Source of the DNA: an uncultured bacterium
Lineage (GTDB): Bacteria; Cyanobacteriota; Vampirovibrionia; Gastranaerophilales; Gastranaerophilaceae
Assembly: GCA_949283255.1 (NCBI GenBank)
Contig: CASDRS010000015.1
Span: forward strand, 1 to 64,000
Reading direction: 5' to 3'
DNA: 64,000 bases
The translations under genes and the position numbers were made by a program. Below are positions 1-64,000 of this stretch, one piece after another. Each line of letters begins with the position of its first letter. The stretch's first letter is position 1. The notes beneath the pieces are model-generated. The model was not told the DNA's origin. It did no database searches and saw nothing but the letters and a program-made list of their open reading frames with translations.

Positions 1-61
1 GTCAAATCGGCGCCATCGGCGACGAAGATATTTATTGCGGTTTTCTTCTTTTTTGGTTCTT

Positions 62-93
62 TTTTTTCTTCTTTGATGCAAAAGAAGAAAAAA
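62..93. repeat. AT-rich inverted repeat upstream of atpD
   Basis: A 13-bp perfect inverted repeat (62-74 pairs with 81-93) closes a 6-nt loop, gatgca. It follows a markedly GC-richer patch (about positions 6-29) that holds the short direct repeat ATCGGCG. The stem is almost all A/T plus two C-G pairs, so it is not a classic intrinsic terminator. It could be the 3' end of an upstream transcript or a dispersed element. No gene in 1-186 can be supported. Confidence 0.45.
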
Positions 94-177
94 TGAACAT
101 AGAGAGAGTATTATTTTTTACAGGTAAATTTTTCTACTTGCGAAAAAAAAAATCTTGTTGTAATATGAAGCTATTAA

Positions 178-1599
<1,422 letters not shown>

Positions 1600-1614
1600 A
1601 ATTTTTCAGGTTGC

Positions 1615-1642
1615 GCGGAATAAGATAAAAAACTTATTCCGC
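1615..1642 (+). other. Intercistronic hairpin between atpD and atpC
   Basis: GCGGAATAAG (1615-1624) is perfectly repeated in inverse at 1633-1642 around an 8-nt A-rich loop. No T-run follows, so termination is unlikely. The probable role is mRNA stabilisation or processing that sets the beta:epsilon ratio (3:1 in F1). The role is inference. Confidence 0.6.
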
Positions 1643-1662
1643 TCACCTTGTAAAGGAGTTCT

Positions 1663-2055
1663 ATGCACTTAAAGATAATTACACATGAAAAAGTTGTATT
1701 TGACGAAGATGTAGACGAAATTTATTCACGTGGAGTGGATGGTGAGTTCGGTATATTGCCAAACCATATTCCTGTAATGACAGCGCTTGATATTGGTGTA
1801 ACTAAGGTAATGCAGTCAGGCAAGCCAAAATATTTCACGACAATGGGCGGAGTATTCCAGTTTAAGGATAATGAAGGTATCCTTCTTACAACAACCGCAG
1901 AAGATGGTAATGACATTGATGTTGCAAGAGCAAAAGAAGCTTTAGAAAGGGCTAAAGCTCGTTTGGCCGAACATAGTGCCGAAATTGATGCAAAACGTGC
2001 TGAAGCGGCTATCGCTCGTGCTATGGCTAGATTGAAAGCTACATTGAACGCATAA
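1663..2055 (+). CDS. atpC: F1Fo ATP synthase subunit epsilon
   Basis: Epsilon subunit of the F1 central stalk, which couples rotation to catalysis and can inhibit ATP hydrolysis. The 130 residues match the family. The N-terminal beta-sandwich begins MHLKIITHEKVVFDEDV and contains the conserved DGEFGILPNHIPVMTAL segment. The C-terminal third is the helical hairpin rich in Ala, Glu and Arg (from DVARAKEALERAKARLAE). The Shine-Dalgarno AAAGGAG lies 4-11 nt before the ATG. It is the second gene of the atpD-atpC pair, and the next gene starts within about 20 nt, so read-through is possible. Confidence 0.95.
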   Translation: MHLKIITHEKVVFDEDVDEIYSRGVDGEFGILPNHIPVMTALDIGVTKVMQSGKPKYFTTMGGVFQFKDNEGILLTTTAEDGNDIDVARAKEALERAKARLAEHSAEIDAKRAEAAIARAMARLKATLNA

Positions 2056-2076
2056 TGAGGCTTGTGGAGTTTCATT

Positions 2077-2604
2077 TTGTTGTCAGGTCAGATTGATAAA
2101 TATTTGAATGATTCGAAGATTAACGGCAGATTTGCAAAATGGGATAAGCCTGTTGTTAATGTTTATATAATGCCATTAGTTAATCAAAATGATACTCTGT
2201 TTTGGAAACAAAAGGTTATCAAAGCGATTGAGGCTTGGAATAGTGTACTATTAACAAATTCTTTGTGTATTCGTTTCCAAGTTGTAGAAAGTCCTGCGGG
2301 TGCTGATGTTGTTGTGCATTGGGTAAAAGTTGGGCGTGTATATGAAGGTATGTGCAAGTATGTCAGCGTTGTTAACGGTGTGTTTAAGAAAATTTCTATA
2401 GATATAGGCATGCCAAACGAGTTTTCTGGAAAGGATACGACTGAATTGAGCATATATTGCGCAATAATGCATGAGTTCGGGCATGCTCTCGGTTTGGGAC
2501 ATGGTGTCGAGGTTGATGATATTATGTATGTCCCGCATAAGAAAAATATTTCTGTTCCAAGCGAGAATGATGTATATGTTTTGAAGCAGATATATAAGTT
2601 GTAG
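2077..2604 (+). CDS. Metzincin (matrixin-like) zinc metalloprotease
   Basis: Probable zinc-dependent peptidase of about 175 residues. The extended zinc motif HEFGHALGLGH (near residues 132-142) supplies three His ligands and the catalytic Glu, and a Met-turn follows in DDIMYV, which together define metzincins such as M10 matrixins. The TTG start at 2077 is preferred because GGAG (2066-2069) lies 7 nt before it; a TTG at 2062 is also in frame. I see no signal peptide with either start, which is unusual for a matrixin and suggests a cytoplasmic or non-classically exported enzyme. No propeptide cysteine switch is evident. Substrate unknown. Confidence 0.8.
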   Translation: MLSGQIDKYLNDSKINGRFAKWDKPVVNVYIMPLVNQNDTLFWKQKVIKAIEAWNSVLLTNSLCIRFQVVESPAGADVVVHWVKVGRVYEGMCKYVSVVNGVFKKISIDIGMPNEFSGKDTTELSIYCAIMHEFGHALGLGHGVEVDDIMYVPHKKNISVPSENDVYVLKQIYKL

Positions 2605-2610
2605 TATAAT
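2581..2610 (+). promoter_or_regulatory. Promoter for the chrA pair, close to the ATG
   Basis: A perfect TATAAT (2605-2610) begins right after the protease stop codon and lies only 6 nt before the ATG at 2617. TTGAAG (2581-2586) is a fair -35 box at 18-nt spacing. There is no Shine-Dalgarno between them, so the predicted transcript starts at or next to the AUG. Confidence 0.5.
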
Positions 2611-2616
2611 TGATTT

Positions 2617-3168
2617 ATGGAAAAATCTTTCTGGAATATTTATAAAGTATTTTTTAAAATGGGGCTTTTGCTTTTGGGTGGCGGATATGTTATTTTGCCG
2701 CTGTTGCAGAGTGAACTTATCGACAAGCGCAGTTGGATAGATAATGATGAATTGTGTGAATATTATGCTCTTTCTCAGAGTTTACCAGGGTTGATTGCTG
2801 CTAATGTTTCTATTTTTACGGGGTTTAAGTTATCTCGATATTTGGGTGCGATTGCTGCTCTTGTTGGGTTGATTACTCCTGCATTTTTATCAATTGTTAT
2901 AATTGCCAGTATTTTGGAACAGCTTGTCAGAAATTCTTATATTCATTCTATTTTTATCGGAGTGGGGGTTGGAGTTGTAATTTTATTGTATCTGGCTGTC
3001 AAAGAGATGTGGGGGCGAAGTGTTGTTGACAAGTTTACGTGGGGTATATTTTTGTATGCTCTTGTATTGTCCGTTTTAAAGATTTCTCCTGTGTTTATCA
3101 TATTAACAAGCATTTTGTTTGGTATTATATACGGTATTATGAAAACAAAATCTGAAAGGAGTAATTAG
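2617..3168 (+). CDS. Chromate transporter family, N-half type (short-chain ChrA)
   Basis: Membrane protein of the CHR (chromate ion transporter) superfamily, in the short single-domain form of 183 residues. It carries the family features FFKMGLLLLGGGYVILPLLQ near the N-terminus and the ALSQSLPGLIAANVSIFTGF segment, followed by four or more hydrophobic helices. It overlaps the next gene, a second CHR half, by one base (TAGTG), so the two are co-translated and probably form an obligate heterodimer. The true substrate could be chromate, sulfate or another oxyanion; the name reflects the family only. Confidence 0.85.
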   Translation: MEKSFWNIYKVFFKMGLLLLGGGYVILPLLQSELIDKRSWIDNDELCEYYALSQSLPGLIAANVSIFTGFKLSRYLGAIAALVGLITPAFLSIVIIASILEQLVRNSYIHSIFIGVGVGVVILLYLAVKEMWGRSVVDKFTWGIFLYALVLSVLKISPVFIILTSILFGIIYGIMKTKSERSN

Positions 3169-3698
3169 TGGTATTATTCCAATTGTTTTATGAATTTTTT
3201 AAGACAGGTTTGTTTTCATTTGGGGGCGGGTATGCTACATTACCGTTTTTGTATCATATTTCAGCGTTATACGGTTGGTACACTTCAAAGCAATTATCAG
3301 ATATGATTGCGGTATCTTCCATAACCCCCGGGCCTTTGGGTGTTAATGTTGCAACTTTTGCCGGGTATGCGACTTTCGGAATTTTTGGGGCTTTGATTTC
3401 TACCACTGCCGTAATCTTGCCCTCTTATATTATTGTTATTCTTGTTTTTAAGTTGTTGGAAAAATTTAGGCAAAACAAGCATGTAGGAGCTGCAATTTAT
3501 GCGCTGAAGCCTGCCGGATGCGGGCTATTGACTGCAGTTGGGGTGCAGATTTTTAGAGAAAATGTCAATAACTTATGGGCTTTGGGTCTTTTTGTATTGC
3601 TTTTCGTTCTGTCATTAAGAGCAAAAAGAGATCCATTGACATATCTTGGAATTTCTGCTGTAATCGGACTCGTTTTGGGGTTATTTAAGTTAATATAG
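3168..3698 (+). CDS. Chromate transporter family, C-half type (short-chain ChrA)
   Basis: Second single-domain CHR protein (176 residues), homologous to its upstream partner. It contains FFKTGLFSFGGGYATLPFL and VSSITPGPLGVNVATFAGY, the conserved glycine-rich and proline-glycine motifs of this family, with multiple membrane helices. The GTG start shares its G with the upstream TAG stop, giving tight translational coupling. In long-chain ChrA these two halves are one polypeptide in antiparallel arrangement; here they are split, a known alternative architecture. Confidence 0.85.
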   Translation: MVLFQLFYEFFKTGLFSFGGGYATLPFLYHISALYGWYTSKQLSDMIAVSSITPGPLGVNVATFAGYATFGIFGALISTTAVILPSYIIVILVFKLLEKFRQNKHVGAAIYALKPAGCGLLTAVGVQIFRENVNNLWALGLFVLLFVLSLRAKRDPLTYLGISAVIGLVLGLFKLI

Positions 3699-3767
3699 GA
3701 TTTTTATTAAAATTTAAACGGTAAATTAAATCCCCTAAATACTGTATAAATAAGGGCTGAAATTAGA

Positions 3768-3796
3768 TTTACTTTTAAAAAGTCATGTGCTACAAT
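3768..3796 (+). promoter_or_regulatory. Promoter for ppdK
   Basis: TTTACT (3768-3773) and TACAAT (3791-3796) are spaced by exactly 17 nt, and TGC directly precedes the -10 box. The AAGGAG Shine-Dalgarno and ATG follow about 45 nt downstream. Confidence 0.6.
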
Positions 3797-3847
3797 ACTG
3801 ACATAGAGTTTTCTATGGTTTAGTGAATATAAAAAAGGAGAGACACT

Positions 3848-6526
3848 ATGACAGAAAAAAGAGTATGGCTCTTCCATGAAGGTAATGCAAACATGCGTAA
3901 TCTTCTTGGAGGTAAGGGTGCTAACCTAGCCGAAATGACGAATTTGGGGCTGCCTGTTCCTCCGGGATTGACTATTACAACTGAAACTTGTATGGATTAT
4001 ATCAATCACGGGAATAAAATGCCTGCAGGGTTAATGGATGAGGTTAAATACTACCTGAAAGAAGTTGAAGATGAAGCAGGAAAGAAATTTGGTGATCCTG
4101 TAAATCCTCTTTTGGTTTCTGTACGTTCAGGTGCAAGACTTTCAATGCCTGGTATGATGGAAACTATATTGAACTTAGGTTTGAACGATCAGACTGTTGA
4201 AGGTATGATTAAATTAACTGGAAATCCTAGATTTTGCTATGATTCTTATCGTCGTTTCTTGACGATGTTCGGATCAGTTGCATGGGATATAGACAGACAA
4301 AAGTTTGAAGATTATCTCGACAAGATTAAGGAAGAAAAAGGATATAAATCAGATACAGATTTGACTGCTGAAGATTGGAAATCTTTAATTGAACCTTATA
4401 AAGAATTGATTAAAAAAGAAACAGGAAAAGAATTTCCTCAAGATCCATATATTCAATTGGAAGAAGCAATTGAGGCTGTATTCAGATCTTGGAATATTCC
4501 TCGTGCCGTTGCTTACAGAAACCACTATAAAATCGACCATAACTATGGTACTGCGGTTAACGTTCAGACAATGGTATTTGGTAATATGGGAGATGATTGT
4601 GCAACAGGTGTTTCGTTTACAAGAAACCCTTCAACCGGTGAAAATAAATTCTATGGTGAATATTTAACAAATGCACAAGGTGAAGACGTTGTTGCAGGTA
4701 TCAGAACTCCAAAACCTATTGCTGAGTTGGAACATGAAATGCCTGATTTGTATAGACAATATGTAGATATTGCAAAAAAACTTGAAAAAGGCTATAAAGA
4801 TGTTCAAGATATGGAATTTACAATTGAAAAAGGTAAATTATATATCTTGCAAACTCGTAACGGTAAAAGAACTGCTGCAGCATCAGTAAGAATTGCAGTT
4901 GAAATGGCAGAAGAAGGTATCATTGATAAAGAAAGAGCAATTGAGCTTGTAGATCCAAACCAAATTTATCAAGTATTATTACCTTGTTTTGATCCAGCTG
5001 CAAAGAAGACTGCAAAACAAATTGCAAAAGGTCTTGCAGCATCTCCTGGCGCTGCTGTTGGTAAAATCGTATTTGATACTGAAGAAGCAGCAGAACGAGG
5101 CAAAGCCGGTGAAAAAGTTATTCTTGTTCGTATCGAAACATGTCCGGATGATATTCACGGTATGATTGAATCTCAAGGTGTTTTGACACTTAGAGGCGGA
5201 ATGACTTCTCACGCAGCCGTAGTTGCAAAAGGTATGGGGAAACCATGCGTTGCAGGTTGCGAAGATTTAAAAATCGATTTGAAAAACGAAACTTTGACAG
5301 CTGCAGACGGAACTGTTTACCGTAAGAATGATATTATATCTCTTGACGGTGGAACAGGTGAAGTTATGGAAGGGGCTGTTCACTTGGTACCTCCAACAAT
5401 GGACGACAACTTCAAAAAATTATTTACTTGGGTAAATGAAGTTAAAATCCTTGGAGTAAGGGCAAACGCAGATACTCCTGCTGATGTTGCAAAAGCTCTT
5501 GAGTTAGGTGCTGAAGGTGTTGGACTTTGCAGAACAGAACACATGTTTATGGCTCCTGAAAGATTGCCTTGGGTTCAAAAAATGATTATTGCAGGAACTC
5601 CTGAAGCTCGTAAAGAAGCTTTGGAACACTTGTTGCCTATGCAATACAGTGACTTCTATGCAATGTTCAAGGCAATGGGTGAAAAGCCTATGACAATCAG
5701 ACTTCTTGACCCGCCGCTTCACGAATTCTTGCCTAACAAGGATGAATTAATTGCAACTGTTGCAACTAAGAAAGCTCTTGGTCAAGATTATAAGGCAGAT
5801 GAAGAGATGTTACATCTTGTAGAAGCTATGTCTGAATCTAACCCTATGATGGGCTTGAGAGGTTGTCGTTTAGGTTTGACTTATCCTGAAATTAACGAAA
5901 TGCAAGTTAAAGCTATATTCTATGCGGCTTGTGATTTAGCTAAGGAAGGATTAAGAGTTAAGCCTGAAATTATGATTCCTCTTGTAGGACACGTAAACGA
6001 GCTTAAGGAAGCTAGAAAAGTTCTTGAACGTGTAGCTCAAGATGTTATGAGAGAAAAAGCTGTTGATATTGACTATATGTTTGGTACGATGATTGAAATT
6101 CCTCGTGCTGCTTTGACAGCTGATCAAATCGCTGAATATGCAGAGTTCTTCTCATTCGGTACTAACGATTTGACTCAGATGACATTCGGCTTCTCAAGAG
6201 ATGATGCGGAAGGTAAATTCTTACATAAATATGTTGAAAATAAGATTTTACCTGCCAACCCATTCCAAACACTTGATCAAGAAGGTGTTGGTCAGTTGAT
6301 GAAGATTGCATTGGATAAGGCATTGACTGTTCGTCCTCACTTGAAACGTGGTATTTGTGGTGAACACGGTGGCGATCCTGCATCAGTTAAATTCTGTCAC
6401 AGAATTGGCTTGAACTATGTTTCTTGCTCACCGTTTAGAGTTCCGCAAGCAAGACTTGCTGCTGCTCAAGCGGTAATCGAGTTTAAACATAGTAAAGAGG
6501 AAGAAGGTCCACTCGGTTGTAAGTAA
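3848..6526 (+). CDS. ppdK: Pyruvate, phosphate dikinase
   Basis: Interconverts pyruvate + ATP + Pi with phosphoenolpyruvate + AMP + PPi, in the cytoplasm. The direction may be glycolytic or gluconeogenic. The 892 residues match the family. The order is the ATP-grasp-like nucleotide domain (starting WLFHEGNANMRNLLGGKGANLAEM), the swivelling phosphohistidine domain with catalytic His near residue 454 in GGMTSHAAVVAKGMGKPC, and the PEP/pyruvate barrel ending with the catalytic Cys near residue 837 in GICGEHGGDP. It is a single-gene transcript with its own promoter and a strong terminator. No PPDK regulatory kinase gene lies nearby. Confidence 0.97.
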   Translation: MTEKRVWLFHEGNANMRNLLGGKGANLAEMTNLGLPVPPGLTITTETCMDYINHGNKMPAGLMDEVKYYLKEVEDEAGKKFGDPVNPLLVSVRSGARLSMPGMMETILNLGLNDQTVEGMIKLTGNPRFCYDSYRRFLTMFGSVAWDIDRQKFEDYLDKIKEEKGYKSDTDLTAEDWKSLIEPYKELIKKETGKEFPQDPYIQLEEAIEAVFRSWNIPRAVAYRNHYKIDHNYGTAVNVQTMVFGNMGDDCATGVSFTRNPSTGENKFYGEYLTNAQGEDVVAGIRTPKPIAELEHEMPDLYRQYVDIAKKLEKGYKDVQDMEFTIEKGKLYILQTRNGKRTAAASVRIAVEMAEEGIIDKERAIELVDPNQIYQVLLPCFDPAAKKTAKQIAKGLAASPGAAVGKIVFDTEEAAERGKAGEKVILVRIETCPDDIHGMIESQGVLTLRGGMTSHAAVVAKGMGKPCVAGCEDLKIDLKNETLTAADGTVYRKNDIISLDGGTGEVMEGAVHLVPPTMDDNFKKLFTWVNEVKILGVRANADTPADVAKALELGAEGVGLCRTEHMFMAPERLPWVQKMIIAGTPEARKEALEHLLPMQYSDFYAMFKAMGEKPMTIRLLDPPLHEFLPNKDELIATVATKKALGQDYKADEEMLHLVEAMSESNPMMGLRGCRLGLTYPEINEMQVKAIFYAACDLAKEGLRVKPEIMIPLVGHVNELKEARKVLERVAQDVMREKAVDIDYMFGTMIEIPRAALTADQIAEYAEFFSFGTNDLTQMTFGFSRDDAEGKFLHKYVENKILPANPFQTLDQEGVGQLMKIALDKALTVRPHLKRGICGEHGGDPASVKFCHRIGLNYVSCSPFRVPQARLAAAQAVIEFKHSKEEEGPLGCK

Positions 6527-6550
6527 TCAGCCGTATGGTTAAACAAAATT

Positions 6551-6581
6551 CAGCTCCGGAATTTTCCGGAGCTGTTTTTTT
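6551..6581 (+). terminator. Intrinsic terminator after ppdK
   Basis: CAGCTCCGGAA (6551-6561) and its inverse (6564-6574) form a GC-rich stem followed by a run of seven T. It lies 24 nt after the ppdK stop. Confidence 0.9.
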
Positions 6582-6624
6582 ATGCTTTATATATAAATTA
6601 GCATATAGTATTAGGAGTAAATAT

Positions 6625-9282
6625 TTATACTTTTTCTGCGGATTTCTTTGTAAAAGTTAATTGATTATTTTCGCAGCCTATCATAATTGTATCATCACGT
6701 TTAAATTTGTTTTCAAGTATGAGGGTTGACAGCGGAATTTCTATTTCTTTTCTTATAACTCTGCGGAGTGGTCTTGCTCCGTATAGAGGTTCATAGCCTT
6801 CTTTTGCAAGGAAGCTCTTTGCCTCATTACTGATTTCAAATTCCATACCTTGTTCTTCTACCCGTTTTTTCAGTGATGCGGTTTGGATGTCGACAATCTT
6901 TGTTAAATCTTCTTCACTTAGCGGTTTGAATGAGATTATTTCATCAATTCTGTTTATAAATTCAGGTTTGAATTTTGTTTTCAGAAGATTATTAACTTCT
7001 TTTTGTCTTTCTTCAAACGGAATAGAATCATTCAGTAATATTTCACTTCCAATATTACTTGTCATAATTATAACTGTATTTTTAAAGTCTATTAGTTTGC
7101 CCTGCCCGTCAGTCAATCTGCCGTCGTCAAACATCTGAAGCATTATGTTAAAAATATCTGAGTGAGCTTTTTCTATTTCATCAAACAATACAACCGAATA
7201 AGGTTTGCGTCTGACAGCTTCTGTTAGTTGCCCGCCCTCTTCGTATCCGACATATCCTGCGGTTGTTCCTGTTAATCTTGATATGGATTGTTTTTCCATA
7301 AATTCACTCATATCTATTCGAATAAGTGCATCTTCGTCATTGAACAAAAATTCCGCAAGTGTCTTTGCAAGTTCTGTTTTTCCTACACCTGTCGGGCCTA
7401 AAAACAAGAATGAACCTATTGGTCTTTTGTTATCACGTAAGCCTGAGCGTGAAAGACGTATTGCGTTTGCAAGTTTTTTAACTGCTTCATCTTGTCCGAT
7501 AAGTCTTTTATGTAAATAATCTTCCATTTGCAAAAGTTTTTCGGATTCATTTTCTACAAGTTTGGTTGTAGGTATTCCCGTCCATTTTGCAACAATTTCG
7601 GAAATATCGTCGGCATCTAGATATTCTTTTAACAGATGTTTTTTAGATTTGTCTGATTGGAGCTTCTTAAGCTTGTCTTCCATTGCAAGCATTTCCTTGT
7701 ATTTCTCTTCCAAGGAGGTTGTGAGTTCTCCTTTTTTCTGTGTAATTTGGATTTGAGCCTTTAAAATTTCAATATTCTTTTTTACTGTTGTTATTGATTG
7801 TAAAACTTTCTTTTCTTGCTCCCATTGTGCCTTCAGTTTATCTATTTTTGCACTAAGGGTATCTATTTTTTTTGAAATTTTTACTATTTTTAAATCAGCT
7901 TCTTTTGTATGTTCTTCTTGTAAATTGTTTCTTTCTAATTCGAGTTGAAGTTTTTCTCTGGTATAGATGTCTATGTCTTCCGGCATTGTGTCGATGTTCA
8001 TTCTAAGTGACGATGCTGCTTCATCTATAAGGTCTATTGCTTTATCAGGCAGATATCTGTCCGATATGTATCTGTCCGAAAGCTTTACGGCTTGAACTAT
8101 GGCTTCATCAAGAATTTTTATTCCGTGGAATACTTCATAATTGTTTTTTAGTCCTCTTAAGATACTGATTGCCGTATCTATAGAAGGTTCATCCACTATT
8201 ACAGGTTGAAAACGGCGTTCGAGGGCTTTGTCTTTTTCAATGTATTTTTTGTATTCATCAAGAGTTGTTGCACCGATTACGCGAACATTACCTCTTGCGA
8301 GCATTGGTTTTAAAAGGTTCCCTGCATCGACTGAACCTTCTGATGCTCCCATTCCCATTATTGTATGGATTTCGTCTATGAAAAGCATTAAATCATCGGA
8401 TTTTGCTTCTATTTCTTTAAGAACATTTTTCAGTCTGTCTTCAAATTCACCCCTATAAGATGCTCCGGCAAGAAGTGCACCCAAATCAAGTGATAAAATT
8501 TTATCGTTTTTCAAGCTTTCAGGTACATCGCCTGATACTATTCTTTGCGCCAAACCTTCAATTACAGCAGTTTTCCCGACCCCTGGCTCGCCGACAATTA
8601 CAGGATTGTTCTTTGAGCGCCTGTTCAATATTTGAATAACTCGACGGATTTCGTCATCTCTGCCTATTACAGGATCCAGTTTGTTCTTTTTCGCAACTTC
8701 CGTCAGGTCTGTTGTGAATTTTTCCAGTGCGCTTTGTTCTTTTTCGTTTTTGTCACCGTTATCTTTTCCGGTGTCAGTTTGTGGAGTTGTTTTTTTCGAA
8801 TTTGTTCCGTGGCTCACCGGTTTGCCATCGATTATATCAACTCGTTCTATATTACCGACTTCATCCTTCATTTTTTGGTACAATTCGTACATGTTTATGC
8901 TGTATTGTCCAAAAATGTATTTCATTGTCGGGTTGTTTGATTTGAATAGTGCCATCAGAACGTATTCAATTCCTACAACTTCATCTTTAAATTTTAGGCC
9001 TTCTTTTTCTGCATCTTCAAGTAACTTTATTGTAGCAGGCGATAGCGGGGTGTCTGTATATTTGCTTCTCATCCCGTTGTTTCGCGGGATACTGTTGTTA
9101 AAATCTCTTATTAATCGAGGATTGTCGAGTCCGATGTTTTTTAAAAACAGTTTCGGCAAATCGTTCTCATCCATAAAAAGCGCAAGCATTACGTGTTCCG
9201 GCTCTACAAACTTATAGTCTCTTGCGTAGGCTATTGTCTTGGCAGAGTGAATAATATATTGCATATGTTCTGTAAGTTGCAC
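6625..9282 (-). CDS. clpB: ClpB/Hsp104-type AAA+ disaggregase
   Basis: Cytoplasmic ATP-driven unfoldase that rescues aggregated proteins with DnaK. The 885 residues hold an N-domain (about 1-140), first AAA+ module with Walker A GEPGVGKT (231-238), a coiled-coil middle domain (about 430-540) and a second AAA+ module with GPTGVGKT near residue 629. The middle domain aligns with ClpB rather than the shorter ClpC insert, and no ClpP-binding loop stands out. The linker after the N-domain (about 155-185) is unusually long and polar (Lys, Thr, Asp, Asn). A strong GGAGG precedes the ATG. It lies 66 nt downstream of dxr on the same strand and probably shares its transcript. Confidence 0.92.
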   Translation of the reverse strand: MQLTEHMQYIIHSAKTIAYARDYKFVEPEHVMLALFMDENDLPKLFLKNIGLDNPRLIRDFNNSIPRNNGMRSKYTDTPLSPATIKLLEDAEKEGLKFKDEVVGIEYVLMALFKSNNPTMKYIFGQYSINMYELYQKMKDEVGNIERVDIIDGKPVSHGTNSKKTTPQTDTGKDNGDKNEKEQSALEKFTTDLTEVAKKNKLDPVIGRDDEIRRVIQILNRRSKNNPVIVGEPGVGKTAVIEGLAQRIVSGDVPESLKNDKILSLDLGALLAGASYRGEFEDRLKNVLKEIEAKSDDLMLFIDEIHTIMGMGASEGSVDAGNLLKPMLARGNVRVIGATTLDEYKKYIEKDKALERRFQPVIVDEPSIDTAISILRGLKNNYEVFHGIKILDEAIVQAVKLSDRYISDRYLPDKAIDLIDEAASSLRMNIDTMPEDIDIYTREKLQLELERNNLQEEHTKEADLKIVKISKKIDTLSAKIDKLKAQWEQEKKVLQSITTVKKNIEILKAQIQITQKKGELTTSLEEKYKEMLAMEDKLKKLQSDKSKKHLLKEYLDADDISEIVAKWTGIPTTKLVENESEKLLQMEDYLHKRLIGQDEAVKKLANAIRLSRSGLRDNKRPIGSFLFLGPTGVGKTELAKTLAEFLFNDEDALIRIDMSEFMEKQSISRLTGTTAGYVGYEEGGQLTEAVRRKPYSVVLFDEIEKAHSDIFNIMLQMFDDGRLTDGQGKLIDFKNTVIIMTSNIGSEILLNDSIPFEERQKEVNNLLKTKFKPEFINRIDEIISFKPLSEEDLTKIVDIQTASLKKRVEEQGMEFEISNEAKSFLAKEGYEPLYGARPLRRVIRKEIEIPLSTLILENKFKRDDTIMIGCENNQLTFTKKSAEKV

Positions 9283-9348
9283 TTTTCAATCCTCCAGTGT
9301 AATAACATTCCTTTTTATAATAGCACCGGAGCTGTTGATATGCCTCAT

Positions 9349-10476
9349 TTAATTGATGGAGGCAATAAGCTTTTTCGTTTTTTCTCTTGTAATTGCGTCA
9401 ACTTCAAATATCTCGTCAATAGTCGGAGATTTTATCAACTTGTGCTCTTCAAGCATAGTTTTTGTAATTTCATATATTTGGTAAAGTTTAATCTTTCCGT
9501 CTAAAAATGCAAAAACAGCTTCTTCATTTGCTGCATTAAGACAGGCTGTTGCAGTTCCTCCGAGTCTGCCCGCATGATATGCCAATTTTACTGTAGGAAA
9601 TTTCTCAAAATCAGGTTTTTCGAAGTCTAATCTTGCAATTTCGGCAAAACTAAAGCTGTGTGATTTAATCCCCTCAAATCTTTCAGGGTAAGTTATTGCG
9701 TATTGTATCGGAATATGCATGCTAGGAAGTCCCAACTGTGCAATAACACTGCCGTCTTTGTATTCAATTGCCGAGTGTACGATGCTTTGCGGATGAACAA
9801 CTACTTCTATATTGTCATAATCAAATCCGAAAAGATGGTGCGCTTCGATAATTTCCAACCCTTTATTCATAAGAGTTGCACTATCAACCGTAATTTTTTT
9901 ACCCATATTCCATCTCGGATGGTGTAATGTTTCCGTAACGGTTGCGTTTTTCATTTCTTCAACAGTTTTGTGTAAAAAAGGCCCGCCGCTTGCGGTAATA
10001 ATAAGCTTATCAACTTGTGAAATATCTTTTATGCACTGATGGATTGCGCAGTGTTCGCTGTCAACGGGAATTATTTTGACATTGCATTCTTTTGCTTTTT
10101 GCATAACAATGTCTCCTGCCATAACAAGAGTCTCTTTGTTTGCAAGTGCTATATCAATACCGTTCTCGATTGCTTTTAATGTAGGTTTTAGACCTATTTT
10201 GCCGGAACACGCTACAAGTATAATATCATTTTCTTTATTTTGAGCTATTTCATCCAAACTGTTTAGGGTTTTTACCCCTGCAACTGAGATTGGTTTTGCT
10301 GCATATATGTATTTAGGATGAAATTTTTCAGCCTGTTTGGTCAATAACTCTGTGTTATTTCCTCCGGCAAGTGCTATTATTTCAAATTTATCTTGAAGCT
10401 TTTCTATAACTTCCAGGGCTTGTGTACCGATAGATCCGGTTGAGCCTATAATGCTTATTTTTCTCTTCTTTTCCAT
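9349..10476 (-). CDS. dxr: 1-deoxy-D-xylulose 5-phosphate reductoisomerase
   Basis: Second enzyme of the MEP isoprenoid pathway: rearranges and reduces DXP to 2-C-methyl-D-erythritol 4-phosphate with NADPH. 375 residues. The NADPH fold begins at residue 6 (ISIIGSTGSIGTQAL). Metal and substrate residues lie in PVDSEHCAI and ITASGGPF, and in MNKGLEIIEAHHLF, as in known DXR. No Shine-Dalgarno precedes the ATG; instead an extended -10 box sits 9 nt upstream, predicting an almost leaderless mRNA. clpB follows on the same strand. Confidence 0.96.
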   Translation of the reverse strand: MEKKRKISIIGSTGSIGTQALEVIEKLQDKFEIIALAGGNNTELLTKQAEKFHPKYIYAAKPISVAGVKTLNSLDEIAQNKENDIILVACSGKIGLKPTLKAIENGIDIALANKETLVMAGDIVMQKAKECNVKIIPVDSEHCAIHQCIKDISQVDKLIITASGGPFLHKTVEEMKNATVTETLHHPRWNMGKKITVDSATLMNKGLEIIEAHHLFGFDYDNIEVVVHPQSIVHSAIEYKDGSVIAQLGLPSMHIPIQYAITYPERFEGIKSHSFSFAEIARLDFEKPDFEKFPTVKLAYHAGRLGGTATACLNAANEEAVFAFLDGKIKLYQIYEITKTMLEEHKLIKSPTIDEIFEVDAITREKTKKLIASIN

Positions 10477-10485
10477 AGTAAGTTT

Positions 10486-10494
10486 ATTATAGCA
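10486..10494 (-). promoter_or_regulatory. Extended -10 promoter of dxr
   Basis: On the minus strand TGC-TATAAT occupies 10494-10486 and ends 9 nt before the dxr ATG. A start point 6-8 nt past the -10 would leave a leader of only a few bases. Confidence 0.55.
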
Positions 10495-10531
10495 TAAACA
10501 TAAAATGTTCAGTGTTTGTTGTAATTTGCCT

Positions 10532-10774
10532 TTATTGTTCGTACAATTTTGGAGGTTTTTTGCCGTATAATTCTAAAATTTCGGATAGCTCAACCAGTGT
10601 AATGGTTCCTCTATTTAGTCTGGATGAAAAACTTGCTCGGTTCGGAGTCCAACCGTATTCTTTTGCCAGTTCCTGAATTAGTTTAGACTGGCTGGAGCCT
10701 TTCTCATATCTTATAATACTGTCAATTTGTGCTTTCCAATATTTAGCTTTTTGTTCTCTTGTAGTTTTTTGCAT
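10532..10774 (-). CDS. Small HTH-like protein of unknown function
   Basis: 80 residues, charged, helical by appearance. The segment SKLIQELAKEYGWTPNRASFSSRLNRGTITLVELSEILELYG has the helix-turn-helix-like spacing and the NxxSRLNRG(T)-type pattern seen in small DUF6471-like proteins, so DNA binding is possible but unproved. TGC-TAAATT ends 6 nt before the ATG, and there is no Shine-Dalgarno, so a leaderless transcript is predicted. It lies 55 nt upstream of the dxr start on the same strand and may be co-transcribed with it. Confidence 0.7.
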   Translation of the reverse strand: MQKTTREQKAKYWKAQIDSIIRYEKGSSQSKLIQELAKEYGWTPNRASFSSRLNRGTITLVELSEILELYGKKPPKLYEQ

Positions 10775-10780
10775 ATTTTT

Positions 10781-10789
10781 AATTTAGCA
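10781..10789 (-). promoter_or_regulatory. Extended -10 promoter of the small HTH-like gene
   Basis: Minus-strand TGC-TAAATT at 10789-10781, then 6 nt, then ATG. The intervening bases are only A and T with no ribosome-binding site. Confidence 0.4.
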
Positions 10790-10824
10790 TTTATTCTCAC
10801 TATACGTAATTGTGTTATACACAT

Positions 10825-10853
10825 TTGACAATTGTTATAATATATGATACAAA
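10825..10853 (+). promoter_or_regulatory. Promoter for the 42-residue membrane peptide gene
   Basis: A perfect TTGACA (10825-10830) is 17 nt from TACAAA (10848-10853). An alternative TATAAT at 10836-10841 is too close to this -35 box. The next gene starts at 10889. Confidence 0.45.
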
Positions 10854-10888
10854 TATTGCGAGATGTTAAATTGAATTTTGAGGTTTTT

Positions 10889-11017
10889 ATGAGTAAAAAG
10901 GATGGCTTATTTTTTAAAATTTCTGGGGTTTTAACGTTGATAATTATTGTAGGTTTGTTGTTTGTTATTAAGACTGCAAATCATTTACTTGTAAAGTTAA
11001 ATTATGTTGTTGATTAA
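10889..11017 (+). CDS. 42-residue single-span membrane peptide
   Basis: Small gene encoding 42 residues: a charged N-terminus (MSKKDG), one hydrophobic segment (SGVLTLIIIVGLLFVI) and a short tail ending KLNYVVD. GAGG lies 5 nt before the ATG, a promoter-like pair lies upstream, and a strong hairpin terminator begins 5 nt after the stop, so it forms a complete transcription unit. The N-in topology is inferred from the positive residues. The function is unknown; the layout fits a small membrane regulator or a toxin-like peptide, but nothing shows either. Confidence 0.55.
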   Translation: MSKKDGLFFKISGVLTLIIIVGLLFVIKTANHLLVKLNYVVD

Positions 11018-11021
11018 ATAT

Positions 11022-11058
11022 AAAAAGCGGGCTTTCAAAACTTGAAAGTCCGCTTTTT
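11022..11058. terminator. Bidirectional terminator between the 42-residue gene and rpsT
   Basis: A near-perfect 17-bp stem (one G-T pair) with A-run on the left and T-run on the right: AAAAAGCGG at 11022-11030 pairs with CCGCTTTTT at 11050-11058. It serves the convergent genes on both strands. Confidence 0.9.
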
Positions 11059-11074
11059 AATTTTGGCGTCAAGC

Positions 11075-11347
11075 TTATTTTGCAGCTTGGATTCTTTTTA
11101 CTGCAAGAACAAGTCTTGATTTTTTTCTTGCTGCTGTGTTTTTGTGCAAAACACCTTTACTTACAGCTTTGTCGCATAATTGATATGCTCTTGAAATAGC
11201 TGCATTTAATGCTTCAGCATCTTCACCCTTAGCAAGTTCTAATACTTTCTTCAATGCAGTTTTAATAGATGTTTTGAAAGCTACGTTTCTAACTCTGTTT
11301 CTTTCAGCTATAAGTACTCTTTTTTTAGCAGATTTAATATTTGCCAT
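11075..11347 (-). CDS. rpsT: 30S ribosomal protein S20
   Basis: Primary 16S rRNA-binding protein of the small subunit, 90 residues, very basic. It starts MANIKSAKKRVLIAERNRVRN and contains the typical Lys/Arg/Ala-rich helices ending in RKKSRLVLAVKRIQAAK. The start at 11347 is chosen over longer in-frame starts because homologues begin with MANIKSA and an AGGAAAGG-type site lies just upstream. S20 synthesis is known to be autoregulated in other bacteria; two adjacent hairpins in the leader here could take part. Confidence 0.96.
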   Translation of the reverse strand: MANIKSAKKRVLIAERNRVRNVAFKTSIKTALKKVLELAKGEDAEALNAAISRAYQLCDKAVSKGVLHKNTAARKKSRLVLAVKRIQAAK

Positions 11348-11371
11348 TTTCGTTTTACCTTTCCTATCTTT

Positions 11372-11410
11372 GGCACTTAATGACGGTGCCGTACTCGAGG
11401 ATGTGAGTAC
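11372..11410 (-). promoter_or_regulatory. Tandem hairpins in the rpsT leader
   Basis: Two abutting small hairpins: GTACTC/GAGTAC (11391-11410) and GGCAC/GTGCC (11372-11390). They lie about 25-63 nt before the rpsT start codon and directly upstream of its ribosome-binding site. Possible site for translational control; inference only. Confidence 0.4.
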
Positions 11411-11450
11411 CTTTATTTTAAACAAAAAAAATCTTTTTGCAATACTACTG

Positions 11451-12425
11451 TTAAGACTTTTTAAAGTTTAATAGTACTTTTAAAGTTTCTTTTTCTTTGT
11501 TCTTCTCAAATCCTTCGATTGCATCATCAACGCTGTACGTTGCTGAGATTAGCGGTGAAAAGTCTATTCTTTCTGATTTTAAAAGTCTCAATGCTGCAGG
11601 AAATTGTCCGCATCTTGAGCCAAGTACTGTTATCTCATCGATAACAATCGGTGCGAGATTGAATTCTTTTGATGCTGCAACTGTGCTTTTTAAAACAAGT
11701 ACACCGCGTGGCTTTGTTAAGGCTAATGCAGTTTCAAATCCTGAGATTGAGCCTGTAGCTTCTACAACTACATCATAGGTTTTTTCAACTTTCAAATCGT
11801 TCAAAAGACAAGTTTCAACGCCTTGTGCTTTTGCTATATCAAGTTTGTTTTGATGTTTGCCAACAAGCATTACATCAATATTTTGCGCATTTAGTGTCAG
11901 TGCTGTGATTAATCCTAATTTGCCGTCTCCAAGTACAATGACTTTTTCAAAAGGTTTTATGTGAAGTTGTTCTGTTATCTCACAAGCTGCAGCAAGAGGT
12001 TCTACAAATACTGCCTGTTCATCCGGAACATTATCTGGCACCTCAAATAAAACTTCCAAAGGCATTGTAAAATATTCTGCAAAACAGCCGTCTTTTCTCC
12101 AAATTCCGAGGGTGTGTCTGTCAGGACAATGACGATATAATTTTTCTGCGCAATATGGACAGTCAGGTTTTTTACAGCCATAACTGATTTCTGCGACAAC
12201 TCTTTTGCCTAATAAAGATTGGTCTTCATCGTTTATTTCTTCTACTACTCCGACAGCCTCGTGTCCGAGTATTCCTTTATATCCCATATAACCTTTTGTT
12301 ATTTCGTAATCAGTGTTACAAATTCCTGCCAAAGTTACTCTTATAAGAGCTTCTCCTTTTTTCGGAACCGGTTTTGGGTAGTTGTTATCAAGTTTTAAAC
12401 CTTCATCAAATACTACAGCTTTCAT
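11451..12425 (-). CDS. Zinc-dependent alcohol dehydrogenase (MDR family)
   Basis: Medium-chain dehydrogenase/reductase oxidising an alcohol or polyol with NAD(P), 324 residues. The catalytic zinc site is visible as the Cys in LAGICNTDY and GHE in GILGHEAVGVV. Four cysteines of the structural zinc lie in KKPDCPYCAEKLYRHC plus the preceding C. The nucleotide site is VLGDGKLGL. The glycine-rich loop reads GDGKLG rather than the commoner GxGxxG. The Shine-Dalgarno AAGGAG is 8-9 nt before ATG. The substrate cannot be told from the sequence; sorbitol/threonine-type and chlorin-pathway BchC-like enzymes are relatives. Confidence 0.85.
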   Translation of the reverse strand: MKAVVFDEGLKLDNNYPKPVPKKGEALIRVTLAGICNTDYEITKGYMGYKGILGHEAVGVVEEINDEDQSLLGKRVVAEISYGCKKPDCPYCAEKLYRHCPDRHTLGIWRKDGCFAEYFTMPLEVLFEVPDNVPDEQAVFVEPLAAACEITEQLHIKPFEKVIVLGDGKLGLITALTLNAQNIDVMLVGKHQNKLDIAKAQGVETCLLNDLKVEKTYDVVVEATGSISGFETALALTKPRGVLVLKSTVAASKEFNLAPIVIDEITVLGSRCGQFPAALRLLKSERIDFSPLISATYSVDDAIEGFEKNKEKETLKVLLNFKKS

Positions 12426-12453
12426 AACTTCTCTCCTTGTCTTTACTTAGATA

Positions 12454-12462
12454 ATTTTACCA
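12454..12462 (-). promoter_or_regulatory. Extended -10 promoter of the alcohol dehydrogenase gene
   Basis: Minus-strand TGG-TAAAAT at 12462-12454 lies about 28 nt before the ATG, with the Shine-Dalgarno AAGGAG between. This is a conventional leader, unlike the neighbouring dxr and HTH genes. Confidence 0.45.
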
Positions 12463-12495
12463 TAAAAAAGAAAAACCGCCTTCTTAGAAAGCGGT
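12461..12495 (-). terminator. Terminator of the first MGMAASQAR gene
   Basis: ACCGC (12475-12479) pairs with GCGGT (12491-12495), with inner TTCT/AGAA. On the minus strand it is followed by a T-rich run. It lies 68 nt downstream of the stop at 12563. Confidence 0.7.
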
Positions 12496-12562
12496 AGGGG
12501 AAAAGTTACAAATATTTTTGTAAATAAGGAAATAAAAGGAAAAGGAATCAAAAAATAAATCT

Positions 12563-13702
12563 TTATGAGAAAGTCTTGAACGAACTTTCAACGTTCTTAT
12601 CAATTACTGTTTTCAATGCATCGTATTCTGTCTGTAATGCACTGTGTTCTGTATCAAGCTTTCTTAATTCAAGGTCATACTTGTTGTCTTTTTGTTCCAA
12701 ATCATCCAGTTTCATTTGGTACTCTTGTTCAACAAGTGCAATTTCTCTTTCATCCGTAACCTCTTGAATTGCTGAATCTGAATCAATTGATGTGGATACG
12801 AATTTTTGTTCAACTGCAGAATAGTATTCTAACTGCAAGTTGCCGTCTTTTAATTCTTGTTCAAACCAAGTGTTGTCTTTAATCGTTTTGGTTTCGTCAT
12901 CTTCTACGTAATAGCCAGCTGAGGACATTTTTTGGAAAATGTTCTTTAAGTAATTGATGTAGCCGACATTGTCAGGATCTTCTGCCGTTTTTAATGCAGA
13001 ACCTGAATTTGATGTTCCATAGTATGCCTCAGTTAATGATGCGGCATAGTCATAAAAATCTCTCTGTTCTTGAGTTGTACCTTCGTAGTTGAGAGCTTTT
13101 GTTGTTTTTTCTCCGGTTGTAAGGTCTGTAACAGTATAGGTCGGGTATCCGTCAAAAGATGCATTACTAAATGATGTGTAACCAAAGTCCAAACCGTGCT
13201 CTTCATCTTCACCAATGTGAAGTCCTACTGATGTCAAATACTGGTCCCAAGCCTCGTGAATTTGTTGATAGGCCTTCGCTTTTTCCTGATCTGTTGCAGT
13301 TGTGCTGTCTTTCTTGATTGTGATATCTGTTTGAGAATATCCCAATGCAGCAAGAAATTTGTTGTAATCTCCGTTTCCTTTTTCAAATGCATCTGCAAGT
13401 TTTGATGTTACTAAAACTTTTCCTTTCTTATCTGTAACTACATATTGTGTCCCTGCGGCAACAGTGTTGTAACCTGTCATCAAGCCGTATGAAATGTCTG
13501 TGTAAACTTCTTCTGAACCGTTAAAGCCTGTTAATACAGTTAACTTTGTAGCTTTTAACGCATTCAAGTAATCCTTATTTACTTCTTCAGTTTGATTAGC
13601 AAGACGAATTTTTGAATATGAAATGCTTTGACCGGAATTTTCATTATCGGTCAATCTCGCTGTAATACTCAGCAGTCTAGCTTGTGATGCAGCCATTCCC
13701 AT
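12563..13702 (-). CDS. MGMAASQAR-family protein of unknown function (first copy)
   Basis: 379 residues, function not recognised. The N-terminus (MGMAASQARLLSITARLTDNE, then an amphipathic helix with ...RLANQTEEVNKDYLNAL) and the C-terminus (coiled coil LELRKLDTEHSALQTEYDAL, then KTVIDKNVESSFKTFS) match those of the gene at 57516-58757. The middle 250 residues are acidic, polar and rich in Asp, Thr and Tyr, and do not match. Fixed helical ends with a variable middle recall flagellar rod/hook or type III filament proteins. That is an architectural analogy, not a family assignment. No signal peptide and almost no cysteine. Own terminator downstream; monocistronic. Confidence 0.85.
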   Translation of the reverse strand: MGMAASQARLLSITARLTDNENSGQSISYSKIRLANQTEEVNKDYLNALKATKLTVLTGFNGSEEVYTDISYGLMTGYNTVAAGTQYVVTDKKGKVLVTSKLADAFEKGNGDYNKFLAALGYSQTDITIKKDSTTATDQEKAKAYQQIHEAWDQYLTSVGLHIGEDEEHGLDFGYTSFSNASFDGYPTYTVTDLTTGEKTTKALNYEGTTQEQRDFYDYAASLTEAYYGTSNSGSALKTAEDPDNVGYINYLKNIFQKMSSAGYYVEDDETKTIKDNTWFEQELKDGNLQLEYYSAVEQKFVSTSIDSDSAIQEVTDEREIALVEQEYQMKLDDLEQKDNKYDLELRKLDTEHSALQTEYDALKTVIDKNVESSFKTFS

Positions 13703-13807
13703 AAGTTTCGATCCGTCCTTTCATTTCTTTCTCTGATGTTTTTTTATACGGCATGTTTTTTTCTAAACTTTAGGCTTCTTTTCGATTTGTTAATAATTTG
13801 TTACAAA

Positions 13808-13836
13808 TTGTACCCTTTAATGTGTTGTGCTAAAAT
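13808..13836 (+). promoter_or_regulatory. Promoter for the GGDEF gene
   Basis: TTGTAC (13808-13813), 17-nt spacer, TAAAAT (13831-13836) with TGC directly before it. The gene starts 32 nt later with AAGAAGG as ribosome-binding site. Confidence 0.6.
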
Positions 13837-13868
13837 TCAAATATAAGAAGAGTTTAAGAAGGTAAAAT

Positions 13869-14741
13869 ATGAAAAATATAATTGTTTACACAACTAAGAA
13901 AGTATCAGATTTGGCTGATGTTTTAGCTACTATTGATGATACTAATGTTAGAATTGAAGATGCTGCGAAATTGAGAGAATATGAAACTCTTAACGCAGGT
14001 CTTTTAGTTATTGAAGATGTCCCGAATATCAAAGATGTTTTGATGGTAACGAAGTTTAAGTCTCCTGTACTCTTTATCGGTGAACCGTTTAAGGGTACAG
14101 TTGTTCGTGCTGTGACTTATGATTTGATTAAGACTCCTGTTGATAAAGATGAACTTGTTATTCGTGCAAAATCTTTGTTAAAGATTAAAGAGTTGAGAGA
14201 TAAGCTAAATCAGGTTTCTACTACTGATGAGCTAACAGGGCTACATAACAGAAAATATTTGCATGAACGTCTTGAACAGGAAATGTCTCGTGCAAAACGT
14301 TATGGAACAAAGCTTTCTTGCTTGTTGTTTGACTTAGATTTCTTTAAGGTTGTTAATGATATTTACGGATATGATTGGGGAGATGTGCTTCTTCGTTCTA
14401 TAGCTGATAAATTGAAGCAGCTTATCCGTAAAGAAGATATTTTGACAAGATATGGTGATGAGGAATTTTTATTAATTCTTCCAAACACTTCTGAAGAAAA
14501 TGCATATCTTTTTGCAGAACGTTTCAGACGTGATATTGAAAAGATGGAATTTATTCCTGCAGGTGAAGAAGAAAGACATCCTATTACTATATCAGGCGGT
14601 ATTTCAACATATCCTTGTCTTGAAAATGTTGATGAGGATGTTAATACAATTATCAGATACGCAGAGCACGCTCTTTATAATGCTAAAAAGCGTGGTAAAA
14701 ACAAAATTGTCCAATTCTCTCAAATAAATTTAGGAGACTAG
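13869..14741 (+). CDS. Diguanylate cyclase-like GGDEF protein with altered signature
   Basis: 290 residues. Residues 1-115 form a receiver-like fold without a clear phosphorylatable Asp; 120-285 form a GGDEF domain (TTDELTGLHNRKYLHERL, then FDLDFFKVVND). GGDEF domains make cyclic di-GMP from GTP at a dimer interface. The signature reads GDEEF instead of GG(D/E)EF, replacing the second glycine with Asp, and the usual GHxxGD reads GYDWGD. The inhibitory I-site RxxD (RKED) is intact five residues before the signature. It may be an active variant or a c-di-GMP sensor. It is cytoplasmic, alone on its transcript, and divergent from the MGMAASQAR gene. Confidence 0.88.
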   Translation: MKNIIVYTTKKVSDLADVLATIDDTNVRIEDAAKLREYETLNAGLLVIEDVPNIKDVLMVTKFKSPVLFIGEPFKGTVVRAVTYDLIKTPVDKDELVIRAKSLLKIKELRDKLNQVSTTDELTGLHNRKYLHERLEQEMSRAKRYGTKLSCLLFDLDFFKVVNDIYGYDWGDVLLRSIADKLKQLIRKEDILTRYGDEEFLLILPNTSEENAYLFAERFRRDIEKMEFIPAGEEERHPITISGGISTYPCLENVDEDVNTIIRYAEHALYNAKKRGKNKIVQFSQINLGD

Positions 14742-14798
14742 AGGACAATAAAACAGACTTCCTTTCTGAACACTTATATAGTGTAAAATCTGGTTATT

Positions 14799-14826
14799 AG
14801 GCGATTTTTAAGAATCGCCTTTTTTA
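14799..14826 (+). terminator. Terminator of the GGDEF gene
   Basis: AGGCGATT (14799-14806) pairs with AATCGCCT (14813-14820), followed by a T-run. Confidence 0.85.
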
Positions 14827-14860
14827 TTGCGATTATTTTATAAATTTATAAACAATAAGC

Positions 14861-14887
14861 AAAAACCGCCTCTTGTTAAAGAAGCGG
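14861..14887 (-). terminator. Terminator of the SLH-protein gene
   Basis: CCGCCTCTT (14866-14874) pairs with AAGAAGCGG (14879-14887), with one G-U pair on the transcribed strand, followed on that strand by TTTTT. Confidence 0.75.
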
Positions 14888-14925
14888 CTTTTGCGGCGTA
14901 CGAATGACTATTTGTGTCGGCTGGA

Positions 14926-16974
14926 TTACTCATTACAACCGAAGGCAATAGTAACGTGTTCTCTAGGGTTAACTGCAGAGATTTTGTATCCCTTAGGGTC
15001 AACAAGGTAAGCAAATTCGTCGCCTGTAGTTTGGAATAAGCCAACAGTACCAGAGATTGCTGTTCTTGTGATGTCTACAGGAGCCTTAACAGTTTCCCAC
15101 AAACCATCTCCAAGGTTTCTTGCTGCTGCACCAAATTCGCCTTGGAATACGTGACCTAACATGTAACCTGCATCGTTAGATACGTTTTCAACAGCGTTAC
15201 CAAGGTTAGCGATAGCGCCACCTGCGGTTCTACCTACGATACCAACAAGTGAACCTGCCCATGTGAATGGAGCTTCAACAAGTCTTGCAACAGGGTTAAC
15301 TTGTTTTGATTTGTTAACTTGTGCTTGCAATATTTGTTTTGGTAAGTTAGCTTTGCAATCACCATTCTTGATGCTTGTAAATGATAATTTAATTGCACCC
15401 TTATCACAGCCTGATGGTCTGATAACTTCAACAACTTGACCTGTTACGGTTGAACCGCAAGGGAATGTTACACCGTTGATTGTTATGTCTTCAAGAGTGT
15501 TTGCTCTGAAGTACTGACCTACGTGAGATGATTTTGCTGTAATTTGGTCTATCATTTTTACTTTTAATGTAGGGATTTTTACGATTTCTTCGTTTTCAAC
15601 AAAGGCTTGTTTGTCTGTTGGACATACTGGACACATTTCATTAGCTGTTTTTGGATTTGTGTCATAGCCTAATGCTACACGAATTGTTTGCATCATTGAT
15701 GCGATATCTGCACGAGATGCTTCTCTGTTAGGGAAAATCATATTCGGATTAGGTGAATCTTTTAATGCACCGTTTTCCAATGATTTTGCTACCGGAATTC
15801 TTGCCCATCCAGGGACAGTGTTTCCGTCTGCGTATTTTGACAAGATTTCATTTGCTCTGCATTCATCAATATCGCAAGTCATACCTTTTGCGATAGAAGT
15901 AAGAGCTTCGGCACGTGTAACCTTGTGGTTAGGTTCAAATTTGCCGTTTGGATATCCTGCCAATAAATCTTCATCTACGGCTTTTGCAATTGCGGCATTT
16001 GCCCAGTTGTTTTGTGGAACATCTTTGAATAATGCTTTTTGCGGCATACCGCAGTCGTCAAGATTGAAGCCTTTTACTAGCATTGTTGCGAATTCGGCAC
16101 GAGTGATATCTCTGCCAGGTTTGAACATTCCGTCAGGATAACCTACTACTACGTTATTCATTGCAAGTTTGTCTATGTCACAAGCTGCCCAATATCCGTT
16201 TGGTACGTCAGGGAACATACAGCCTGTAGTTGAAGCTGCTGCACCTACCGGAGTTCCTCCCATTGCAGCTTTCATATCAAAAGGGACTAATGTCTTTTTT
16301 ACTGCTTGCATTGAATTTTCTGTTTGAATATCTACAGGACAGTTGTTACCGTCCATTATTCTCTCGTTTCTTTCAATAGGGATACCGTTATGACGGGTAG
16401 GGTCTTCTCCAAGACATGGCATTTGTGTTGCGGCTCCCGTAACTTGTCCTTGTGAGGAAACTGTTACCCCATTTGTTGAAGCTGACATTGTCGGAGCTGC
16501 ACCTTGGGTGCCTGTTTCTGTTGAAAGAATTGAGTTTGCTGGTTCTCCCATGTAGTTGTTTGCACCGTATATGGCATTTGGATAACCATATACCTGCTTC
16601 ATGTCTTTTCTGTCAGGTTTTCCTGTCCCTGGACATACTGCACAAGATGGAACTGCAGGTGCATCGCAACCTAGATTTTCATTTTCGCATCCGCAGTCAC
16701 TTTTCTTTTTTTCGCAAGGATCCTGTTTGCAAGGATCGTCGCACGGTTCTGCTTTTTCGCAGTCACATTCATCAAATGATTTTTTGCAGTTGTCACATGT
16801 AGGCGTTTTGGTACATGGACAAGCCGGACCTGTTACTACAGGTAAAGCTTCCGCACACGGCTGTTGTGCTGTCGGCTGCTGTGTGCATGGGCAAGCTGCC
16901 ATTGCTTGATTCAAGGAACACGTTGCTATTCCAACGGCAATTGCAGCTGCCACAGTTAGTTTTTTAATTGTCAT
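14926..16974 (-). CDS. Secreted SLH-domain surface protein with cysteine-rich N-terminus
   Basis: 682 residues from the ATG at 16974, chosen for its strong AAGGAGG. It has a clear signal peptide (MTIKKLTVAAAIAVGIATC...NQAMA, cleavage before ACPC). The next 90 residues hold 17 cysteines in CPC, CxxC and PC pairs. Three SLH repeats follow (about residues 255-450; FPDVPNGYWAACDIDKLAMNNVVVGYPDG, FKDVPQNNWANAAI, and a third with WARIPVAKSLENGALKD). A glycine/alanine-rich C-terminal domain completes it. SLH domains anchor proteins to cell-wall polymers; in Cyanobacteria they link outer membrane and peptidoglycan. The cysteine block could be disulfide-crosslinked or bind metal. Probably a major envelope protein; exact role unknown. 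Confidence 0.85.
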   Translation of the reverse strand: MTIKKLTVAAAIAVGIATCSLNQAMAACPCTQQPTAQQPCAEALPVVTGPACPCTKTPTCDNCKKSFDECDCEKAEPCDDPCKQDPCEKKKSDCGCENENLGCDAPAVPSCAVCPGTGKPDRKDMKQVYGYPNAIYGANNYMGEPANSILSTETGTQGAAPTMSASTNGVTVSSQGQVTGAATQMPCLGEDPTRHNGIPIERNERIMDGNNCPVDIQTENSMQAVKKTLVPFDMKAAMGGTPVGAAASTTGCMFPDVPNGYWAACDIDKLAMNNVVVGYPDGMFKPGRDITRAEFATMLVKGFNLDDCGMPQKALFKDVPQNNWANAAIAKAVDEDLLAGYPNGKFEPNHKVTRAEALTSIAKGMTCDIDECRANEILSKYADGNTVPGWARIPVAKSLENGALKDSPNPNMIFPNREASRADIASMMQTIRVALGYDTNPKTANEMCPVCPTDKQAFVENEEIVKIPTLKVKMIDQITAKSSHVGQYFRANTLEDITINGVTFPCGSTVTGQVVEVIRPSGCDKGAIKLSFTSIKNGDCKANLPKQILQAQVNKSKQVNPVARLVEAPFTWAGSLVGIVGRTAGGAIANLGNAVENVSNDAGYMLGHVFQGEFGAAARNLGDGLWETVKAPVDITRTAISGTVGLFQTTGDEFAYLVDPKGYKISAVNPREHVTIAFGCNE

Positions 16975-17123
16975 TTTTACCTCCTTGTGTTGTGGCGGGT
17001 TTTTTACCAAATACCCGAAAAAAAGCTTAAAAAACAAACTTATACCTGATTATGTACTTTATTTGCTCTGATAAACATTACCGCAAGGGCTTATTCACTC
17101 GGGCTATTTGATATTTTTTACAT

Positions 17124-17154
17124 ACAAAAAAAGACGATTTTTAAATCGTCTTTT
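17124..17154 (-). terminator. Terminator of the OPA transporter gene
   Basis: AAAAGACGATT pairs with AATCGTCTTTT around a 4-nt loop, with seven A on the left (T-run on the minus strand). It lies just after the stop at 17176. Confidence 0.85.
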
Positions 17155-17175
17155 AGTATTTATTATTTATTAAAA

Positions 17176-18576
17176 TTATGCTTTGCACTTTTTTCTAATC
17201 TTTTCGTAGATTAAAAGAATTGTACAAATTACAACGCAAATCATTGTTGATATCATCCAGAATGCAATTGCTCCGTTCCATCCGAATTTATCTACAACAT
17301 ATCCTGTTCCACCTGATGAAAGTGCCGCTCCAATATAACCAAATACTCCGGTAAATCCTATTGAGGCTGATGCTACTTTTTTAGAACTGCTTTCTACTGC
17401 GCATAATCCGCCTATTAGCATTTGTGGACCTGCGGTAAATACACCTATCATTGCAGCGTATACATAATCCATAATGTGGTTTGATGCAGGATTTGCTGCA
17501 AACGCAAGTAAACTCATTATTAAGCATATAAGAAATACTATATTAATAGGGGTTCTGTTTCCTTTATATATTTTATCCGAAATTACACCGGCAAAAATAG
17601 CACCCATGGCTCCAACTAATGCCAGTGAACTTAGTTTTGTGCTGGCTAATGTAAGAGGATTGCCTTTTACTTCAACCAAATATTTTACCAGCCAATCTTC
17701 GGTTCCAAATCTTATAATATATACAAATATATAAGCTATTGCCAACATCCAAATAACCGGATTGCATAGAATGTGTTCCTTAAATATTTGAAAATATGTT
17801 CTATTATCGGTTTCACCTTCCTCGCAATCTTGTTTTACAGGTTCATTATTGTATTTTTCTATGTCAGGAAGTCCCATTGTTTGCGGTTTGTCTCTTAATC
17901 TGTTGTATAACCACAAGCCAGTTATTATACATATTACGGCCGGCACATAGAAAGCTCCCATCCAACCGAATTTTTCGATAACTATACCTGATAATGTTAC
18001 AGCTGAGAATACCCCTATCTGGTGCGAGGTAGACCATAATGACCACTTTGTCCCTCTTTCGGAATTTGAAAACCAGTATGAAAGACTCTTTGCAACCGGT
18101 GGAAATCCGCAAGATTGAAACCATCCGTTTGCTCCCCAGAAAAATGCCAAAAGCCATAATAAAATTGTTGCTGAAGGCAGTCCGAAGAAACTTATATGAC
18201 CAGGAGTAATAAAAAGTGCACTTAATACAAAGCAGATATTGCATATTGCGGATAATATAAGAGCCGTAGGCAAAAATGTTCGAACATTTGCCTTATCTGC
18301 TATAACTCCGTTTATAAATTTCCCAATTCCGTACGTTACGTATAGTGTTGAACCCAATAAACCGAGTTCCGTATTTGATAAGTGTAATGCTTCACCCATT
18401 GCTGGCAGTGCCACTGCTATATTTTTTCTGCAAAGGTGGAATACTACATAAGCAATAAAACTTGAGTAAAAAATTCTCCATCGAAATTCCGAATATAATT
18501 TTTTTACTTTCCCTTCATCTTTAATTGGCTCCGCGAAAGGAGGTTCCTTAAAGAATTCTATAAATTTATTTGACAT
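17176..18576 (-). CDS. Organophosphate:phosphate antiporter (GlpT/UhpT-type MFS)
   Basis: Inner-membrane transporter of the OPA family in the major facilitator superfamily, 466 residues with about 12 hydrophobic spans. Family features are YVVFHLCRKNIAVALPAMGE at the first helix and GANGWFQSCGFPPVAKSLSYWFSNSERG. That places it with GlpT, UhpT and UhpC, which exchange phosphate for glycerol 3-phosphate or hexose 6-phosphate, or act as sensors. The substrate cannot be resolved here. It starts 2 nt after the stop of the exonuclease gene, so both share a transcript. Confidence 0.87.
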   Translation of the reverse strand: MSNKFIEFFKEPPFAEPIKDEGKVKKLYSEFRWRIFYSSFIAYVVFHLCRKNIAVALPAMGEALHLSNTELGLLGSTLYVTYGIGKFINGVIADKANVRTFLPTALILSAICNICFVLSALFITPGHISFFGLPSATILLWLLAFFWGANGWFQSCGFPPVAKSLSYWFSNSERGTKWSLWSTSHQIGVFSAVTLSGIVIEKFGWMGAFYVPAVICIITGLWLYNRLRDKPQTMGLPDIEKYNNEPVKQDCEEGETDNRTYFQIFKEHILCNPVIWMLAIAYIFVYIIRFGTEDWLVKYLVEVKGNPLTLASTKLSSLALVGAMGAIFAGVISDKIYKGNRTPINIVFLICLIMSLLAFAANPASNHIMDYVYAAMIGVFTAGPQMLIGGLCAVESSSKKVASASIGFTGVFGYIGAALSSGGTGYVVDKFGWNGAIAFWMISTMICVVICTILLIYEKIRKKCKA

Positions 18577-18578
18577 TA

Positions 18579-19496
18579 TTACTTCCCTGCTTTAATAATT
18601 TGGATGTTTCTTGTCTCGTTAATTTCCTGACGGGCATCCTTTATCAATTCTCGTTTCTCTTCATCAAGTCTGCAACCGCAAACAAGTCTGTCTATAAATC
18701 CGGTATTAACTTTTACAGCTTTTTCAAAAGCTCCAACTTCTTCCAGCACATCTTTTATTTGGTGAAAATCGTAACCAAAAGTTTGCTTAGAGTTATAAAC
18801 GAGAGTCTCGCCGGATTGTGAAACTATAGGTTTGCCGCCCTGCTCAAAGTATAGTTTAAATACTGATTTTAAATCCTGCAGTTCTGATTGTAGTGTTGTT
18901 ACTGTTTGTTGGATTCTTAAATATCTTTCGAATAAGTATTCGATATTTTCCAGTTGTTTGCATTCCCAATCATATTTTTGTAAATATAATTTTTTTAATT
19001 TAGGGTATGCAAGTGCAAGTCCCATAGTATCTGCCATAGCTCTATGATGATTTGTTAGCGGAACATTGAATTTTTCAGTTAATGCTTCAAGTCCGTGTGA
19101 TTCTAAATCAGGATAGATTTCTTTAAACATTTGTTGAGAGTCAATTCGCGGATTTGATATTTCGTGGCCGAAGACTCTTTTGCTTGCTTCATTCAAAAAC
19201 GTGTAATCAAATATTGCGTTGTGCGCTACAATAGGATAATCCTGAATGAATTCCATTATCTTAGGCATTGCTTCTTCTTCAGTTGGTGCGTCTTGAACCA
19301 TATCCGATGTAATTCCATGGATTGCAATGCTTGATTTCCTTATATGTTGTTTAGGGTTAATAAGAGTTTGAAACTCTCCCTTAATTTTTCCGTTTTCCAG
19401 CCTTACTGCTGCAAATTCAACCATTCTCTCTTTGGTATAATCAAGTCCTGTTGTTTCTGTATCCAGGACAATTTCAATTACTTTTTTTCTTGCCAT
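18579..19496 (-). CDS. DnaQ-like 3'-5' exonuclease (DEDD family)
   Basis: Exonuclease domain of the DNA polymerase III epsilon type, fused to a C-terminal region of unknown role; 305 residues. The metal ligands are visible: DTETTG (Exo I), HNAIFDYTFL (Exo II) and HRAMADT (Exo III, DEDDh type). Residues after 180 contain a predicted helix and a short Cys pair (LVCGCRLDEEKREL). ATG 19496 is preferred because AGG lies 9 nt before it; an ATG two codons earlier is possible. It could be a proofreading subunit or a stand-alone repair/RNase T-like nuclease; the lack of polymerase genes nearby leaves this open. Confidence 0.87.
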   Translation of the reverse strand: MARKKVIEIVLDTETTGLDYTKERMVEFAAVRLENGKIKGEFQTLINPKQHIRKSSIAIHGITSDMVQDAPTEEEAMPKIMEFIQDYPIVAHNAIFDYTFLNEASKRVFGHEISNPRIDSQQMFKEIYPDLESHGLEALTEKFNVPLTNHHRAMADTMGLALAYPKLKKLYLQKYDWECKQLENIEYLFERYLRIQQTVTTLQSELQDLKSVFKLYFEQGGKPIVSQSGETLVYNSKQTFGYDFHQIKDVLEEVGAFEKAVKVNTGFIDRLVCGCRLDEEKRELIKDARQEINETRNIQIIKAGK

Positions 19497-19523
19497 TTTC
19501 ATATCCTATCGTATTCTAATCAG

Positions 19524-19532
19524 ATAATAGCA
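19524..19532 (-). promoter_or_regulatory. Extended -10 promoter of the exonuclease-transporter operon
   Basis: Minus-strand TGC-TATTAT, about 27 nt before the start codon, with a conventional leader. Confidence 0.45.
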
Positions 19533-19547
19533 CAAAAAAATTTTCTG

Positions 19548-19556
19548 TGGTAGAAT
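19548..19556 (+). promoter_or_regulatory. Extended -10 promoter of trxA
   Basis: TGG-TAGAAT (19548-19556), no clear -35 box; AAGGAG and the ATG follow 34 nt later. It is divergent from the exonuclease promoter. Confidence 0.4.
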
Positions 19557-19589
19557 TGTCTCAGGAAATTTAATATAAGGAGTGAACTT

Positions 19590-19913
19590 ATGTCTAGTGC
19601 TATTGATATTAATGATGCAAACTTCGAGGCTGAAGTTTTAAATTGTGATAAACCTGTAGTTGTTGATTTTTGGGCGACTTGGTGCGGACCTTGCAGAAAA
19701 CTCGGACCCGTTTTGGATGAAGTTGCCAATGAATTCGGTGATAAAGTTAAGTTTGTTAAAGTTAACACTGATGAAAATTTAAAGACAGCTAAAGATTATG
19801 CGATAAGTGGTTTGCCTAGTTTGCTAGTTTTCAAAAACGGTAAGGCTGTTGAAAGACTTGTAGGTTTGATGCCTAAGTCTTCAATTATTTCTAATATTGA
19901 AAAGCATATGTAA
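19590..19913 (+). CDS. trxA: Thioredoxin
   Basis: Cytoplasmic disulfide reductase of 107 residues. The active site reads WATWCGPCRKL near residues 30-40, the cis-proline loop is SGLPSLLVFKNGK, and the buried Asp lies in VVVDFWA. One thioredoxin domain without signal peptide. The electron donor would be thioredoxin reductase, which is not in the window. It has its own promoter and terminator. Confidence 0.97.
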   Translation: MSSAIDINDANFEAEVLNCDKPVVVDFWATWCGPCRKLGPVLDEVANEFGDKVKFVKVNTDENLKTAKDYAISGLPSLLVFKNGKAVERLVGLMPKSSIISNIEKHM

Positions 19914-19931
19914 TTTTAAAGTTGAAATGTA

Positions 19932-19965
19932 AAAGAGACCTCCAAAATAAGGGGGTCTCTTTTTG
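19932..19965 (+). terminator. Terminator of trxA
   Basis: AAAGAGACC (19932-19940) pairs with GGTCTCTTT, with an inner CC/GG extension, then TTTTT. Confidence 0.9.
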
Positions 19966-20061
19966 TAACAATTAGTTAACATATTCAAGATTATGCTAAA
20001 GCTTTTTTGCTTTTATTCCGTCTATTAGAAGGAATAAATAGGAAAGAAAGGTAAATCCCTT

Positions 20062-23000
20062 ATGGGTATTGAACAGTTAACTGAAAAATTAAAAGCGGCT
20101 TATTATACTACTCCGGCGGATCCTAATGACCCGGGGAAGGTTAAGTCTTTGGAAGAAAAAATCAATACCCTTGTGACAAATTTAAAGGATAGTGACAAAT
20201 ATAAAGATTGCAGTGATGATGACCTTTATAATATTGCGCGTGCAATGATTAGAAAAGGAATAGTTGAACAGGTTACCAGCACTATAGCAACTTATGCAAC
20301 AGCTGACGGCAGGCCTATTGATCCTATTTGGGATCAGTTTACGTATGATGAAATTCTTGGAATGGCAGAAGACGGGGTTTATGTTCCTCAAGAGATTTTG
20401 GACTGGGCTAACGGTATGGCTGATACGGATACCACTTCTTACGAAATTGAGACTACAGCATCCTCCGATAGCAATACAGTAAGTAATCTTGAGTTGGATA
20501 CTGATGATACAACTCGTGTCGGGCAACAGAAAAAACTTCAAAAATTTGCTTCAAAGGCTGAGCAGCAAGAAGATTTGTTGCAAGAAAAGAGTAATGAACT
20601 TCAAGAACAGGGGAGAGATTTGGAGTCTGCTCAAAGCGACTTGGAAGATGATCAAAAATTGACAATTGATAAGATAAATAAATTATCTCAAGAATTTAAA
20701 ACTCTTGACAGAAAAGCTCAAGGCGGAGATACTCTATCAGATGAAGAGCTTCGCAGATACAAAGAATTGGGTACCATTCTGAATACTCAGGGTCAGGAGT
20801 TAATTGCTCAATCAGAAAATGTAGAAGCTGATATTAGGGATTTGTTAACTCAGATGAATGAAGTTAACACTATAATTGATGTCAACAAAGAAATAAGCCG
20901 AACTCTTGAAAGTTTAAGTTTGCCATTTGCTGAAGCTGAAGGTGGAAAAAGACATTCATATTCTAATACGTCAGGTTCAGGCTTAAATACTTTTGGTATG
21001 ATGGAGGCTTATGCTTATGCAGCTCAAGGTATGGGTATAGCATCAACTTCAGGCATGATTGGTGTAAAATTGAACTTTGATTCGGAAGATTTGCAAATCA
21101 AGTTAAATTCAAATGCGACAATAGCAGGTGAAACGATCAAGCGGATTGGTACGATAAGGGATAGCTTTGTCGGAGTTGCTGATGCAAGTAGCAAACCTAA
21201 TATGTCGAGCAATGCTCCACAAGAAGAGAATACTACAGAAGAAAATCCGACAAATGAAAACCCTCAAACAATAGACAATGAAAAGGTTCAAGATATTCAA
21301 AAGGCTGAAGAAGAGGGTGTTATAGATATAACAAATCCTGAACCGGAACAAAATGATATTGTAAATAATAATAAAAATACAGCAACTACTCAGAAAGAAG
21401 CTGATGTAGCTGCAGCGGTTATTAATAATCCTGAAGATACAGTTGTTGTGACAGGTGCAGCTGCGCCTGCAGAGACTCAAATTACTAATAATCCTAATCA
21501 GACAGCCCAAGCTGACGGAGTTCAAGCCGGCACAACAGCTACGACAGCAGCGACAGAGACTGCGCCTACCGAAAATGCTGAAGGTACGACTGACGCTCAA
21601 GGAACAACCGATACAGAAGCTGTTCAGGGTGCAGCTACAGATGATACTGCGAATACTGATAATACAGGTGAGATGGATCCTGAAGAGGCGGCTGTTAGAG
21701 AATATTTAACAGGATGTTCTTCAAAATCTGCCGAATTGCAGACTAAGACTGATACAGTTGCTGTGTTGAGAGATGAAGTCAAAGGATTGGAAAATTCCAG
21801 ACTGAAAGACACGATAAAAAGTACTGTAGTATTCAATGCAGCGTTTAAAGATTTAGAAAAATTAATGGATAAAGTTCGCGGAGGCAATGGACTTACTGAT
21901 GCTGATATTGCCGAATATCAGAGACTCAGTGCTATTCTTGATTCTCAAGATGGATCTATTGCTGTTGAAATGCAAACTAAAGTAAATGTTTTAAATGAGT
22001 TTTCATCTTCAGTTGAAAGCGGTTTAACCTTAAGTAATGATAGCATTACTTATGCTGAAACTGCTGCTGAGGCAGGTAAGGCGTATGCTCTTGAACATGT
22101 TGAACGTCAAAATATGCCGGCTCGTTTAATGTTAAAGAAAGATGGCTTGAAAGATTTGTTATATGGCAAATCCGGTGAATCTGTCGGAAGAGATGTTATT
22201 GATAGCGCAGAGGCTTTGGCAGGACAAGCAAAAACCGCAAGAAGAATGTTCGCCTTCTCTTCAGGACTTAAAAACTTTGCATCAACTTATTCTGCTCAAT
22301 TGTCAGATACGATGAATGATAATAACGCAAAAGTTTCACCGTTGACTCAAGAATTTCAACAATTATTGAATGCGCAAAATGCCAAGAATGCTCAAAACGG
22401 TCAGAACGGACAAAATGGTCAAAACGGTCAAGCAGACTCCGCAAATGGAACCTCAAACAGCGGAACTAAAACACAAAAAGGTAAAGAAGAAAAAGCTTCT
22501 CAAGATGATGTTGATGATGTTGAAAATAAAGGTAAAACAGCAGAAGACCAAGCAAAGGATGCAAAGAAGGCTGATAAAGAAGCTGTTGATGATAAAAAGA
22601 AAGCTGATCAAGATATAAAGAAAAACACTCTTACTATGAGAAGAACTCAAGCTCAAATTAAGGCGTTAACAACAGAGAATACTTTGGCAAATTCTCAAAT
22701 TGTTGAGCTTATGTCACAGGCAGAGGGTGAAATTCAGGCAATACAGTCATTGGGCGGTAATATGAATAATAATAACGCTCAAACTCCTGTTACAAAAACA
22801 ATGAATTCTACTGGGGCCGTAACAGGTGGTAATTCCGGAACATCTAATAATAGTAATACAAGTATTGAAATTCAAGGTAAAGTTGCTATGTTGGGTACAA
22901 TTGCTCAACAATCTCAACAGCTTGGTTTAAGAGTTACATCAAACGGCAGAACAATTAATGTACTTGAAGCTAAAACTATAAAGGCTGATAGAGCAATTAC

Positions 23001-24000
23001 TCGTGCTGCAAATGCAAAATATAAAATTGCAGTAGATGAACAAAAAGAAAAAGAACAAGAAATTAAGGATAATCAGAAATTAACCAAGACTATTTCTGAC
23101 ATCGGAAAAGTCTTTACGGCTACAAAACTTGCAGGCATGGGCTTAATGATGACATTGTGGGGCTATGCGGCAGGACTTGTAATGTTTACTGTTGGTAAAT
23201 ATGGTGAGATTGCAACATACGTAACCAATGCCGCTATAAATGTTGCTCAAGGTAATTTGCTCGGTGCCGCAATCAATATCGGAGCTGCAGCGTTGAGCTT
23301 TGCAAGTACTCCTCCGACAAGTGCAGCAGCAACAGAAGGTGTTAAAGAAAGTGCAAAAGCAGGCGCTGAAAGCGCAGGTGAGGCAACAGGAAATGCTGTA
23401 GCTTCCGAAGGCGCAGCTGCAGCCGGAGAAAATGTCGGAACAAATCTTGTTGAAGGTGCCGGCGCTGAAATTGCAAAAGATACCGGTTCTGAAGTCGTCA
23501 AAGATGCAGGTACTGAAGTCGTTAAAGATGCAGGGGCCGAGGCTGTCAAAGATGCAGGTACTGAAGTTGTTAAAGATGCAGGTGCTGAAGTTGCGAAAGA
23601 TACCGGAGCCGCAGCTGCAGAAAGTGCAGTTCCTGCAGTAGCTCAAGGTGCAACGGTTGATAGTCTTCAAGAATCTGTAAAAGCTTTAACTCAGCAAGTT
23701 ACTTCACAGGCTGCAACTCAGGGTATTGAAGAATCTATGAAAGAATTATCTAAAAAGATTACTGAACAAATGGCTGCTGAATTTGCTAAAAACGCTGCCA
23801 AAGAACAGTTAAAAACTGTTATTACGAATACAGTAATTGAAGCCGGAAAACAAACTCTGTTAAGTTATGGCGAAAAACTTCAGCAGAAGGATTCTAAAGA
23901 AGATACCAAGAAAAAAGTCCTTGTAAAATTTGAACGTCAAAAACGTGATGAAATGAGAAAAGGTATTGAAAAAATTAAAAAATCTTTGAGAGCAAGATAA
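20062..24000 (+). CDS. 1312-residue coiled-coil/repeat protein of unknown function
   Basis: Not recognised. N-domain (1-130) starts MGIEQLTEKLKAAYY with no signal peptide. A coiled coil follows, then the segment FKTLDRKAQGGDTLSDEEL...ILNTQ (about 211-250), a Thr/Asn/Glu-rich linker, and a second copy FKDLEKLMDKVRGGNGLTDADI...ILDSQ (about 593-635), so the core is an internal duplication. A QNGQNGQNG tract, another coiled coil and one hydrophobic stretch (about 1013-1080, LAGMGLMMTLWGYAAGLVMF) follow. Then come six 8-residue repeats of the type AGTEVVKD and a basic tail. The two-coil plus hydrophobic layout recalls type III translocators, by analogy only. Tail-to-tail with radA. Confidence 0.85.
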   Translation: MGIEQLTEKLKAAYYTTPADPNDPGKVKSLEEKINTLVTNLKDSDKYKDCSDDDLYNIARAMIRKGIVEQVTSTIATYATADGRPIDPIWDQFTYDEILGMAEDGVYVPQEILDWANGMADTDTTSYEIETTASSDSNTVSNLELDTDDTTRVGQQKKLQKFASKAEQQEDLLQEKSNELQEQGRDLESAQSDLEDDQKLTIDKINKLSQEFKTLDRKAQGGDTLSDEELRRYKELGTILNTQGQELIAQSENVEADIRDLLTQMNEVNTIIDVNKEISRTLESLSLPFAEAEGGKRHSYSNTSGSGLNTFGMMEAYAYAAQGMGIASTSGMIGVKLNFDSEDLQIKLNSNATIAGETIKRIGTIRDSFVGVADASSKPNMSSNAPQEENTTEENPTNENPQTIDNEKVQDIQKAEEEGVIDITNPEPEQNDIVNNNKNTATTQKEADVAAAVINNPEDTVVVTGAAAPAETQITNNPNQTAQADGVQAGTTATTAATETAPTENAEGTTDAQGTTDTEAVQGAATDDTANTDNTGEMDPEEAAVREYLTGCSSKSAELQTKTDTVAVLRDEVKGLENSRLKDTIKSTVVFNAAFKDLEKLMDKVRGGNGLTDADIAEYQRLSAILDSQDGSIAVEMQTKVNVLNEFSSSVESGLTLSNDSITYAETAAEAGKAYALEHVERQNMPARLMLKKDGLKDLLYGKSGESVGRDVIDSAEALAGQAKTARRMFAFSSGLKNFASTYSAQLSDTMNDNNAKVSPLTQEFQQLLNAQNAKNAQNGQNGQNGQNGQADSANGTSNSGTKTQKGKEEKASQDDVDDVENKGKTAEDQAKDAKKADKEAVDDKKKADQDIKKNTLTMRRTQAQIKALTTENTLANSQIVELMSQAEGEIQAIQSLGGNMNNNNAQTPVTKTMNSTGAVTGGNSGTSNNSNTSIEIQGKVAMLGTIAQQSQQLGLRVTSNGRTINVLEAKTIKADRAITRAANAKYKIAVDEQKEKEQEIKDNQKLTKTISDIGKVFTATKLAGMGLMMTLWGYAAGLVMFTVGKYGEIATYVTNAAINVAQGNLLGAAINIGAAALSFASTPPTSAAATEGVKESAKAGAESAGEATGNAVASEGAAAAGENVGTNLVEGAGAEIAKDTGSEVVKDAGTEVVKDAGAEAVKDAGTEVVKDAGAEVAKDTGAAAAESAVPAVAQGATVDSLQESVKALTQQVTSQAATQGIEESMKELSKKITEQMAAEFAKNAAKEQLKTVITNTVIEAGKQTLLSYGEKLQQKDSKEDTKKKVLVKFERQKRDEMRKGIEKIKKSLRAR
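23458..23601 (+). repeat. Tandem 24-bp coding repeat
   Basis: Six consecutive 24-nt units encode the octapeptide [A/T]GxE[V/I/A][V/A]KD inside the 1312-residue protein, with a degenerate seventh. Third codon positions differ between units, so the repeat is kept at protein level. An alternating hydrophobic/charged pattern suggests a short amphipathic helical rod. Confidence 0.8.
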
Positions 24001-24002
24001 TT

Positions 24003-25376
24003 TTATCCTGCTGAGACACAAGATGTTATTGCATCAATAATGCGTTTAACTTTTACTATTTCAATATTCTTTATGTCATTAGATATTTTATTTGCGTCAG
24101 GGATTATTGCTTTTTTAAATCCTGCTGCGACCGCTTCATTGAGTCTTCTGTCAATATTATTGACAGGATGGATTTCTCCTGACAATCCTATTTCTCCAAT
24201 AATCACCGTCTGCGGATCTACGACTACATCTCTTGCGCAAGTTGCAATTGCCAGTGCGATACCTAAGTCTGCGCTTGGTTCATCTACGTCAATTCCGCCC
24301 ATAACGTTTACGTAGACATCTTGTTTGGAAAGGTCTAAGCCGACTCTTTTCTCTAATACCGCGAGGATTTGGTGTAATCTGCTCAAGTCTACTCCATTGG
24401 TAACTCTTCTTGGAGAAGCATAGGAAGTTGTTCCAACAAGAGCCTGAATTTCTACCATTAGCGGCCTTGTTCCTTCGTTTGTTACTATAATTGCGCTTCC
24501 CGGTGTTGCTAGTTGAGAGCGCTCATTCATAAATAATTCATTCGGGTTTTTTATTTCGTGTAATCCGTCAGCCTGCATATCAAAAATGCCTACTTCCGAA
24601 GTGTTTCCAAAACGATTTTTCATCGAGCGGAGCATTCTGTAGGATTTGTATTTGTCGCCTTCAAAATATATGACCGTGTCTACCATGTGCTCAAGAACTT
24701 TTGGCCCTGCTATATTACCGTCTTTTGTTACATGGCCTATGACTATTGTTGTTATATTTTTGCTTTTTGCTATATGCATTAAAATGTTTGTACATTCTCT
24801 TATCTGGGATACGCTCCCTGCTGAGCTTGCTACGTTGTTTGAATATATTGCCTGAATACTGTCTACAATTACAAATTCAGGGCTTAGTTCTTCAATTTGG
24901 GATTTTATATTTTCCATATTTGTTTGCGGATAAATATACAAATTGTCCGAATTGATACCTAATCTTTCTGCTCTCAATTTTAGTTGAGAGGCACTTTCTT
25001 CGGCTGAAACGTAGAGAACTTTCTTGCCGGATTTGCAAAGTTCACCGCAAGTTTGGAGGGTGATTGTAGATTTCCCAATCCCTGGGTCTCCTGCCAACAG
25101 TGTGAGAGAACCTTGTACAAATCCGCCGCCCAAAATCCTGTCAAACTCTGATATGTTTGTACTTATTCTAACTTCCTTGCCTATTGTTATGTCTTTTAGA
25201 AGTGTCGGTTTTTCTGTGTTAACAAATTCGTTGGCTGCTGCGTTTGGCATTTTTGAATCAAATTGGACTTCTTCAACTAAGGAACCCCAGCTTCCGCATT
25301 CAGGACATTTCCCTAAATATCCGGCAGTTTCATAACCGCATTCCTGACATATCCATTTTGATTTAACTTTTGCCAT
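24003..25376 (-). CDS. radA: DNA repair protein RadA (Sms)
   Basis: RecA-like helicase that drives branch migration during recombination repair, about 457 residues. It has an N-terminal C4 zinc finger (CQECGY...CPECGSWG), Walker A GDPGIGKST, the RadA-specific KNRFG motif, and a C-terminal Lon-like domain (GLDLSKQDVYVNVMGGIDV). ATG 25376 with AGAGGGG upstream is preferred to a TTG five codons earlier. It converges on the 1312-residue gene with only 2 nt between stop codons and no terminator between them. Confidence 0.95.
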   Translation of the reverse strand: MAKVKSKWICQECGYETAGYLGKCPECGSWGSLVEEVQFDSKMPNAAANEFVNTEKPTLLKDITIGKEVRISTNISEFDRILGGGFVQGSLTLLAGDPGIGKSTITLQTCGELCKSGKKVLYVSAEESASQLKLRAERLGINSDNLYIYPQTNMENIKSQIEELSPEFVIVDSIQAIYSNNVASSAGSVSQIRECTNILMHIAKSKNITTIVIGHVTKDGNIAGPKVLEHMVDTVIYFEGDKYKSYRMLRSMKNRFGNTSEVGIFDMQADGLHEIKNPNELFMNERSQLATPGSAIIVTNEGTRPLMVEIQALVGTTSYASPRRVTNGVDLSRLHQILAVLEKRVGLDLSKQDVYVNVMGGIDVDEPSADLGIALAIATCARDVVVDPQTVIIGEIGLSGEIHPVNNIDRRLNEAVAAGFKKAIIPDANKISNDIKNIEIVKVKRIIDAITSCVSAG

Positions 25377-25407
25377 TTTCCCCTCTTTCAATTTTATTTA
25401 AATATAA

Positions 25408-25436
25408 CAAAAGGGCTGCGCTTCCGCAACCCTTTT
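25408..25436 (-). terminator. Terminator of the serpin-like gene
   Basis: AAAGGG-c-TGCG pairs with CGCA-a-CCCTTT around a 4-nt loop; T-rich on both sides. It separates the serpin-like gene from radA. Confidence 0.8.
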
Positions 25437-25458
25437 TCCTTTTATTGCTTTTAAATGT

Positions 25459-26490
25459 TTATTTTTGCAATTTTTTTGCATCTGTTACTCTTAATGCAAA
25501 ATATGGTTTGTCTTTTTCTTGCAAGAAGATTACGTAATCATCGTTAAAGTAGAATTTTCTTGTTTCTGTCTTAGGCTCAAGCATTGATTTCATTGTTGCA
25601 ATTCCTGCTTCTGATTTTAGTTTTACGCCTTCATTATCCATTTTGAATTCTACTGTCTCGATTGCCTTATCAATAATCAAATCCGAATCTTTTATCTGTT
25701 TGTGGCATAATTCTTCGAAAGCTCGTTCTGATTTGAAATCAATATTTGGAGCTTTGAATTCATCTGATTGTGTAAATCTCGGATTGCTTGTTGATATTCT
25801 GTATTTTTTCATCATATCAAGGTATAGTTTATCCAAAGTTTTTTCATCATCTGTTCTGTAAAGATATACAGTATCATTTTGTCTTGTTTTGATTGCAAGT
25901 GCAAAATCTTTTTTGTTGTTGTAGAACAAAACTTGAACTGTATCTCTTACATCGCCTTTAGTTTTCTTGTCTATACCAAAGTATTGAACTTTACCTTTGC
26001 TGCCTTTGAATTTGTCTGCTTTTAATTTGTCAAACGGCTGCAAGTATTCAAAGTCTTTTTTGAGCATTGCATAAAGGATGTATTTACCGTCTCCTGGAGT
26101 CCAGTCAAATCCATCAAGAATAGCACTCTTTTCATTGAATTTTTCCATTATACCTTGTTCAATTTCAGTTTTTAATTCAGGAGAAGTCAGCCCCCATTTT
26201 TTGTAGTAGGCATTTTCTGATAAGTCTTCTACCGTGAAGGCTTGTTTATTCAACTCTTTAGCCATTTCTGATTTGTAGCCTTTAAATTCTACAGGTTGTT
26301 TTAGAATTTCGTTAATTAAATCATTCCATACCAATTGGAATGTGCCGACCCAAACCTGATTTACAGCTCCGGATTTAGACTCCATTGTCGGTAAGATTTC
26401 AAGATCTGCTTTTTTCTTTCCAAAAGCTGATGCTGAAAGTCCGCATAATACAAGAAGTCCTACTAACAACAGTGTCAGTGTTTTTTTCAT
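25459..26490 (-). CDS. Secreted protein with divergent serpin-like sequence
   Basis: 343 residues with a signal peptide (MKKTLTLLLVGLLVLCGLSASAFG); the Cys at 16 is not in a clear lipobox. Three segments follow the serpin order. ILYAMLKKDFEYLQPFDKL resembles the sheet-A strand NAIYFKGxWxxPFD. VEFKMDNEGVKLKSEAGIAT resembles the reactive-loop hinge VNEEGTEAAAAT. FYFNDDYVIFLQE with YFALRV resembles the C-terminal FxxxHPFxFFIR...FMGRV. The hinge carries Lys and Val instead of small residues, so protease inhibition is doubtful. This is a by-eye resemblance. Strong AAAGGAG before the ATG; yggU lies just upstream on the same strand (16 nt). Confidence 0.5.
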   Translation of the reverse strand: MKKTLTLLLVGLLVLCGLSASAFGKKKADLEILPTMESKSGAVNQVWVGTFQLVWNDLINEILKQPVEFKGYKSEMAKELNKQAFTVEDLSENAYYKKWGLTSPELKTEIEQGIMEKFNEKSAILDGFDWTPGDGKYILYAMLKKDFEYLQPFDKLKADKFKGSKGKVQYFGIDKKTKGDVRDTVQVLFYNNKKDFALAIKTRQNDTVYLYRTDDEKTLDKLYLDMMKKYRISTSNPRFTQSDEFKAPNIDFKSERAFEELCHKQIKDSDLIIDKAIETVEFKMDNEGVKLKSEAGIATMKSMLEPKTETRKFYFNDDYVIFLQEKDKPYFALRVTDAKKLQK

Positions 26491-26505
26491 ATCTAACTCC
26501 TTTCT

Positions 26506-26790
26506 TTAATCCAAAATCTCGTGTATAAGAGATATTTTATCATTATCAATAATTTTAATCAACAAAGTCTTTTCCTTTGATGTTTCACCCTTTAAAATTT
26601 GGATGGATGTTTTTGGTATCTTAAAGCGTTTGGACAAAAATTCGATAAGAGCTTTATTTGCCTTGCCTTCAATCGGTTGTGCCGTAAGCTTTATTTTTAT
26701 TCCGGTTTCATCTTTTATTATTTCGTTTTTGCTTGCATTTGGAGCTATTTTTACGGTTAGCAGCAAGCCTTCTTCTACTTTTTTTAGCAT
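26506..26790 (-). CDS. YggU/DUF167 family protein
   Basis: 94-residue conserved cytoplasmic protein of the UPF0235/DUF167 family; biochemical role unknown. The hallmark pattern is present: LLLTVKIAPNASKNEI at the N-terminus and LTAQPIEGKANKALIEFLSKRF in the middle, then ILKGETSKEKTLLI. The start codon has no obvious Shine-Dalgarno. Its stop is 15 nt before the secreted serpin-like gene, which probably lies on the same transcript. Confidence 0.88.
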   Translation of the reverse strand: MLKKVEEGLLLTVKIAPNASKNEIIKDETGIKIKLTAQPIEGKANKALIEFLSKRFKIPKTSIQILKGETSKEKTLLIKIIDNDKISLIHEILD

Positions 26791-26827
26791 TTTGGTAATC
26801 TTTCTGTATGAAATTTGGCGATTTCTC

Positions 26828-26859
26828 TTGAAAATAGCATGTTATATCATTATTATAAT
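26828..26859 (+). promoter_or_regulatory. Promoter overlapping the start of the RSH gene
   Basis: TTGAAA (26828-26833) is 17 nt from TATTAT (26851-26856), which overlaps a perfect TATAAT (26854-26859). The ATG at 26866 is 6 nt after the latter, so the mRNA would start within a few bases of AUG. No ribosome-binding site is present. Confidence 0.55.
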
Positions 26860-26865
26860 TATATC

Positions 26866-29097
26866 ATGTCAGAAAAACCGCTTTTTGAAGAAATAAAACA
26901 AACTCTTATTGCGCAGCATCGTGATAAAGAGGAAATAGATAAGATTGAAGAGGCATTTGAATTTGCAAAGCGGCTTCACGAAGGTCAATACAGAATTTCT
27001 GAAGAACCTTATATAATACACCCAGTCGAAGTTGCAAAAATTCTGGTTGATTTGAAAGCCGATTCTCATACTTTGATGGCTGCTTTTTTGCATGATGTTT
27101 TAGAAGATACAGACACGAAGCCTGAAGCTATTGAAGAAAGATTTGGAAAAGATGTCTTGTCTCTTGTTCAGGGTGTAACAAAGCTTGGTAAATTGCAGTT
27201 TAAATCTAAAGAAGAGCGTCAAGCCGAAAATTTCCGCAGACTGTTTATTGCAATGGCAAACGATATCAGGGTTATATTTTTGAAGTTGGCGGACAGGCTT
27301 CATAATATGCGAACGCTTAATTTTATGGCAGCTCAAAAACAGCAAAAAATTGCTCGTGAAACTTTAGATATTTTTGCTCCGCTTGCTAATCGTTTAGGTA
27401 TCGGGAAAATTAAGGCTGAGTTAGAGGATTTATCTTTAAGATATTTGGAACCTGATAAGTATTTTGAAATTGCACAGCTTGTGTCGCAAACAAAAGCTGA
27501 AAGAGAGATGACAGTTCAACTTTTGATTGACCAGATTTCTAAAGATGTAAAGAAAAACGGAATTAATGCTCAGATTACGGGTAGAGCTAAACATTATTAC
27601 AGTATTTATGCGAAGATGAAGCGTTTAAATATTGCTTTCCATGATTTGTATGATATTACGGCAGTACGTGTAATTGTTGATACGGAAAAAGAATGTTATG
27701 AGGTTTTGGGGCTTATTCACTCTCAATTTAAACCTATTCCGGGAAGATTTAAAGACTATATAGCTATGCCAAAAGGCAATATGTATCAGTCCTTGCACAC
27801 TTCGGTTATCGGGCCTCGTTCGAAACCTTTGGAAGTTCAGATTAGAACTTGGGAGATGCATGAAGTTGCCGAATATGGTGTTGCGGCGCATTGGAGATAT
27901 AAAGAAAAAGGTTCACAAAAAGCAAACAATCCTGCGGATATGCAGTTTTCTTGGATGCGCAAAATGGTTGAGTATGGTAAGGATACAACTTCCGCTGAAG
28001 ATTTTGTTAATTCCGTAAAATTGGATTTGTTTTCGGATCAGGTTTTTGCGTTTACACCAAACGGTGATGTATTCGATTTGCCGATTAATGCAACTCCTGT
28101 GGATTTTGCTTATCGTATTCACTCTGATGTAGGACACAGAACTGTTGGGGCGCTTATAAACGGGCGTATTGCTCAGCTGGATACGAAACTTAATAACGGT
28201 GATATAGTTGAAATTTTGACTTCTAAAACTCCTGCCCCTCGTCTTGATTGGTTAAATTTTGTTGTGACTAAGCAGGCATCTTCAAAAATTAAGCAGTGGT
28301 TTAAGAAAAATAACAGAGAAAGCCATATTGAAGTCGGAAAAGCTAATCTCGAGCACGAACTTACTAAGACTGTTTTTGATGATTACGTAAAACAGGGCGA
28401 GTTTGAAAAAGTTGCCAAGCAAATGAATTATCAAAGTTCTGAAGACCTTTTTGCAGCTCTCGGGTATGGTGAAACTACTGTAAATAAGATTTTGAACAAA
28501 TTGAGAAAGCCTCAGCCGAAAAGTCATGAAGGTAATTTTCATTCTTCTAACCGTAAAAAATCTGAAAAAGATATTGTCGGTTTGGAAGGATTGTTATATT
28601 CGTTTGCAAAATGTTGTTCTCCAATTCCAGGAGAGCCTATAGTTGGTGTTGTTACTCGCTCTAAAGGGGTTACGGTTCACAGAATTGATTGTAAAACCCT
28701 TGAAAATATTCAGCCTGAAAGGTTGATGGATATTCATTGGTCAGGCGATAATACAAACAAAACCTATACAACTACAATCCGTATTGAAACGGGTGAGAAA
28801 ATGGGCTTGTTAAAAGATATTATAGCTGCTGTTTCTGATAACAATACAAATATTACTTACGCTAATGTAAAATCTAAAAACAATAAGATTGGTATTATTG
28901 AGCTCGGTATGGAGTTGGATAATGTCGAAACTCTTAAAAAAGTTATTAATTGTATTCAGGCAATTCCTGACGTGTATAGCGTAAAACGTATTCAAACATC
29001 ATATTCAGGCGGCGGACATCAGAATAATGCTCGTGGCGGGAAACAGAATAAGCAGGGCAAATCTTCTAAAAATCAAAAGAGAAAACCTTCAAATTAG
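26866..29097 (+). CDS. Bifunctional (p)ppGpp synthetase/hydrolase (RSH family)
   Basis: Stringent-response enzyme, about 743 residues, that makes and degrades (p)ppGpp. In order: HD hydrolase domain with intact metal motif (FLHDVLEDT near residue 76), synthetase domain (TGRAKHYYSIYAKMKR, RFKDYIAMPKGNMYQSLHT), TGS (VFAFTPNGDVFDLP), a conserved CCxP zinc-finger-like region (FAKCCSPIPGEP) and a C-terminal ACT domain. The basic Lys/Arg-rich tail is an extension. ATG 26866 is chosen because homologues begin near it; a TTG at 26815 is in frame but lies upstream of the promoter. Probably the only RSH enzyme needed, but other copies cannot be excluded. Confidence 0.95.
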   Translation: MSEKPLFEEIKQTLIAQHRDKEEIDKIEEAFEFAKRLHEGQYRISEEPYIIHPVEVAKILVDLKADSHTLMAAFLHDVLEDTDTKPEAIEERFGKDVLSLVQGVTKLGKLQFKSKEERQAENFRRLFIAMANDIRVIFLKLADRLHNMRTLNFMAAQKQQKIARETLDIFAPLANRLGIGKIKAELEDLSLRYLEPDKYFEIAQLVSQTKAEREMTVQLLIDQISKDVKKNGINAQITGRAKHYYSIYAKMKRLNIAFHDLYDITAVRVIVDTEKECYEVLGLIHSQFKPIPGRFKDYIAMPKGNMYQSLHTSVIGPRSKPLEVQIRTWEMHEVAEYGVAAHWRYKEKGSQKANNPADMQFSWMRKMVEYGKDTTSAEDFVNSVKLDLFSDQVFAFTPNGDVFDLPINATPVDFAYRIHSDVGHRTVGALINGRIAQLDTKLNNGDIVEILTSKTPAPRLDWLNFVVTKQASSKIKQWFKKNNRESHIEVGKANLEHELTKTVFDDYVKQGEFEKVAKQMNYQSSEDLFAALGYGETTVNKILNKLRKPQPKSHEGNFHSSNRKKSEKDIVGLEGLLYSFAKCCSPIPGEPIVGVVTRSKGVTVHRIDCKTLENIQPERLMDIHWSGDNTNKTYTTTIRIETGEKMGLLKDIIAAVSDNNTNITYANVKSKNNKIGIIELGMELDNVETLKKVINCIQAIPDVYSVKRIQTSYSGGGHQNNARGGKQNKQGKSSKNQKRKPSN

Positions 29098-29211
29098 TTT
29101 TTTATAAGTTTATATTTTAAAATGCCCGTTGTTATTTATGCTTTTATTATTTTTTTTAGCATGATAATATTTAACCAGTGATATTAAAAGAGATATAAGG
29201 AAGTTTTTACT

Positions 29212-30942
29212 ATGAAGATGTCTAAAATGTTTGTGCAGACATTAAGAGAGTTCCCTTCTGATGCTGAAGTAGTTTCTCATAAGATGCTTGCACGTGCCGG
29301 ATATATAAAGAAGCTTACAAGCGGGGTGTACAATTATATGCCTCTTATGTGGAGAGTTCTAAAGAAGATTGAAAATATTGTTAGAGACGAGATGGATAAG
29401 GCAGGAGCTCAGGAATTGCTTATGCCGTTTGTTCAGCCAAAGGAACTTTGGGAAGAATCAGGCAGATGGGATGCATACGGCAGAGAGCTTATGCGTTTAA
29501 AGGACAGGCATGATAGAGTAATGTGCCTTGGGCCGACTCACGAAGAAATCATCACTGCGCTTGCTCGTGATGTCTTGAAATCATACAAACAGTTACCTGT
29601 AAATTTGTATCAAATTCAATCAAAATTTAGAGATGAAGTTCGTCCGAGATACGGTTTGTTAAGAGGCCGTGAATTTATTATGAAGGATGCATACAGCTTT
29701 GATACATCTCAGGAAGGTTTGAATAAAGAATATGAAAATATGGCGAAAGCTTATACAAATATTTTTAACCGTTGCGGTTTGCCGACTAAGATGGTTCAGT
29801 CTGATTCAGGTGCTATAGGTGGCAGCGTAAGCCATGAGTTTATGGTTATAACTGATACTGATGCGGGTGAAAATGATGTTTTCTATTGCGATGACTGTGA
29901 TTATTCCGCAAATTCAAACCATGCGGTATCAAAACTTTTGCCGGCTGAAGTTGACGGTGCTAAATATTTTACAAAAACAGAAGTTATTGATACTCCAAAC
30001 ACTCATTCAATTGAAGAATTGTCAAAATTCTTAAATATTCCGTCTACTCTTATTTTAAAAACTTTGGTTTATATTGTTGATAAAAAGCCAGTTTTGGCTT
30101 TAATAAGAGCAGATAAAGCCGTTGAAGAAACTAAATTGATGAATGCTGTAGGTGGTGTTGAAATCAGGATTGCATCATCTGCAGAGATTGCCGAACTTAT
30201 GGCAGATAAAGGTTTCGATGCTGTTCCTGGATTTATAGGTCCGAACGGTATGGATGGAATTACAATTATTGCTGATGAGACTGTTCGTGATATGAAGAAT
30301 TTTGTTGTCGGAATTAACAAAACAGATAGGCACCTTGTTGGAGCTAATTTGTCTGACATTCCTGCAATAGAAAATTATGTTGATATAAGACTTGTTGAGG
30401 CAGGAGAGTTGTGCCCTCAATGTGGACGTCCTTTAAAGGTTACAAAGGGTATCGAGGTCGGAAATATCTTCCAGCTTGGAACTAAGTATTCAAAACCGAT
30501 GAAGGCTTTTTATCTTGATGAAAACGGTAAGGCGCAACCTTATATTATGGGTTGTTATGGTATTGGAATTTCAAGAACGGCTGCGGCTGCTGTTGAGGCA
30601 CACCATGATGAACACGGTATAAAATGGCCTATTTCTATTGCACCTTATCACGTTGTTATTGTTCCTGTTAATATTAAAGATGAGCTTCAGATGAAGGTTG
30701 CGGGTGAAATGTATGAAAAGCTTTTATCTGCAGGTGTAGAAGTTGTTCTTGATGACAGAGATGAACGTGCAGGGGTTAAGTTTAAGGATGCTGATTTAAT
30801 CGGATTCCCGTTCCGTGTAACTGTCGGAAAAACTATTAATGACGGGCTTGTTGAGTACAAAGTTCGTGAAACCGGAGAGGTTTTAACTCTTAAACCGGAA
30901 GAGGCAGTTGAAAAATTGACTGATATAATATTATCAAAGTAA
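29212..30942 (+). CDS. proS: Prolyl-tRNA synthetase
   Basis: Charges tRNA-Pro with proline. 576 residues, bacterial type with the editing insertion. Class II motifs are visible: FRDEVRPRYGLLRGREFIMKD (motif 2) and YGIGISRTAAAAVE (motif 3). The INS editing domain lies between (IPSTLILKTLVYIVD...), and the anticodon-binding domain ends the protein. AAGGAAG precedes the ATG by 9 nt. It follows the RSH gene by 114 nt and ends at a perfect palindromic terminator. Confidence 0.97.
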   Translation: MKMSKMFVQTLREFPSDAEVVSHKMLARAGYIKKLTSGVYNYMPLMWRVLKKIENIVRDEMDKAGAQELLMPFVQPKELWEESGRWDAYGRELMRLKDRHDRVMCLGPTHEEIITALARDVLKSYKQLPVNLYQIQSKFRDEVRPRYGLLRGREFIMKDAYSFDTSQEGLNKEYENMAKAYTNIFNRCGLPTKMVQSDSGAIGGSVSHEFMVITDTDAGENDVFYCDDCDYSANSNHAVSKLLPAEVDGAKYFTKTEVIDTPNTHSIEELSKFLNIPSTLILKTLVYIVDKKPVLALIRADKAVEETKLMNAVGGVEIRIASSAEIAELMADKGFDAVPGFIGPNGMDGITIIADETVRDMKNFVVGINKTDRHLVGANLSDIPAIENYVDIRLVEAGELCPQCGRPLKVTKGIEVGNIFQLGTKYSKPMKAFYLDENGKAQPYIMGCYGIGISRTAAAAVEAHHDEHGIKWPISIAPYHVVIVPVNIKDELQMKVAGEMYEKLLSAGVEVVLDDRDERAGVKFKDADLIGFPFRVTVGKTINDGLVEYKVRETGEVLTLKPEEAVEKLTDIILSK

Positions 30943-30955
30943 AATGAGACATAAG

Positions 30956-30989
30956 AAAAGAGACCGATTTTAAAATCGGTCTCTTTTTT
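30956..30989. terminator. Palindromic terminator after proS
   Basis: AAAAGAGACCGATTTT and its exact inverse complement abut at 30971/30972, followed by more T. It overlaps the stop of the convergent 75-residue gene, so it can serve both strands. Confidence 0.9.
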
Positions 30990-31215
30990 AATATTGTACA
31001 ATTCCTTGTAAACTCATTACAGTTTCGTAGCTGGCTCCTGCTTCTAGCAGTTCTTCTGCAGACAGTCCGAATAAAGTTATGAGATTGCAGGCTTCATTCC
31101 TTTTGCTGCGATGTTTCAGATATTCTATGGCTGTCAAAATAGCGTCTTCTCTTGATAAATTTGTTACTCTGTCATTTATTCCCAAATGCAGGCTTCTTTT
31201 TTTTGATTTTCCCAC
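30988..31215 (-). CDS. Small unknown protein coupled to the ROK kinase gene
   Basis: 75 residues, not recognised. Basic N-terminus (MGKSKKRSLHLG) then a helical region SREDAILTAIEYLKHRSKRNE and LFGLSAEELLEAGASYETVMSL. The GTG start shares its G with the TAG stop of the ROK kinase gene, so translation is coupled. The C-terminal part could be a small helical DNA- or RNA-binding unit, but nothing identifies it. Confidence 0.65.
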   Translation of the reverse strand: MGKSKKRSLHLGINDRVTNLSREDAILTAIEYLKHRSKRNEACNLITLFGLSAEELLEAGASYETVMSLQGIVQY

Positions 31216-32090
31216 TATTCAACTACCCCTAAAGCTAAAAGTCCGGCTCCAATCATTCCTGAATAATTTCCGGCTTCTGCTTTTACAACCTTTGTCGGTG
31301 ATGTGACTATCTCTTCGTTAACTCTCTTTGTAAGATAATCTGTATCTACAAATTCTGCCATTGAGCCTGATAATACAACGACATCAGGGTCAAATATGTT
31401 CGACAACCCGATAATCCCGTTTAAAATATCTTCTTGCCAACGGTTGAAAATTTTTGTCATAAGCTGATCTTTATTTTTTAATCCGTCAATAACGTCATAA
31501 GTTGTAATTTCAGAATTTTTAGAAAGTTCTTCCGCTGTTTTTTTGAGCCCTGTTCCTGAAGCGTAAGCTTCAAAACATCCCCAGCTTCCGCAGGTACAAT
31601 TTCTTTCATTTTCTCTGGTCATCTTGAAATGCATCTCTCCTGCTGCTCCGCTTTTCCCTTTGTATAATTTGTTATCTAAAATTATTCCTCCGCCTACGCC
31701 TGTTCCTAAAGTTAGCATAACTGAATAGGCTTTATTTTTTGATGCGCCGATTATATGTTCAGCCCAAGCTGCGCAGTTTGCATCATTCTCAACAAATACA
31801 GGCTTTTTACTTAGAGATTTGAAATCCATGTTCGGATAACCTTTAGCGATGTTTCCTGTTGAACCTAAAATTTTATCATTTGTTTTGTTTACAGCTCCGC
31901 AGGTTGAAAACGCTATTATGTCAACTTCGTCTTCGTATTTTGCGATAATTTCTTGAAATACACTTTTTATACCTTCAAATGTTTTCGGAGTAGAATGTTT
32001 TTCTATTGTTGAAATTATCTCTCCCTTTTCGTTGATTATTGTGTTATAAATTTTTGTTCCGCCAATATCTAAAGTTAGTGCTTTCTTCAT
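31215..32090 (-). CDS. ROK-family sugar kinase (probable NanK or glucokinase)
   Basis: ATP-dependent sugar kinase, 291 residues. The phosphate-binding loop is LDIGGTKIYNTI at the N-terminus, the ROK zinc motif is CTCGSWGCFEAYASG, and the catalytic Asp lies in VENDANCAAWAEH. LGTGVGGGIILD marks the sugar/ATP site. Its neighbour nanE makes N-acetylmannosamine kinase (ManNAc to ManNAc-6-P) a sensible role; glucokinase is the main alternative. It starts 12 nt after the small gene at 32103-32273 and is coupled to the 75-residue gene downstream. Confidence 0.87.
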   Translation of the reverse strand: MKKALTLDIGGTKIYNTIINEKGEIISTIEKHSTPKTFEGIKSVFQEIIAKYEDEVDIIAFSTCGAVNKTNDKILGSTGNIAKGYPNMDFKSLSKKPVFVENDANCAAWAEHIIGASKNKAYSVMLTLGTGVGGGIILDNKLYKGKSGAAGEMHFKMTRENERNCTCGSWGCFEAYASGTGLKKTAEELSKNSEITTYDVIDGLKNKDQLMTKIFNRWQEDILNGIIGLSNIFDPDVVVLSGSMAEFVDTDYLTKRVNEEIVTSPTKVVKAEAGNYSGMIGAGLLALGVVE

Positions 32091-32102
32091 TATTTATTGT
32101 CC

Positions 32103-32273
32103 TTATTTGTTGTCTTTACTTTTTATAAATGTGTCTTTTGGCATAGGTTTTATTTGCGTTTTAACTGTATTGTTCGATACTTTTCCGATTTGCTCCGAAT
32201 TTTTATTGTGGTTTTCTAAAATTTTAAGAAAATTTTTGAATACGTCATATCGCGACATCAGTTTGATTTTCAT
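32103..32273 (-). CDS. 56-residue unknown protein between nanE and the ROK kinase
   Basis: Encodes MKIKLMSRYDVFKNFLKILE, then a polar Asn/Lys-rich tail ending SKDNK. A short amphipathic helix (DVFKNFLKILEN) is the only feature. It starts 8 nt after nanE on the same strand and ends 12 nt before the ROK gene, so it fills the gap in the operon exactly. No strong Shine-Dalgarno is visible; an ATG at codon 6 is an alternative start. Function unknown. Confidence 0.5.
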   Translation of the reverse strand: MKIKLMSRYDVFKNFLKILENHNKNSEQIGKVSNNTVKTQIKPMPKDTFIKSKDNK

Positions 32274-32281
32274 AAAAGTTC

Positions 32282-32971
32282 TTAATTACCTCGTTGTACA
32301 AATCTTTTGGTTATCAGCTGCGGTCTTGTAATTGCAGAACCTATTACAACACAGTGTGCACCAAGTTCAAATGCTTTATCAACTTGCCAAGGCTCCCATA
32401 TTCTGCCTTCTAGTACTACAGGCTTGTCTGTTTCTTTAACCAAGGCTTCTAATAATTTAAAATCAGGGCCATCCTGTGAAACGTTTTTGGATTCCATAGT
32501 GTAGCCTGAAAGTGTAGTAGATAAGATGTTTGCGCCTAATTTTGCTGCATTAACACCTTCTTCTACAGTCGAAACGTCAGCCATAGAAACTCTTTTATTA
32601 ATTCTGATATATTTGATGATTTCTGAAAGAGTACAGCCCCCTTCTCTTTGACGCATAGTTCCGTCAAACGCAATTATGTCTGCGCCTGCGTCGACAAGTG
32701 AAATAACTTCTTTTAGCGTAGGTGTGATATATACAATTTCCTGCCAATTTTTCGGGATAATATCAGGTTTTGTAATCCCGATTACAGGTACATCAAAAAG
32801 ATGTTTTGCATTTTTTACGTCTCTGACGCCGGCAACTCTCAACGCTCCTGCGCCACCTTTTATTACAGACTTCATCATTGCGACCATGCATTTTTCTAAA
32901 TACAACGGCTCGCTTGGCATTGCCTGCACAGAAACCACTACCTTATGTTCCAAACGATTAATCATATCCAT
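32282..32971 (-). CDS. nanE: N-acylglucosamine-6-phosphate 2-epimerase
   Basis: Converts N-acetylmannosamine 6-phosphate to N-acetylglucosamine 6-phosphate in sialic acid/ManNAc catabolism. 229 residues, TIM-barrel. Family motifs are visible: KGGAGALRVAGVRDV, DIIAFDGTMRQREGG, STVEEGVNAAKLGANILSTTLSGYT and VLEGRIWEPWQV. No Shine-Dalgarno; an extended TGC-TATAAT box lies 6 nt before the ATG. It heads an operon with a 56-residue gene, a ROK kinase and a 75-residue gene. No sialate lyase (nanA) or transporter is present in the window. Confidence 0.93.
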   Translation of the reverse strand: MDMINRLEHKVVVSVQAMPSEPLYLEKCMVAMMKSVIKGGAGALRVAGVRDVKNAKHLFDVPVIGITKPDIIPKNWQEIVYITPTLKEVISLVDAGADIIAFDGTMRQREGGCTLSEIIKYIRINKRVSMADVSTVEEGVNAAKLGANILSTTLSGYTMESKNVSQDGPDFKLLEALVKETDKPVVLEGRIWEPWQVDKAFELGAHCVVIGSAITRPQLITKRFVQRGN

Positions 32972-32977
32972 ATATTA

Positions 32978-32986
32978 ATTATAGCA
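32978..32986 (-). promoter_or_regulatory. Extended -10 promoter of the nanE operon, 6 nt from the ATG
   Basis: Minus-strand TGC-TATAAT (32986-32978), then 6 nt, then ATG. No ribosome-binding site fits between, so a leaderless mRNA is predicted. No convincing -35 box. Confidence 0.55.
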
Positions 32987-33158
32987 TAAATTTTGTATTT
33001 TATGTATAATTTGGGTATGAATTTTATAAGAAAATATTGTTAATTTTTATATGTCGATTTTGGGTTAGTTCCTTGTTGGCTTTTAAAAAATATCTTAATT
33101 ATATGATTACAGGTTTAGAAAAATATGCTAAGCTTGTTAATAATTTTTCTAACGGGAA

Positions 33159-33187
33159 TTGGGAAATCTATGTGTTTAAGTTATAAT
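33159..33187 (+). promoter_or_regulatory. Promoter for the M16 protease gene
   Basis: TTGGGA (33159-33164), 17-nt spacer, TATAAT (33182-33187); GAGG and the ATG follow. Confidence 0.5.
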
Positions 33188-33207
33188 ATCCTTGAAGAGG
33201 TAAATTT

Positions 33208-34536
33208 ATGGAAAAAAGTTTAGTAAAATATCCGTTTTTAACGAAGGATGTAGAAGTATATGTGAGAGAAAACGGCCATACGATAGTTCTTGCGCATAAA
33301 GAAGGTGATATGGCAAACGTTAGTACTTGGGTCAAGACAGGTTCTATTAATGAAGATGACAGGATTAACGGGATTTCTCATTTCCTTGAACATTTGATGT
33401 TTAAGGGAACACATAAGCATCCTGCAGGATATTTTGACAGAACTTTAGAGGCAAAAGGGGCAATCGTAAATGCTGCAACTTGGAAGGATTATACTTTCTA
33501 TTATGTAACATTGCCTAAAGGTGAAAATAATAAAGATATGAATTTGGCAATAGAATTGCACGCTGATATGATGTTGGATCCTATTTTGCCGGAAGAAGAA
33601 ATAGGTGCGCCATTTGATCTGAATGATACAACAGTTACCGACAAACGTGAACGTCACGTTGTTATCGAAGAAATTCGTATGAGGAAAGATCAGAATTGGA
33701 CAAAGATTTATAACGCTTGTAATTATAATATGTACACAAAACATCCTTATAAACGTGATGTTATCGGTACTCCTGAGATAATTTCACAGGTTACACGAGA
33801 TGATATTATGAATTATTATCAAACTTTCTATACTCCTGCTAATATGACGACTATTGTTGTCGGAGATTTTGACAGTGAAGAAATCTTAAATAAGGTTGTT
33901 AAGGAATTTGATTTTAAAGGTAGAAAGAATTCTCCAAGACGTGTGAATGAAATTGATACACCTGTTCAGGAGAAAAAAGTTATATCAAGTACAGCCCATG
34001 TTAATACAGCATATTTTATGTACGGATGGTTAGGTCCTAAAGCTTGTGATATCAAGGGTACTATTTGCTTGGATATGATAAGTATAATCTTTGGAGACGG
34101 TACAAGCTCAAGATTATATCAAAACCTTGTCGAAAAAATTAAGGAACCTGTATTTAACGTCATAAGTTCTGAGCATTATCAGTTCAAGGACGGAAATAAC
34201 TTCTTTGTTCAGGCTAATTGCAAACCTGAAAAAATAGATTATGCTATAGAACTTGTAGAAAAAGAATTGAGTGGATTGCTTGATAATCCTATAAGTAAGG
34301 CTGAAGTATTGAAGGCTAAGAAAAAGATTAAGTCCAGATTTGCTTATTCTGCAGAAACAGTGTCTGAGATAGGCGAGACAATCGGTTATTATACAACGGT
34401 ATGTGATGATTTGAAGCTTATTGAAGAGTATTTGAAGGATCTAGAATCTATTACGGTTGAAGATTTGAATGATACAATCAGAAAATATTTGAATGTAAAT
34501 AATTCGGTTCTATCAATTTTAATGCCTGAAAAATAG
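33208..34536 (+). CDS. M16-family zinc protease (processing peptidase type)
   Basis: 442 residues. The inverted zinc motif HxxEH appears as HFLEHLMFKGT near residues 69-73, with the distal Glu ligand in VVIEEIRMRKDQ. The C-terminal half is the second, inactive M16 fold (VNTAYFMYGWLGP onwards). It is the size of the two-domain bacterial subunit related to mitochondrial processing peptidase and to PqqL/YmxG proteins. No signal peptide, so a cytoplasmic peptide- or presequence-degrading role is likely. GAGG precedes the ATG. The gene is followed by ilvB after 44 nt. Confidence 0.93.
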   Translation: MEKSLVKYPFLTKDVEVYVRENGHTIVLAHKEGDMANVSTWVKTGSINEDDRINGISHFLEHLMFKGTHKHPAGYFDRTLEAKGAIVNAATWKDYTFYYVTLPKGENNKDMNLAIELHADMMLDPILPEEEIGAPFDLNDTTVTDKRERHVVIEEIRMRKDQNWTKIYNACNYNMYTKHPYKRDVIGTPEIISQVTRDDIMNYYQTFYTPANMTTIVVGDFDSEEILNKVVKEFDFKGRKNSPRRVNEIDTPVQEKKVISSTAHVNTAYFMYGWLGPKACDIKGTICLDMISIIFGDGTSSRLYQNLVEKIKEPVFNVISSEHYQFKDGNNFFVQANCKPEKIDYAIELVEKELSGLLDNPISKAEVLKAKKKIKSRFAYSAETVSEIGETIGYYTTVCDDLKLIEEYLKDLESITVEDLNDTIRKYLNVNNSVLSILMPEK

Positions 34537-34580
34537 GTGTATAATAAAAAAGTGGTGACCTGCAAAAACAGGGGTTTGAA

Positions 34581-36227
34581 ATGTCAGTTATAAATATTGA
34601 AAAAACAAAAACATTAACGGGTGCAAAGATTATTGTCGAGACCCTAAAGCGTTTAGGGACGGATAGTATCTTCGGTTATCCCGGAGGAATAGTTTTAAGT
34701 ATATATGATGAACTGAATAATCAAAAAGATATAAAGCATTATTTGGTAAGGCACGAACAGGCTGCGGTTCATGCTGCAGAAGGGTATGCCAGAGTTTCAG
34801 GAAAGTGTGGGGTAGTCCTTGTTACTTCCGGCCCTGGGGCGGCTAATACGATATCAGGGCTTGCGAATGCTTATCTTGACGGTTATCCTGTTGTTGTTTT
34901 GACAGGTCAAGTTTTTGCAAATCTTATTGGTAAAGATGCTTTTCAGGAAGTAAATATTATTGATATCACAAAATCATGCACGAAGGCAAATTTTCAGGTA
35001 ACGTCTGTTGATAATCTTGAAAGTACTCTTGTTCGGGCTTTTCAAGTTGCTATGGAAGGTAAAAAAGGTCCTGTTGTTGTCGATTTAGCAAAAAATATTT
35101 TTACTCAGACTTGTGAATATCCTCAAGTTGAGGAGATAGTTGACGGGGAATCTTCAAGTTTTGAGGGGAATGTTTCAACTGTTCTTAATGAAATAATTCA
35201 GGCAAAACATCCTGTTATTGTATCAGGTGGCGGAGTTATTTCTTCGGGAGCCGAGAAGGAATTGTATGAGTTTGTGAAAAAATTAAATATTCCGATTGTT
35301 TCAACAATGATGGGATTAGGAAGTTATCCTCAGGAAGATAAAAATTATTTTGGGATGGTTGGAATATTTGGAAAAGTTTCGGCTAATCAGGTATTGAGAC
35401 AATCTGATTTGATTTTATCGTTGGGTGCAAGATTTAATGACAGAATTACTTGTTGTTTTCCAAATGGCGAGTTGGAGAGGAAATTTATTCAGATTGATAT
35501 AAATAAGAATGAGATTTCAAGAAATATTCCGGCATATTATTCTGTTGTCGGAGATGTAAAAGCTGTGCTTGATAAGATGTTAAATGAGCTTGAGTGCAGA
35601 GAATATAAGCCGTTACATAATGCTTGGCTAGAAGAAGCAGAGGGTTATAGAAAGTTAAATATCCCTAATAAAAAAATATCAGACAAGTTACATTCTTTTG
35701 AAGTTATACAGGAAGTTTATAATTATACAAAAGATATGGATATTGTAGTAACGACGGAAGTTGGACAGCATCAGTTGTGGACTGCTCAAAATTATGAATT
35801 TAATAAGGGTGGAAGATTTTTGACATCCGGCGGCTCTGGAACTATGGGCTTTGGATTTCCTGCTGCAATTGGAGCTTCGGTCGCTTTGGGCGGTAAACCT
35901 GTTATATGTATTGCAGGTGACGGGTCTTTTCAGATGAATGAGCAGGAGCTTGCTACCGTTATGGATTATAATTTACCTGTTAAGGTGTTTATTTTGAACA
36001 ACGGTTATCTTGGAATGGTTCGTCAGTTGCAGCAAAAGGGCTTTGGTGGCAGGTATTCTCAGACTAAGATTTCTAACCCTGATTTTTTGAAGCTGGCGGA
36101 AGCTTATGGGATAAATGCCTTGAGAGTTGATAAAAAAGAAGATATTAAAGCCGGCTTAGATAAGGCTTTTGCAAAAAATGAACCGTATATTATGGATTTC
36201 GTAGTAGAACCAATGGAAGTTGTTTAA
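34581..36227 (+). CDS. ilvB: Acetolactate synthase large subunit
   Basis: Thiamine diphosphate enzyme joining two pyruvates to acetolactate, or pyruvate and 2-oxobutyrate to acetohydroxybutyrate, the first step of branched-chain amino acid synthesis. 548 residues. The catalytic Glu lies in VRHEQAAVHAAEGYAR, the glycine-rich FAD-like region follows, and the ThDP/Mg motif is AGDGSFQMNEQELATVMDYNLPVKVFILNNGYLG. AGGGG precedes the ATG by 7 nt. No small subunit (ilvN) is adjacent, which is unusual for an anabolic enzyme; a catabolic role is also possible. It overlaps the next gene by one base. Confidence 0.9.
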   Translation: MSVINIEKTKTLTGAKIIVETLKRLGTDSIFGYPGGIVLSIYDELNNQKDIKHYLVRHEQAAVHAAEGYARVSGKCGVVLVTSGPGAANTISGLANAYLDGYPVVVLTGQVFANLIGKDAFQEVNIIDITKSCTKANFQVTSVDNLESTLVRAFQVAMEGKKGPVVVDLAKNIFTQTCEYPQVEEIVDGESSSFEGNVSTVLNEIIQAKHPVIVSGGGVISSGAEKELYEFVKKLNIPIVSTMMGLGSYPQEDKNYFGMVGIFGKVSANQVLRQSDLILSLGARFNDRITCCFPNGELERKFIQIDINKNEISRNIPAYYSVVGDVKAVLDKMLNELECREYKPLHNAWLEEAEGYRKLNIPNKKISDKLHSFEVIQEVYNYTKDMDIVVTTEVGQHQLWTAQNYEFNKGGRFLTSGGSGTMGFGFPAAIGASVALGGKPVICIAGDGSFQMNEQELATVMDYNLPVKVFILNNGYLGMVRQLQQKGFGGRYSQTKISNPDFLKLAEAYGINALRVDKKEDIKAGLDKAFAKNEPYIMDFVVEPMEVV

Positions 36228-36838
36228 TGAAGCGTTTAGTATTTTTAATTTGTTTGTTTTGTGTTGTTGTAGCTATCGGAACTTTTCGCGCTATTAGTGC
36301 GATAAAGCTTAAAGAGACTAAAAATCAATTTAGAAATATTTATACTCTTTATTCAAAGGCGTTGCAGTATACAGTGAACGAAATGTCGGGTGATATAGGT
36401 TGCTATTATTCAAGTACAGGTGAATCTGATGTCTCTGGGTGTGAAAAATTTTACAAACATTTTGTGGAAAATTTGAAAGTGAAAAAATATTGTCAGAATG
36501 ATGCTCTGGCTGAAAATTGTGTTCCTGTGTATAAGTCTTATACGACAAGTAGTAATTGTCTTGGGTTTTCAGAAGAGATGATTAACAAACATGATGATGT
36601 GTTTGTAATGGATAATGACAGTAATATCATCGTATATAATACGGAAAACGGAAAAAGAGCCCCATTTTTTGCAGTTGATGTGAATGGTATGAAAGAGCCT
36701 AATACGCCTGGGCAAGATCTGTTTACGATTTTGATTATGAAAAATTCAGGTGGAGCATATTATTTTCACTCAAATATTACGTATTGTTTGCCTGTTGAAA
36801 AGGGCGGGATAGAAAATATTCAAGATATTTATAAGTAG
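36227..36838 (+). CDS. Membrane-anchored pseudopilin-like protein lacking a processing motif
   Basis: 203 residues. One N-terminal hydrophobic helix (LVFLICLFCVVVAIGTF), then a soluble domain with several Cys (GCYYSS, SGCEKF, KYCQND, NCVPVY, NCLGF). The C-terminal segment FAVDVNGMKEPNTPGQDLFTILI matches VVVDVNGKNNPNIAVKDLLKF of the prepilin at 60671, so both share a domain. The FTLAE prepilin cleavage motif is absent here. The ATG overlaps the ilvB stop by one base, an odd partnership. It may be a minor pseudopilin or an anchored relative. Confidence 0.6.
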   Translation: MKRLVFLICLFCVVVAIGTFRAISAIKLKETKNQFRNIYTLYSKALQYTVNEMSGDIGCYYSSTGESDVSGCEKFYKHFVENLKVKKYCQNDALAENCVPVYKSYTTSSNCLGFSEEMINKHDDVFVMDNDSNIIVYNTENGKRAPFFAVDVNGMKEPNTPGQDLFTILIMKNSGGAYYFHSNITYCLPVEKGGIENIQDIYK

Positions 36839-36848
36839 ATAATAAAAA

Positions 36849-36880
36849 AGATGGGACTTTTATATAAGTCCCATCCTTTT
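36849..36880. terminator. Bidirectional terminator after the pilin-like gene
   Basis: GATGGGACTT (36849-36858) pairs with AAGTCCCATC (36865-36874), with A-run upstream and T-run downstream; it suits both the pilin-like gene and the convergent lysine-rich protein gene. Confidence 0.88.
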
Positions 36881-36894
36881 TGCTGAAAACAGTT

Positions 36895-37218
36895 TTAATC
36901 GTTAGAAAACAAGTCTTTCCATTGTTTTTTCTTGGTTTCAATCTTTTTCTTGCGTGCAGCTTGTCTCTTTTCCCTTTCAGCTTTTTTGATAGCAAGTTTT
37001 CTTTCTCTTTCAGCTTTTTTGCGTCTTGCTTCAGCTTTTTTCTTTTCAGCTTTCTGTTTTCTTGCTTGTGCTTTCTGAGCTGCAGTTTGCTCATTTTTGG
37101 ATACTTTAGCAGTGGTTTTGTTTAACCATCTGGTAACAGGACCTTCTGATGTCGCAGCTTGTACTGCACCGATAGACATTACGGCAGCTGCCATCAATAC
37201 TACTAACGCTTTTTTCAT
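36895..37218 (-). CDS. Secreted lysine-rich helical protein
   Basis: 107 residues with a signal peptide (MKKALVVLMAAAVMSIGAVQAA) and a highly basic single-helix body made of Lys, Arg, Ala and Glu. It ends KKKQWKDLFSND. The ending is nearly the same as that of the next gene (KKKQAWKELLSE), so they are paralogues with a conserved C-terminal tag. No known family recognised. It may bind anionic polymers of the envelope; inference. Confidence 0.7.
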   Translation of the reverse strand: MKKALVVLMAAAVMSIGAVQAATSEGPVTRWLNKTTAKVSKNEQTAAQKAQARKQKAEKKKAEARRKKAERERKLAIKKAEREKRQAARKKKIETKKKQWKDLFSND

Positions 37219-37236
37219 TCATTTTCTCCTTTTTAT

Positions 37237-37635
37237 TTACTCAGAAAGTAATTCTTTCCAAGCTTGTTTCTTCTTTTCTAATTTTTGCTGCATCTCTTTT
37301 TTGTTCTTTTCATTTTCCGCTTGTTTTTCTTCTTGTTGTTTTGCCCATTCTTGTTTTTTCTGTTCCCAAGCGTTTACATTTTCTTCGTGTTGTTTTTGAA
37401 GCTCAAGTTTTTTTTGTTCCCAAGCTTCCTGATTAGCTTTTTGTTGTTCAGCTTGCGCTTGTTGCTTTTCTTGTAATTTCTTTTCTGCATCAATTAGTTT
37501 TTGAGTGTGTTTTTGTAGAAATTGTTCAGTAAAAGTTGTACCTGTAGTTGTTGTTTCTGTAGTAGTTGTTGCAGCGTATACGGCAGACGCGCACATTACT
37601 GAAAATACCATTGAGATTGCTAGTAACTTTTTCAT
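37237..37635 (-). CDS. Secreted Gln/Lys/Glu-rich coiled-coil protein
   Basis: 132 residues. Signal peptide (MKKLLAISMVFSVMCASAVYAA), a Thr-rich spacer (TTTTETTTTGTT), then a long helix with heptads such as QAEQQKANQEAWEQKKLELQ and a repeated AWEQKK unit (two copies). It ends KKKQAWKELLSE, the tag shared with the gene 18 nt downstream. Strong AAAGGAG. Charged periplasmic helical proteins of this kind exist in Gram-negative bacteria (OmpH/Skp-like), but no such motif is visible here. Confidence 0.7.
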   Translation of the reverse strand: MKKLLAISMVFSVMCASAVYAATTTTETTTTGTTFTEQFLQKHTQKLIDAEKKLQEKQQAQAEQQKANQEAWEQKKLELQKQHEENVNAWEQKKQEWAKQQEEKQAENEKNKKEMQQKLEKKKQAWKELLSE

Positions 37636-37674
37636 ATTTTCTCCTTTCTCTAACTCTTTATTATCTTTATTATA

Positions 37675-38376
37675 CTATACAAGGTCGTATAATTTTATTA
37701 TTTTTTCAATTCCGCTCTTTGCAACGTTAAATATTTCAATCATTTTATCAAAAGTGTAAGGTTCTCCTTCTGCAGTTGTTTGGAATTCAATAATTTTTCC
37801 GCTCTTAGTTAAAACGACGTTGCTGTCAACTCTTGCATGAGAATCTTCCTCATAATTCAAGTCTAATCTTACTTCATCCTCAACTATTCCAGCAGAAATT
37901 GCTGCTACGGGTTCTATAATTGGGTTTTCTTTTAGTTTACCATTTTTTAGGAGTTTTTCCACTGCAATTTTTAATGCTAGAAAACCACCGCAAATGCTTG
38001 CTGTTCTTGTGCCGCCATCGGCTTGGATTACATCAGCATCTATTGTTATTGTAATGTCAGGCATTTTTTCTAAGTCAACGCAAGCTCTTAGGCTTCTTCC
38101 AATAAGTCTTTGAATTTCCTGAGTTCTTCCTGAAATTTTGGTACGTTCTCTTTGGCATCTTGTGTTTGTTGATGACGGTAAAAGTGAATATTCCGCAGTA
38201 ACCCAGCCTCTCGGGTCTTCTTTATCCATCCATTTTGGTTTTCCTTCTTCAACAGAGGCTGTAGTTATTACTTTTGTGTCTCCAAATTCAACCAGCACAG
38301 AGCCCAGTGCATGTTTTGTAAAGTCTTTTGTGAATTTTATTTCTCTTAATTCATCGTTTTTTCTGTTTTTTCGCAT
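37675..38376 (-). CDS. rph: Ribonuclease PH
   Basis: Phosphorolytic 3'-5' exoribonuclease that trims tRNA 3' ends, 233 residues. Family motifs include the N-terminal RKNDELREIKFTKDFTKHALGSVLVEFGDTKVITTASVE, SGRTQEIQRLIGRSLRACVDL and DADVIQADGGTRTASICGGFLAL, with the catalytic/phosphate region SAGIVEDEVRLDLNYEED. AAGGAA lies before the ATG, 6 nt after the upstream 74-residue gene, so it is third in a minus-strand operon. Confidence 0.95.
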   Translation of the reverse strand: MRKNRKNDELREIKFTKDFTKHALGSVLVEFGDTKVITTASVEEGKPKWMDKEDPRGWVTAEYSLLPSSTNTRCQRERTKISGRTQEIQRLIGRSLRACVDLEKMPDITITIDADVIQADGGTRTASICGGFLALKIAVEKLLKNGKLKENPIIEPVAAISAGIVEDEVRLDLNYEEDSHARVDSNVVLTKSGKIIEFQTTAEGEPYTFDKMIEIFNVAKSGIEKIIKLYDLV

Positions 38377-38382
38377 TTCCTT

Positions 38383-38607
38383 TTATTCCTTATAATCGTA
38401 ATCCCACATATAAATCTGTCCGCAATATCTGCAAACGGCGTGTTCATTCATAAATTGTAAATCAGGTATGAATGTGTAGCCGTCAACTGAGATTTGCAAT
38501 TCATTTTTCTTGTTGTAAGTTTGTTCAAATTTTCTTTCTCCTTGATATTCGGGTGAGAACATCAACTCGAATTTGTCAACCGATTTGCAGTTTTTACAGA
38601 TAAACAT
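38383..38607 (-). CDS. Small zinc-ribbon-like protein
   Basis: 74 residues with two cysteine pairs, CKNC near the N-terminus and CRYC near the C-terminus, consistent with one bound zinc. The region between is polar. It lies between a membrane-protein gene (stop 2 nt upstream) and rph (6 nt downstream) on the same strand. AGGGA precedes the ATG. No family recognised; possible adapter or nucleic acid-binding protein. Confidence 0.7.
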   Translation of the reverse strand: MFICKNCKSVDKFELMFSPEYQGERKFEQTYNKKNELQISVDGYTFIPDLQFMNEHAVCRYCGQIYMWDYDYKE

Positions 38608-38609
38608 TT

Positions 38610-39584
38610 TTAATCCCTGTATTGTCTTGTTGCCCTATCAATAATTTCAGGATCCAGTTGCTTTCTTTTTCTTCTGCCAGTTGAAGAAGAAGTGTTTTCT
38701 GTAAGTGCTTTGTACCACAAGGCCCAACAAATACTTCTCAGTGGAAGTGTTATACCTGCCACTATAAATGTAACGATTTGATAGACAAAAAAGTTCGCAA
38801 CTTTTGTAGGTGTGATAAGGTCAAAAGATGAATTTATCCTTAGCATTATATCGTTAATATTATCAATAGGTACATAATTGACTAATGATGATTCAAAAAA
38901 GCTTGATAGCAAACCAGTCAATCTTACAAAATCAAATATTACGGAAACTCCTTGGATAAATAACATTGTTACAACTCCGATTGCAACTAATATTAAAAGA
39001 GTTCTTATACTGTTTCCGCGGATTATTTCAAAACTTCTTTTGAAGCATCCTGCAGGAGAAACATCCGGTTCAAACGAGAAAACTTGGAATATTAATATAA
39101 AGTATATGAAGAAAAATGCTCCGACAACCCAGAAAAACGGAATAAATGCGATTAGCCAAAATAGTGAGTATAAAAGCCAAAGTGCTACATAAGAAATTGA
39201 TCTTCTGGTAATTGTCTCGTTATGAGCAGGAAAATCGTAAATCTTACCTGATGTTAAAAATCCTTCTGTTATTGAGTTTATGGCTCCGTAAGCTACAAGA
39301 TAATCCCAAAAAGCTTTCATAAAAATTAATAACCCCGGAACAACAATTACGATTATAGAAAGCACAATTGTGGACATATCTTTTAATAAGTCGAATTTTA
39401 AAGCCAAATCAGGCAGGTAATATGTGTATAGTCCAGCTAAACCAAAAACCAACCCAAGTCCCAATACTTGACCAAGTACAGGGAATGCCATATATGCACA
39501 GAATTTAAGAAAGTTTGCGCTGTACATTCTTATTGCTGCAAGCACTACCCATATCATATTGTTTTCAACTTTTATTTTTGCCAT
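38610..39584 (-). CDS. Polytopic membrane protein
   Basis: 324 residues, about six hydrophobic segments, ending in a basic cytoplasmic tail (SSTGRRKRKQL). The segment FEPDVSPAGCFKRSFEIIRGN matches the pattern of the membrane domain linked to glycerophosphoryl diester phosphodiesterases (xPxxALKRSxELxxGN), suggesting a relative without the enzyme part. GGGAG precedes the ATG. It is divergent from the PHP gene and heads the operon with the zinc-ribbon gene and rph. Function unknown. Confidence 0.75.
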   Translation of the reverse strand: MAKIKVENNMIWVVLAAIRMYSANFLKFCAYMAFPVLGQVLGLGLVFGLAGLYTYYLPDLALKFDLLKDMSTIVLSIIVIVVPGLLIFMKAFWDYLVAYGAINSITEGFLTSGKIYDFPAHNETITRRSISYVALWLLYSLFWLIAFIPFFWVVGAFFFIYFILIFQVFSFEPDVSPAGCFKRSFEIIRGNSIRTLLILVAIGVVTMLFIQGVSVIFDFVRLTGLLSSFFESSLVNYVPIDNINDIMLRINSSFDLITPTKVANFFVYQIVTFIVAGITLPLRSICWALWYKALTENTSSSTGRRKRKQLDPEIIDRATRQYRD

Positions 39585-39648
39585 AATGTCTCCCTTTGAA
39601 GGTTTTTTATTGTATAATTATTTTATTACAAATAAAGTTAAAAAAACA

Positions 39649-40284
39649 ATGACTAATTATAAAGAAATTATACAAAATTTTACCGGTGATGATTTTACCC
39701 AAAAACGTGTGAATTTGCATATTCATACAACTTTCTCAGATGGACTTGCGGATGCAGAAGATATAGTTTCGCAGGCAAAGAAGCTTGGTTATAAAAAAAT
39801 CGCAATATGTGATCATAATACAGTTGACGCTTACCTTAAGACAAATATATTAAATGAGGATATTGTAATTCCTGCTGTTGAATTTGATGTGTGGTGCGGA
39901 TATGTTTTTATGCATTTGCTGGGGTATGGGATTGATGTACATAATCAAGAATTACAACAATTTTGTGCTAAGACGAAAAAGGAAACTGAAGCTGATATTG
40001 TTAGAATATTTTCACGAAGAGATATAAAAAAATTAATAACAGCAATTCATAATGCAGGCGGTATTGCTGTATTAGCGCATCCTGCTTGTTGTTGGGCTCT
40101 AAGTTTGGATAGATTTATTAAAAAGCTGATATCATACGGCTTAGACGGCGTTGAGGTTTATTATCCTTATAAAAGGCATAGAGGAATAATAAAATTCCGT
40201 ACTGCTCACCACGTTGAAAAAATCGCTGACAAATATAATTTGATAAAGACTGGTGGAACAGATTTACATCAGAAGAATTTATAA
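39649..40284 (+). CDS. PHP-domain metal-dependent phosphoesterase
   Basis: 211 residues. All PHP motifs are visible: LHIHTTFSDGLADAEDIV, DHNTVDAY, VLAHPACCW and the C-terminal GGTDLHQKNL. The family binds three metals and hydrolyses phosphate monoesters, for example 5'-nucleotide or oligonucleotide 3'-5' ends (YciV-like). Specificity is unknown. The start at 39649 is taken because the protein then begins MTNYKEIIQN. No clear Shine-Dalgarno; TATAAT lies about 30 nt upstream. Its 3' end overlaps the convergent gene by 6 nt. Confidence 0.88.
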   Translation: MTNYKEIIQNFTGDDFTQKRVNLHIHTTFSDGLADAEDIVSQAKKLGYKKIAICDHNTVDAYLKTNILNEDIVIPAVEFDVWCGYVFMHLLGYGIDVHNQELQQFCAKTKKETEADIVRIFSRRDIKKLITAIHNAGGIAVLAHPACCWALSLDRFIKKLISYGLDGVEVYYPYKRHRGIIKFRTAHHVEKIADKYNLIKTGGTDLHQKNL

Positions 40285-40929
40285 GCCGCCCTGAAGTCTT
40301 GATAACGGTTCCTTGCTGTTTGGAGGTAGTATAAGGCTGTTAGGATTAGAAATTCTGAATTTCAAGTGGAAGTTTTCTTCAGGGAATTCTTCTATCATTC
40401 CTATAACATTTTTATACCAGTTTTTAGATTCATTTTTGGCAATTAGTTTAATGTTTCCTACGCACATAGCCTCATCACTTCGTCTTTGCGCAATTTGTAA
40501 AAGACGAGTGCCGATATCTTTCATATATTCAAGCCCTTGTTTGTAATATGGTGTTCCCGGTTTTGAGTAGTTTCTAAGTGTGTCTACATAAACATGACTT
40601 GGATCAGATTGGTATTGTATGTGGTCGTATGTTCCGGGTAAATATTTTTTGATTATGATGTTTGCTTCTCCGATAAGATCACCATTATCATTTTTAATAG
40701 AATAGTTTTCGGCATTTTGACCTATGTATCTTTTAAATACATTTAAAAAACATTCTTTGCCGTCAGAACCTCGTCTTACGCGAACTTTTCCGATGTATCC
40801 TTCAAGACAACTGCCAATGTTGGTATGCGTCAGGGTTTCAACGTAGTTCCCTGTGAAGTTTGGAGCTTTGGCTTTCGTTTTTGAGCTGTAGCAATATAAA
40901 TTAGGATTAAATGAAATATTGTTTATCAT
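40279..40929 (-). CDS. Unknown protein, possible N-acetyltransferase-like fold
   Basis: 216 residues, not recognised. The N-terminus (MINNISFNPNLYC...APNFTGN) resembles N-terminal FxG-type tails that I associate with this lineage. The second half holds KDIGTRLLQIAQRRSDEAM and IKLIAKNESKNWYKNVIGM, which has the spacing of a GNAT acetyl-CoA loop and the following strand-helix (xNxxSxxfYxxxGF). This is weak evidence. The 3' end overlaps the PHP gene by 6 nt on the opposite strand. Confidence 0.55.
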   Translation of the reverse strand: MINNISFNPNLYCYSSKTKAKAPNFTGNYVETLTHTNIGSCLEGYIGKVRVRRGSDGKECFLNVFKRYIGQNAENYSIKNDNGDLIGEANIIIKKYLPGTYDHIQYQSDPSHVYVDTLRNYSKPGTPYYKQGLEYMKDIGTRLLQIAQRRSDEAMCVGNIKLIAKNESKNWYKNVIGMIEEFPEENFHLKFRISNPNSLILPPNSKEPLSRLQGGL

Positions 40930-41003
40930 ATCCCATTTAAGAAGGATGAAAATTCAGAATTGCTAAATTTGATAAAAGTGCTTAATAAATCTTAATCTAC
41001 AAT

Positions 41004-41255
41004 CTAACCTATCCAAGATTTTGTTGCGGTTGGAGGAAGTATTGTCGGCTGTGCAGTATCATATTTTGCTAAGTTGTGTGCAATATTTGCAGAATCTGTA
41101 TTAGCAGTAACTTTATCAATATTGTAATTTTGTGCAGCAGGGTTTGTTACGTTTGCCATTGTTGTCGCAGCGGTAGCAGAATTTGAATCACCGTATTGGG
41201 TGATAAAATCACTTCCTATTTTTGGTTGCATTGTAATTCCGTTTAGCTGAAACAT
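41004..41255 (-). CDS. Small unknown protein (Asn/Thr/Ala-rich)
   Basis: 83 residues starting MFQLNGITMQPKIG and ending TKSWIG; rich in Thr, Ala and Asn, no signal peptide, no cysteine. The paired gene just upstream ends FFSIG, so both finish with an aromatic/Ser-Ile-Gly tail. They are 8 nt apart and likely co-transcribed. Unrecognised; a structural or secreted role is possible. Confidence 0.6.
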   Translation of the reverse strand: MFQLNGITMQPKIGSDFITQYGDSNSATAATTMANVTNPAAQNYNIDKVTANTDSANIAHNLAKYDTAQPTILPPTATKSWIG

Positions 41256-41263
41256 TTTGGCTC

Positions 41264-41557
41264 CTATCCTATTGAAAAGAATGAAACATTTTGTGGGGTA
41301 TTATATCCGAAAAATCTGCTCATACCGCCTTTGTTGTAATCTTGTACAATATCATAATTTTTGATGATACCGTCCATGCCTTTTGAAACACCAAGGGCAT
41401 CGTTAACTTTCATAGCTACGTTAGCCATCCCAAAAGTTCTGTTATCATAGTTTGGCATGCTGATTTTACTTGTATTATATGCGCTTGAGACATCACCTGC
41501 ATCCGTGTATCTGACACGTCCTATTGCGCCTATAGCTTGTTGATCTTCGTAGCCCAT
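41264..41557 (-). CDS. Small unknown protein (first of a pair)
   Basis: 97 residues: MGYEDQQAIGAIGRVRY..., with a middle of Asn, Asp and Met-rich turns and the end QNVSFFSIG. AAGGAAG lies before the ATG. It heads a two-gene unit with the 83-residue gene. The 240 bp upstream hold a palindrome (41733-41749) and the divergent thrS promoter. Unrecognised. Confidence 0.6.
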   Translation of the reverse strand: MGYEDQQAIGAIGRVRYTDAGDVSSAYNTSKISMPNYDNRTFGMANVAMKVNDALGVSKGMDGIIKNYDIVQDYNKGGMSRFFGYNTPQNVSFFSIG

Positions 41558-41732
41558 TGTTCTTCCTTCATAATCCTATTGTATATCTTATATATATAAA
41601 GTATATAATATATAGAAAATTGCCTAATCGGCATGCTGACTGTTAACAAAAGTTAATATATCTATGTGGATTTTTCTTGTATATATCATGCCCAACTTTT
41701 GTCGAACAAAAACGTAATGTTAAGTTTTGTAA

Positions 41733-41749
41733 AGTGTAAAACCTACACT
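41733..41749. promoter_or_regulatory. Candidate operator AGTGTA-N5-TACACT
   Basis: A perfect 6-bp inverted repeat with 5-bp centre, overlapping a TATAGT-like -10 on the minus strand toward the 97-residue gene and lying 48 nt before the thrS -35 box. A TTTTGT-CGA-ACAAAA palindrome lies nearby (41697-41711). Regulator unknown. Confidence 0.35.
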
Positions 41750-41796
41750 ATATAGGGCATTTTTGGTACTCAAAAAAAATTAATTAAAACAATTTA

Positions 41797-41825
41797 TTGA
41801 CATTTAAAATGTTCTATGCCATAAT
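41797..41825 (+). promoter_or_regulatory. Strong promoter of the thrS leader
   Basis: A perfect TTGACA (41797-41802), exactly 17 nt, then CATAAT (41820-41825) preceded by TGC. Transcription would start near 41832, about 365 nt before the thrS ATG. Confidence 0.75.
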
Positions 41826-41831
41826 AAGTAC

Positions 41832-42197
41832 ATAAGATTTAAGTGTAGTCGAAACACTAAATATAAATAGATTCATTAACCCCAAAAACATATAAACTCC
41901 TAAATAATAAACACTAAAAGAGACCATTAGGATGCAGAAAACGACCCACTCAGAAAATTAGAATTTATTTTTAAATATCATTTTTTAATGCTTGTATTTG
42001 CTTTTTATGGGTGGTATAACCTTACTTGTACAGTTAGGGGGATCCGCCCCAAGGTGCGTATGCCGTTCCTGTTTTTTAGTTCGTGAGAGGCTTATGGATT
42101 AAGATAGCAGGTTGCTCGTAGTAGCGAAGGCAATACTTATATATATGTTGTTATTTGAGTATTCACGCATCGCAGAAGGATATGAAAGGATTAAAAA
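41832..42197 (+). ncRNA. Long untranslated leader of thrS (possible regulatory or separate RNA)
   Basis: The gene-free stretch 41558-42197 is the largest in the window. Its second part is a 365-nt leader with base composition less A/T than other spacers between about 42040 and 42130. Small hairpins are visible: AGTGT/ACACT (about 41843-41863), GGGG/CCCC around GATCCG (42037-42050), TTGCT/AGCGA with loop CGTAGT (42112-42127), and AATACT/AGTATT (about 42131-42162). A short ORF MQKTTHSEN lies at 41932-41961. A known RNA class was not recognised; it could be a thrS control element or an independent small RNA. Confidence 0.45.
41932..41961 (+). CDS. Possible leader peptide MQKTTHSEN with tandem Thr codons
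   Basis: ATG-CAG-AAA-ACG-ACC-CAC-TCA-GAA-AAT-TAG inside the thrS leader, 100 nt after the predicted start of transcription. The two adjacent Thr codons upstream of a threonyl-tRNA synthetase would fit transcription attenuation. The ribosome-binding site is weak, and two Thr codons can be chance. Confidence 0.25.
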   Translation: MQKTTHSEN

Positions 42198-43991
42198 ATG
42201 GAAAAAAACAATGAAACTCTTCATGTGTTGAGACACTCAACATCTCACATTATGGCACAGGCTGTTCAGAAGCTGTTTCCGTCAGCAAAGTTGGCTATCG
42301 GACCTGCTACTGACACCGGTTTTTATTATGACTTCGATTTAACTGACGGGCATGCTTTTACGCATGATGACCTTGAAAAGATTGAAGAAGAAATGAAAAA
42401 CATAATTAAGCAGAATCTCACATTTGAAAAATATGAGATTAAAGATGTTGATGCTCAGATTGCAGAGTTCAAGCGTGAGGGCGAAATTTACAAGGCTGAA
42501 TTATTGGAAGAGCACAGAAACGACAATCCTACTTTATATTTAACAAAAGATAAAGATGGAAATGTATTGTTTAATGACCTTTGTGCAGGACCTCACATCC
42601 CTAATACATCTTATATTAAGGGTAATGCTTTAAAATTGTTAAAGGTTGCAGGTGCTTATTGGCGTGGTAATGAAAAGAATAAGATGTTACAACGTATATA
42701 TGCAACTGTTTTCTGGACAAAAGAAGATTTGGCAGATTATCTTCATTTCTTGGAAGAAGCTGAGAAGCGTGATCATAGAAAATTAGGTGCAAAACTTGAT
42801 TTGTTCTCTACAAGAGAAGAACTTGGCGGAGGGCTTGTTTTGTGGCATCCTAACCTTGCAATTGTCAGAGAGGAAATTGAAAATTACTGGAGAACTGAAC
42901 ACAGAAAACGTGGTTATGTGATAGTAAACACTCCTCATATTGCAAAATCTAAGTTGTGGGAAATTTCAGGACACGCAGATCACTATAAAGAAAATATGTT
43001 CTTTATTCAAAAGGATGATGATAGTGATGATCAATTTATATTAAAGCCAATGAATTGTCCTTTCCATATATTAATATATCAGGCAAACAGATACTCATAT
43101 CGTTCTTTACCTTTAAGAATGGCCGAATTGGGTACTGTTTACAGAAAAGAAAAATCAGGAGCTTTGTCTGGTTTGACACGTGTTCAAGGCTTTACTCAAG
43201 ATGATGCTCATATTTTCTGTACGCCAGAGCAGTTAGTTGATGAAATTAATGAAATTATTGACTTTGTCGCAGACACTATGAAGATTTTCAAGATGGATTT
43301 TGAGGTTGAACTTTCAACACGTCCTGAAAGTTATGTTGGTGAAATTGAAAATTGGGACAGAGCCGAAGCTGGTCTAAAAGAAGCTATGGACAAGCGTGGT
43401 ATGAAATATGATATTAACGAAGGTGACGGAGCTTTTTATGGTCCTAAAATTGATTTCAAGGTAAAAGATGCTATCGGTAGAACTTGGCAGTGTGCTACTA
43501 TCCAGTTAGACTTCAATCTTCCTGAAAGATTTGATATTAAATATCAGGATAAAGACGGACAGATGAAGACTCCTGTTATGTTGCACCGTGTAATCTTCGG
43601 ATCTATGGAAAGATTCCATGGTATTTTAATCGAACATTACGCAGGAGCTTTCCCTACTTGGCTTGCTCCAACTCAGGTTGCTATTGTTCCTATCAGCAAT
43701 GACAAGCATACTGAGTTTGCCGAAAAGGTTTATAAGAAGATGCGTGATGCCGGAATTAGGGCTCATCTTGATGACAGATCTGAAAGTATGAATTATAAAA
43801 TCAGAGAAAGTCTGCAAGATAAGAAGATTCCTTATGTTTGCGTAATCGGCGATAAGGAAATCGAGTCTGATTCTGTTGCTGTAAGAGCAAGAGGTATCGG
43901 ACAAATCGGTACATTCACTGTTGATGATTTTATTTCAAAGATAGAAGAAGAAATAAAATCAAGAAGCTGTGATTCTTTTGCAAAAGCTTAA
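42198..43991 (+). CDS. thrS: Threonyl-tRNA synthetase, short form without TGS domain
   Basis: Charges tRNA-Thr. 597 residues: the N-terminal TGS/N1 domain of E. coli ThrRS is missing. The protein starts at the editing (N2) domain with HSTSHIMAQAVQ (the HxxxH zinc/editing motif) and DLCAGPHIPNTSYIKG. Class II motifs include VYRKEKSGALSGLTRVQGFTQDDAH (motif 2) and the C-terminal anticodon domain (QVAIVPISNDKHTEFAEKVYKKM). The short form is typical of Cyanobacteria. A weak GAAAGGA lies near the ATG. It is preceded by the long leader and followed by a clear terminator. Confidence 0.96.
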   Translation: MEKNNETLHVLRHSTSHIMAQAVQKLFPSAKLAIGPATDTGFYYDFDLTDGHAFTHDDLEKIEEEMKNIIKQNLTFEKYEIKDVDAQIAEFKREGEIYKAELLEEHRNDNPTLYLTKDKDGNVLFNDLCAGPHIPNTSYIKGNALKLLKVAGAYWRGNEKNKMLQRIYATVFWTKEDLADYLHFLEEAEKRDHRKLGAKLDLFSTREELGGGLVLWHPNLAIVREEIENYWRTEHRKRGYVIVNTPHIAKSKLWEISGHADHYKENMFFIQKDDDSDDQFILKPMNCPFHILIYQANRYSYRSLPLRMAELGTVYRKEKSGALSGLTRVQGFTQDDAHIFCTPEQLVDEINEIIDFVADTMKIFKMDFEVELSTRPESYVGEIENWDRAEAGLKEAMDKRGMKYDINEGDGAFYGPKIDFKVKDAIGRTWQCATIQLDFNLPERFDIKYQDKDGQMKTPVMLHRVIFGSMERFHGILIEHYAGAFPTWLAPTQVAIVPISNDKHTEFAEKVYKKMRDAGIRAHLDDRSESMNYKIRESLQDKKIPYVCVIGDKEIESDSVAVRARGIGQIGTFTVDDFISKIEEEIKSRSCDSFAKA

Positions 43992-43996
43992 GTTTA

Positions 43997-44027
43997 AAAT
44001 CCCCTCTTTCTAAGAGGGGATTTTTTT
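43997..44027 (+). terminator. Terminator of thrS
   Basis: AAATCCCCTCTT (43997-44008) pairs with AAGAGGGGATTT, then T-run. Confidence 0.92.
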
Positions 44028-44117
44028 GTATCTTAGTGGTGTAAAGTCTTTATAAATCAGTTTTTTATTGAACTTTTTTTATAGTAATATCGTTACGTTA
44101 CTGTAAATGAGGTAAAA

Positions 44118-44687
44118 ATGAAAAAGTTTGCATTAATATTTTCTGTTTTTTTGTTAGCTGCTCAAATGGTGAGCGCTGAAAGCAGATATTATACTATTCA
44201 GCAGGGGGTTCCTTATTTTTATGGTGGAATCCCGACCGGTAATTTTGTCTCACATTCCAGTTGTGACCCTTTTATGGTAAAGATTGACGGGATAAAATAT
44301 TATATGATGTACAAAGGGGCTTCAAATCCGAGTGTAAAGACTTTGGTTGGCTGTTCTGGGCAAAGTAAATTTGACTTTTTTACTCCATTAAGAGATATGG
44401 AAAGTGATAATAATTATTCGAAACTGACGGCATCCGAGTTGCAAAAGGCTGGTGTCAGACTTGTTGCCACGGATATTCACGACACTCTTTTGTATAACCA
44501 GCCTGATAAAGATTTTAATTTGAGTAAAGTCTCATATATCGATATGGACAGGCTTAGAATTACTCCTGCAGCTGTAGGGTATGGAAATTTCGACTTGTAT
44601 ATTAAAAAAGATAACGGCAATCTAAAAAAAATAATAGGAAAAGTTTATGTATTGCCTACTCGTCGAGCAGAGAGAATGTTTGATTAA
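44118..44687 (+). CDS. Secreted unknown protein
   Basis: 189 residues with a signal peptide (MKKFALIFSVFLLAAQMVSAES). The mature part is polar with two Cys (SHSSCDPF, LVGCSG) and aromatic residues, ending KKIIGKVYVLPTRRAERMFD. No family recognised. GAGG precedes the ATG. It ends 4 bp inside the convergent rlmN gene. Confidence 0.65.
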   Translation: MKKFALIFSVFLLAAQMVSAESRYYTIQQGVPYFYGGIPTGNFVSHSSCDPFMVKIDGIKYYMMYKGASNPSVKTLVGCSGQSKFDFFTPLRDMESDNNYSKLTASELQKAGVRLVATDIHDTLLYNQPDKDFNLSKVSYIDMDRLRITPAAVGYGNFDLYIKKDNGNLKKIIGKVYVLPTRRAERMFD

Positions 44688-45703
44688 TCAACTTTCCCTT
44701 TTAACTGCCCGCAAGCAGCGTCAATATCTGCTCCTCTCTCCAGACGAACTGTGACTTTTTTGCCTGAATGTTCAAGTAAATATTTGAATTGCATAATTGA
44801 TTTGTTATCAGGTCTTTTGTAATCATTCTGTGCTGTCGGATTGTATGGGATTAAATTAATATTGCACTTAATATCGTGAAGATAATGAGCAAGCTCTTTA
44901 GCTGCTTCCACTGTGTCATTAAGTCCTTTAATAAGAAGATATTCTATCGTAATCCTTCTGCCAGTTTGGTTTACGTAATATTTTAAAGCTTTTTTAAGCT
45001 CATCCATATTGTATTTATTTTCAATTTGCATTAATTTACTTCTTATAGCGTGGTTTGGTGCGTGAAGCGATATTGCAAGAGTTGATTGCAAGTTTAAGTC
45101 CGCAAGCTTGTATATCTGAGGAATTATTCCGCTGGTTGATACTGTTAGCCTTCTTGCACCTATTTGAAAATCTTCGTTAAATATTTCCATCGCTTTTAGA
45201 ACTTGGTCAAGATTTAAAAGGGGTTCTCCCTGACCCATAAATACAACGTTTGTAACTTTTAAACCTGTATCTCTTTGGATTGTTAAAACTTGTTCTATTA
45301 TTTCTTTGTAGGTTAAATTTCTGATAAATCCTCTTTTGCCTGTAGCGCAAAACGAGCAGTTAACAGCGCACCCTACTTGTGAACTTACGCAGGCTGTGAG
45401 ATTTGCACGGTTGTCAAATCGCATAAGCACTGTCTCAACGCATTCGCCATCAGGATATTCTAACAGGTATTTTATTGTTCCGTCTGAGCTTACCTGTTTT
45501 ACTTTAATTTTTGTTTCGGATACTGTTGCTATCTGTTTCAATTCTTCTCGGAATTTTACTGACAGGTCTGTCATTTCGTCAATTGAAGATACAGATTTTA
45601 AATATATCCAGTTATGAATTTGGCGTGCTCGAAATTTGGATGCTTTTAGTTCATCCGTAATTTTTTCTATTTCTGATTGCGTTAAGCCTGATAAAATTTC
45701 CAT
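44684..45703 (-). CDS. rlmN: 23S rRNA (adenine2503-C2)-methyltransferase
   Basis: Radical SAM enzyme methylating A2503 of 23S rRNA and A37 of some tRNAs, 339 residues. The 4Fe-4S cluster motif CxxxCxxC is CAVNCSFCATG; MGQGEPLLNLDQV and the late catalytic Cys region (DIDAACGQLKG) match the family. No Shine-Dalgarno: TGC-AATAAT lies 6 nt before the ATG, predicting a leaderless mRNA. Its last bases overlap the convergent secreted-protein gene. Confidence 0.95.
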   Translation of the reverse strand: MEILSGLTQSEIEKITDELKASKFRARQIHNWIYLKSVSSIDEMTDLSVKFREELKQIATVSETKIKVKQVSSDGTIKYLLEYPDGECVETVLMRFDNRANLTACVSSQVGCAVNCSFCATGKRGFIRNLTYKEIIEQVLTIQRDTGLKVTNVVFMGQGEPLLNLDQVLKAMEIFNEDFQIGARRLTVSTSGIIPQIYKLADLNLQSTLAISLHAPNHAIRSKLMQIENKYNMDELKKALKYYVNQTGRRITIEYLLIKGLNDTVEAAKELAHYLHDIKCNINLIPYNPTAQNDYKRPDNKSIMQFKYLLEHSGKKVTVRLERGADIDAACGQLKGKVD

Positions 45704-45709
45704 AATTTA

Positions 45710-45718
45710 ATTATTGCA
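45710..45718 (-). promoter_or_regulatory. Extended -10 promoter of rlmN
   Basis: Minus-strand TGC-AATAAT (45718-45710) followed by 6 nt and the ATG. Confidence 0.45.
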
Positions 45719-45751
45719 TGCTGAAATGGTTTCTACAATAAGAAATTTTTA

Positions 45752-46429
45752 TTAACTTAATTTGTTTATTTTTGCGACGTAAAAATCAATAATTTCTACC
45801 ATAGAATGAAGCATTAGTGCGACTGGCTCGACTTCTTCTTTCCATTGTTTATATCCGCAAGATGAAGGCAGAATACTCAGCGGATTATCAGGGAAATCTC
45901 TGCATATTTGAGGTCTGTTTTCGTAGTCTGAGCATTTCTTATCTTCTGTCAATTTTGGACAGTGGTAGAAATACACATCATACTCTTTGTTCTTTTCAAG
46001 AAGTTCTATATATTCAGGGTAAACTTTGCGGGCTTCTTCTTTACTTTCGTATGGAATAAAGACGCTTAAAAACTGTTGTGCAAAATTGTCTCCGTTATCG
46101 GCTTTTTGTCTTAATTCTTCGGGTGAAAATTCGCTGCAAGCGAGATTACAGCAAGTCGCACATCCTACACAATGAAAATTCTTGCGGTAAGCTAATATTT
46201 CATTGAGTTTGCGGTATATTTCTTTTGAAATATCACCCGTTAGAAGTTTAACGGTTTCTTGCTGCCATTTTGCGCCAAGAGAATCTTTTTCGTATTTATC
46301 AAAAATTTCTCCGTTAAAATCTTTAGGTTTTATTTCATCAACCTTCGATTTTATTTCTTCCGCTGATTTTAAGAAAATCTCTCTATATTCTTTTCGTAAA
46401 GTTTTTATTGTATGATCCAAATCTACCAT
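45752..46429 (-). CDS. YkgJ-family cysteine-cluster protein (225 residues)
   Basis: Cytoplasmic protein of the CxxCxxCC family (YkgJ). The cluster is CVGCATCCNLACSEF; a second part FYHCPKLTEDKKCSDYENRPQICRDFP carries the conserved later cysteines. The cluster probably binds Fe-S or zinc. Function unknown; the family is linked to metal-cluster or ribosome-associated oxygenase chemistry by weak evidence. An extended -10 box lies 7 nt before the ATG, with no Shine-Dalgarno. A paralogue is at 50712-51296. Confidence 0.82.
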   Translation of the reverse strand: MVDLDHTIKTLRKEYREIFLKSAEEIKSKVDEIKPKDFNGEIFDKYEKDSLGAKWQQETVKLLTGDISKEIYRKLNEILAYRKNFHCVGCATCCNLACSEFSPEELRQKADNGDNFAQQFLSVFIPYESKEEARKVYPEYIELLEKNKEYDVYFYHCPKLTEDKKCSDYENRPQICRDFPDNPLSILPSSCGYKQWKEEVEPVALMLHSMVEIIDFYVAKINKLS

Positions 46430-46436
46430 AATAAGT

Positions 46437-46445
46437 ATTTTAGCA
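46437..46445 (-). promoter_or_regulatory. Extended -10 promoter of the first YkgJ gene
   Basis: Minus-strand TGC-TAAAAT (46445-46437), 7 nt from the ATG. It abuts the terminator of the upstream activase gene. Confidence 0.5.
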
Positions 46446-46446
46446 T

Positions 46447-46476
46447 AAAAAAAGCGGAATAAATATTCCGCTTTTT
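46447..46476 (-). terminator. Terminator of the activase gene
   Basis: GCGGAATA and its inverse around a 2-nt centre, with A-run on the left and T-run on the right: bidirectional in form. Confidence 0.85.
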
Positions 46477-46485
46477 AAACTTGAT

Positions 46486-47490
46486 TTATGAAATATCCCA
46501 TCTTCCGCAGGTTCCGCCCCATCTGGCGATAATATTACCTTTGATATCTTTGATTTTATCATAATGAGGAACTTCACCTTCTCCTTCAAGGATAGTGATT
46601 ACTTCACAATTGTTAGAGCATCCGTTACAATCACAAGTGATTGAGTGGAAATGCATATCGCCGACTTCCCAACCTTTGAATTTTGTATTGGCTTCTGTGT
46701 ATTGATGATTTTCCATAGCCAACAATGCTGCTCCGATAGCTCCCATTGTTTGGTGGTTTTCTGGAACTACAACTTTTTGGCCCAAAGCTTCTTCAAAAGC
46801 TTTTACCATACCTGAATTCGTTGCAACTCCGCCTTGGAAAGTAATTATTGGTAACAATTCCTTACCAAGTGCAAGGTTGCTCAGATAATTTCTTACAAGA
46901 GCCTGACAAAGTCCGTATAGCAAGTCTTCAACAGGATAGCCCAGTTGTTGTTTATGGATAAGGTCGCTTTCTGCAAAAACTCCGCAACGACCTGCAATTC
47001 TTGCAGGGTTTGTTGATTTTAGTGCCGTTTCCCCAAAAATTTCAATAGGAACATTCAGACGATTTGCCTGCTGGTCTAAGAAACTTCCTGTTCCGGCTGC
47101 GCAAACTGTGTTCATTGCAAAGTCTGTTACAATACCATCTCTTAAAATAATAATCTTACTGTCTTGTCCGCCTATTTCAAGTATTGTTTGAACTCCAGGA
47201 ACATTTGTACTTGCCGCTACTGCGTGTGCCGTAATCTCGTTTTTTATAATATCGGCTCCAACTAAAGCTCCTGCCAAATTTCTGCCTGAACCTGTTGTTC
47301 CGACACCCATTACTGTATAATCTGTAAGCTTTTTCTTATATAATTCTTTTAAGCCCTGTTGTACTGCAAGAACCGGCTTTCCTGAAGTTCTAAGCATGTA
47401 ACTGTCAACATACTTCCCATTTTCATCAACCAGTGCAAGTTTTGTCGTTACAGATCCGACATCAATCCCTAAATATACTGTTAAACTCAT
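46486..47490 (-). CDS. Acyl-CoA dehydratase activase-like ATPase (BadF/HgdC family)
   Basis: ASKHA-fold ATPase of 334 residues that in known systems injects an electron into a 2-hydroxyacyl-CoA dehydratase or benzoyl-CoA reductase. The phosphate loop is YLGIDVGSVTTKLALVDENG. The Fe-S ligand cysteines are in NTVCAAGTGSFLDQQA and GRCGVFAESDLIH. The C-terminus adds a cysteine-rich piece (CDCNGCSNNC) and WGGTCGRWDIS, beyond the minimal activase. No dehydratase subunits are adjacent, so its partner is unknown. GAGG precedes the ATG; single-gene transcript with its own terminator. Confidence 0.85.
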   Translation of the reverse strand: MSLTVYLGIDVGSVTTKLALVDENGKYVDSYMLRTSGKPVLAVQQGLKELYKKKLTDYTVMGVGTTGSGRNLAGALVGADIIKNEITAHAVAASTNVPGVQTILEIGGQDSKIIILRDGIVTDFAMNTVCAAGTGSFLDQQANRLNVPIEIFGETALKSTNPARIAGRCGVFAESDLIHKQQLGYPVEDLLYGLCQALVRNYLSNLALGKELLPIITFQGGVATNSGMVKAFEEALGQKVVVPENHQTMGAIGAALLAMENHQYTEANTKFKGWEVGDMHFHSITCDCNGCSNNCEVITILEGEGEVPHYDKIKDIKGNIIARWGGTCGRWDIS

Positions 47491-47624
47491 TTATTATCCT
47501 CTATAATTTCTTATTTTTATGCTGTTATCATATCACAAAAATAAAATTATTTAATCGGGTAGTTACAAAAATATATTTATTGTGCTAATATATTTTTGTA
47601 GAATGAAGAGGTAGGCTTTTTATT

Positions 47625-48164
47625 ATGAAAAAAATGAGTGTTGTTAAATCAATTTTAATATTAACTGTAATGTTTGGATTGGGCGGTTTGTCTATTGCTC
47701 AAAATATTACTATAGACCCATATAAAACTATATCCGCTGTTGATGCGGCATTAGTGCCAAAGACAACGGCTTCAATTGCTGCTAATAACGGTAAGGTTTA
47801 TGAATATGTTTTACCTTTGGCGATTGTTGCTAACCCTAAAAAATATTTGGGTAAGAATGTGAAATTTAAAGCAAAATTTGATAAATTCGCAACGCTCGGT
47901 TTGGATTATAAACCTGCTTTCAGAAGCTCTGAAAAATACATTTCTTTCCTTATCCAAAGAGATGATGTGAAAGATCACGATATTCCTCTTTCAGAGTTGA
48001 AAATATTCTTAAACAGAACAGAAGCTGAAAAACATATAGATTTGAATTCAGGTGACGAAATTGAGGTTTGCGGACGAGTTTTCTCTACTGCTCTCGGTGA
48101 TGCGTGGATGGATGTAGATAAATTTACTGTTCTAAAATCTACACCAAAACCTGAAAATAAATAG
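47625..48164 (+). CDS. Secreted or anchored unknown protein, OB-like
   Basis: 179 residues. N-terminal hydrophobic signal or anchor (VVKSILILTVMFGLGGLSIA). The body reads EYVLPLAIVANPKKYLGKNVKFKAKFDKFATLGLDY and ends with DEIEVCGRVFSTALGDAWMDVDKFTV, typical of short OB-fold domains that regulate membrane or cofactor enzymes; this is a weak structural guess. A TGC-TAATAT element lies upstream (about 47584). The GH57 gene starts 21 nt after its stop, so both share a transcript. Confidence 0.65.
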   Translation: MKKMSVVKSILILTVMFGLGGLSIAQNITIDPYKTISAVDAALVPKTTASIAANNGKVYEYVLPLAIVANPKKYLGKNVKFKAKFDKFATLGLDYKPAFRSSEKYISFLIQRDDVKDHDIPLSELKIFLNRTEAEKHIDLNSGDEIEVCGRVFSTALGDAWMDVDKFTVLKSTPKPENK

Positions 48165-48185
48165 TTATTGAGATGGAGTTGAGAA

Positions 48186-50708
48186 ATGGCTGAAACGGAA
48201 AATAAAAAAAATACAAAAGAAGTTTTTCTGACGGTTCACGGTCACTTTTACCAGCCGCCACGTGAAAATCCTTGGCTTGAAGCAATTGAACTTCAAGACA
48301 GTGCAAAACCGTTTCACGATTGGAATGAAAGAATTAACAAAGAATGTTATAATCCGAACTCTGTTTCAAAGGTCGTTGACAGCCGTAATAGAATTTTAGA
48401 TGTTGTTGATAATTACCAGTATATGAGCTTTAACTTCGGTCCTACACTGTTGTCTTGGATGGAAAAATTTGCTCCTCATACTTACGAAAGGATTATCAAA
48501 GCTGATATAGACAGCCGTGCTGATCATAGCGGGCATGGTAATGCTATTGCTCAGGTTTATAACCATATGATTATGCCTCTTGCAAATACTCATGATAAAG
48601 AAACTCAGGTAAAATGGGGTGTTACCGATTTTGAGACAAGATTTGGCAGAAAACCTGAAGGAATTTGGCTTGCTGAAACTGCAGTGGATGATGATACGCT
48701 TAGAATTTGTGTAGAAAATGGAATAAAGTTTACAATACTTTCTCCTTATCAGGCTTTAAAATGCCGTAAGGAAGGTTCAAACAATTGGCAGGATGTAAGC
48801 TGGGGTAATATTGATCCTGCAAGATCATATAGGTATTATATTAAATCAGCTCCAGGAAAATTTATTGATTTGTTCTTTTATGATGGGGCAATTTCTCAGT
48901 CGGTGGCTTTTGATGAGCTTTTGAAAGACGGAAATAAATTTATAAAAAGATTAAAAGAGGGTATTTCCGATTTAAGAGATTATCCTCAGTTGGTTCATAT
49001 CGCAACGGATGGCGAAAGTTACGGGCACCATACTAAATTTGGTGATATGGCGCTTGCGTATGTTTTGAAGTTTAAGGCTGAAGCCGAAGGGTTTAAGATT
49101 ACTAATTATGCCGAGTATCTTGAAAAATACAGAAGTGATTATGAAGTTGATATAAAACAGGCATCTTCTTGGAGTTGTTTCCACGGTGTAGGTCGTTGGA
49201 AAGAGGATTGCGGTTGTTCAACCGGCGGACATCCGGGGTGGAATCAGAAATGGAGAAAACCGCTTAGAGATGCTCTTGATTATTTGCGTGACGAGCTTAT
49301 CAAGGTGTTTGAAAAAGAAGGTGTAAAATATTTCGAAGATGTATGGAAAGTTAGAAATAATTACATTAATGTAATATTAGACAGAAGCAGAATTAATGTC
49401 GAAAAATTCCAGAAAGAAAATTTTTATCCTAATTTGTCTGAAGAAGATAAAGTTAGAGCTATGGAATTGTTGGAAATTCAGCGTCAGGCTATGCTTATGT
49501 ATACAAGTTGCGGATGGTTCTTCTCTGAAATATCCGGTATAGAAACCGTTCAGATTATGAAGTATGCGGCTCGAGCTATGCAATTGGCTGCTAAATTTAC
49601 TAAGAAAAATATAGAGTCTAAATTTTTGGAAATTCTATCAGAAGCAAAGAGTAATATTCCTGAATTTGGAAATGGACGTGATATATACGAAAAATTTGTA
49701 AGACCTTCAGTTGTAGGTTTGAAGCAAATTGCAAGTTTGTGGGCTATATCGTCTTTGTATCAGGATTTTGAAGACGAAGAAAATGTTTATTGCTATATAG
49801 TAAAAAGAGAAGATTATCAGCGAGTTCAAAAGGGTAATTCGTCTTTGATAATAGGTCATATAGAAGTCCAATCAAGAATTACTCTCCAAAGATCTAAGCT
49901 TGTATTTGCTCTGATGCAGTATTCCGGTGGAGACTTCCATTGTGCAATCAAAGAGTATTCTGACGAGGATGAATATACTAAATTAAAACAATCTTTAAGT
50001 AAAATATTTATGTTAAATCCTTTAACAGAAATTATCAGGGCTTTGGATGAGAATTTTGGTACTGAATATTTTACTTTGAAAGACATATTTATCGAAGAAA
50101 GAAGAAAAATTCTTCAAATTCTTCTTAAAGGTAAGATGGAAAAATTTGCTCAGAATTATCAGGATATGTATGAAGAAGGCAAGGGCTCGATATATCACAT
50201 GCAAAATCTTGGCTTGGCAGTTCCTGAAGAATTTAAGATTGCAGCAAGGTATGCTCTGAGCAAGAAGTTTAATGATTTGATAATTGGTTCAGGCGGTTTT
50301 GTTGATGCTTCTGTAGTTCAGGAAATTGTCGGAATTAACTTTGAAGCTCGTACTATCGGTATCAAGTTAGATAAATCTCAGGCAAATAAGATTTTTGCGA
50401 AGAAAATTGAACAAAATATTTCCCGTTTGGCATATAGTCTTGAAGTTCAGCAGGCAGATGTTCTGTTAGAATTATTTGATTATGTTGAAAAATTGGAACT
50501 TGAAATTGATATTTCGGAAGCTCAAAATACTTACTATACAAGAATTTATCACCGTATCGGAGAAATTATTGAGTTGAGTCAAAAATCAAAACGTTCCAGT
50601 GAAAAACGTTTTGCTCAAATGCTTTTGGATATTGGTGATAAGCTTAATATCAATACAGATTTTTATCGTAATATGTTTGATAAAGCAGAATCGCAATCAA
50701 AAGCTTAA
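48186..50708 (+). CDS. GH57-type glycoside hydrolase with DUF3536 domain
   Basis: 840-residue enzyme of the GH57 (alpha-amylase-like/alpha-glucan) clan. The catalytic barrel starts FLTVHGHFYQPPRENPWLEA. The nucleophile Glu lies in GIWLAETAVDDD and the acid/base region in HIATDGESYGHH, both conserved. The C-terminal half is the long helical domain seen in the DUF3536-fused GH57 proteins, with a Cys-rich turn (WKEDCGCSTGG). No signal peptide, so it acts on cytoplasmic glucan or oligosaccharide. It converges on the second YkgJ gene with 3 nt between stops. Confidence 0.9.
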   Translation: MAETENKKNTKEVFLTVHGHFYQPPRENPWLEAIELQDSAKPFHDWNERINKECYNPNSVSKVVDSRNRILDVVDNYQYMSFNFGPTLLSWMEKFAPHTYERIIKADIDSRADHSGHGNAIAQVYNHMIMPLANTHDKETQVKWGVTDFETRFGRKPEGIWLAETAVDDDTLRICVENGIKFTILSPYQALKCRKEGSNNWQDVSWGNIDPARSYRYYIKSAPGKFIDLFFYDGAISQSVAFDELLKDGNKFIKRLKEGISDLRDYPQLVHIATDGESYGHHTKFGDMALAYVLKFKAEAEGFKITNYAEYLEKYRSDYEVDIKQASSWSCFHGVGRWKEDCGCSTGGHPGWNQKWRKPLRDALDYLRDELIKVFEKEGVKYFEDVWKVRNNYINVILDRSRINVEKFQKENFYPNLSEEDKVRAMELLEIQRQAMLMYTSCGWFFSEISGIETVQIMKYAARAMQLAAKFTKKNIESKFLEILSEAKSNIPEFGNGRDIYEKFVRPSVVGLKQIASLWAISSLYQDFEDEENVYCYIVKREDYQRVQKGNSSLIIGHIEVQSRITLQRSKLVFALMQYSGGDFHCAIKEYSDEDEYTKLKQSLSKIFMLNPLTEIIRALDENFGTEYFTLKDIFIEERRKILQILLKGKMEKFAQNYQDMYEEGKGSIYHMQNLGLAVPEEFKIAARYALSKKFNDLIIGSGGFVDASVVQEIVGINFEARTIGIKLDKSQANKIFAKKIEQNISRLAYSLEVQQADVLLELFDYVEKLELEIDISEAQNTYYTRIYHRIGEIIELSQKSKRSSEKRFAQMLLDIGDKLNINTDFYRNMFDKAESQSKA

Positions 50709-50711
50709 TTA

Positions 50712-51296
50712 TTACCAATTTTCAGAGCCGTAAGCTTTGAAGATATCAATGGTATGCTGAATTTTCTTTTCAACAGATTCGATTTTTGCAAGTATTTGCG
50801 GATCTTTGGTTTTCTTTTTTAAAAGTTGAAGTTCCAGAAATTCTTCTTTTGCTCTTCTGACTTTGTGCTTATCTTCTTCTCTTTGAAGGAATAACCAGCC
50901 TTCAAAACCACATCCAGGAGGCGTTACAACCCATCCGCTTGATGGGCAGTGAATACATAAAGTCGGGCGTTCTTCATATATTGAGCACTTATTATTGTCA
51001 AGCAGGTATTTACATTTGTAGAAAGTTATACTGTTTTCGTCATAATTGTTGTCACTTTTTAAATGTTCAATAATGTTATCAACAATTCCTGCATCTACTG
51101 CTCTTGCAGCTTCAATTGACGGGTATGGTTCAAAAATTTTTATAAAATCTTTTGCAAATTCATTTCCTTCTCTGGCAAGCTTTTTTATCTCGTCGTAAGT
51201 GTATTTTGTGTTTGTTACAACTCGACAACATTTACCACACATTTTGCAGAGACTTTGAGGACGTTTTTTTAAATAATTTTCTTCGTAACTACCCAT
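50712..51296 (-). CDS. YkgJ-family cysteine-cluster protein (194 residues)
   Basis: Paralogue of the protein at 45752-46429. The N-terminal cluster is CKMCGKCCRVV, and the second is FYKCKYLLDNNKCSIYEERPTLCIHCP followed by PPGCGFEGW. The C-terminal third is a charged helix. A TATAAT lies 7 nt before the ATG, with AGGAG between, so a Shine-Dalgarno and a leaderless start compete in the same bases. Confidence 0.82.
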   Translation of the reverse strand: MGSYEENYLKKRPQSLCKMCGKCCRVVTNTKYTYDEIKKLAREGNEFAKDFIKIFEPYPSIEAARAVDAGIVDNIIEHLKSDNNYDENSITFYKCKYLLDNNKCSIYEERPTLCIHCPSSGWVVTPPGCGFEGWLFLQREEDKHKVRRAKEEFLELQLLKKKTKDPQILAKIESVEKKIQHTIDIFKAYGSENW

Positions 51297-51303
51297 GACT
51301 CCT

Positions 51304-51309
51304 ATTATA
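51304..51309 (-). promoter_or_regulatory. -10 box overlapping the Shine-Dalgarno of the second YkgJ gene
   Basis: Minus-strand TATAAT (51309-51304) then AGGAGTC and the ATG. No TGN extension here. Confidence 0.45.
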
Positions 51310-51427
51310 GACTTGTTTCCTTATTTTAACAAAAAATGTTAATATTTCTTAAAATTTTAGAATTTAGCGCAATTTATTTAATATTTAAAACTTTAATATA
51401 TTAGGTAGTTAAAAGGTTTGTATTATT

Positions 51428-52462
51428 ATGCAGAATTCAATAACTCAAGGACAGATACCAAAACCTGCAGCAGTTCAAGCTCCAGGGGTTAGTCAGGTTC
51501 AGCCGCAAGCATATCAGCAATCACAGCCTTATGTAACAGCACCGCCGCTTAATGCTCCGGCTCCGTCACTTGGGGCACAAAATCCGAATTATGCAGGTGT
51601 AAATATTCAAATATTTAACCCTATGGTAGGAACTCCTGACGGTTATGTATATCCAACTCAAACCGCTTCGGCATACTCATCGGGAACTCAGGGCGGATGT
51701 TATCCTGCAAATTATTATACAACCGGAAATTATCCTCAAGGAACTTTTGTTCCACAAAATCCTTACGGGCAACCAAATCAAATGAATAATGCTCCACAAG
51801 GCGGTCAGTATGATCAAAACGGAGTATATTATCCTGCAACCCCATTACCTTCAGAGCAAGCCGCCAACGGTCAAAAACCTGCTGAAGGAAGTTTCGTCAA
51901 GGATGGAGTAAACCCTCAAGCTCAAGATGCAAATAAAGGACCACAAGCAGGTGTTGTAGACGGAAAAGGTGAAAACCAGAATGCTCCTCAATCCGGTGAT
52001 AATGCGCAAAAATCAGATGCAAAAGGCAGTGAAGACTCTAAGAAAACAGAAAAACGAAAAGTTGTAGAGTTAACAGATGATTATATAAAAACTCTTGAAA
52101 ATTACTTGAACAGTCAAGATACTGAAGTTCGTTTGATGGGTGCAAAAGAAGTAGTTAACAGATTAACTGAAGACTCATCGAGAAAGGATGATCCGGCTCT
52201 TACAGCTCTTGTAAATAAAATGTTGCAGGATCCGTCCCAGACAATTAGAGCAATAGCTTTGAGCTTGATTGATTCCAGAACGGTTTTAGGTAATGATTAT
52301 ACTGTAAATGTATTGAAGAAGATGCAAACTTCAAAAGAAGGTTACGGACAAGATTCAGTACAGGCAACAAGTGCCCTGTTAAAAATGGCAGGCAAAACTG
52401 TAGAAAAAGAAGTGGAAGTAACAGATAAACCAAAACAAGATAAGAAACAAGATACAAAATAG
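51428..52462 (+). CDS. Pro/Gln-rich protein with HEAT-like C-terminus
   Basis: 344 residues, unrecognised. Residues 1-190 are low complexity, rich in Pro, Gln, Asn, Tyr and Ala (PQAYQQSQPYVTAPPL...), without a signal peptide. Residues 215-310 are helical with pairs resembling HEAT/Armadillo repeats (YLNSQDTEVRLMGAKEVVNRL; MLQDPSQTIRAIALSLID). The tail is Lys/Gln/Asp-rich. AAAGG lies upstream of ATG. The membrane-protein gene follows after 11 nt. Possibly an assembly scaffold. Confidence 0.7.
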   Translation: MQNSITQGQIPKPAAVQAPGVSQVQPQAYQQSQPYVTAPPLNAPAPSLGAQNPNYAGVNIQIFNPMVGTPDGYVYPTQTASAYSSGTQGGCYPANYYTTGNYPQGTFVPQNPYGQPNQMNNAPQGGQYDQNGVYYPATPLPSEQAANGQKPAEGSFVKDGVNPQAQDANKGPQAGVVDGKGENQNAPQSGDNAQKSDAKGSEDSKKTEKRKVVELTDDYIKTLENYLNSQDTEVRLMGAKEVVNRLTEDSSRKDDPALTALVNKMLQDPSQTIRAIALSLIDSRTVLGNDYTVNVLKKMQTSKEGYGQDSVQATSALLKMAGKTVEKEVEVTDKPKQDKKQDTK

Positions 52463-52473
52463 GGTGTGTTATT

Positions 52474-52950
52474 ATGAGTGTTATATCAGCAATAGGATCA
52501 ACAGCAGTAAGTGGATTAGTAAAAGCGACAGGGGTTGCGGCAATTGGCGCCTCAGTTTATGACGCTCATGTTTTGGCAAAGTTGAAGGCAGATCAATATT
52601 CGCAACAAAAAGAAGCAGACAGAGTATGTGATGCTTTCCAAAATACTCTATATTTGGAACAGCCAAGTACGGTTATGAGTGCTGTGAAGAAAAAGATATT
52701 TGATTTTCAATTGGAAAATAATTTCTTTGTTCCTATAAATTCCTTATTGGGTTATTTAAAAGGATTCGGTTCTATGCTTTTGTATAACGTAGTTCCGTTA
52801 ACTTTGGGCGGTCTTGCTCTGTTTGGAAAAGGAAAGGTTATTCCAAGAGCTTCGGCGCTCGGTATTGCTTTGTATGGTGCTTATCAAGTTTTAAGAGAAG
52901 GGTTTGGACTTGGTAGAGCTAACAGGTTGGACCCTCCTTATAAGAGCTGA
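52474..52950 (+). CDS. Unknown membrane-associated protein
   Basis: 158 residues. N-terminal hydrophobic segment (SVISAIGSTAVSGLVKATGVAAIGASVY) and a second at LLYNVVPLTLGGLALFG, with charged helix between. Ends GRANRLDPPYKS with a TGA stop. Co-transcribed with the HEAT-like gene (11-nt gap), suggesting a membrane partner for it. No family recognised. Confidence 0.65.
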   Translation: MSVISAIGSTAVSGLVKATGVAAIGASVYDAHVLAKLKADQYSQQKEADRVCDAFQNTLYLEQPSTVMSAVKKKIFDFQLENNFFVPINSLLGYLKGFGSMLLYNVVPLTLGGLALFGKGKVIPRASALGIALYGAYQVLREGFGLGRANRLDPPYKS

Positions 52951-53057
52951 TAAAGCTTAAATTATTGATATGTTAAGTCCGAAATAGGAATTTTATTTAA
53001 TTATTTCTGTTTTTGTGCTATTTTTTTGTCATAAGATTTTAAAAAAAGAGGGATTTT

Positions 53058-55718
53058 ATGACAAATACAAAGATTAAATATGAGGATTTACCTACAGTTT
53101 ATGATGCAAAAGAAACTGAAGCTGAGATATATAAGTTTTGGGAAGATGGAAATTATTTTAGGGCTGACGCGAAAAGTCCAAAGCCGGCTTATTCCATTGT
53201 AATCCCTCCGCCAAACGTAACTGGGGTTTTGCACATGGGGCATGCTCTTGACGAGACTTTGCAGGATATCTTAATCCGTTACCACAGAATGTCAGGGTAT
53301 GAAACTTTGTGGCTTCCTGGTACAGACCACGCCGGTATTGCTACTCAAAACGTTGTAGAAAAACAATTGAGAGCAAAAGGCTTGACCCGTTACGATTTGG
53401 GACGTGAAAAATTTCTTGAAGAAACTTGGAAGTGGGCAAATGAGCATAAGTCTGCTATTTTGGACCAATGTAAGCGACTTGGTGCATCTTTTGACCGTTC
53501 AAGAGAAAGATTTACCTTTGATAAAGGATGTTCTGATGCTGTAAAAGAAGTTTTTGTAAGACTTTATGAAAAGGGGCTTATTTATAAAGGTAAATATATT
53601 GTAAACTGGTGCCCTCGTTGTAACAGTGCTATTTCTGATGTTGAAACCGAGTATGTTACAGAACAAGGCCATATGTGGGAAATTTCTTATCCGCTAAAAG
53701 GTGAGGCAGGTGCTATTATTGTTGCAACTACCCGTCCTGAGACAATCTTTGGTGATGTTGCAATTGCGGTTAATCCTTCTGATCATAAATATTCTGAGTT
53801 GGTTGGTAAAACTGTTGTTATCCCTCTTTCAGGAAGAGAAATTCCTATTATTGCGGATGAATATGTTGATAAAAACTTCGGTACCGGTGCCGTTAAGATT
53901 ACTCCGGCTCACGATCCGAACGATTTCGAGGTTGGAAAACGCCATGGTCTTAAACCTATTTGGGTTATTGATGAAAATGGTAAGATGAAGGCTTGCGGAG
54001 AAGTTCCTCCATCTCTACACGGTTTAGACAGGTACGAAGCGAGAGAAAAAATTATCGGAATGCTTTCTTATGAAAACTTCTTGTTAAGAACAAGAGATCA
54101 TGAGCATAATGTCGGTAAATGTCAGCGTTGCGGAACTACAATTGAACCGCTTCTTTCAGAACAGTGGTTTGTTAAGATGGAACCTCTTGCTAAGGAAGCT
54201 ATTGCCGCTGTAAAAGACGGAAGAATTAAGTTTGTTCCTGAACGTTGGGAAAAGAATTATTTGAATTGGATGGAAAATATTCGCGATTGGTGTATTTCCC
54301 GTCAGTTGTGGTGGGGACATCAGATTCCTGCTTACTACCATAAGAAAACAGGTGAGATGGTTGTAGCTAAGGAAAATCCTGATCCTGAAAATTATGTACA
54401 GGATAGCGATGTTTTGGATACTTGGTTTTCATCAGGCTTGTGGCCATTCTCTACTATGGGATTCCCTAATATGAAAAGTGATGATTTCAAAAAATTCTAT
54501 CCTACAACGACTCTTGTTACAGGATTTGATATTATCTTCTTCTGGGTAGCAAGAATGATTACTATGGGGCTGGAATTTACCGGTAAGGCTCCGTTTTCAA
54601 CGGTTTATATTCACGGGCTTATAAGAGATGAAAAAGGTCAAAAGATGTCAAAATCTAAGGGTAATACTATTGATCCGGTTAAGATTATTGACAAATACGG
54701 CTGTGATGCTTTGAGATTTACGATGACTTCTCTTTGCACATACGGCGGTCAAGATATCAAGATAAGTGATGAGAGATTTGAATATGGACGTAATTTTGCA
54801 AATAAAATTTGGAACGCTTCAAGATTTGTTCTTATGAACCTTGATGGAGTTGATGGTAAAGATATTGACTTTGATAATCTTACTATCGCTGATAAGTGGA
54901 TTTTAGATAAGCTTAATTCTACAGCTAAAGAGATTAATGAGAATATTAAGGATTATCGTATTGGTGAGACAGCTCACGTTTTGTATGATTTCTTCTGGAA
55001 TTCTTATTGCGATTGGTATGTAGAAATTGCAAAAATTCAGCTTGCAGATGATAGTTTGAAGCTTAATACACAAAGAGTTCTAAGGTATGTATTGGATATG
55101 TCTTTAAGATTGTTACACCCGATAATGCCTCATATTACAGAACGTGTATGGCAGCTGCTTCCTCATTCTGATAATGAAAAGGCTACTGCGTTAATCGTTG
55201 CGGATTATCCTGTTTATTCGGAAAAATTAGTTTTCCCTAAGGAAGCAAGAGAAATGGAACTTGTCTTTGAAACAATTAAGTCTTTAAGAAATGTTCGCCA
55301 AAGTTTCAACATCTCAACTTCATTGAAGATAAATATTGAAATTCGTGCTGAAGAATCTGAAAAACCTGTATTTGAAGAAATTGAGTCATACATAAGACGC
55401 TTGGCTAAAGTTGACGGGATTTCTTATGCTGATGATTCAAAACCAGTTCCTAAGAGGACTGCAACGGCTGTTGTATCAGCTTCAAAGATAGTTTTGAGTC
55501 TTGAAAATTTAATAGATTTCAACGAAGAGATTAAACGTCAAGAAAAGAAATTGGCAAAGCTTACAGGAGAAAAGAAGTCTCTTGAAGGTCGAATTAACAA
55601 TCCTAAGTTTGTAGCGAATGCTCCAAAAGAATTGATTGAGCAGACTAAAAACAGAATATGCGAAATTGAAGTTCAAGAGAATGCTATAAACGAATTGATA
55701 GCTTCTTTGAAGTCTTAA
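53058..55718 (+). CDS. valS: Valyl-tRNA synthetase
   Basis: Charges tRNA-Val; class I synthetase of 886 residues. HIGH-type motif PPPNVTGVLHMGHAL, editing domain with ATTRPETIFGDVAIAVNP, KMSKS motif MSKSKGNTIDPVK, and the C-terminal coiled-coil typical of ValRS (INFNEEIKRQEKKLAKLTGEKKSL-like segment at the end). GAGGG precedes the ATG. The stop is followed by a stable hairpin. Confidence 0.97.
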   Translation: MTNTKIKYEDLPTVYDAKETEAEIYKFWEDGNYFRADAKSPKPAYSIVIPPPNVTGVLHMGHALDETLQDILIRYHRMSGYETLWLPGTDHAGIATQNVVEKQLRAKGLTRYDLGREKFLEETWKWANEHKSAILDQCKRLGASFDRSRERFTFDKGCSDAVKEVFVRLYEKGLIYKGKYIVNWCPRCNSAISDVETEYVTEQGHMWEISYPLKGEAGAIIVATTRPETIFGDVAIAVNPSDHKYSELVGKTVVIPLSGREIPIIADEYVDKNFGTGAVKITPAHDPNDFEVGKRHGLKPIWVIDENGKMKACGEVPPSLHGLDRYEAREKIIGMLSYENFLLRTRDHEHNVGKCQRCGTTIEPLLSEQWFVKMEPLAKEAIAAVKDGRIKFVPERWEKNYLNWMENIRDWCISRQLWWGHQIPAYYHKKTGEMVVAKENPDPENYVQDSDVLDTWFSSGLWPFSTMGFPNMKSDDFKKFYPTTTLVTGFDIIFFWVARMITMGLEFTGKAPFSTVYIHGLIRDEKGQKMSKSKGNTIDPVKIIDKYGCDALRFTMTSLCTYGGQDIKISDERFEYGRNFANKIWNASRFVLMNLDGVDGKDIDFDNLTIADKWILDKLNSTAKEINENIKDYRIGETAHVLYDFFWNSYCDWYVEIAKIQLADDSLKLNTQRVLRYVLDMSLRLLHPIMPHITERVWQLLPHSDNEKATALIVADYPVYSEKLVFPKEAREMELVFETIKSLRNVRQSFNISTSLKINIEIRAEESEKPVFEEIESYIRRLAKVDGISYADDSKPVPKRTATAVVSASKIVLSLENLIDFNEEIKRQEKKLAKLTGEKKSLEGRINNPKFVANAPKELIEQTKNRICEIEVQENAINELIASLKS

Positions 55719-55739
55719 GAAATGTAAAAAATATATTAA

Positions 55740-55782
55740 TTAAAGCAGGATAATACGCAAATAAGTGTATGTCCTGCTTTAA
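55740..55782 (+). terminator. Stable hairpin after valS
   Basis: TTAAAGCAGGA (55740-55750) is repeated in inverse at 55772-55782, with a long 21-nt loop, partly paired. Few T follow, so termination may be weak; processing or attenuation toward the next gene is an alternative. Confidence 0.55.
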
Positions 55783-55813
55783 TGTATTTGTAAAAGTAGC
55801 AAAGGAGTAATAT

Positions 55814-56101
55814 ATGTCAGTTCAAAAGGCCGGCTGGAATTTTGTAGAAATGGCTGTTAAGCAAAATAAAAGGCTGATGAGTCTTCCTCTCAGGGATAAG
55901 TCAACAGCCAAAGTTCTTTGGAACAACAATGCGGTAGATTGTTTTATTGTAAGAAGTGGCCGAGTAAAAGAAGGTCGCGGTGCTACAGGAGCTCCAGAGC
56001 ACGTGGCTGAGGAAATGGCTAGAATTTTTGACAAGTTGGAACAACTTGTTGAGCCGGGTGTTGATGTATTAAAGAGTTTTATATCAGCAAGCTTTAAGTA
56101 A
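55814..56101 (+). CDS. Small unknown cytoplasmic protein
   Basis: 95 residues: MSVQKAGWNFVEMAVKQNKRLMSLPLRDKS, then VDCFIVRSGRVKEGRGATGAPEH and a C-terminal helix. AAAGGAG before ATG. Lies between valS and the S1 gene. Unrecognised. Confidence 0.65.
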   Translation: MSVQKAGWNFVEMAVKQNKRLMSLPLRDKSTAKVLWNNNAVDCFIVRSGRVKEGRGATGAPEHVAEEMARIFDKLEQLVEPGVDVLKSFISASFK

Positions 56102-56123
56102 TGTTAAGAAAGGTTGCAAAACC

Positions 56124-56152
56124 TTTACAAGTTGACAAAGCTCTGTTATTAT
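56124..56152 (+). promoter_or_regulatory. Promoter of the S1-domain gene
   Basis: TTTACA (56124-56129), 17-nt spacer, TATTAT (56147-56152) with TGT before it. GGAG and ATG 56196 follow. Confidence 0.5.
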
Positions 56153-56195
56153 AATAGCAAGTTTATCAGATAATGTCTTAGACAATGGAGTAAAA

Positions 56196-57260
56196 ATGAC
56201 ATCAAAAGAGTTAGATTTTGAAGAACTGCTAAAGCAGTACGATTACAAGTTTCAGAAAGGTGACCTTGTAAAAGGTATTGTGTGCGGTTTCGATGGTCAA
56301 GGGGTTATGGTCGATATTGGTGCGAAAACAATCGCTGTTGTCCCTACCAGAGAAGCAGTTGAAAAGGATGAAAAAGTAGAAGATAAGTTTGAAAAAGGTA
56401 AGGAATATGAATTTCTTATCATAAGAGAAGAAGACGAAGATGGTAAATTCCTTCTGTCTAAAAAGAAAGTTGACTTCGCTTATGCTTGGAAAGAACTTGA
56501 AAAGGCAAAAGCTGCCGATGAAACTATTTTGGGTACAATTTCCGGAATTGTTAAGGGTGGTATTCTTGTTGAGATTTCGGGTGTAAGAGGTTTTGTTCCT
56601 TCTTCTCAATTAAGAACAAAAGAGACAGACTTAGAAGTTGGTTCAAAGATAGAGTTGAAGATTTTGACATTAGACAGTCAACAGAACAACTTTATTCTTT
56701 CAAATAAAAAGGTATATGAAGACAGTGCCGTAGAAGCAAGAAAAAATGTATTTGCTCAAATTGAGCCTGGTCAAATCGTAAAGGGCGATGTTGTTAGAAT
56801 CACTGATTTTGGCGCATTTGTTGACCTTGGCGGTATTGACGGATTGCTTCCTTTGTCTCAACTATCTTGGAGATGGATTGATCATCCGACTGATATATTA
56901 AAAGTCGGTGACAAGATTGACGTTGAAGTAATAGCTGTTGATCATGAAAAACAGCGTGTTTCATTAAGTTTGAAAAATCTTGAGCCGGATCCGTGGTTGG
57001 AAGCAGAAAAGCAGATTAAAGAAGGTGACAAGGTAGAGGGTACAATTACCAGAATTAAACATTTTGGCGCATTTGTTGAAGTGTTCCCTGGAGTTGAAGC
57101 TCTTCTTCCTCACAATGAAGTTGTTGAACTTCAAAACCGTGATGGTAATATCTTGCAAGTAGGTGATAAGATTATGACTTATATTTTAAAATTTAATCCT
57201 ACTGACAAGCGTATTGCTTTGACAGTAAATGAACCTTCCGCAGATTCTGCTGAAGAATAA
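56196..57260 (+). CDS. rpsA: 30S ribosomal protein S1-like protein with four S1 domains
   Basis: RNA-binding protein of 354 residues. Four S1 (OB-fold) repeats: about residues 20-95 (GDLVKGIVCGFDGQGVMVDIG), 105-175 (ILGTISGIVKGGILVEISGVRGFVPSSQL), 190-265 (GQIVKGDVVRITDFGAFVDLGGIDGLLPLSQL) and 272-348 (GDKVEGTITRIKHFGAFVEVFPGVEALLP). E. coli S1 has six; three to four is common in Cyanobacteria and Gram-positives. It probably helps mRNA loading on the ribosome, relevant if many mRNAs here are leaderless. GGAG lies before the ATG. Confidence 0.9.
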   Translation: MTSKELDFEELLKQYDYKFQKGDLVKGIVCGFDGQGVMVDIGAKTIAVVPTREAVEKDEKVEDKFEKGKEYEFLIIREEDEDGKFLLSKKKVDFAYAWKELEKAKAADETILGTISGIVKGGILVEISGVRGFVPSSQLRTKETDLEVGSKIELKILTLDSQQNNFILSNKKVYEDSAVEARKNVFAQIEPGQIVKGDVVRITDFGAFVDLGGIDGLLPLSQLSWRWIDHPTDILKVGDKIDVEVIAVDHEKQRVSLSLKNLEPDPWLEAEKQIKEGDKVEGTITRIKHFGAFVEVFPGVEALLPHNEVVELQNRDGNILQVGDKIMTYILKFNPTDKRIALTVNEPSADSAEE

Positions 57261-57285
57261 GAATAGAATGGTTACAACTGGAATT

Positions 57286-57322
57286 AGAAGACCAATCAGA
57301 TTTATGGTTGGTCTTTCTTTTG
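57286..57322 (+). terminator. Terminator of the S1 gene
   Basis: AAGACCAA pairs with TTGGTCTT with an inner CA/TG extension, then a T-rich tail. Confidence 0.8.
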
Positions 57323-57442
57323 CTGTATTTATACGAAATTGAGTTTTATATCTAATATATATGTATGAAATTTAGAATTTGGATTAAATAAAACGGTGAG
57401 TATTGCCGTATAATAAGATTAGTAAAATTTCCATTTAGTATG

Positions 57443-57470
57443 TTGACTTTTGGAAAATAATAATTATAAC
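57443..57470 (+). promoter_or_regulatory. Promoter of the second MGMAASQAR cluster
   Basis: TTGACT (57443-57448), 16-nt spacer, TATAAC (57465-57470). AGAGGAG and ATG 57516 follow. Confidence 0.45.
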
Positions 57471-57515
57471 AAATAATGAGTAGTAGTTTAAGTGGCATAA
57501 AGAGGAGAGAAGCCT

Positions 57516-58757
57516 ATGGGTATGGCAGCTTCACAAGCAAGATATTTAGGTCTTACGGCAAGAAAAACAAACGTTGAATATGAAGGACAACAGATAAATC
57601 AGGCTCGTACGGCACTGGCAAATCAAAGTGCAAACACTTTTAATGAGCTGCTTGCTTTGGAAGTTCCGACAGCTCCAAGTACGCAAGATTATACAACCGT
57701 AAAATATTCATATACCGATGGAACAGTTACTGAAGAAATTGAAGATATGTCTCAGTTAATAGATGATCCGGATGGTTACAATTATATGATAACCCACTAT
57801 CACTATGCAGATGTTTTCACAGGGGTTCAGAGCCGATTGACAAATCCACAGGTTGTAATGGGTACGACAGGTGCTAAGGGTACTATCCCGAGAGATACCA
57901 TTACTGATGATGGCGCAGGAAACTATTCAATTGACGGTACACCTGTTAATAAATACGATGAAACTGATGAAGAGCAAAAGGATGCTTATTTGAAGATTTC
58001 GGAAAATTATCCTGATTTTGCAAAATTGAAAGATGATTTGTACACTTATACTGGTGAAGATGGTACTGTTCATTTTACTACAGGTTCATCATTAGCTGGC
58101 GATAGCGATGCTGATGATTATTATGTTCAGGCAGATATTCCAAAGAGTATCGGTACTGCGTACGTGAAAAAATATGATCCATCAGATTCTACACTTAAGG
58201 CTGCTTATGAACAAATTTGTAAAGATTGGCCAACTTCGGATTTTGCGTTAGCTGATGAAGATGATATTTATACTTGGGAATATCAAGGTCAGACAAGATT
58301 CGCTTGTTTGTCAGATTTGCAAAAGACAGCAATAAGCGGTCCTGATCAGTCTACTCCTTCTGAAAATCAAGATAAATTGACTTATTATACAGCGCAAGAT
58401 ATTAATACAAAGATTTCACAACAACAGAAAGCTATTGTAGATATTAATGAAGATGGTCGTATTCAATCAATCAGATATGAGGATTCATCAGCTACTTATG
58501 CTGTGAAGACTCAAACCGAAACAGATCAGAATGCATATGATGATGCAATGAACCAATACAATTATGATATGCAGGTTTATGAAAAGAGGATTGCAGATAT
58601 CAATGCTAAGACAGAAAAAATCCAAGAGCAAGACAGAACTCTTGAGCTTAGATTGAGACAGCTTGATACGGAGCAGGACGCTTTGCAAACTGAAATGGAA
58701 GCAGTAAAGAAAGTTATTGAAAAGAACATTGAATCTACATTCAAGACTTTTGAATAA
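57516..58757 (+). CDS. MGMAASQAR-family protein of unknown function (second copy)
   Basis: 413 residues. The N-terminus MGMAASQARYLGLTARKTN and the C-terminus (coiled coil LELRLRQLDTEQDALQTEMEA, then KKVIEKNIESTFKTFE) match the gene at 12563-13702. The central 300 residues (Asp/Tyr/Thr-rich, YTYTGEDGTV, DDYYVQADIP) do not. The fixed-ends, variable-middle plan fits a self-assembling or exported axial-type protein, by analogy with flagellar and type III components. It heads a run of five small or unknown genes to 60564. AGAGGAG precedes the ATG. No signal peptide, so export, if any, would need a dedicated system. Confidence 0.85.
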   Translation: MGMAASQARYLGLTARKTNVEYEGQQINQARTALANQSANTFNELLALEVPTAPSTQDYTTVKYSYTDGTVTEEIEDMSQLIDDPDGYNYMITHYHYADVFTGVQSRLTNPQVVMGTTGAKGTIPRDTITDDGAGNYSIDGTPVNKYDETDEEQKDAYLKISENYPDFAKLKDDLYTYTGEDGTVHFTTGSSLAGDSDADDYYVQADIPKSIGTAYVKKYDPSDSTLKAAYEQICKDWPTSDFALADEDDIYTWEYQGQTRFACLSDLQKTAISGPDQSTPSENQDKLTYYTAQDINTKISQQQKAIVDINEDGRIQSIRYEDSSATYAVKTQTETDQNAYDDAMNQYNYDMQVYEKRIADINAKTEKIQEQDRTLELRLRQLDTEQDALQTEMEAVKKVIEKNIESTFKTFE

Positions 58758-58795
58758 GATGTATAGTATGTAAGTAAAAAGAGTCAGAGGTAAAT

Positions 58796-59623
58796 ATGTC
58801 ATATAAAAACGACAGTTATTTAGTAATAGCAAACAAATTCGGTAGCGCAAGCTCTGATGCAAAAGCCCAGTTGTGGGAGACTTATGATAAGTTGAGAGAT
58901 TTAACTGTATCAGGTTCAGGTGCCGGTACCGGTTGGGGAACTACAGGTAGTTTCCTATATAGAATGGCAAGTTTACTGGCTCCTTCATCTTATGCTACTG
59001 TTTTCGGCAGTTCAGAGTCAATGAATATTCCAGGAACTTCTTATTATTCATCTTTGAATGGAGGTTCTGCTTATGGTGTAAATTCATTATACAATTATTC
59101 AGGATTTCCGAGCGGTGCGGCTCCTATCTCTTGGTCTGACGGAATATACACCGGTGGAGCTGCGACTATGTTTGGCTGGGGTACTGACAGCGGATATTCT
59201 ACATCAGGCGTGGCTACAGGTTATGCATCAAGTGTTGGCGGGCTGGCTGATATTGCTAGTGCTGCTGCCTATGGTGTTGGTGCTGCTAACGGTTATGGTT
59301 TTGTTGGTAAGAATATTGTCTTGCCTTTGGCAAGTATTATTTCCGGATGGGGCGGTATTATGCAGTCAGCAGCGCCTTATTTGGGTGAATATGGTCTGCC
59401 TGCTTTGGTTATGGGTAACTTGATGCAGGGTACTACTTCGGCTGCTTTGTCTGCTTATCAGAGAGTTACCGGCAATATTACTGCAAATGCTGATACTATT
59501 CTTTCAAATAAAGTAAGAAATATCGAAACTGTTTGTAAAATGCTTGATACACAGGGGGATGTAGTTAAGAAAATGCTTAAAGAGTCTATTGATGGTGATT
59601 CTAAAGCTATTCAAAACTTGTAA
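58796..59623 (+). CDS. Gly/Ser/Tyr-rich unknown protein
   Basis: 275 residues with a Gly/Ser/Ala/Tyr-rich body (for example GSGAGTGWGTTGSFLYRM, SGFPSGAAPISWSDGIYTGG, GVGAANGYGFVGK) and a C-terminal charged helix (NADTILSNKVRNIETVCKMLDTQGDVVKKML). No signal peptide. AGAGG lies before ATG. It follows the MGMAASQAR gene by 38 nt, so co-expression is likely. Low-complexity aromatic/glycine sequence is typical of filament, sheath or adhesive proteins, but no family is recognised. Confidence 0.7.
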   Translation: MSYKNDSYLVIANKFGSASSDAKAQLWETYDKLRDLTVSGSGAGTGWGTTGSFLYRMASLLAPSSYATVFGSSESMNIPGTSYYSSLNGGSAYGVNSLYNYSGFPSGAAPISWSDGIYTGGAATMFGWGTDSGYSTSGVATGYASSVGGLADIASAAAYGVGAANGYGFVGKNIVLPLASIISGWGGIMQSAAPYLGEYGLPALVMGNLMQGTTSAALSAYQRVTGNITANADTILSNKVRNIETVCKMLDTQGDVVKKMLKESIDGDSKAIQNL

Positions 59624-59629
59624 GATAAT

Positions 59630-59848
59630 ATGGATAGAAGAACTTATTTCAGGATTATATTTGATAAATTGTTGAGAGATAATATTGTGTTTAATTGGTG
59701 TAATAAATTTGTAACATTTTATTGCACAATTTTCTCTCATCCTTTGAATTCGTTAAAGTTTAATGGAAATTATCCGATAAAAAATAATGGAACTGATGTG
59801 AAATTTTCATTTCAGGATGTCGATAGTACTAAGAACATTTTAGGTTAA
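59630..59848 (+). CDS. Possible small protein in the MGMAASQAR cluster
   Basis: 72 codons: MDRRTYFRIIFDKLLRDNIV..., fairly aromatic and hydrophobic with two Cys, ending DVDSTKNILG. It starts 6 nt after the Gly/Ser-rich gene but lacks a Shine-Dalgarno, so it may be translated by coupling or be spurious. Confidence 0.35.
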   Translation: MDRRTYFRIIFDKLLRDNIVFNWCNKFVTFYCTIFSHPLNSLKFNGNYPIKNNGTDVKFSFQDVDSTKNILG

Positions 59849-59946
59849 GACATGTTAAGAAATTTTAAATAAACAAGCAATATTTATGTAAGATTTGTTT
59901 TTATATACATGTAGATCTAAAGTGTTATAGGAGTGGAATACCAAGA

Positions 59947-60219
59947 ATGCTTCGAGATACTTTGGAGATGAATATAAAAAGAATAGTAGATTTCTTGATA
60001 TATTCAAAGAATTTCATAATAAGGAAAAGCCCGCTTAAGGCATTGGCTAATTCTATACTGGAAGGTTTAAAAGATTTTTTGACTATGAAAAAGAAATTGA
60101 AAATGGCTCAATATCGTTTAAACTATCACAGACATCAGTTTCAGAAAATGGAACAGTTGATTGCAGAGAATAACCAACATAGCTTTTTGAAAGGGAATAA
60201 CCTGAACGAAACCAGATAA
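59947..60219 (+). CDS. Small basic helical protein
   Basis: 90 residues, basic, helical (MLRDTLEMNIKRIVDFLIYSKNF...; KKKLKMAQYRLNYHRHQFQKMEQ). AGGAG lies 13 nt before the ATG, a long spacing. It is 12 nt upstream of the 110-residue coiled-coil gene, so coupled translation is likely. No family recognised; size and charge fit a chaperone-like or scaffold partner. Confidence 0.55.
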   Translation: MLRDTLEMNIKRIVDFLIYSKNFIIRKSPLKALANSILEGLKDFLTMKKKLKMAQYRLNYHRHQFQKMEQLIAENNQHSFLKGNNLNETR

Positions 60220-60231
60220 AGGAAGTAGAAA

Positions 60232-60564
60232 ATGGGTGTTATTACAGACACAATCAGATTACATCAACTGCAAGGTGAAAAATTAGATCTCCAATTTAAG
60301 ATTCAACAAATTACGATGACTAAAATGGGTCTTACTCATTCCTGTAATGATTTGATAAAAGTTGGAACTGATTATGATCCTGAGTCACCTGTTATGAAAA
60401 CTTTACAACAGCGTCAAGCTAAATTAAAATTGTTAGAAGAAAAATTAGATCATGAAATGCAGCAATATCAAATTCAATTAGAGATGATTGAAGCTGAATA
60501 TAAATCTTGTAAGCAAAGATTATCTCAAAATATTCAAGAAGAGTTTAGCTATTCATTCAGCTAA
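60232..60564 (+). CDS. Coiled-coil protein sharing the MGMAASQAR C-terminal tail
   Basis: 110 residues, nearly all helix. N-terminus MGVITDTIRLHQLQGEKLDLQFKIQQITMTKMGL has the MG start and the length of the other proteins' first helix. The C-terminus ALQ-type helix LEEKLDHEMQQYQIQLEMIEAEYKSC ends QNIQEEFSYSFS, aligning with KNIESTFKTFE of the 413-residue protein (NI and F at the same spacing). It seems to be the family's two terminal helices with almost no middle. AAGGAAG precedes the ATG. Confidence 0.75.
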   Translation: MGVITDTIRLHQLQGEKLDLQFKIQQITMTKMGLTHSCNDLIKVGTDYDPESPVMKTLQQRQAKLKLLEEKLDHEMQQYQIQLEMIEAEYKSCKQRLSQNIQEEFSYSFS

Positions 60565-60670
60565 TCTTATAGAATATGAATCGTTGTTATAGGCTTTGAA
60601 TTGTTGTATAGAAAGACTTTTTATGTTAATATTTTGATTGATAATATGGAACATATAGAGGAGAGAATTA

Positions 60671-61471
60671 GTGTTGAAATTAAATTTGTTACATAAAGAG
60701 AATAGCTGTGACTCAAATTTAATCTCTAATGGAGTTAGTATTTCTTATGATGACATATTTGCTCCGGTTGAGAGAAAAGAATATACCGCATTTACATTGG
60801 CAGAAGTCTTAATAACACTTGGGATAATAGGTGTTGTAGCCGCGTTGACAATGCCAATGTTGCAAACGAAGGTTCAGGAATTGATACTTGAGGCTCAAGC
60901 TAAAAAGGCCAAAAATGTTGTTGCAAACGGATATAAATTGATGATGGCACATTACGAGATATTTGATGTAGCAAATTTGCCGTTCTTAACAAAGTGTAAT
61001 GATATGTCAGATAAAGAATGTGTATCACGAGAACATAAGGATGCATTTTCGATAGTAAATGACAGTACAAACGGATTGACCCCTGATACGATGCCAGATG
61101 AGTATGCTGTTGTAGGGAAAGAAGATCCATCCTTATTTAAGTGGGATGATGTACCATATATGTTTACAACAGGAGACGGTATGATATTTGGAGTAATTCC
61201 TGATGAAAATTATGCCAGTTTTGATGTAGTAGTTGATGTAAACGGTAAAAATAATCCGAATATAGCCGTAAAGGATCTTTTAAAATTCCGTTTCCAAGGT
61301 GATGGCGGGCAATTATATGATGTGTCCAGCGAGTTGGCAGATGTAACACCGGAGTGTTCTTCAGAAAATAAGAGTGCTTGTACTACATCTGAAGATTGTA
61401 GAAATGCAGGAGGTTCTTGGTTGTCCATTTATTGGTCTCCTGATGTTGGTACTGTATATTCTTGTTTTTAA
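60671..61471 (+). CDS. Type IV prepilin/pseudopilin with long leader peptide
   Basis: 266 residues. The prepilin segment YTAFTLAEVLITLGIIGVVAA is preceded by an unusually long leader of about 40 residues. The -1 residue is Ala rather than the usual Gly. The conserved Glu+5 is present (FTLAE). The mature part has a polar middle and a Cys-rich end (CSSENKSACTTSEDC...CF). It shares VVVDVNGxxxPNxxxxDL with the protein at 36227. Processing by a prepilin peptidase and assembly into a type IV or type II-like pilus is expected from the family. The GTG start has GAGGAG 7 nt upstream. Confidence 0.85.
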   Translation: MLKLNLLHKENSCDSNLISNGVSISYDDIFAPVERKEYTAFTLAEVLITLGIIGVVAALTMPMLQTKVQELILEAQAKKAKNVVANGYKLMMAHYEIFDVANLPFLTKCNDMSDKECVSREHKDAFSIVNDSTNGLTPDTMPDEYAVVGKEDPSLFKWDDVPYMFTTGDGMIFGVIPDENYASFDVVVDVNGKNNPNIAVKDLLKFRFQGDGGQLYDVSSELADVTPECSSENKSACTTSEDCRNAGGSWLSIYWSPDVGTVYSCF

Positions 61472-61483
61472 TAACTAAAATAT

Positions 61484-61518
61484 AAAGAAGCACCATTTTT
61501 CAATGGTGCTTCTTTTTT
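61484..61518. terminator. Bidirectional terminator after the prepilin gene
   Basis: AAAGAAGCACCATT (61484-61497) pairs with AATGGTGCTTCTTT (61502-61515), with T on the right and A on the left; it serves the convergent gene too. Confidence 0.9.
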
Positions 61519-61538
61519 AATATAATATGTTTGATAGC

Positions 61539-61853
61539 CTATTCAATATCAAGGTTATCTTCGGCTTGAAGCTGTTTTTTCTTTATGTTATGCATCACTG
61601 CATCAACAAGAAGTTCATAGGATTTCATATTCTCGATATTCGGGAATTCTTCCTTTAATTGTTCTCTGACCATTGCTTCCAGCCTTTGTTCGTCAGAAGT
61701 TACTTGGAGTTCTTCAACTCCGCTTATAGTTTTTATGTAATCGGTAGATTTTTTATCAACCGTATGATTCGCATAATTTAGCCATCTTAGTTTCGGGCTG
61801 ATAGCTTCATTTAATTTTTTTACTATTTTTAAGTTTTTCAAACGGTTCAACAT
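61539..61853 (-). CDS. Small acidic unknown protein
   Basis: 104 residues, helical: MLNRLKNLKIVKKLNEAISPK at a basic N-terminus, then Glu-rich (SDEQRLEAMVREQLKEEFPNIENM) and a Gln/Glu-rich tail. GAGG lies before the ATG. It lies between the prepilin and glyS. Unrecognised. Confidence 0.6.
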   Translation of the reverse strand: MLNRLKNLKIVKKLNEAISPKLRWLNYANHTVDKKSTDYIKTISGVEELQVTSDEQRLEAMVREQLKEEFPNIENMKSYELLVDAVMHNIKKKQLQAEDNLDIE

Positions 61854-61968
61854 ATCTACCTCTACCTTTTGATTACTGCATCTTACACTATTGTAAAGTA
61901 TCCTGAAAAAAATAATTTACTTTTTTACATTGAATGTTTACGAAAGTTTACAAAGGTCTAAAAACCAA

Positions 61969-64000
61969 TTATAGCTTAGAAAAATCTGCAAGCTTTTCGT
62001 ACTTTTTCTTTAACATTGTTAAGAGTGCCAACCTGTTTTCCTTAACTTTTTCATCCTTATCCATGACAAGAACGTCTTCAAAGAATTTTTCAACAGAAGG
62101 ATTAATAGCTATCAAGGAGTCCAGATATTCTTTATAATTGTCTGTATCTTTGATTGTATTAATTTGGTCTAGTAACATCTTTTCAGAGCTGTCTTTGAAT
62201 AAGTCTTTATCAACAGTCTTTTTAGAATCTTCTTTCAAAATTCTTGCAACTCTGTTTGCGCATTCAATTAGAGCTTGGTTGTCAATTGTTTTTACTACTT
62301 CTACTCGTTTTACGTAATCGACAATATCAGCTAAAGCGCTTCCTGTTGATGCACAAGCTTCAAGAACGTTCTTAGGATATTTATCTGATAAGTAAATTAT
62401 CAGCCTTTGTTCCATAAAATCTGTAATTTCTTGAAGTGTTTTACCTGTTAATTTATCCATACTGGCGCTTATTGTATCAGTAATTTTGTTTATAAGACTA
62501 CCTTCTCTGTCTTTATTTGGAAGGAACATTAGAGCGCGGATGATAAGCTCATTTAAATTAATTTTAAGATTTGCATCTAAAATTGTTCTTATAATACCTA
62601 AAGCAGCTCTTCTTACACCTAGAGGGTCTGAGGAACCTGTCGGTTTTTTGCCTTCTGCAAATACAGCAGATATCGTATCTATCTTGTCTGCGATACCAAC
62701 AATCTGCCCTTCAATGCTTTTAGCAATTTCGCTTTCTGCATTAAGTGGGAAGTAATGTTCTTTAATCCCTTCGCAAACTCTCTTGTCTTCGCCTGATACT
62801 CGAGCATAATCAGCACCGATAAAGCCTTGAAGTTCAGTAAATTCAAATACTAATTGAGTTGTTAAATCAGCTTTGCAAAGCAGTGCTGTTCTCTCAATTG
62901 TAGGAGATGTAACGTTAAGAGATTTTGCAATCAATTTTGAAAGTTCAATTATACGCTTTGTTTTATCATACATTGAACCCATCCCTTTTTGGAATGTTAT
63001 ACCGTTTAGATCTTTAACGTATTCTTCAAGAGGTTTTTTCGTATCTTCGTTGAAGAAGAATACTGCATCATCGAGTCTGGCTTTAATAACTCTGACATTA
63101 CCAGCTTTTATGTTAGCAAATTCATCTCCTATGTAGTTTGTCATTGTGATGAATTTGTTTATCAATTTGCCGTCTTTATGAAGAGCAAAATATCTTTGGT
63201 GAACAGCCATAACTGTCACAACAACCTCTTCAGGAATTTCCAAATATTTAGGGTCAAATTCGCAAACAACCGGAACAGGATATTCAGTAATGAATGTAAC
63301 TTCTTCCAGTAAATCATCTGTGTAATATGGCACTGCACCTAATTTATCAGCTTCTTCTTTTGCTTTGTCAATAATAATTTGACGGCGTTCATCCTGATCA
63401 ACGATAACGCAGCAATTTCTCATGATTTCAACATAATCATCAGGGTTGCCTATAATAACGTTTTGTTGTGCAAATCTGTGTCCGCGTGATACGTTTGAAG
63501 ATTCTTTGTCTATAATTTTTATCTTAACTTCTTCTCTGTCAAGGATTGATACAATCCATCTGATAGGACGTGAAAATTTTGTATCGTTGTAGCCCCATCT
63601 CATAAAGTGAGAGCCTTGAAGTTTTAATACTATTGACGGAACGTTTTCTTGTAATAGTTCAACAATAGATTTACCTTTTATGACAATTTTTGCATGCACA
63701 TAGTTGTCTTCGATATACAAATCTTCTGGAGTGATGTTATTTTTTCTTATAAACCCTTCTCCGGCTTTTGTAAGTTTGCCGTCTGCATCATAAGCTATCG
63801 TTGCGATAGGTCCTTTGATGACTTTTTCTTCATCAGAGCTTTTATCAACCAGCCCTGAAACGATTACTGCCAAACGTCTAGGGGTAGCATATACTTTTAC
63901 ATCATCATACGCAACTTTATTTGTTTCAAAAAATGTTTTAAACCCGTTTTTTAGCTGAATAATAGCTTGGGGTATGAATTTATAAGGTAATTCTTCCGTT
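61969..64000 (-). CDS. glyS: Glycyl-tRNA synthetase beta subunit (5' end beyond window)
   Basis: Beta subunit of the two-subunit glycyl-tRNA synthetase, which needs an alpha subunit (glyQ, not in the window). The coding frame remains open to the window edge; the last bases encode TEELPYKFIPQ..., the start of the family, so only about the first eight residues are missing. Family features: VYATPRRLAVIVSGL near the N-terminus, HFMRWGYNDTKFSRPIRW, VPVVCEFDPKYLEIPEE and a helical C-terminal anticodon-type domain. About 676 residues are visible. It could overlap glyQ just outside. Confidence 0.95.
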   Translation of the reverse strand, partial: TEELPYKFIPQAIIQLKNGFKTFFETNKVAYDDVKVYATPRRLAVIVSGLVDKSSDEEKVIKGPIATIAYDADGKLTKAGEGFIRKNNITPEDLYIEDNYVHAKIVIKGKSIVELLQENVPSIVLKLQGSHFMRWGYNDTKFSRPIRWIVSILDREEVKIKIIDKESSNVSRGHRFAQQNVIIGNPDDYVEIMRNCCVIVDQDERRQIIIDKAKEEADKLGAVPYYTDDLLEEVTFITEYPVPVVCEFDPKYLEIPEEVVVTVMAVHQRYFALHKDGKLINKFITMTNYIGDEFANIKAGNVRVIKARLDDAVFFFNEDTKKPLEEYVKDLNGITFQKGMGSMYDKTKRIIELSKLIAKSLNVTSPTIERTALLCKADLTTQLVFEFTELQGFIGADYARVSGEDKRVCEGIKEHYFPLNAESEIAKSIEGQIVGIADKIDTISAVFAEGKKPTGSSDPLGVRRAALGIIRTILDANLKINLNELIIRALMFLPNKDREGSLINKITDTISASMDKLTGKTLQEITDFMEQRLIIYLSDKYPKNVLEACASTGSALADIVDYVKRVEVVKTIDNQALIECANRVARILKEDSKKTVDKDLFKDSSEKMLLDQINTIKDTDNYKEYLDSLIAINPSVEKFFEDVLVMDKDEKVKENRLALLTMLKKKYEKLADFSKL

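Follow-up and report, generated by a model that had tools for sequence, protein, structure and literature searches.

Two conserved blocks upstream of thrS

Does the long interval between a promoter and the thrS gene in this member of the Gastranaerophilaceae constitute a single regulatory leader? The window, the whole stretch of 64,000 nucleotides analysed here, belongs to a 1.82-Mb assembly of 22 contigs and encodes at 42198-43991 (+ strand) a threonyl-tRNA synthetase (ThrRS) of 597 amino acids without a TGS domain. An earlier reading of the sequence alone had drawn attention to a promoter upstream of this gene, and the promoter is present as described, with TTGACA at 41797-41802, a spacer of 17 nt and CATAAT at 41820-41825 on the same strand; about 365 nt do separate it from the thrS ATG at 42198. 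Several explanations had been offered for the interval: a single thrS leader under the control of a Thr-Thr leader peptide or of a structure mimicking tRNA, or else an independent small RNA located before thrS. The region 41797-42197 is here predicted to comprise two unrelated RNA elements, a small RNA (sRNA) gene and then the thrS leader. It is likely that the first is an sRNA gene lacking one arm of its terminator and that the adjacent leader is a ThrRS-binding, anticodon-mimicking operator with a pseudoknot in the region of the ribosome-binding site.

When positions 41830-42197 were searched against the DNA of 57 relatives, the matches fell into two separate blocks. The sequence-only reading had made its case depend on conservation in relatives, and such conservation is strong in the first block, where the 127 nt past the promoter exhibited 100% identity in two congeners (G006 and G009) and 95-99% identity in several other genera. 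The later block was matched solely ahead of thrS among the places examined. The two blocks are separated by 1.6 kb and one gene in G006, are divergent in G002 and G008 and lie on different contigs in G004, G017, G024, G028 and G033. In G011 and G003 the arrangement is that of the window, with the sRNA block directly 5’ of thrS and in the same orientation, but a terminator lies in between.

Searches of Rfam with the whole window, and with 41700-42300 at E values up to 10, yielded nothing above the family cut-offs, in agreement with the earlier statement that no known class could be recognised. No tRNA or tmRNA was found in the window. Neither the sRNA nor the variant of the thrS leader was found in Rfam or in the literature searched on RNAs of Melainabacteria/Gastranaerophilales and on synthetase leaders, a search that lay mostly outside subscription journals.

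The thrS leader

The thrS leader proper is predicted to occupy approximately 42027-42197, downstream of a predicted promoter of its own, TTGTAT-17-TATAAC at 41992-42020, which was recognised from the sequence and is matched by a similar block before thrS in relatives. From 5’ to 3’ the leader is composed of hairpin A (GUUAGGGGGAUCCRCCCC), hairpin B and the ribosome-binding region, all on the + strand. In the window, hairpin A was located by motif search at 42033-42050, with the strands GGGG (42037-42040) and CCCC (42047-42050) enclosing the loop GAUCCG (42041-42046), and hairpin B was assigned to 42130-42165. Allowing up to one mismatch, the hairpin A motif was present in 99 of 286 genomes of the order at one copy each, and the control yielded zero; 90 of these genome matches were read in given or fetched loci, 8 lay in loci already covered and G154 was excluded. 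The next start codon was that of thrS in all 104 instances of hairpin A (14 in loci fetched for thrS, 90 found by the motif alone), which represent 94 distinct leaders.

A model of the leader built on nine sequences (R2) matched 92 of 94 sources, in a search that excluded leaders with long inserts and some others, and was found in 106 of 241 genomes of the order, all within the family of the window, and not in the other 135. Covariation in relatives, the supporting test named in the earlier reading, was positive. In an alignment fitted to the structure (A4, 85 distinct rows), 94.4% of cells pair and two-sided changes occur in 19 of 20 pairs, with a covariation score of 0.397 compared to 0.129 for shuffled and at most 0.053 for slid controls over the same 85 rows. 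Alignments that had not been fitted gave the same trend, with two-sided changes in 8 of 20 pairs (A3) and 10 of 12 pairs (A2), the former consisting of 9 of the 17 leaders in the latter. Five leaders (L285, L288, L290, L341 and L369) carry inserts of approximately 100-200 nt between hairpins A and B, sharing stretches such as GCCGGTGTGAAGT...CACAGGCGG; these inserts resemble a repeat, either mobile or structured, that has entered the leader.

Pairing of hairpin A with the ribosome-binding region

The loop of hairpin A has a candidate partner, GGAY, close to the start codon, which was identified by covariation and in the window is the GGAU at 42178-42181, just 5’ of the ribosome-binding site; a second GGAU follows at 42188-42191. 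Pairing was assessed by comparing the second letter of the hairpin A loop with the letter that follows the first AGGA in the 40 nt before the start codon. Among 103 leaders the combination was A/U in 73 and G/C in 30, with no mismatch; counted over the 94 leaders, the figures were 67 and 26, with one leader unscored (start codon placed too early). Eight of these 26 G/C leaders possess two AGGA sequences followed by different letters, and in each it is the first, not the second, that fits loop A. When the pairs were placed on a tree built from the initial 270 nt of thrS, at least 10 changes of both letters were counted. All independent contrasts agree, 10 on the best tree and 4 on well-supported branches, the latter too few for a sign test by itself to reach 0.05. 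Taken together, the covariation between loop A and GGAY indicates that the pairing AUCC:GGAU or GUCC:GGAC is very probably real.

In most leaders the paired GGAY lies approximately 14-24 nt 5’ of the start codon, adjoining or overlapping the Shine-Dalgarno region, and it is often not the GGA closest to the start codon. The order of the strands suggests an H-type pseudoknot that would hold hairpin B in its long loop.

Hairpin B as a candidate anticodon mimic

Threonyl-tRNA synthetase reads G35 and U36 of its tRNA, leaving the first anticodon letter free. Leaders were scanned for NGU occupying positions 2-4 in loops of 6 nt or positions 3-5 in loops of 7 nt. With a stem of at least 4 bp, such a loop was present in 79 of the 94 distinct leaders, as against a mean of 14.9 (maximum 22) in dinucleotide shuffles and 36 for the best other letter pair. 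With a stem of 3 bp the count rose to 89, against a high background of 32.7 in shuffles (maximum 43) and 66 for the best other pair. No NGU loop was found in 15 of the 94 at 4 bp, nor in 5 even at 3 bp. The first letter in the 3-bp set was U in 52 leaders, C in 19, G in 9 and A in 9. For comparison, the anticodon loop of the tRNA-Thr(CGU) of a relative (L118) is UUCGUAA.

The loop pattern, together with the covariation of the stem, argues that hairpin B is a mimic of the tRNA-Thr anticodon arm, to which ThrRS would bind. The proposal of tRNA-mimic control thus holds for the leader at approximately 42027-42197, although not where it had been placed: the conserved mimic is the hairpin nearer to the start codon, and not the hairpin with CGT in its loop that the sequence-only reading had singled out. 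Under the proposed mechanism, ThrRS in excess over tRNA-Thr would bind hairpin B and, so bound, would lock the pseudoknot or shield the ribosome-binding region, limiting its own synthesis. Plentiful uncharged or free tRNA-Thr would draw ThrRS off and allow translation to resume. The direction of control, with ThrRS repressing thrS, is likewise presumed.

A structured leader could also pair loop A with GGAY but answer to an input other than ThrRS, such as ribosome standby, another protein or a small molecule. Such a reading would accommodate the leaders that have no NGU loop, and it leans on the pseudoknot, which is the best-supported feature of the leader, binding by ThrRS being a prediction. 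We nevertheless regard it as unlikely, since with 4-bp stems no other letter pair shows an excess at the anticodon position comparable to that of NGU, and the leader element occurs only before thrS. Binding by ThrRS is the preferred explanation.

The copy of the leader in the window departs from that of its relatives. An insert of approximately 80 nt (42051-42128), recognised as non-conserved by comparison with relatives, lies between the hairpins and contains the hairpin noted earlier; its CGT at 42117-42119 does fall in a predicted loop, but the insert is absent from relatives. Within the insert a 7-nt loop, CUCGUAG, is possible on a 4-bp stem. Hairpin B itself is degenerate, with an 8-nt loop (UAUGUUGU, 42144-42151) that contains UGU and has lost its closing pair, and the score of this leader with model R2 is low at 34.9 bits. 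Both loop A (AUCC, 42042-42045) and its partner GGAU (42178-42181) are preserved. Compared with relatives, the predicted switch may be less strong, or its role may have passed to the hairpin of the insert.

As in the window, 17 other ThrRS genes that bear the leader begin just before the LRHS motif and encode no TGS domain. The domain is present in G015, G016 and G030, where no hairpin A was found near thrS. Within the family it occurs in some genera (L061, L062 and L063) and is missing in most (compare L042-L060). Many relatives without a TGS domain are also without the leader, so the link between the two is loose.

The small RNA gene

Positions 41832 to approximately 41957 (+ strand) are predicted from the sequence and from comparison with relatives to be a stand-alone sRNA gene of about 140 nt, whose promoter is the conserved TTGACA-17-CATAAT at 41797-41825. 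The suggestion of a separate small RNA ahead of thrS is borne out for this part of the interval and not for the remainder of the 365 nt. An own promoter, an intrinsic terminator and conservation apart from the neighbouring genes were all found in relatives; in the window the terminator is lost. In relatives the block terminates in CCCACTCAnnnTGAGTGG followed by a T-run, and two-sided, compensatory changes were seen in 3 of the 7 pairs of the terminator stem. Neither the 5’ hairpin nor an internal CCUAA/UUAGG pairing varies, so the comparison is no evidence either way for those helices. The alignment used (A1, 21 rows) excludes the copy of the window, L029, L030 and several near-identical copies.

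A covariance model of the sRNA (R1) matched in 289 of 383 genomes of the order, mostly at one copy each. In a sample of the phylum 114 of 292 genomes matched, all of them inside the order and none outside. Searches of Rfam with the sRNA loci of eight relatives yielded nothing above cut-offs, and the distribution points to a lineage-specific family absent from Rfam. A search of viral contigs with the sRNA core returned 0 exact matches. The model found nothing in the nearly complete genomes G032, G112, G114 and G117 of the same family (genus g21), or in genera g44 and g48, reflecting either lineage-specific loss or strong divergence.

The neighbours of the sRNA vary. Over 138 loci the commonest gene cluster, which we take to resemble rsmG, was adjacent in 31 and thrS in 7. 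Upstream of the sRNA in the window, at 41004-41557 on the - strand, are two small proteins whose tails resemble each other (WIG and SIG), and similar small proteins with such tails are found upstream of the sRNA in many relatives. The contigs of many assemblies stop at the sRNA (G009 C2 and C4, G060, G221, G330, G209 and G229), probably owing to its near-identity among co-resident species.

Probable loss of the terminator arm

Among 116 distinct copies with enough downstream sequence, the second arm of the terminator was absent from that of the window alone, a count obtained with scripts and by-eye reading of the flagged rows. A first script flagged 24 of 105 copies, all of which proved on inspection to have a stem followed by a T-run, their stems containing G-U pairs, mismatches or longer loops. 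A second flagged 4 of 132, with 6 more too short; three of these (L103, L113 and L118) have other stems and the fourth is the window. A fold test flagged 6 of 116, namely the window and five copies (L012, L024, L085, L109 and L146) in which both arms can be seen by eye; the T-run of L024 is weak. With the second arm gone, read-through into thrS is expected in this genome, and the sRNA transcript should continue into thrS, a prediction for one assembly.

The arm might instead be missing through an assembly join within the near-identical sRNA repeat, with no real loss. Contigs do end at the sRNA in several assemblies (G009 C2 and C4, G060, G221 and G330), as such an error would lead one to expect. 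Either side of a join ought to retain a terminator, however; beyond the break the sequence continues directly with the thrS promoter, and the same gene order, terminator included, is found in G011 and G003. An artefact of this kind appears improbable, and true loss of the arm is preferred.

Loss of the arm also bears on the original idea of one 365-nt thrS leader acting from 41832 as a single cis-regulatory RNA. No terminator divides the two parts in this genome, and the sRNA is close to thrS in the 7 loci mentioned above. The idea is nonetheless very unlikely, as relatives carry the first part as an independent gene closed by a terminator, located elsewhere or on the opposite strand to thrS, and thrS carries its own promoter-like block. 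Attenuation by threonine through the ORF MQKTTHSEN at 41932 was rejected and merits almost no credence: the ORF is present, short and with two adjacent Thr codons, but the Thr-Thr peptide is not conserved (MQK-stop in L026, MQKTN in L022 and L025), its AGG abuts the ATG so that no spaced ribosome-binding site is available, and it lies inside the sRNA and outside the thrS transcript of relatives.

Palindromes and possible role of the small RNA

Two palindromes of the form AGTGT-N7-ACACT flank the sRNA promoter. The distal one (41733-41749), centred at approximately -91 from the start of the sRNA, is a probable operator on the grounds of its conservation. The proximal one (41842-41858), at approximately +11, is a second probable operator and also forms the 5’ RNA hairpin, in which capacity it could matter as well. 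Among 98 distinct sRNA copies with enough upstream DNA the proximal palindrome was present in 95 and both in 58; in 57 of the latter the spacing was 106-110 bp, and in one 116 bp, despite differing DNA between the two.

The whole genome to which the window belongs contains six such palindromes compared to one for the control. Three of them lie at C9:95449 (L076), C4:4098 (L073) and C6:81504 (L075) of this genome (G000), the first of which sits after the TTGACA/TATAGT promoter of a small protein gene. The strict form, AGTGTA-N5-TACACT, was found in 18 of 32 genomes at one or two copies each, and the control pattern once in three of them. Of 15 strict palindromes away from the sRNA, 10 are directly before typA/bipA (in G000, G001, G002, G003, G004, G008, G009, G012, G017 and G018) and 5 are elsewhere, three of these inside or far from genes. 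The identity of TypA was tested in two cases: L074 scored above the NCBIfam cut-off, and for L271, a truncated fragment, TypA was the best match. The two palindromes probably bind one regulator, which would also have a site before typA/bipA in related genomes, and a shared regulator of the sRNA and typA is the simplest reading of this arrangement.

The middle of the sRNA contains ACUCCUAAAU and AACCCC, which are predicted to be able to pair with ribosome-binding sites. A genome-wide search for targets with TTTAGGAGTTTATATG, allowing up to 3 mismatches, gave 59 matches, one of them the sRNA itself, compared to 78 for the reversed pattern; a few of the matches were at gene starts, but the search revealed neither enrichment nor a target. 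The most likely function of the sRNA is put forward tentatively, at rather less than an even chance, as trans-acting repression of translation.

In being a short stand-alone gene with a strong promoter and an intrinsic terminator, and in its mostly unstructured middle with CCCC and CUCCU stretches, the sRNA is similar to 6S RNA and other trans-acting sRNAs; it differs from these in not being in Rfam. Its identification as 6S RNA itself was rejected, as the sole match to RF00013 in its own genome is elsewhere, at C7:30125-30303 (L072). That locus is a probable 6S RNA, at 38.3 bits against a cut-off of 46.4, and thus below the Rfam threshold.

Comparison with known synthetase leaders

Anticodon mimicry in the mRNA of a synthetase has its textbook case in E. 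coli, and T-box leaders provide tRNA-related control of thrS in Firmicutes. Unlike a T-box, the present leader is short and has no terminator, and no Rfam T-box match was obtained in the window or, at E values up to 10, in 41700-42300. The two sources consulted describe E. coli thrS as a precedent for anticodon mimicry and blocked 30S binding (PMC9976931, PMC3858243), its control following tRNA identity rules (PMC9976931), with ThrRS impeding the binding of the ribosome at a hairpin by which the ribosome-binding site is split (PMC3858243).

Relative to E. coli thrS, the present leader is similar in having an anticodon-arm-mimic hairpin just 5’ of the ribosome-binding site, another hairpin upstream and, presumably, repression by free ThrRS. 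It differs in that the loop of hairpin A is fixed as GAUCCR/GGUCCR, with no NGU and hence no second anticodon mimic, and pairs with GGAY at the ribosome-binding region, and in that the loops of hairpin B are 6 or 7 nt long and accept any letter at the first anticodon position. The ThrRS concerned lacks a TGS domain and comes from a different phylum. As the upstream hairpin is not anticodon-like, the leader is not counted as a member of the E. coli thrS operator form; it appears to be a variant of the ThrRS-operator kind, with the logic of E. coli thrS in a different build.

Pseudoknots in the region of the ribosome-binding site also have a parallel in the rpsO operator of E. coli, which is stabilised by its own product S15 (PMC3858243). 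Ligand and sequence differ from those of rpsO, and an effect of ThrRS on the pseudoknot of the present leader is presumed.

The chances are about even that the locus holds an independently evolved ThrRS feedback switch, combining a pseudoknot, formed by a rigid 5’ hairpin loop and the ribosome-binding region, and an anticodon mimic inside it with a ThrRS that has lost its TGS domain, together with an otherwise stand-alone sRNA fused in this genome to the thrS transcript. Recurrence of the E. coli logic on another scaffold, in a gut lineage that is distant and mostly uncultured, would point to anticodon mimicry arising more than once. With loops of UGU, CGU, GGU and AGU, the leaders offer a ready-made series in which the letters read by ThrRS could be tested, and the sRNA provides a poorly studied order with an RNA family of high conservation and with a small regulon, consisting of the sRNA and typA, that is open to testing.
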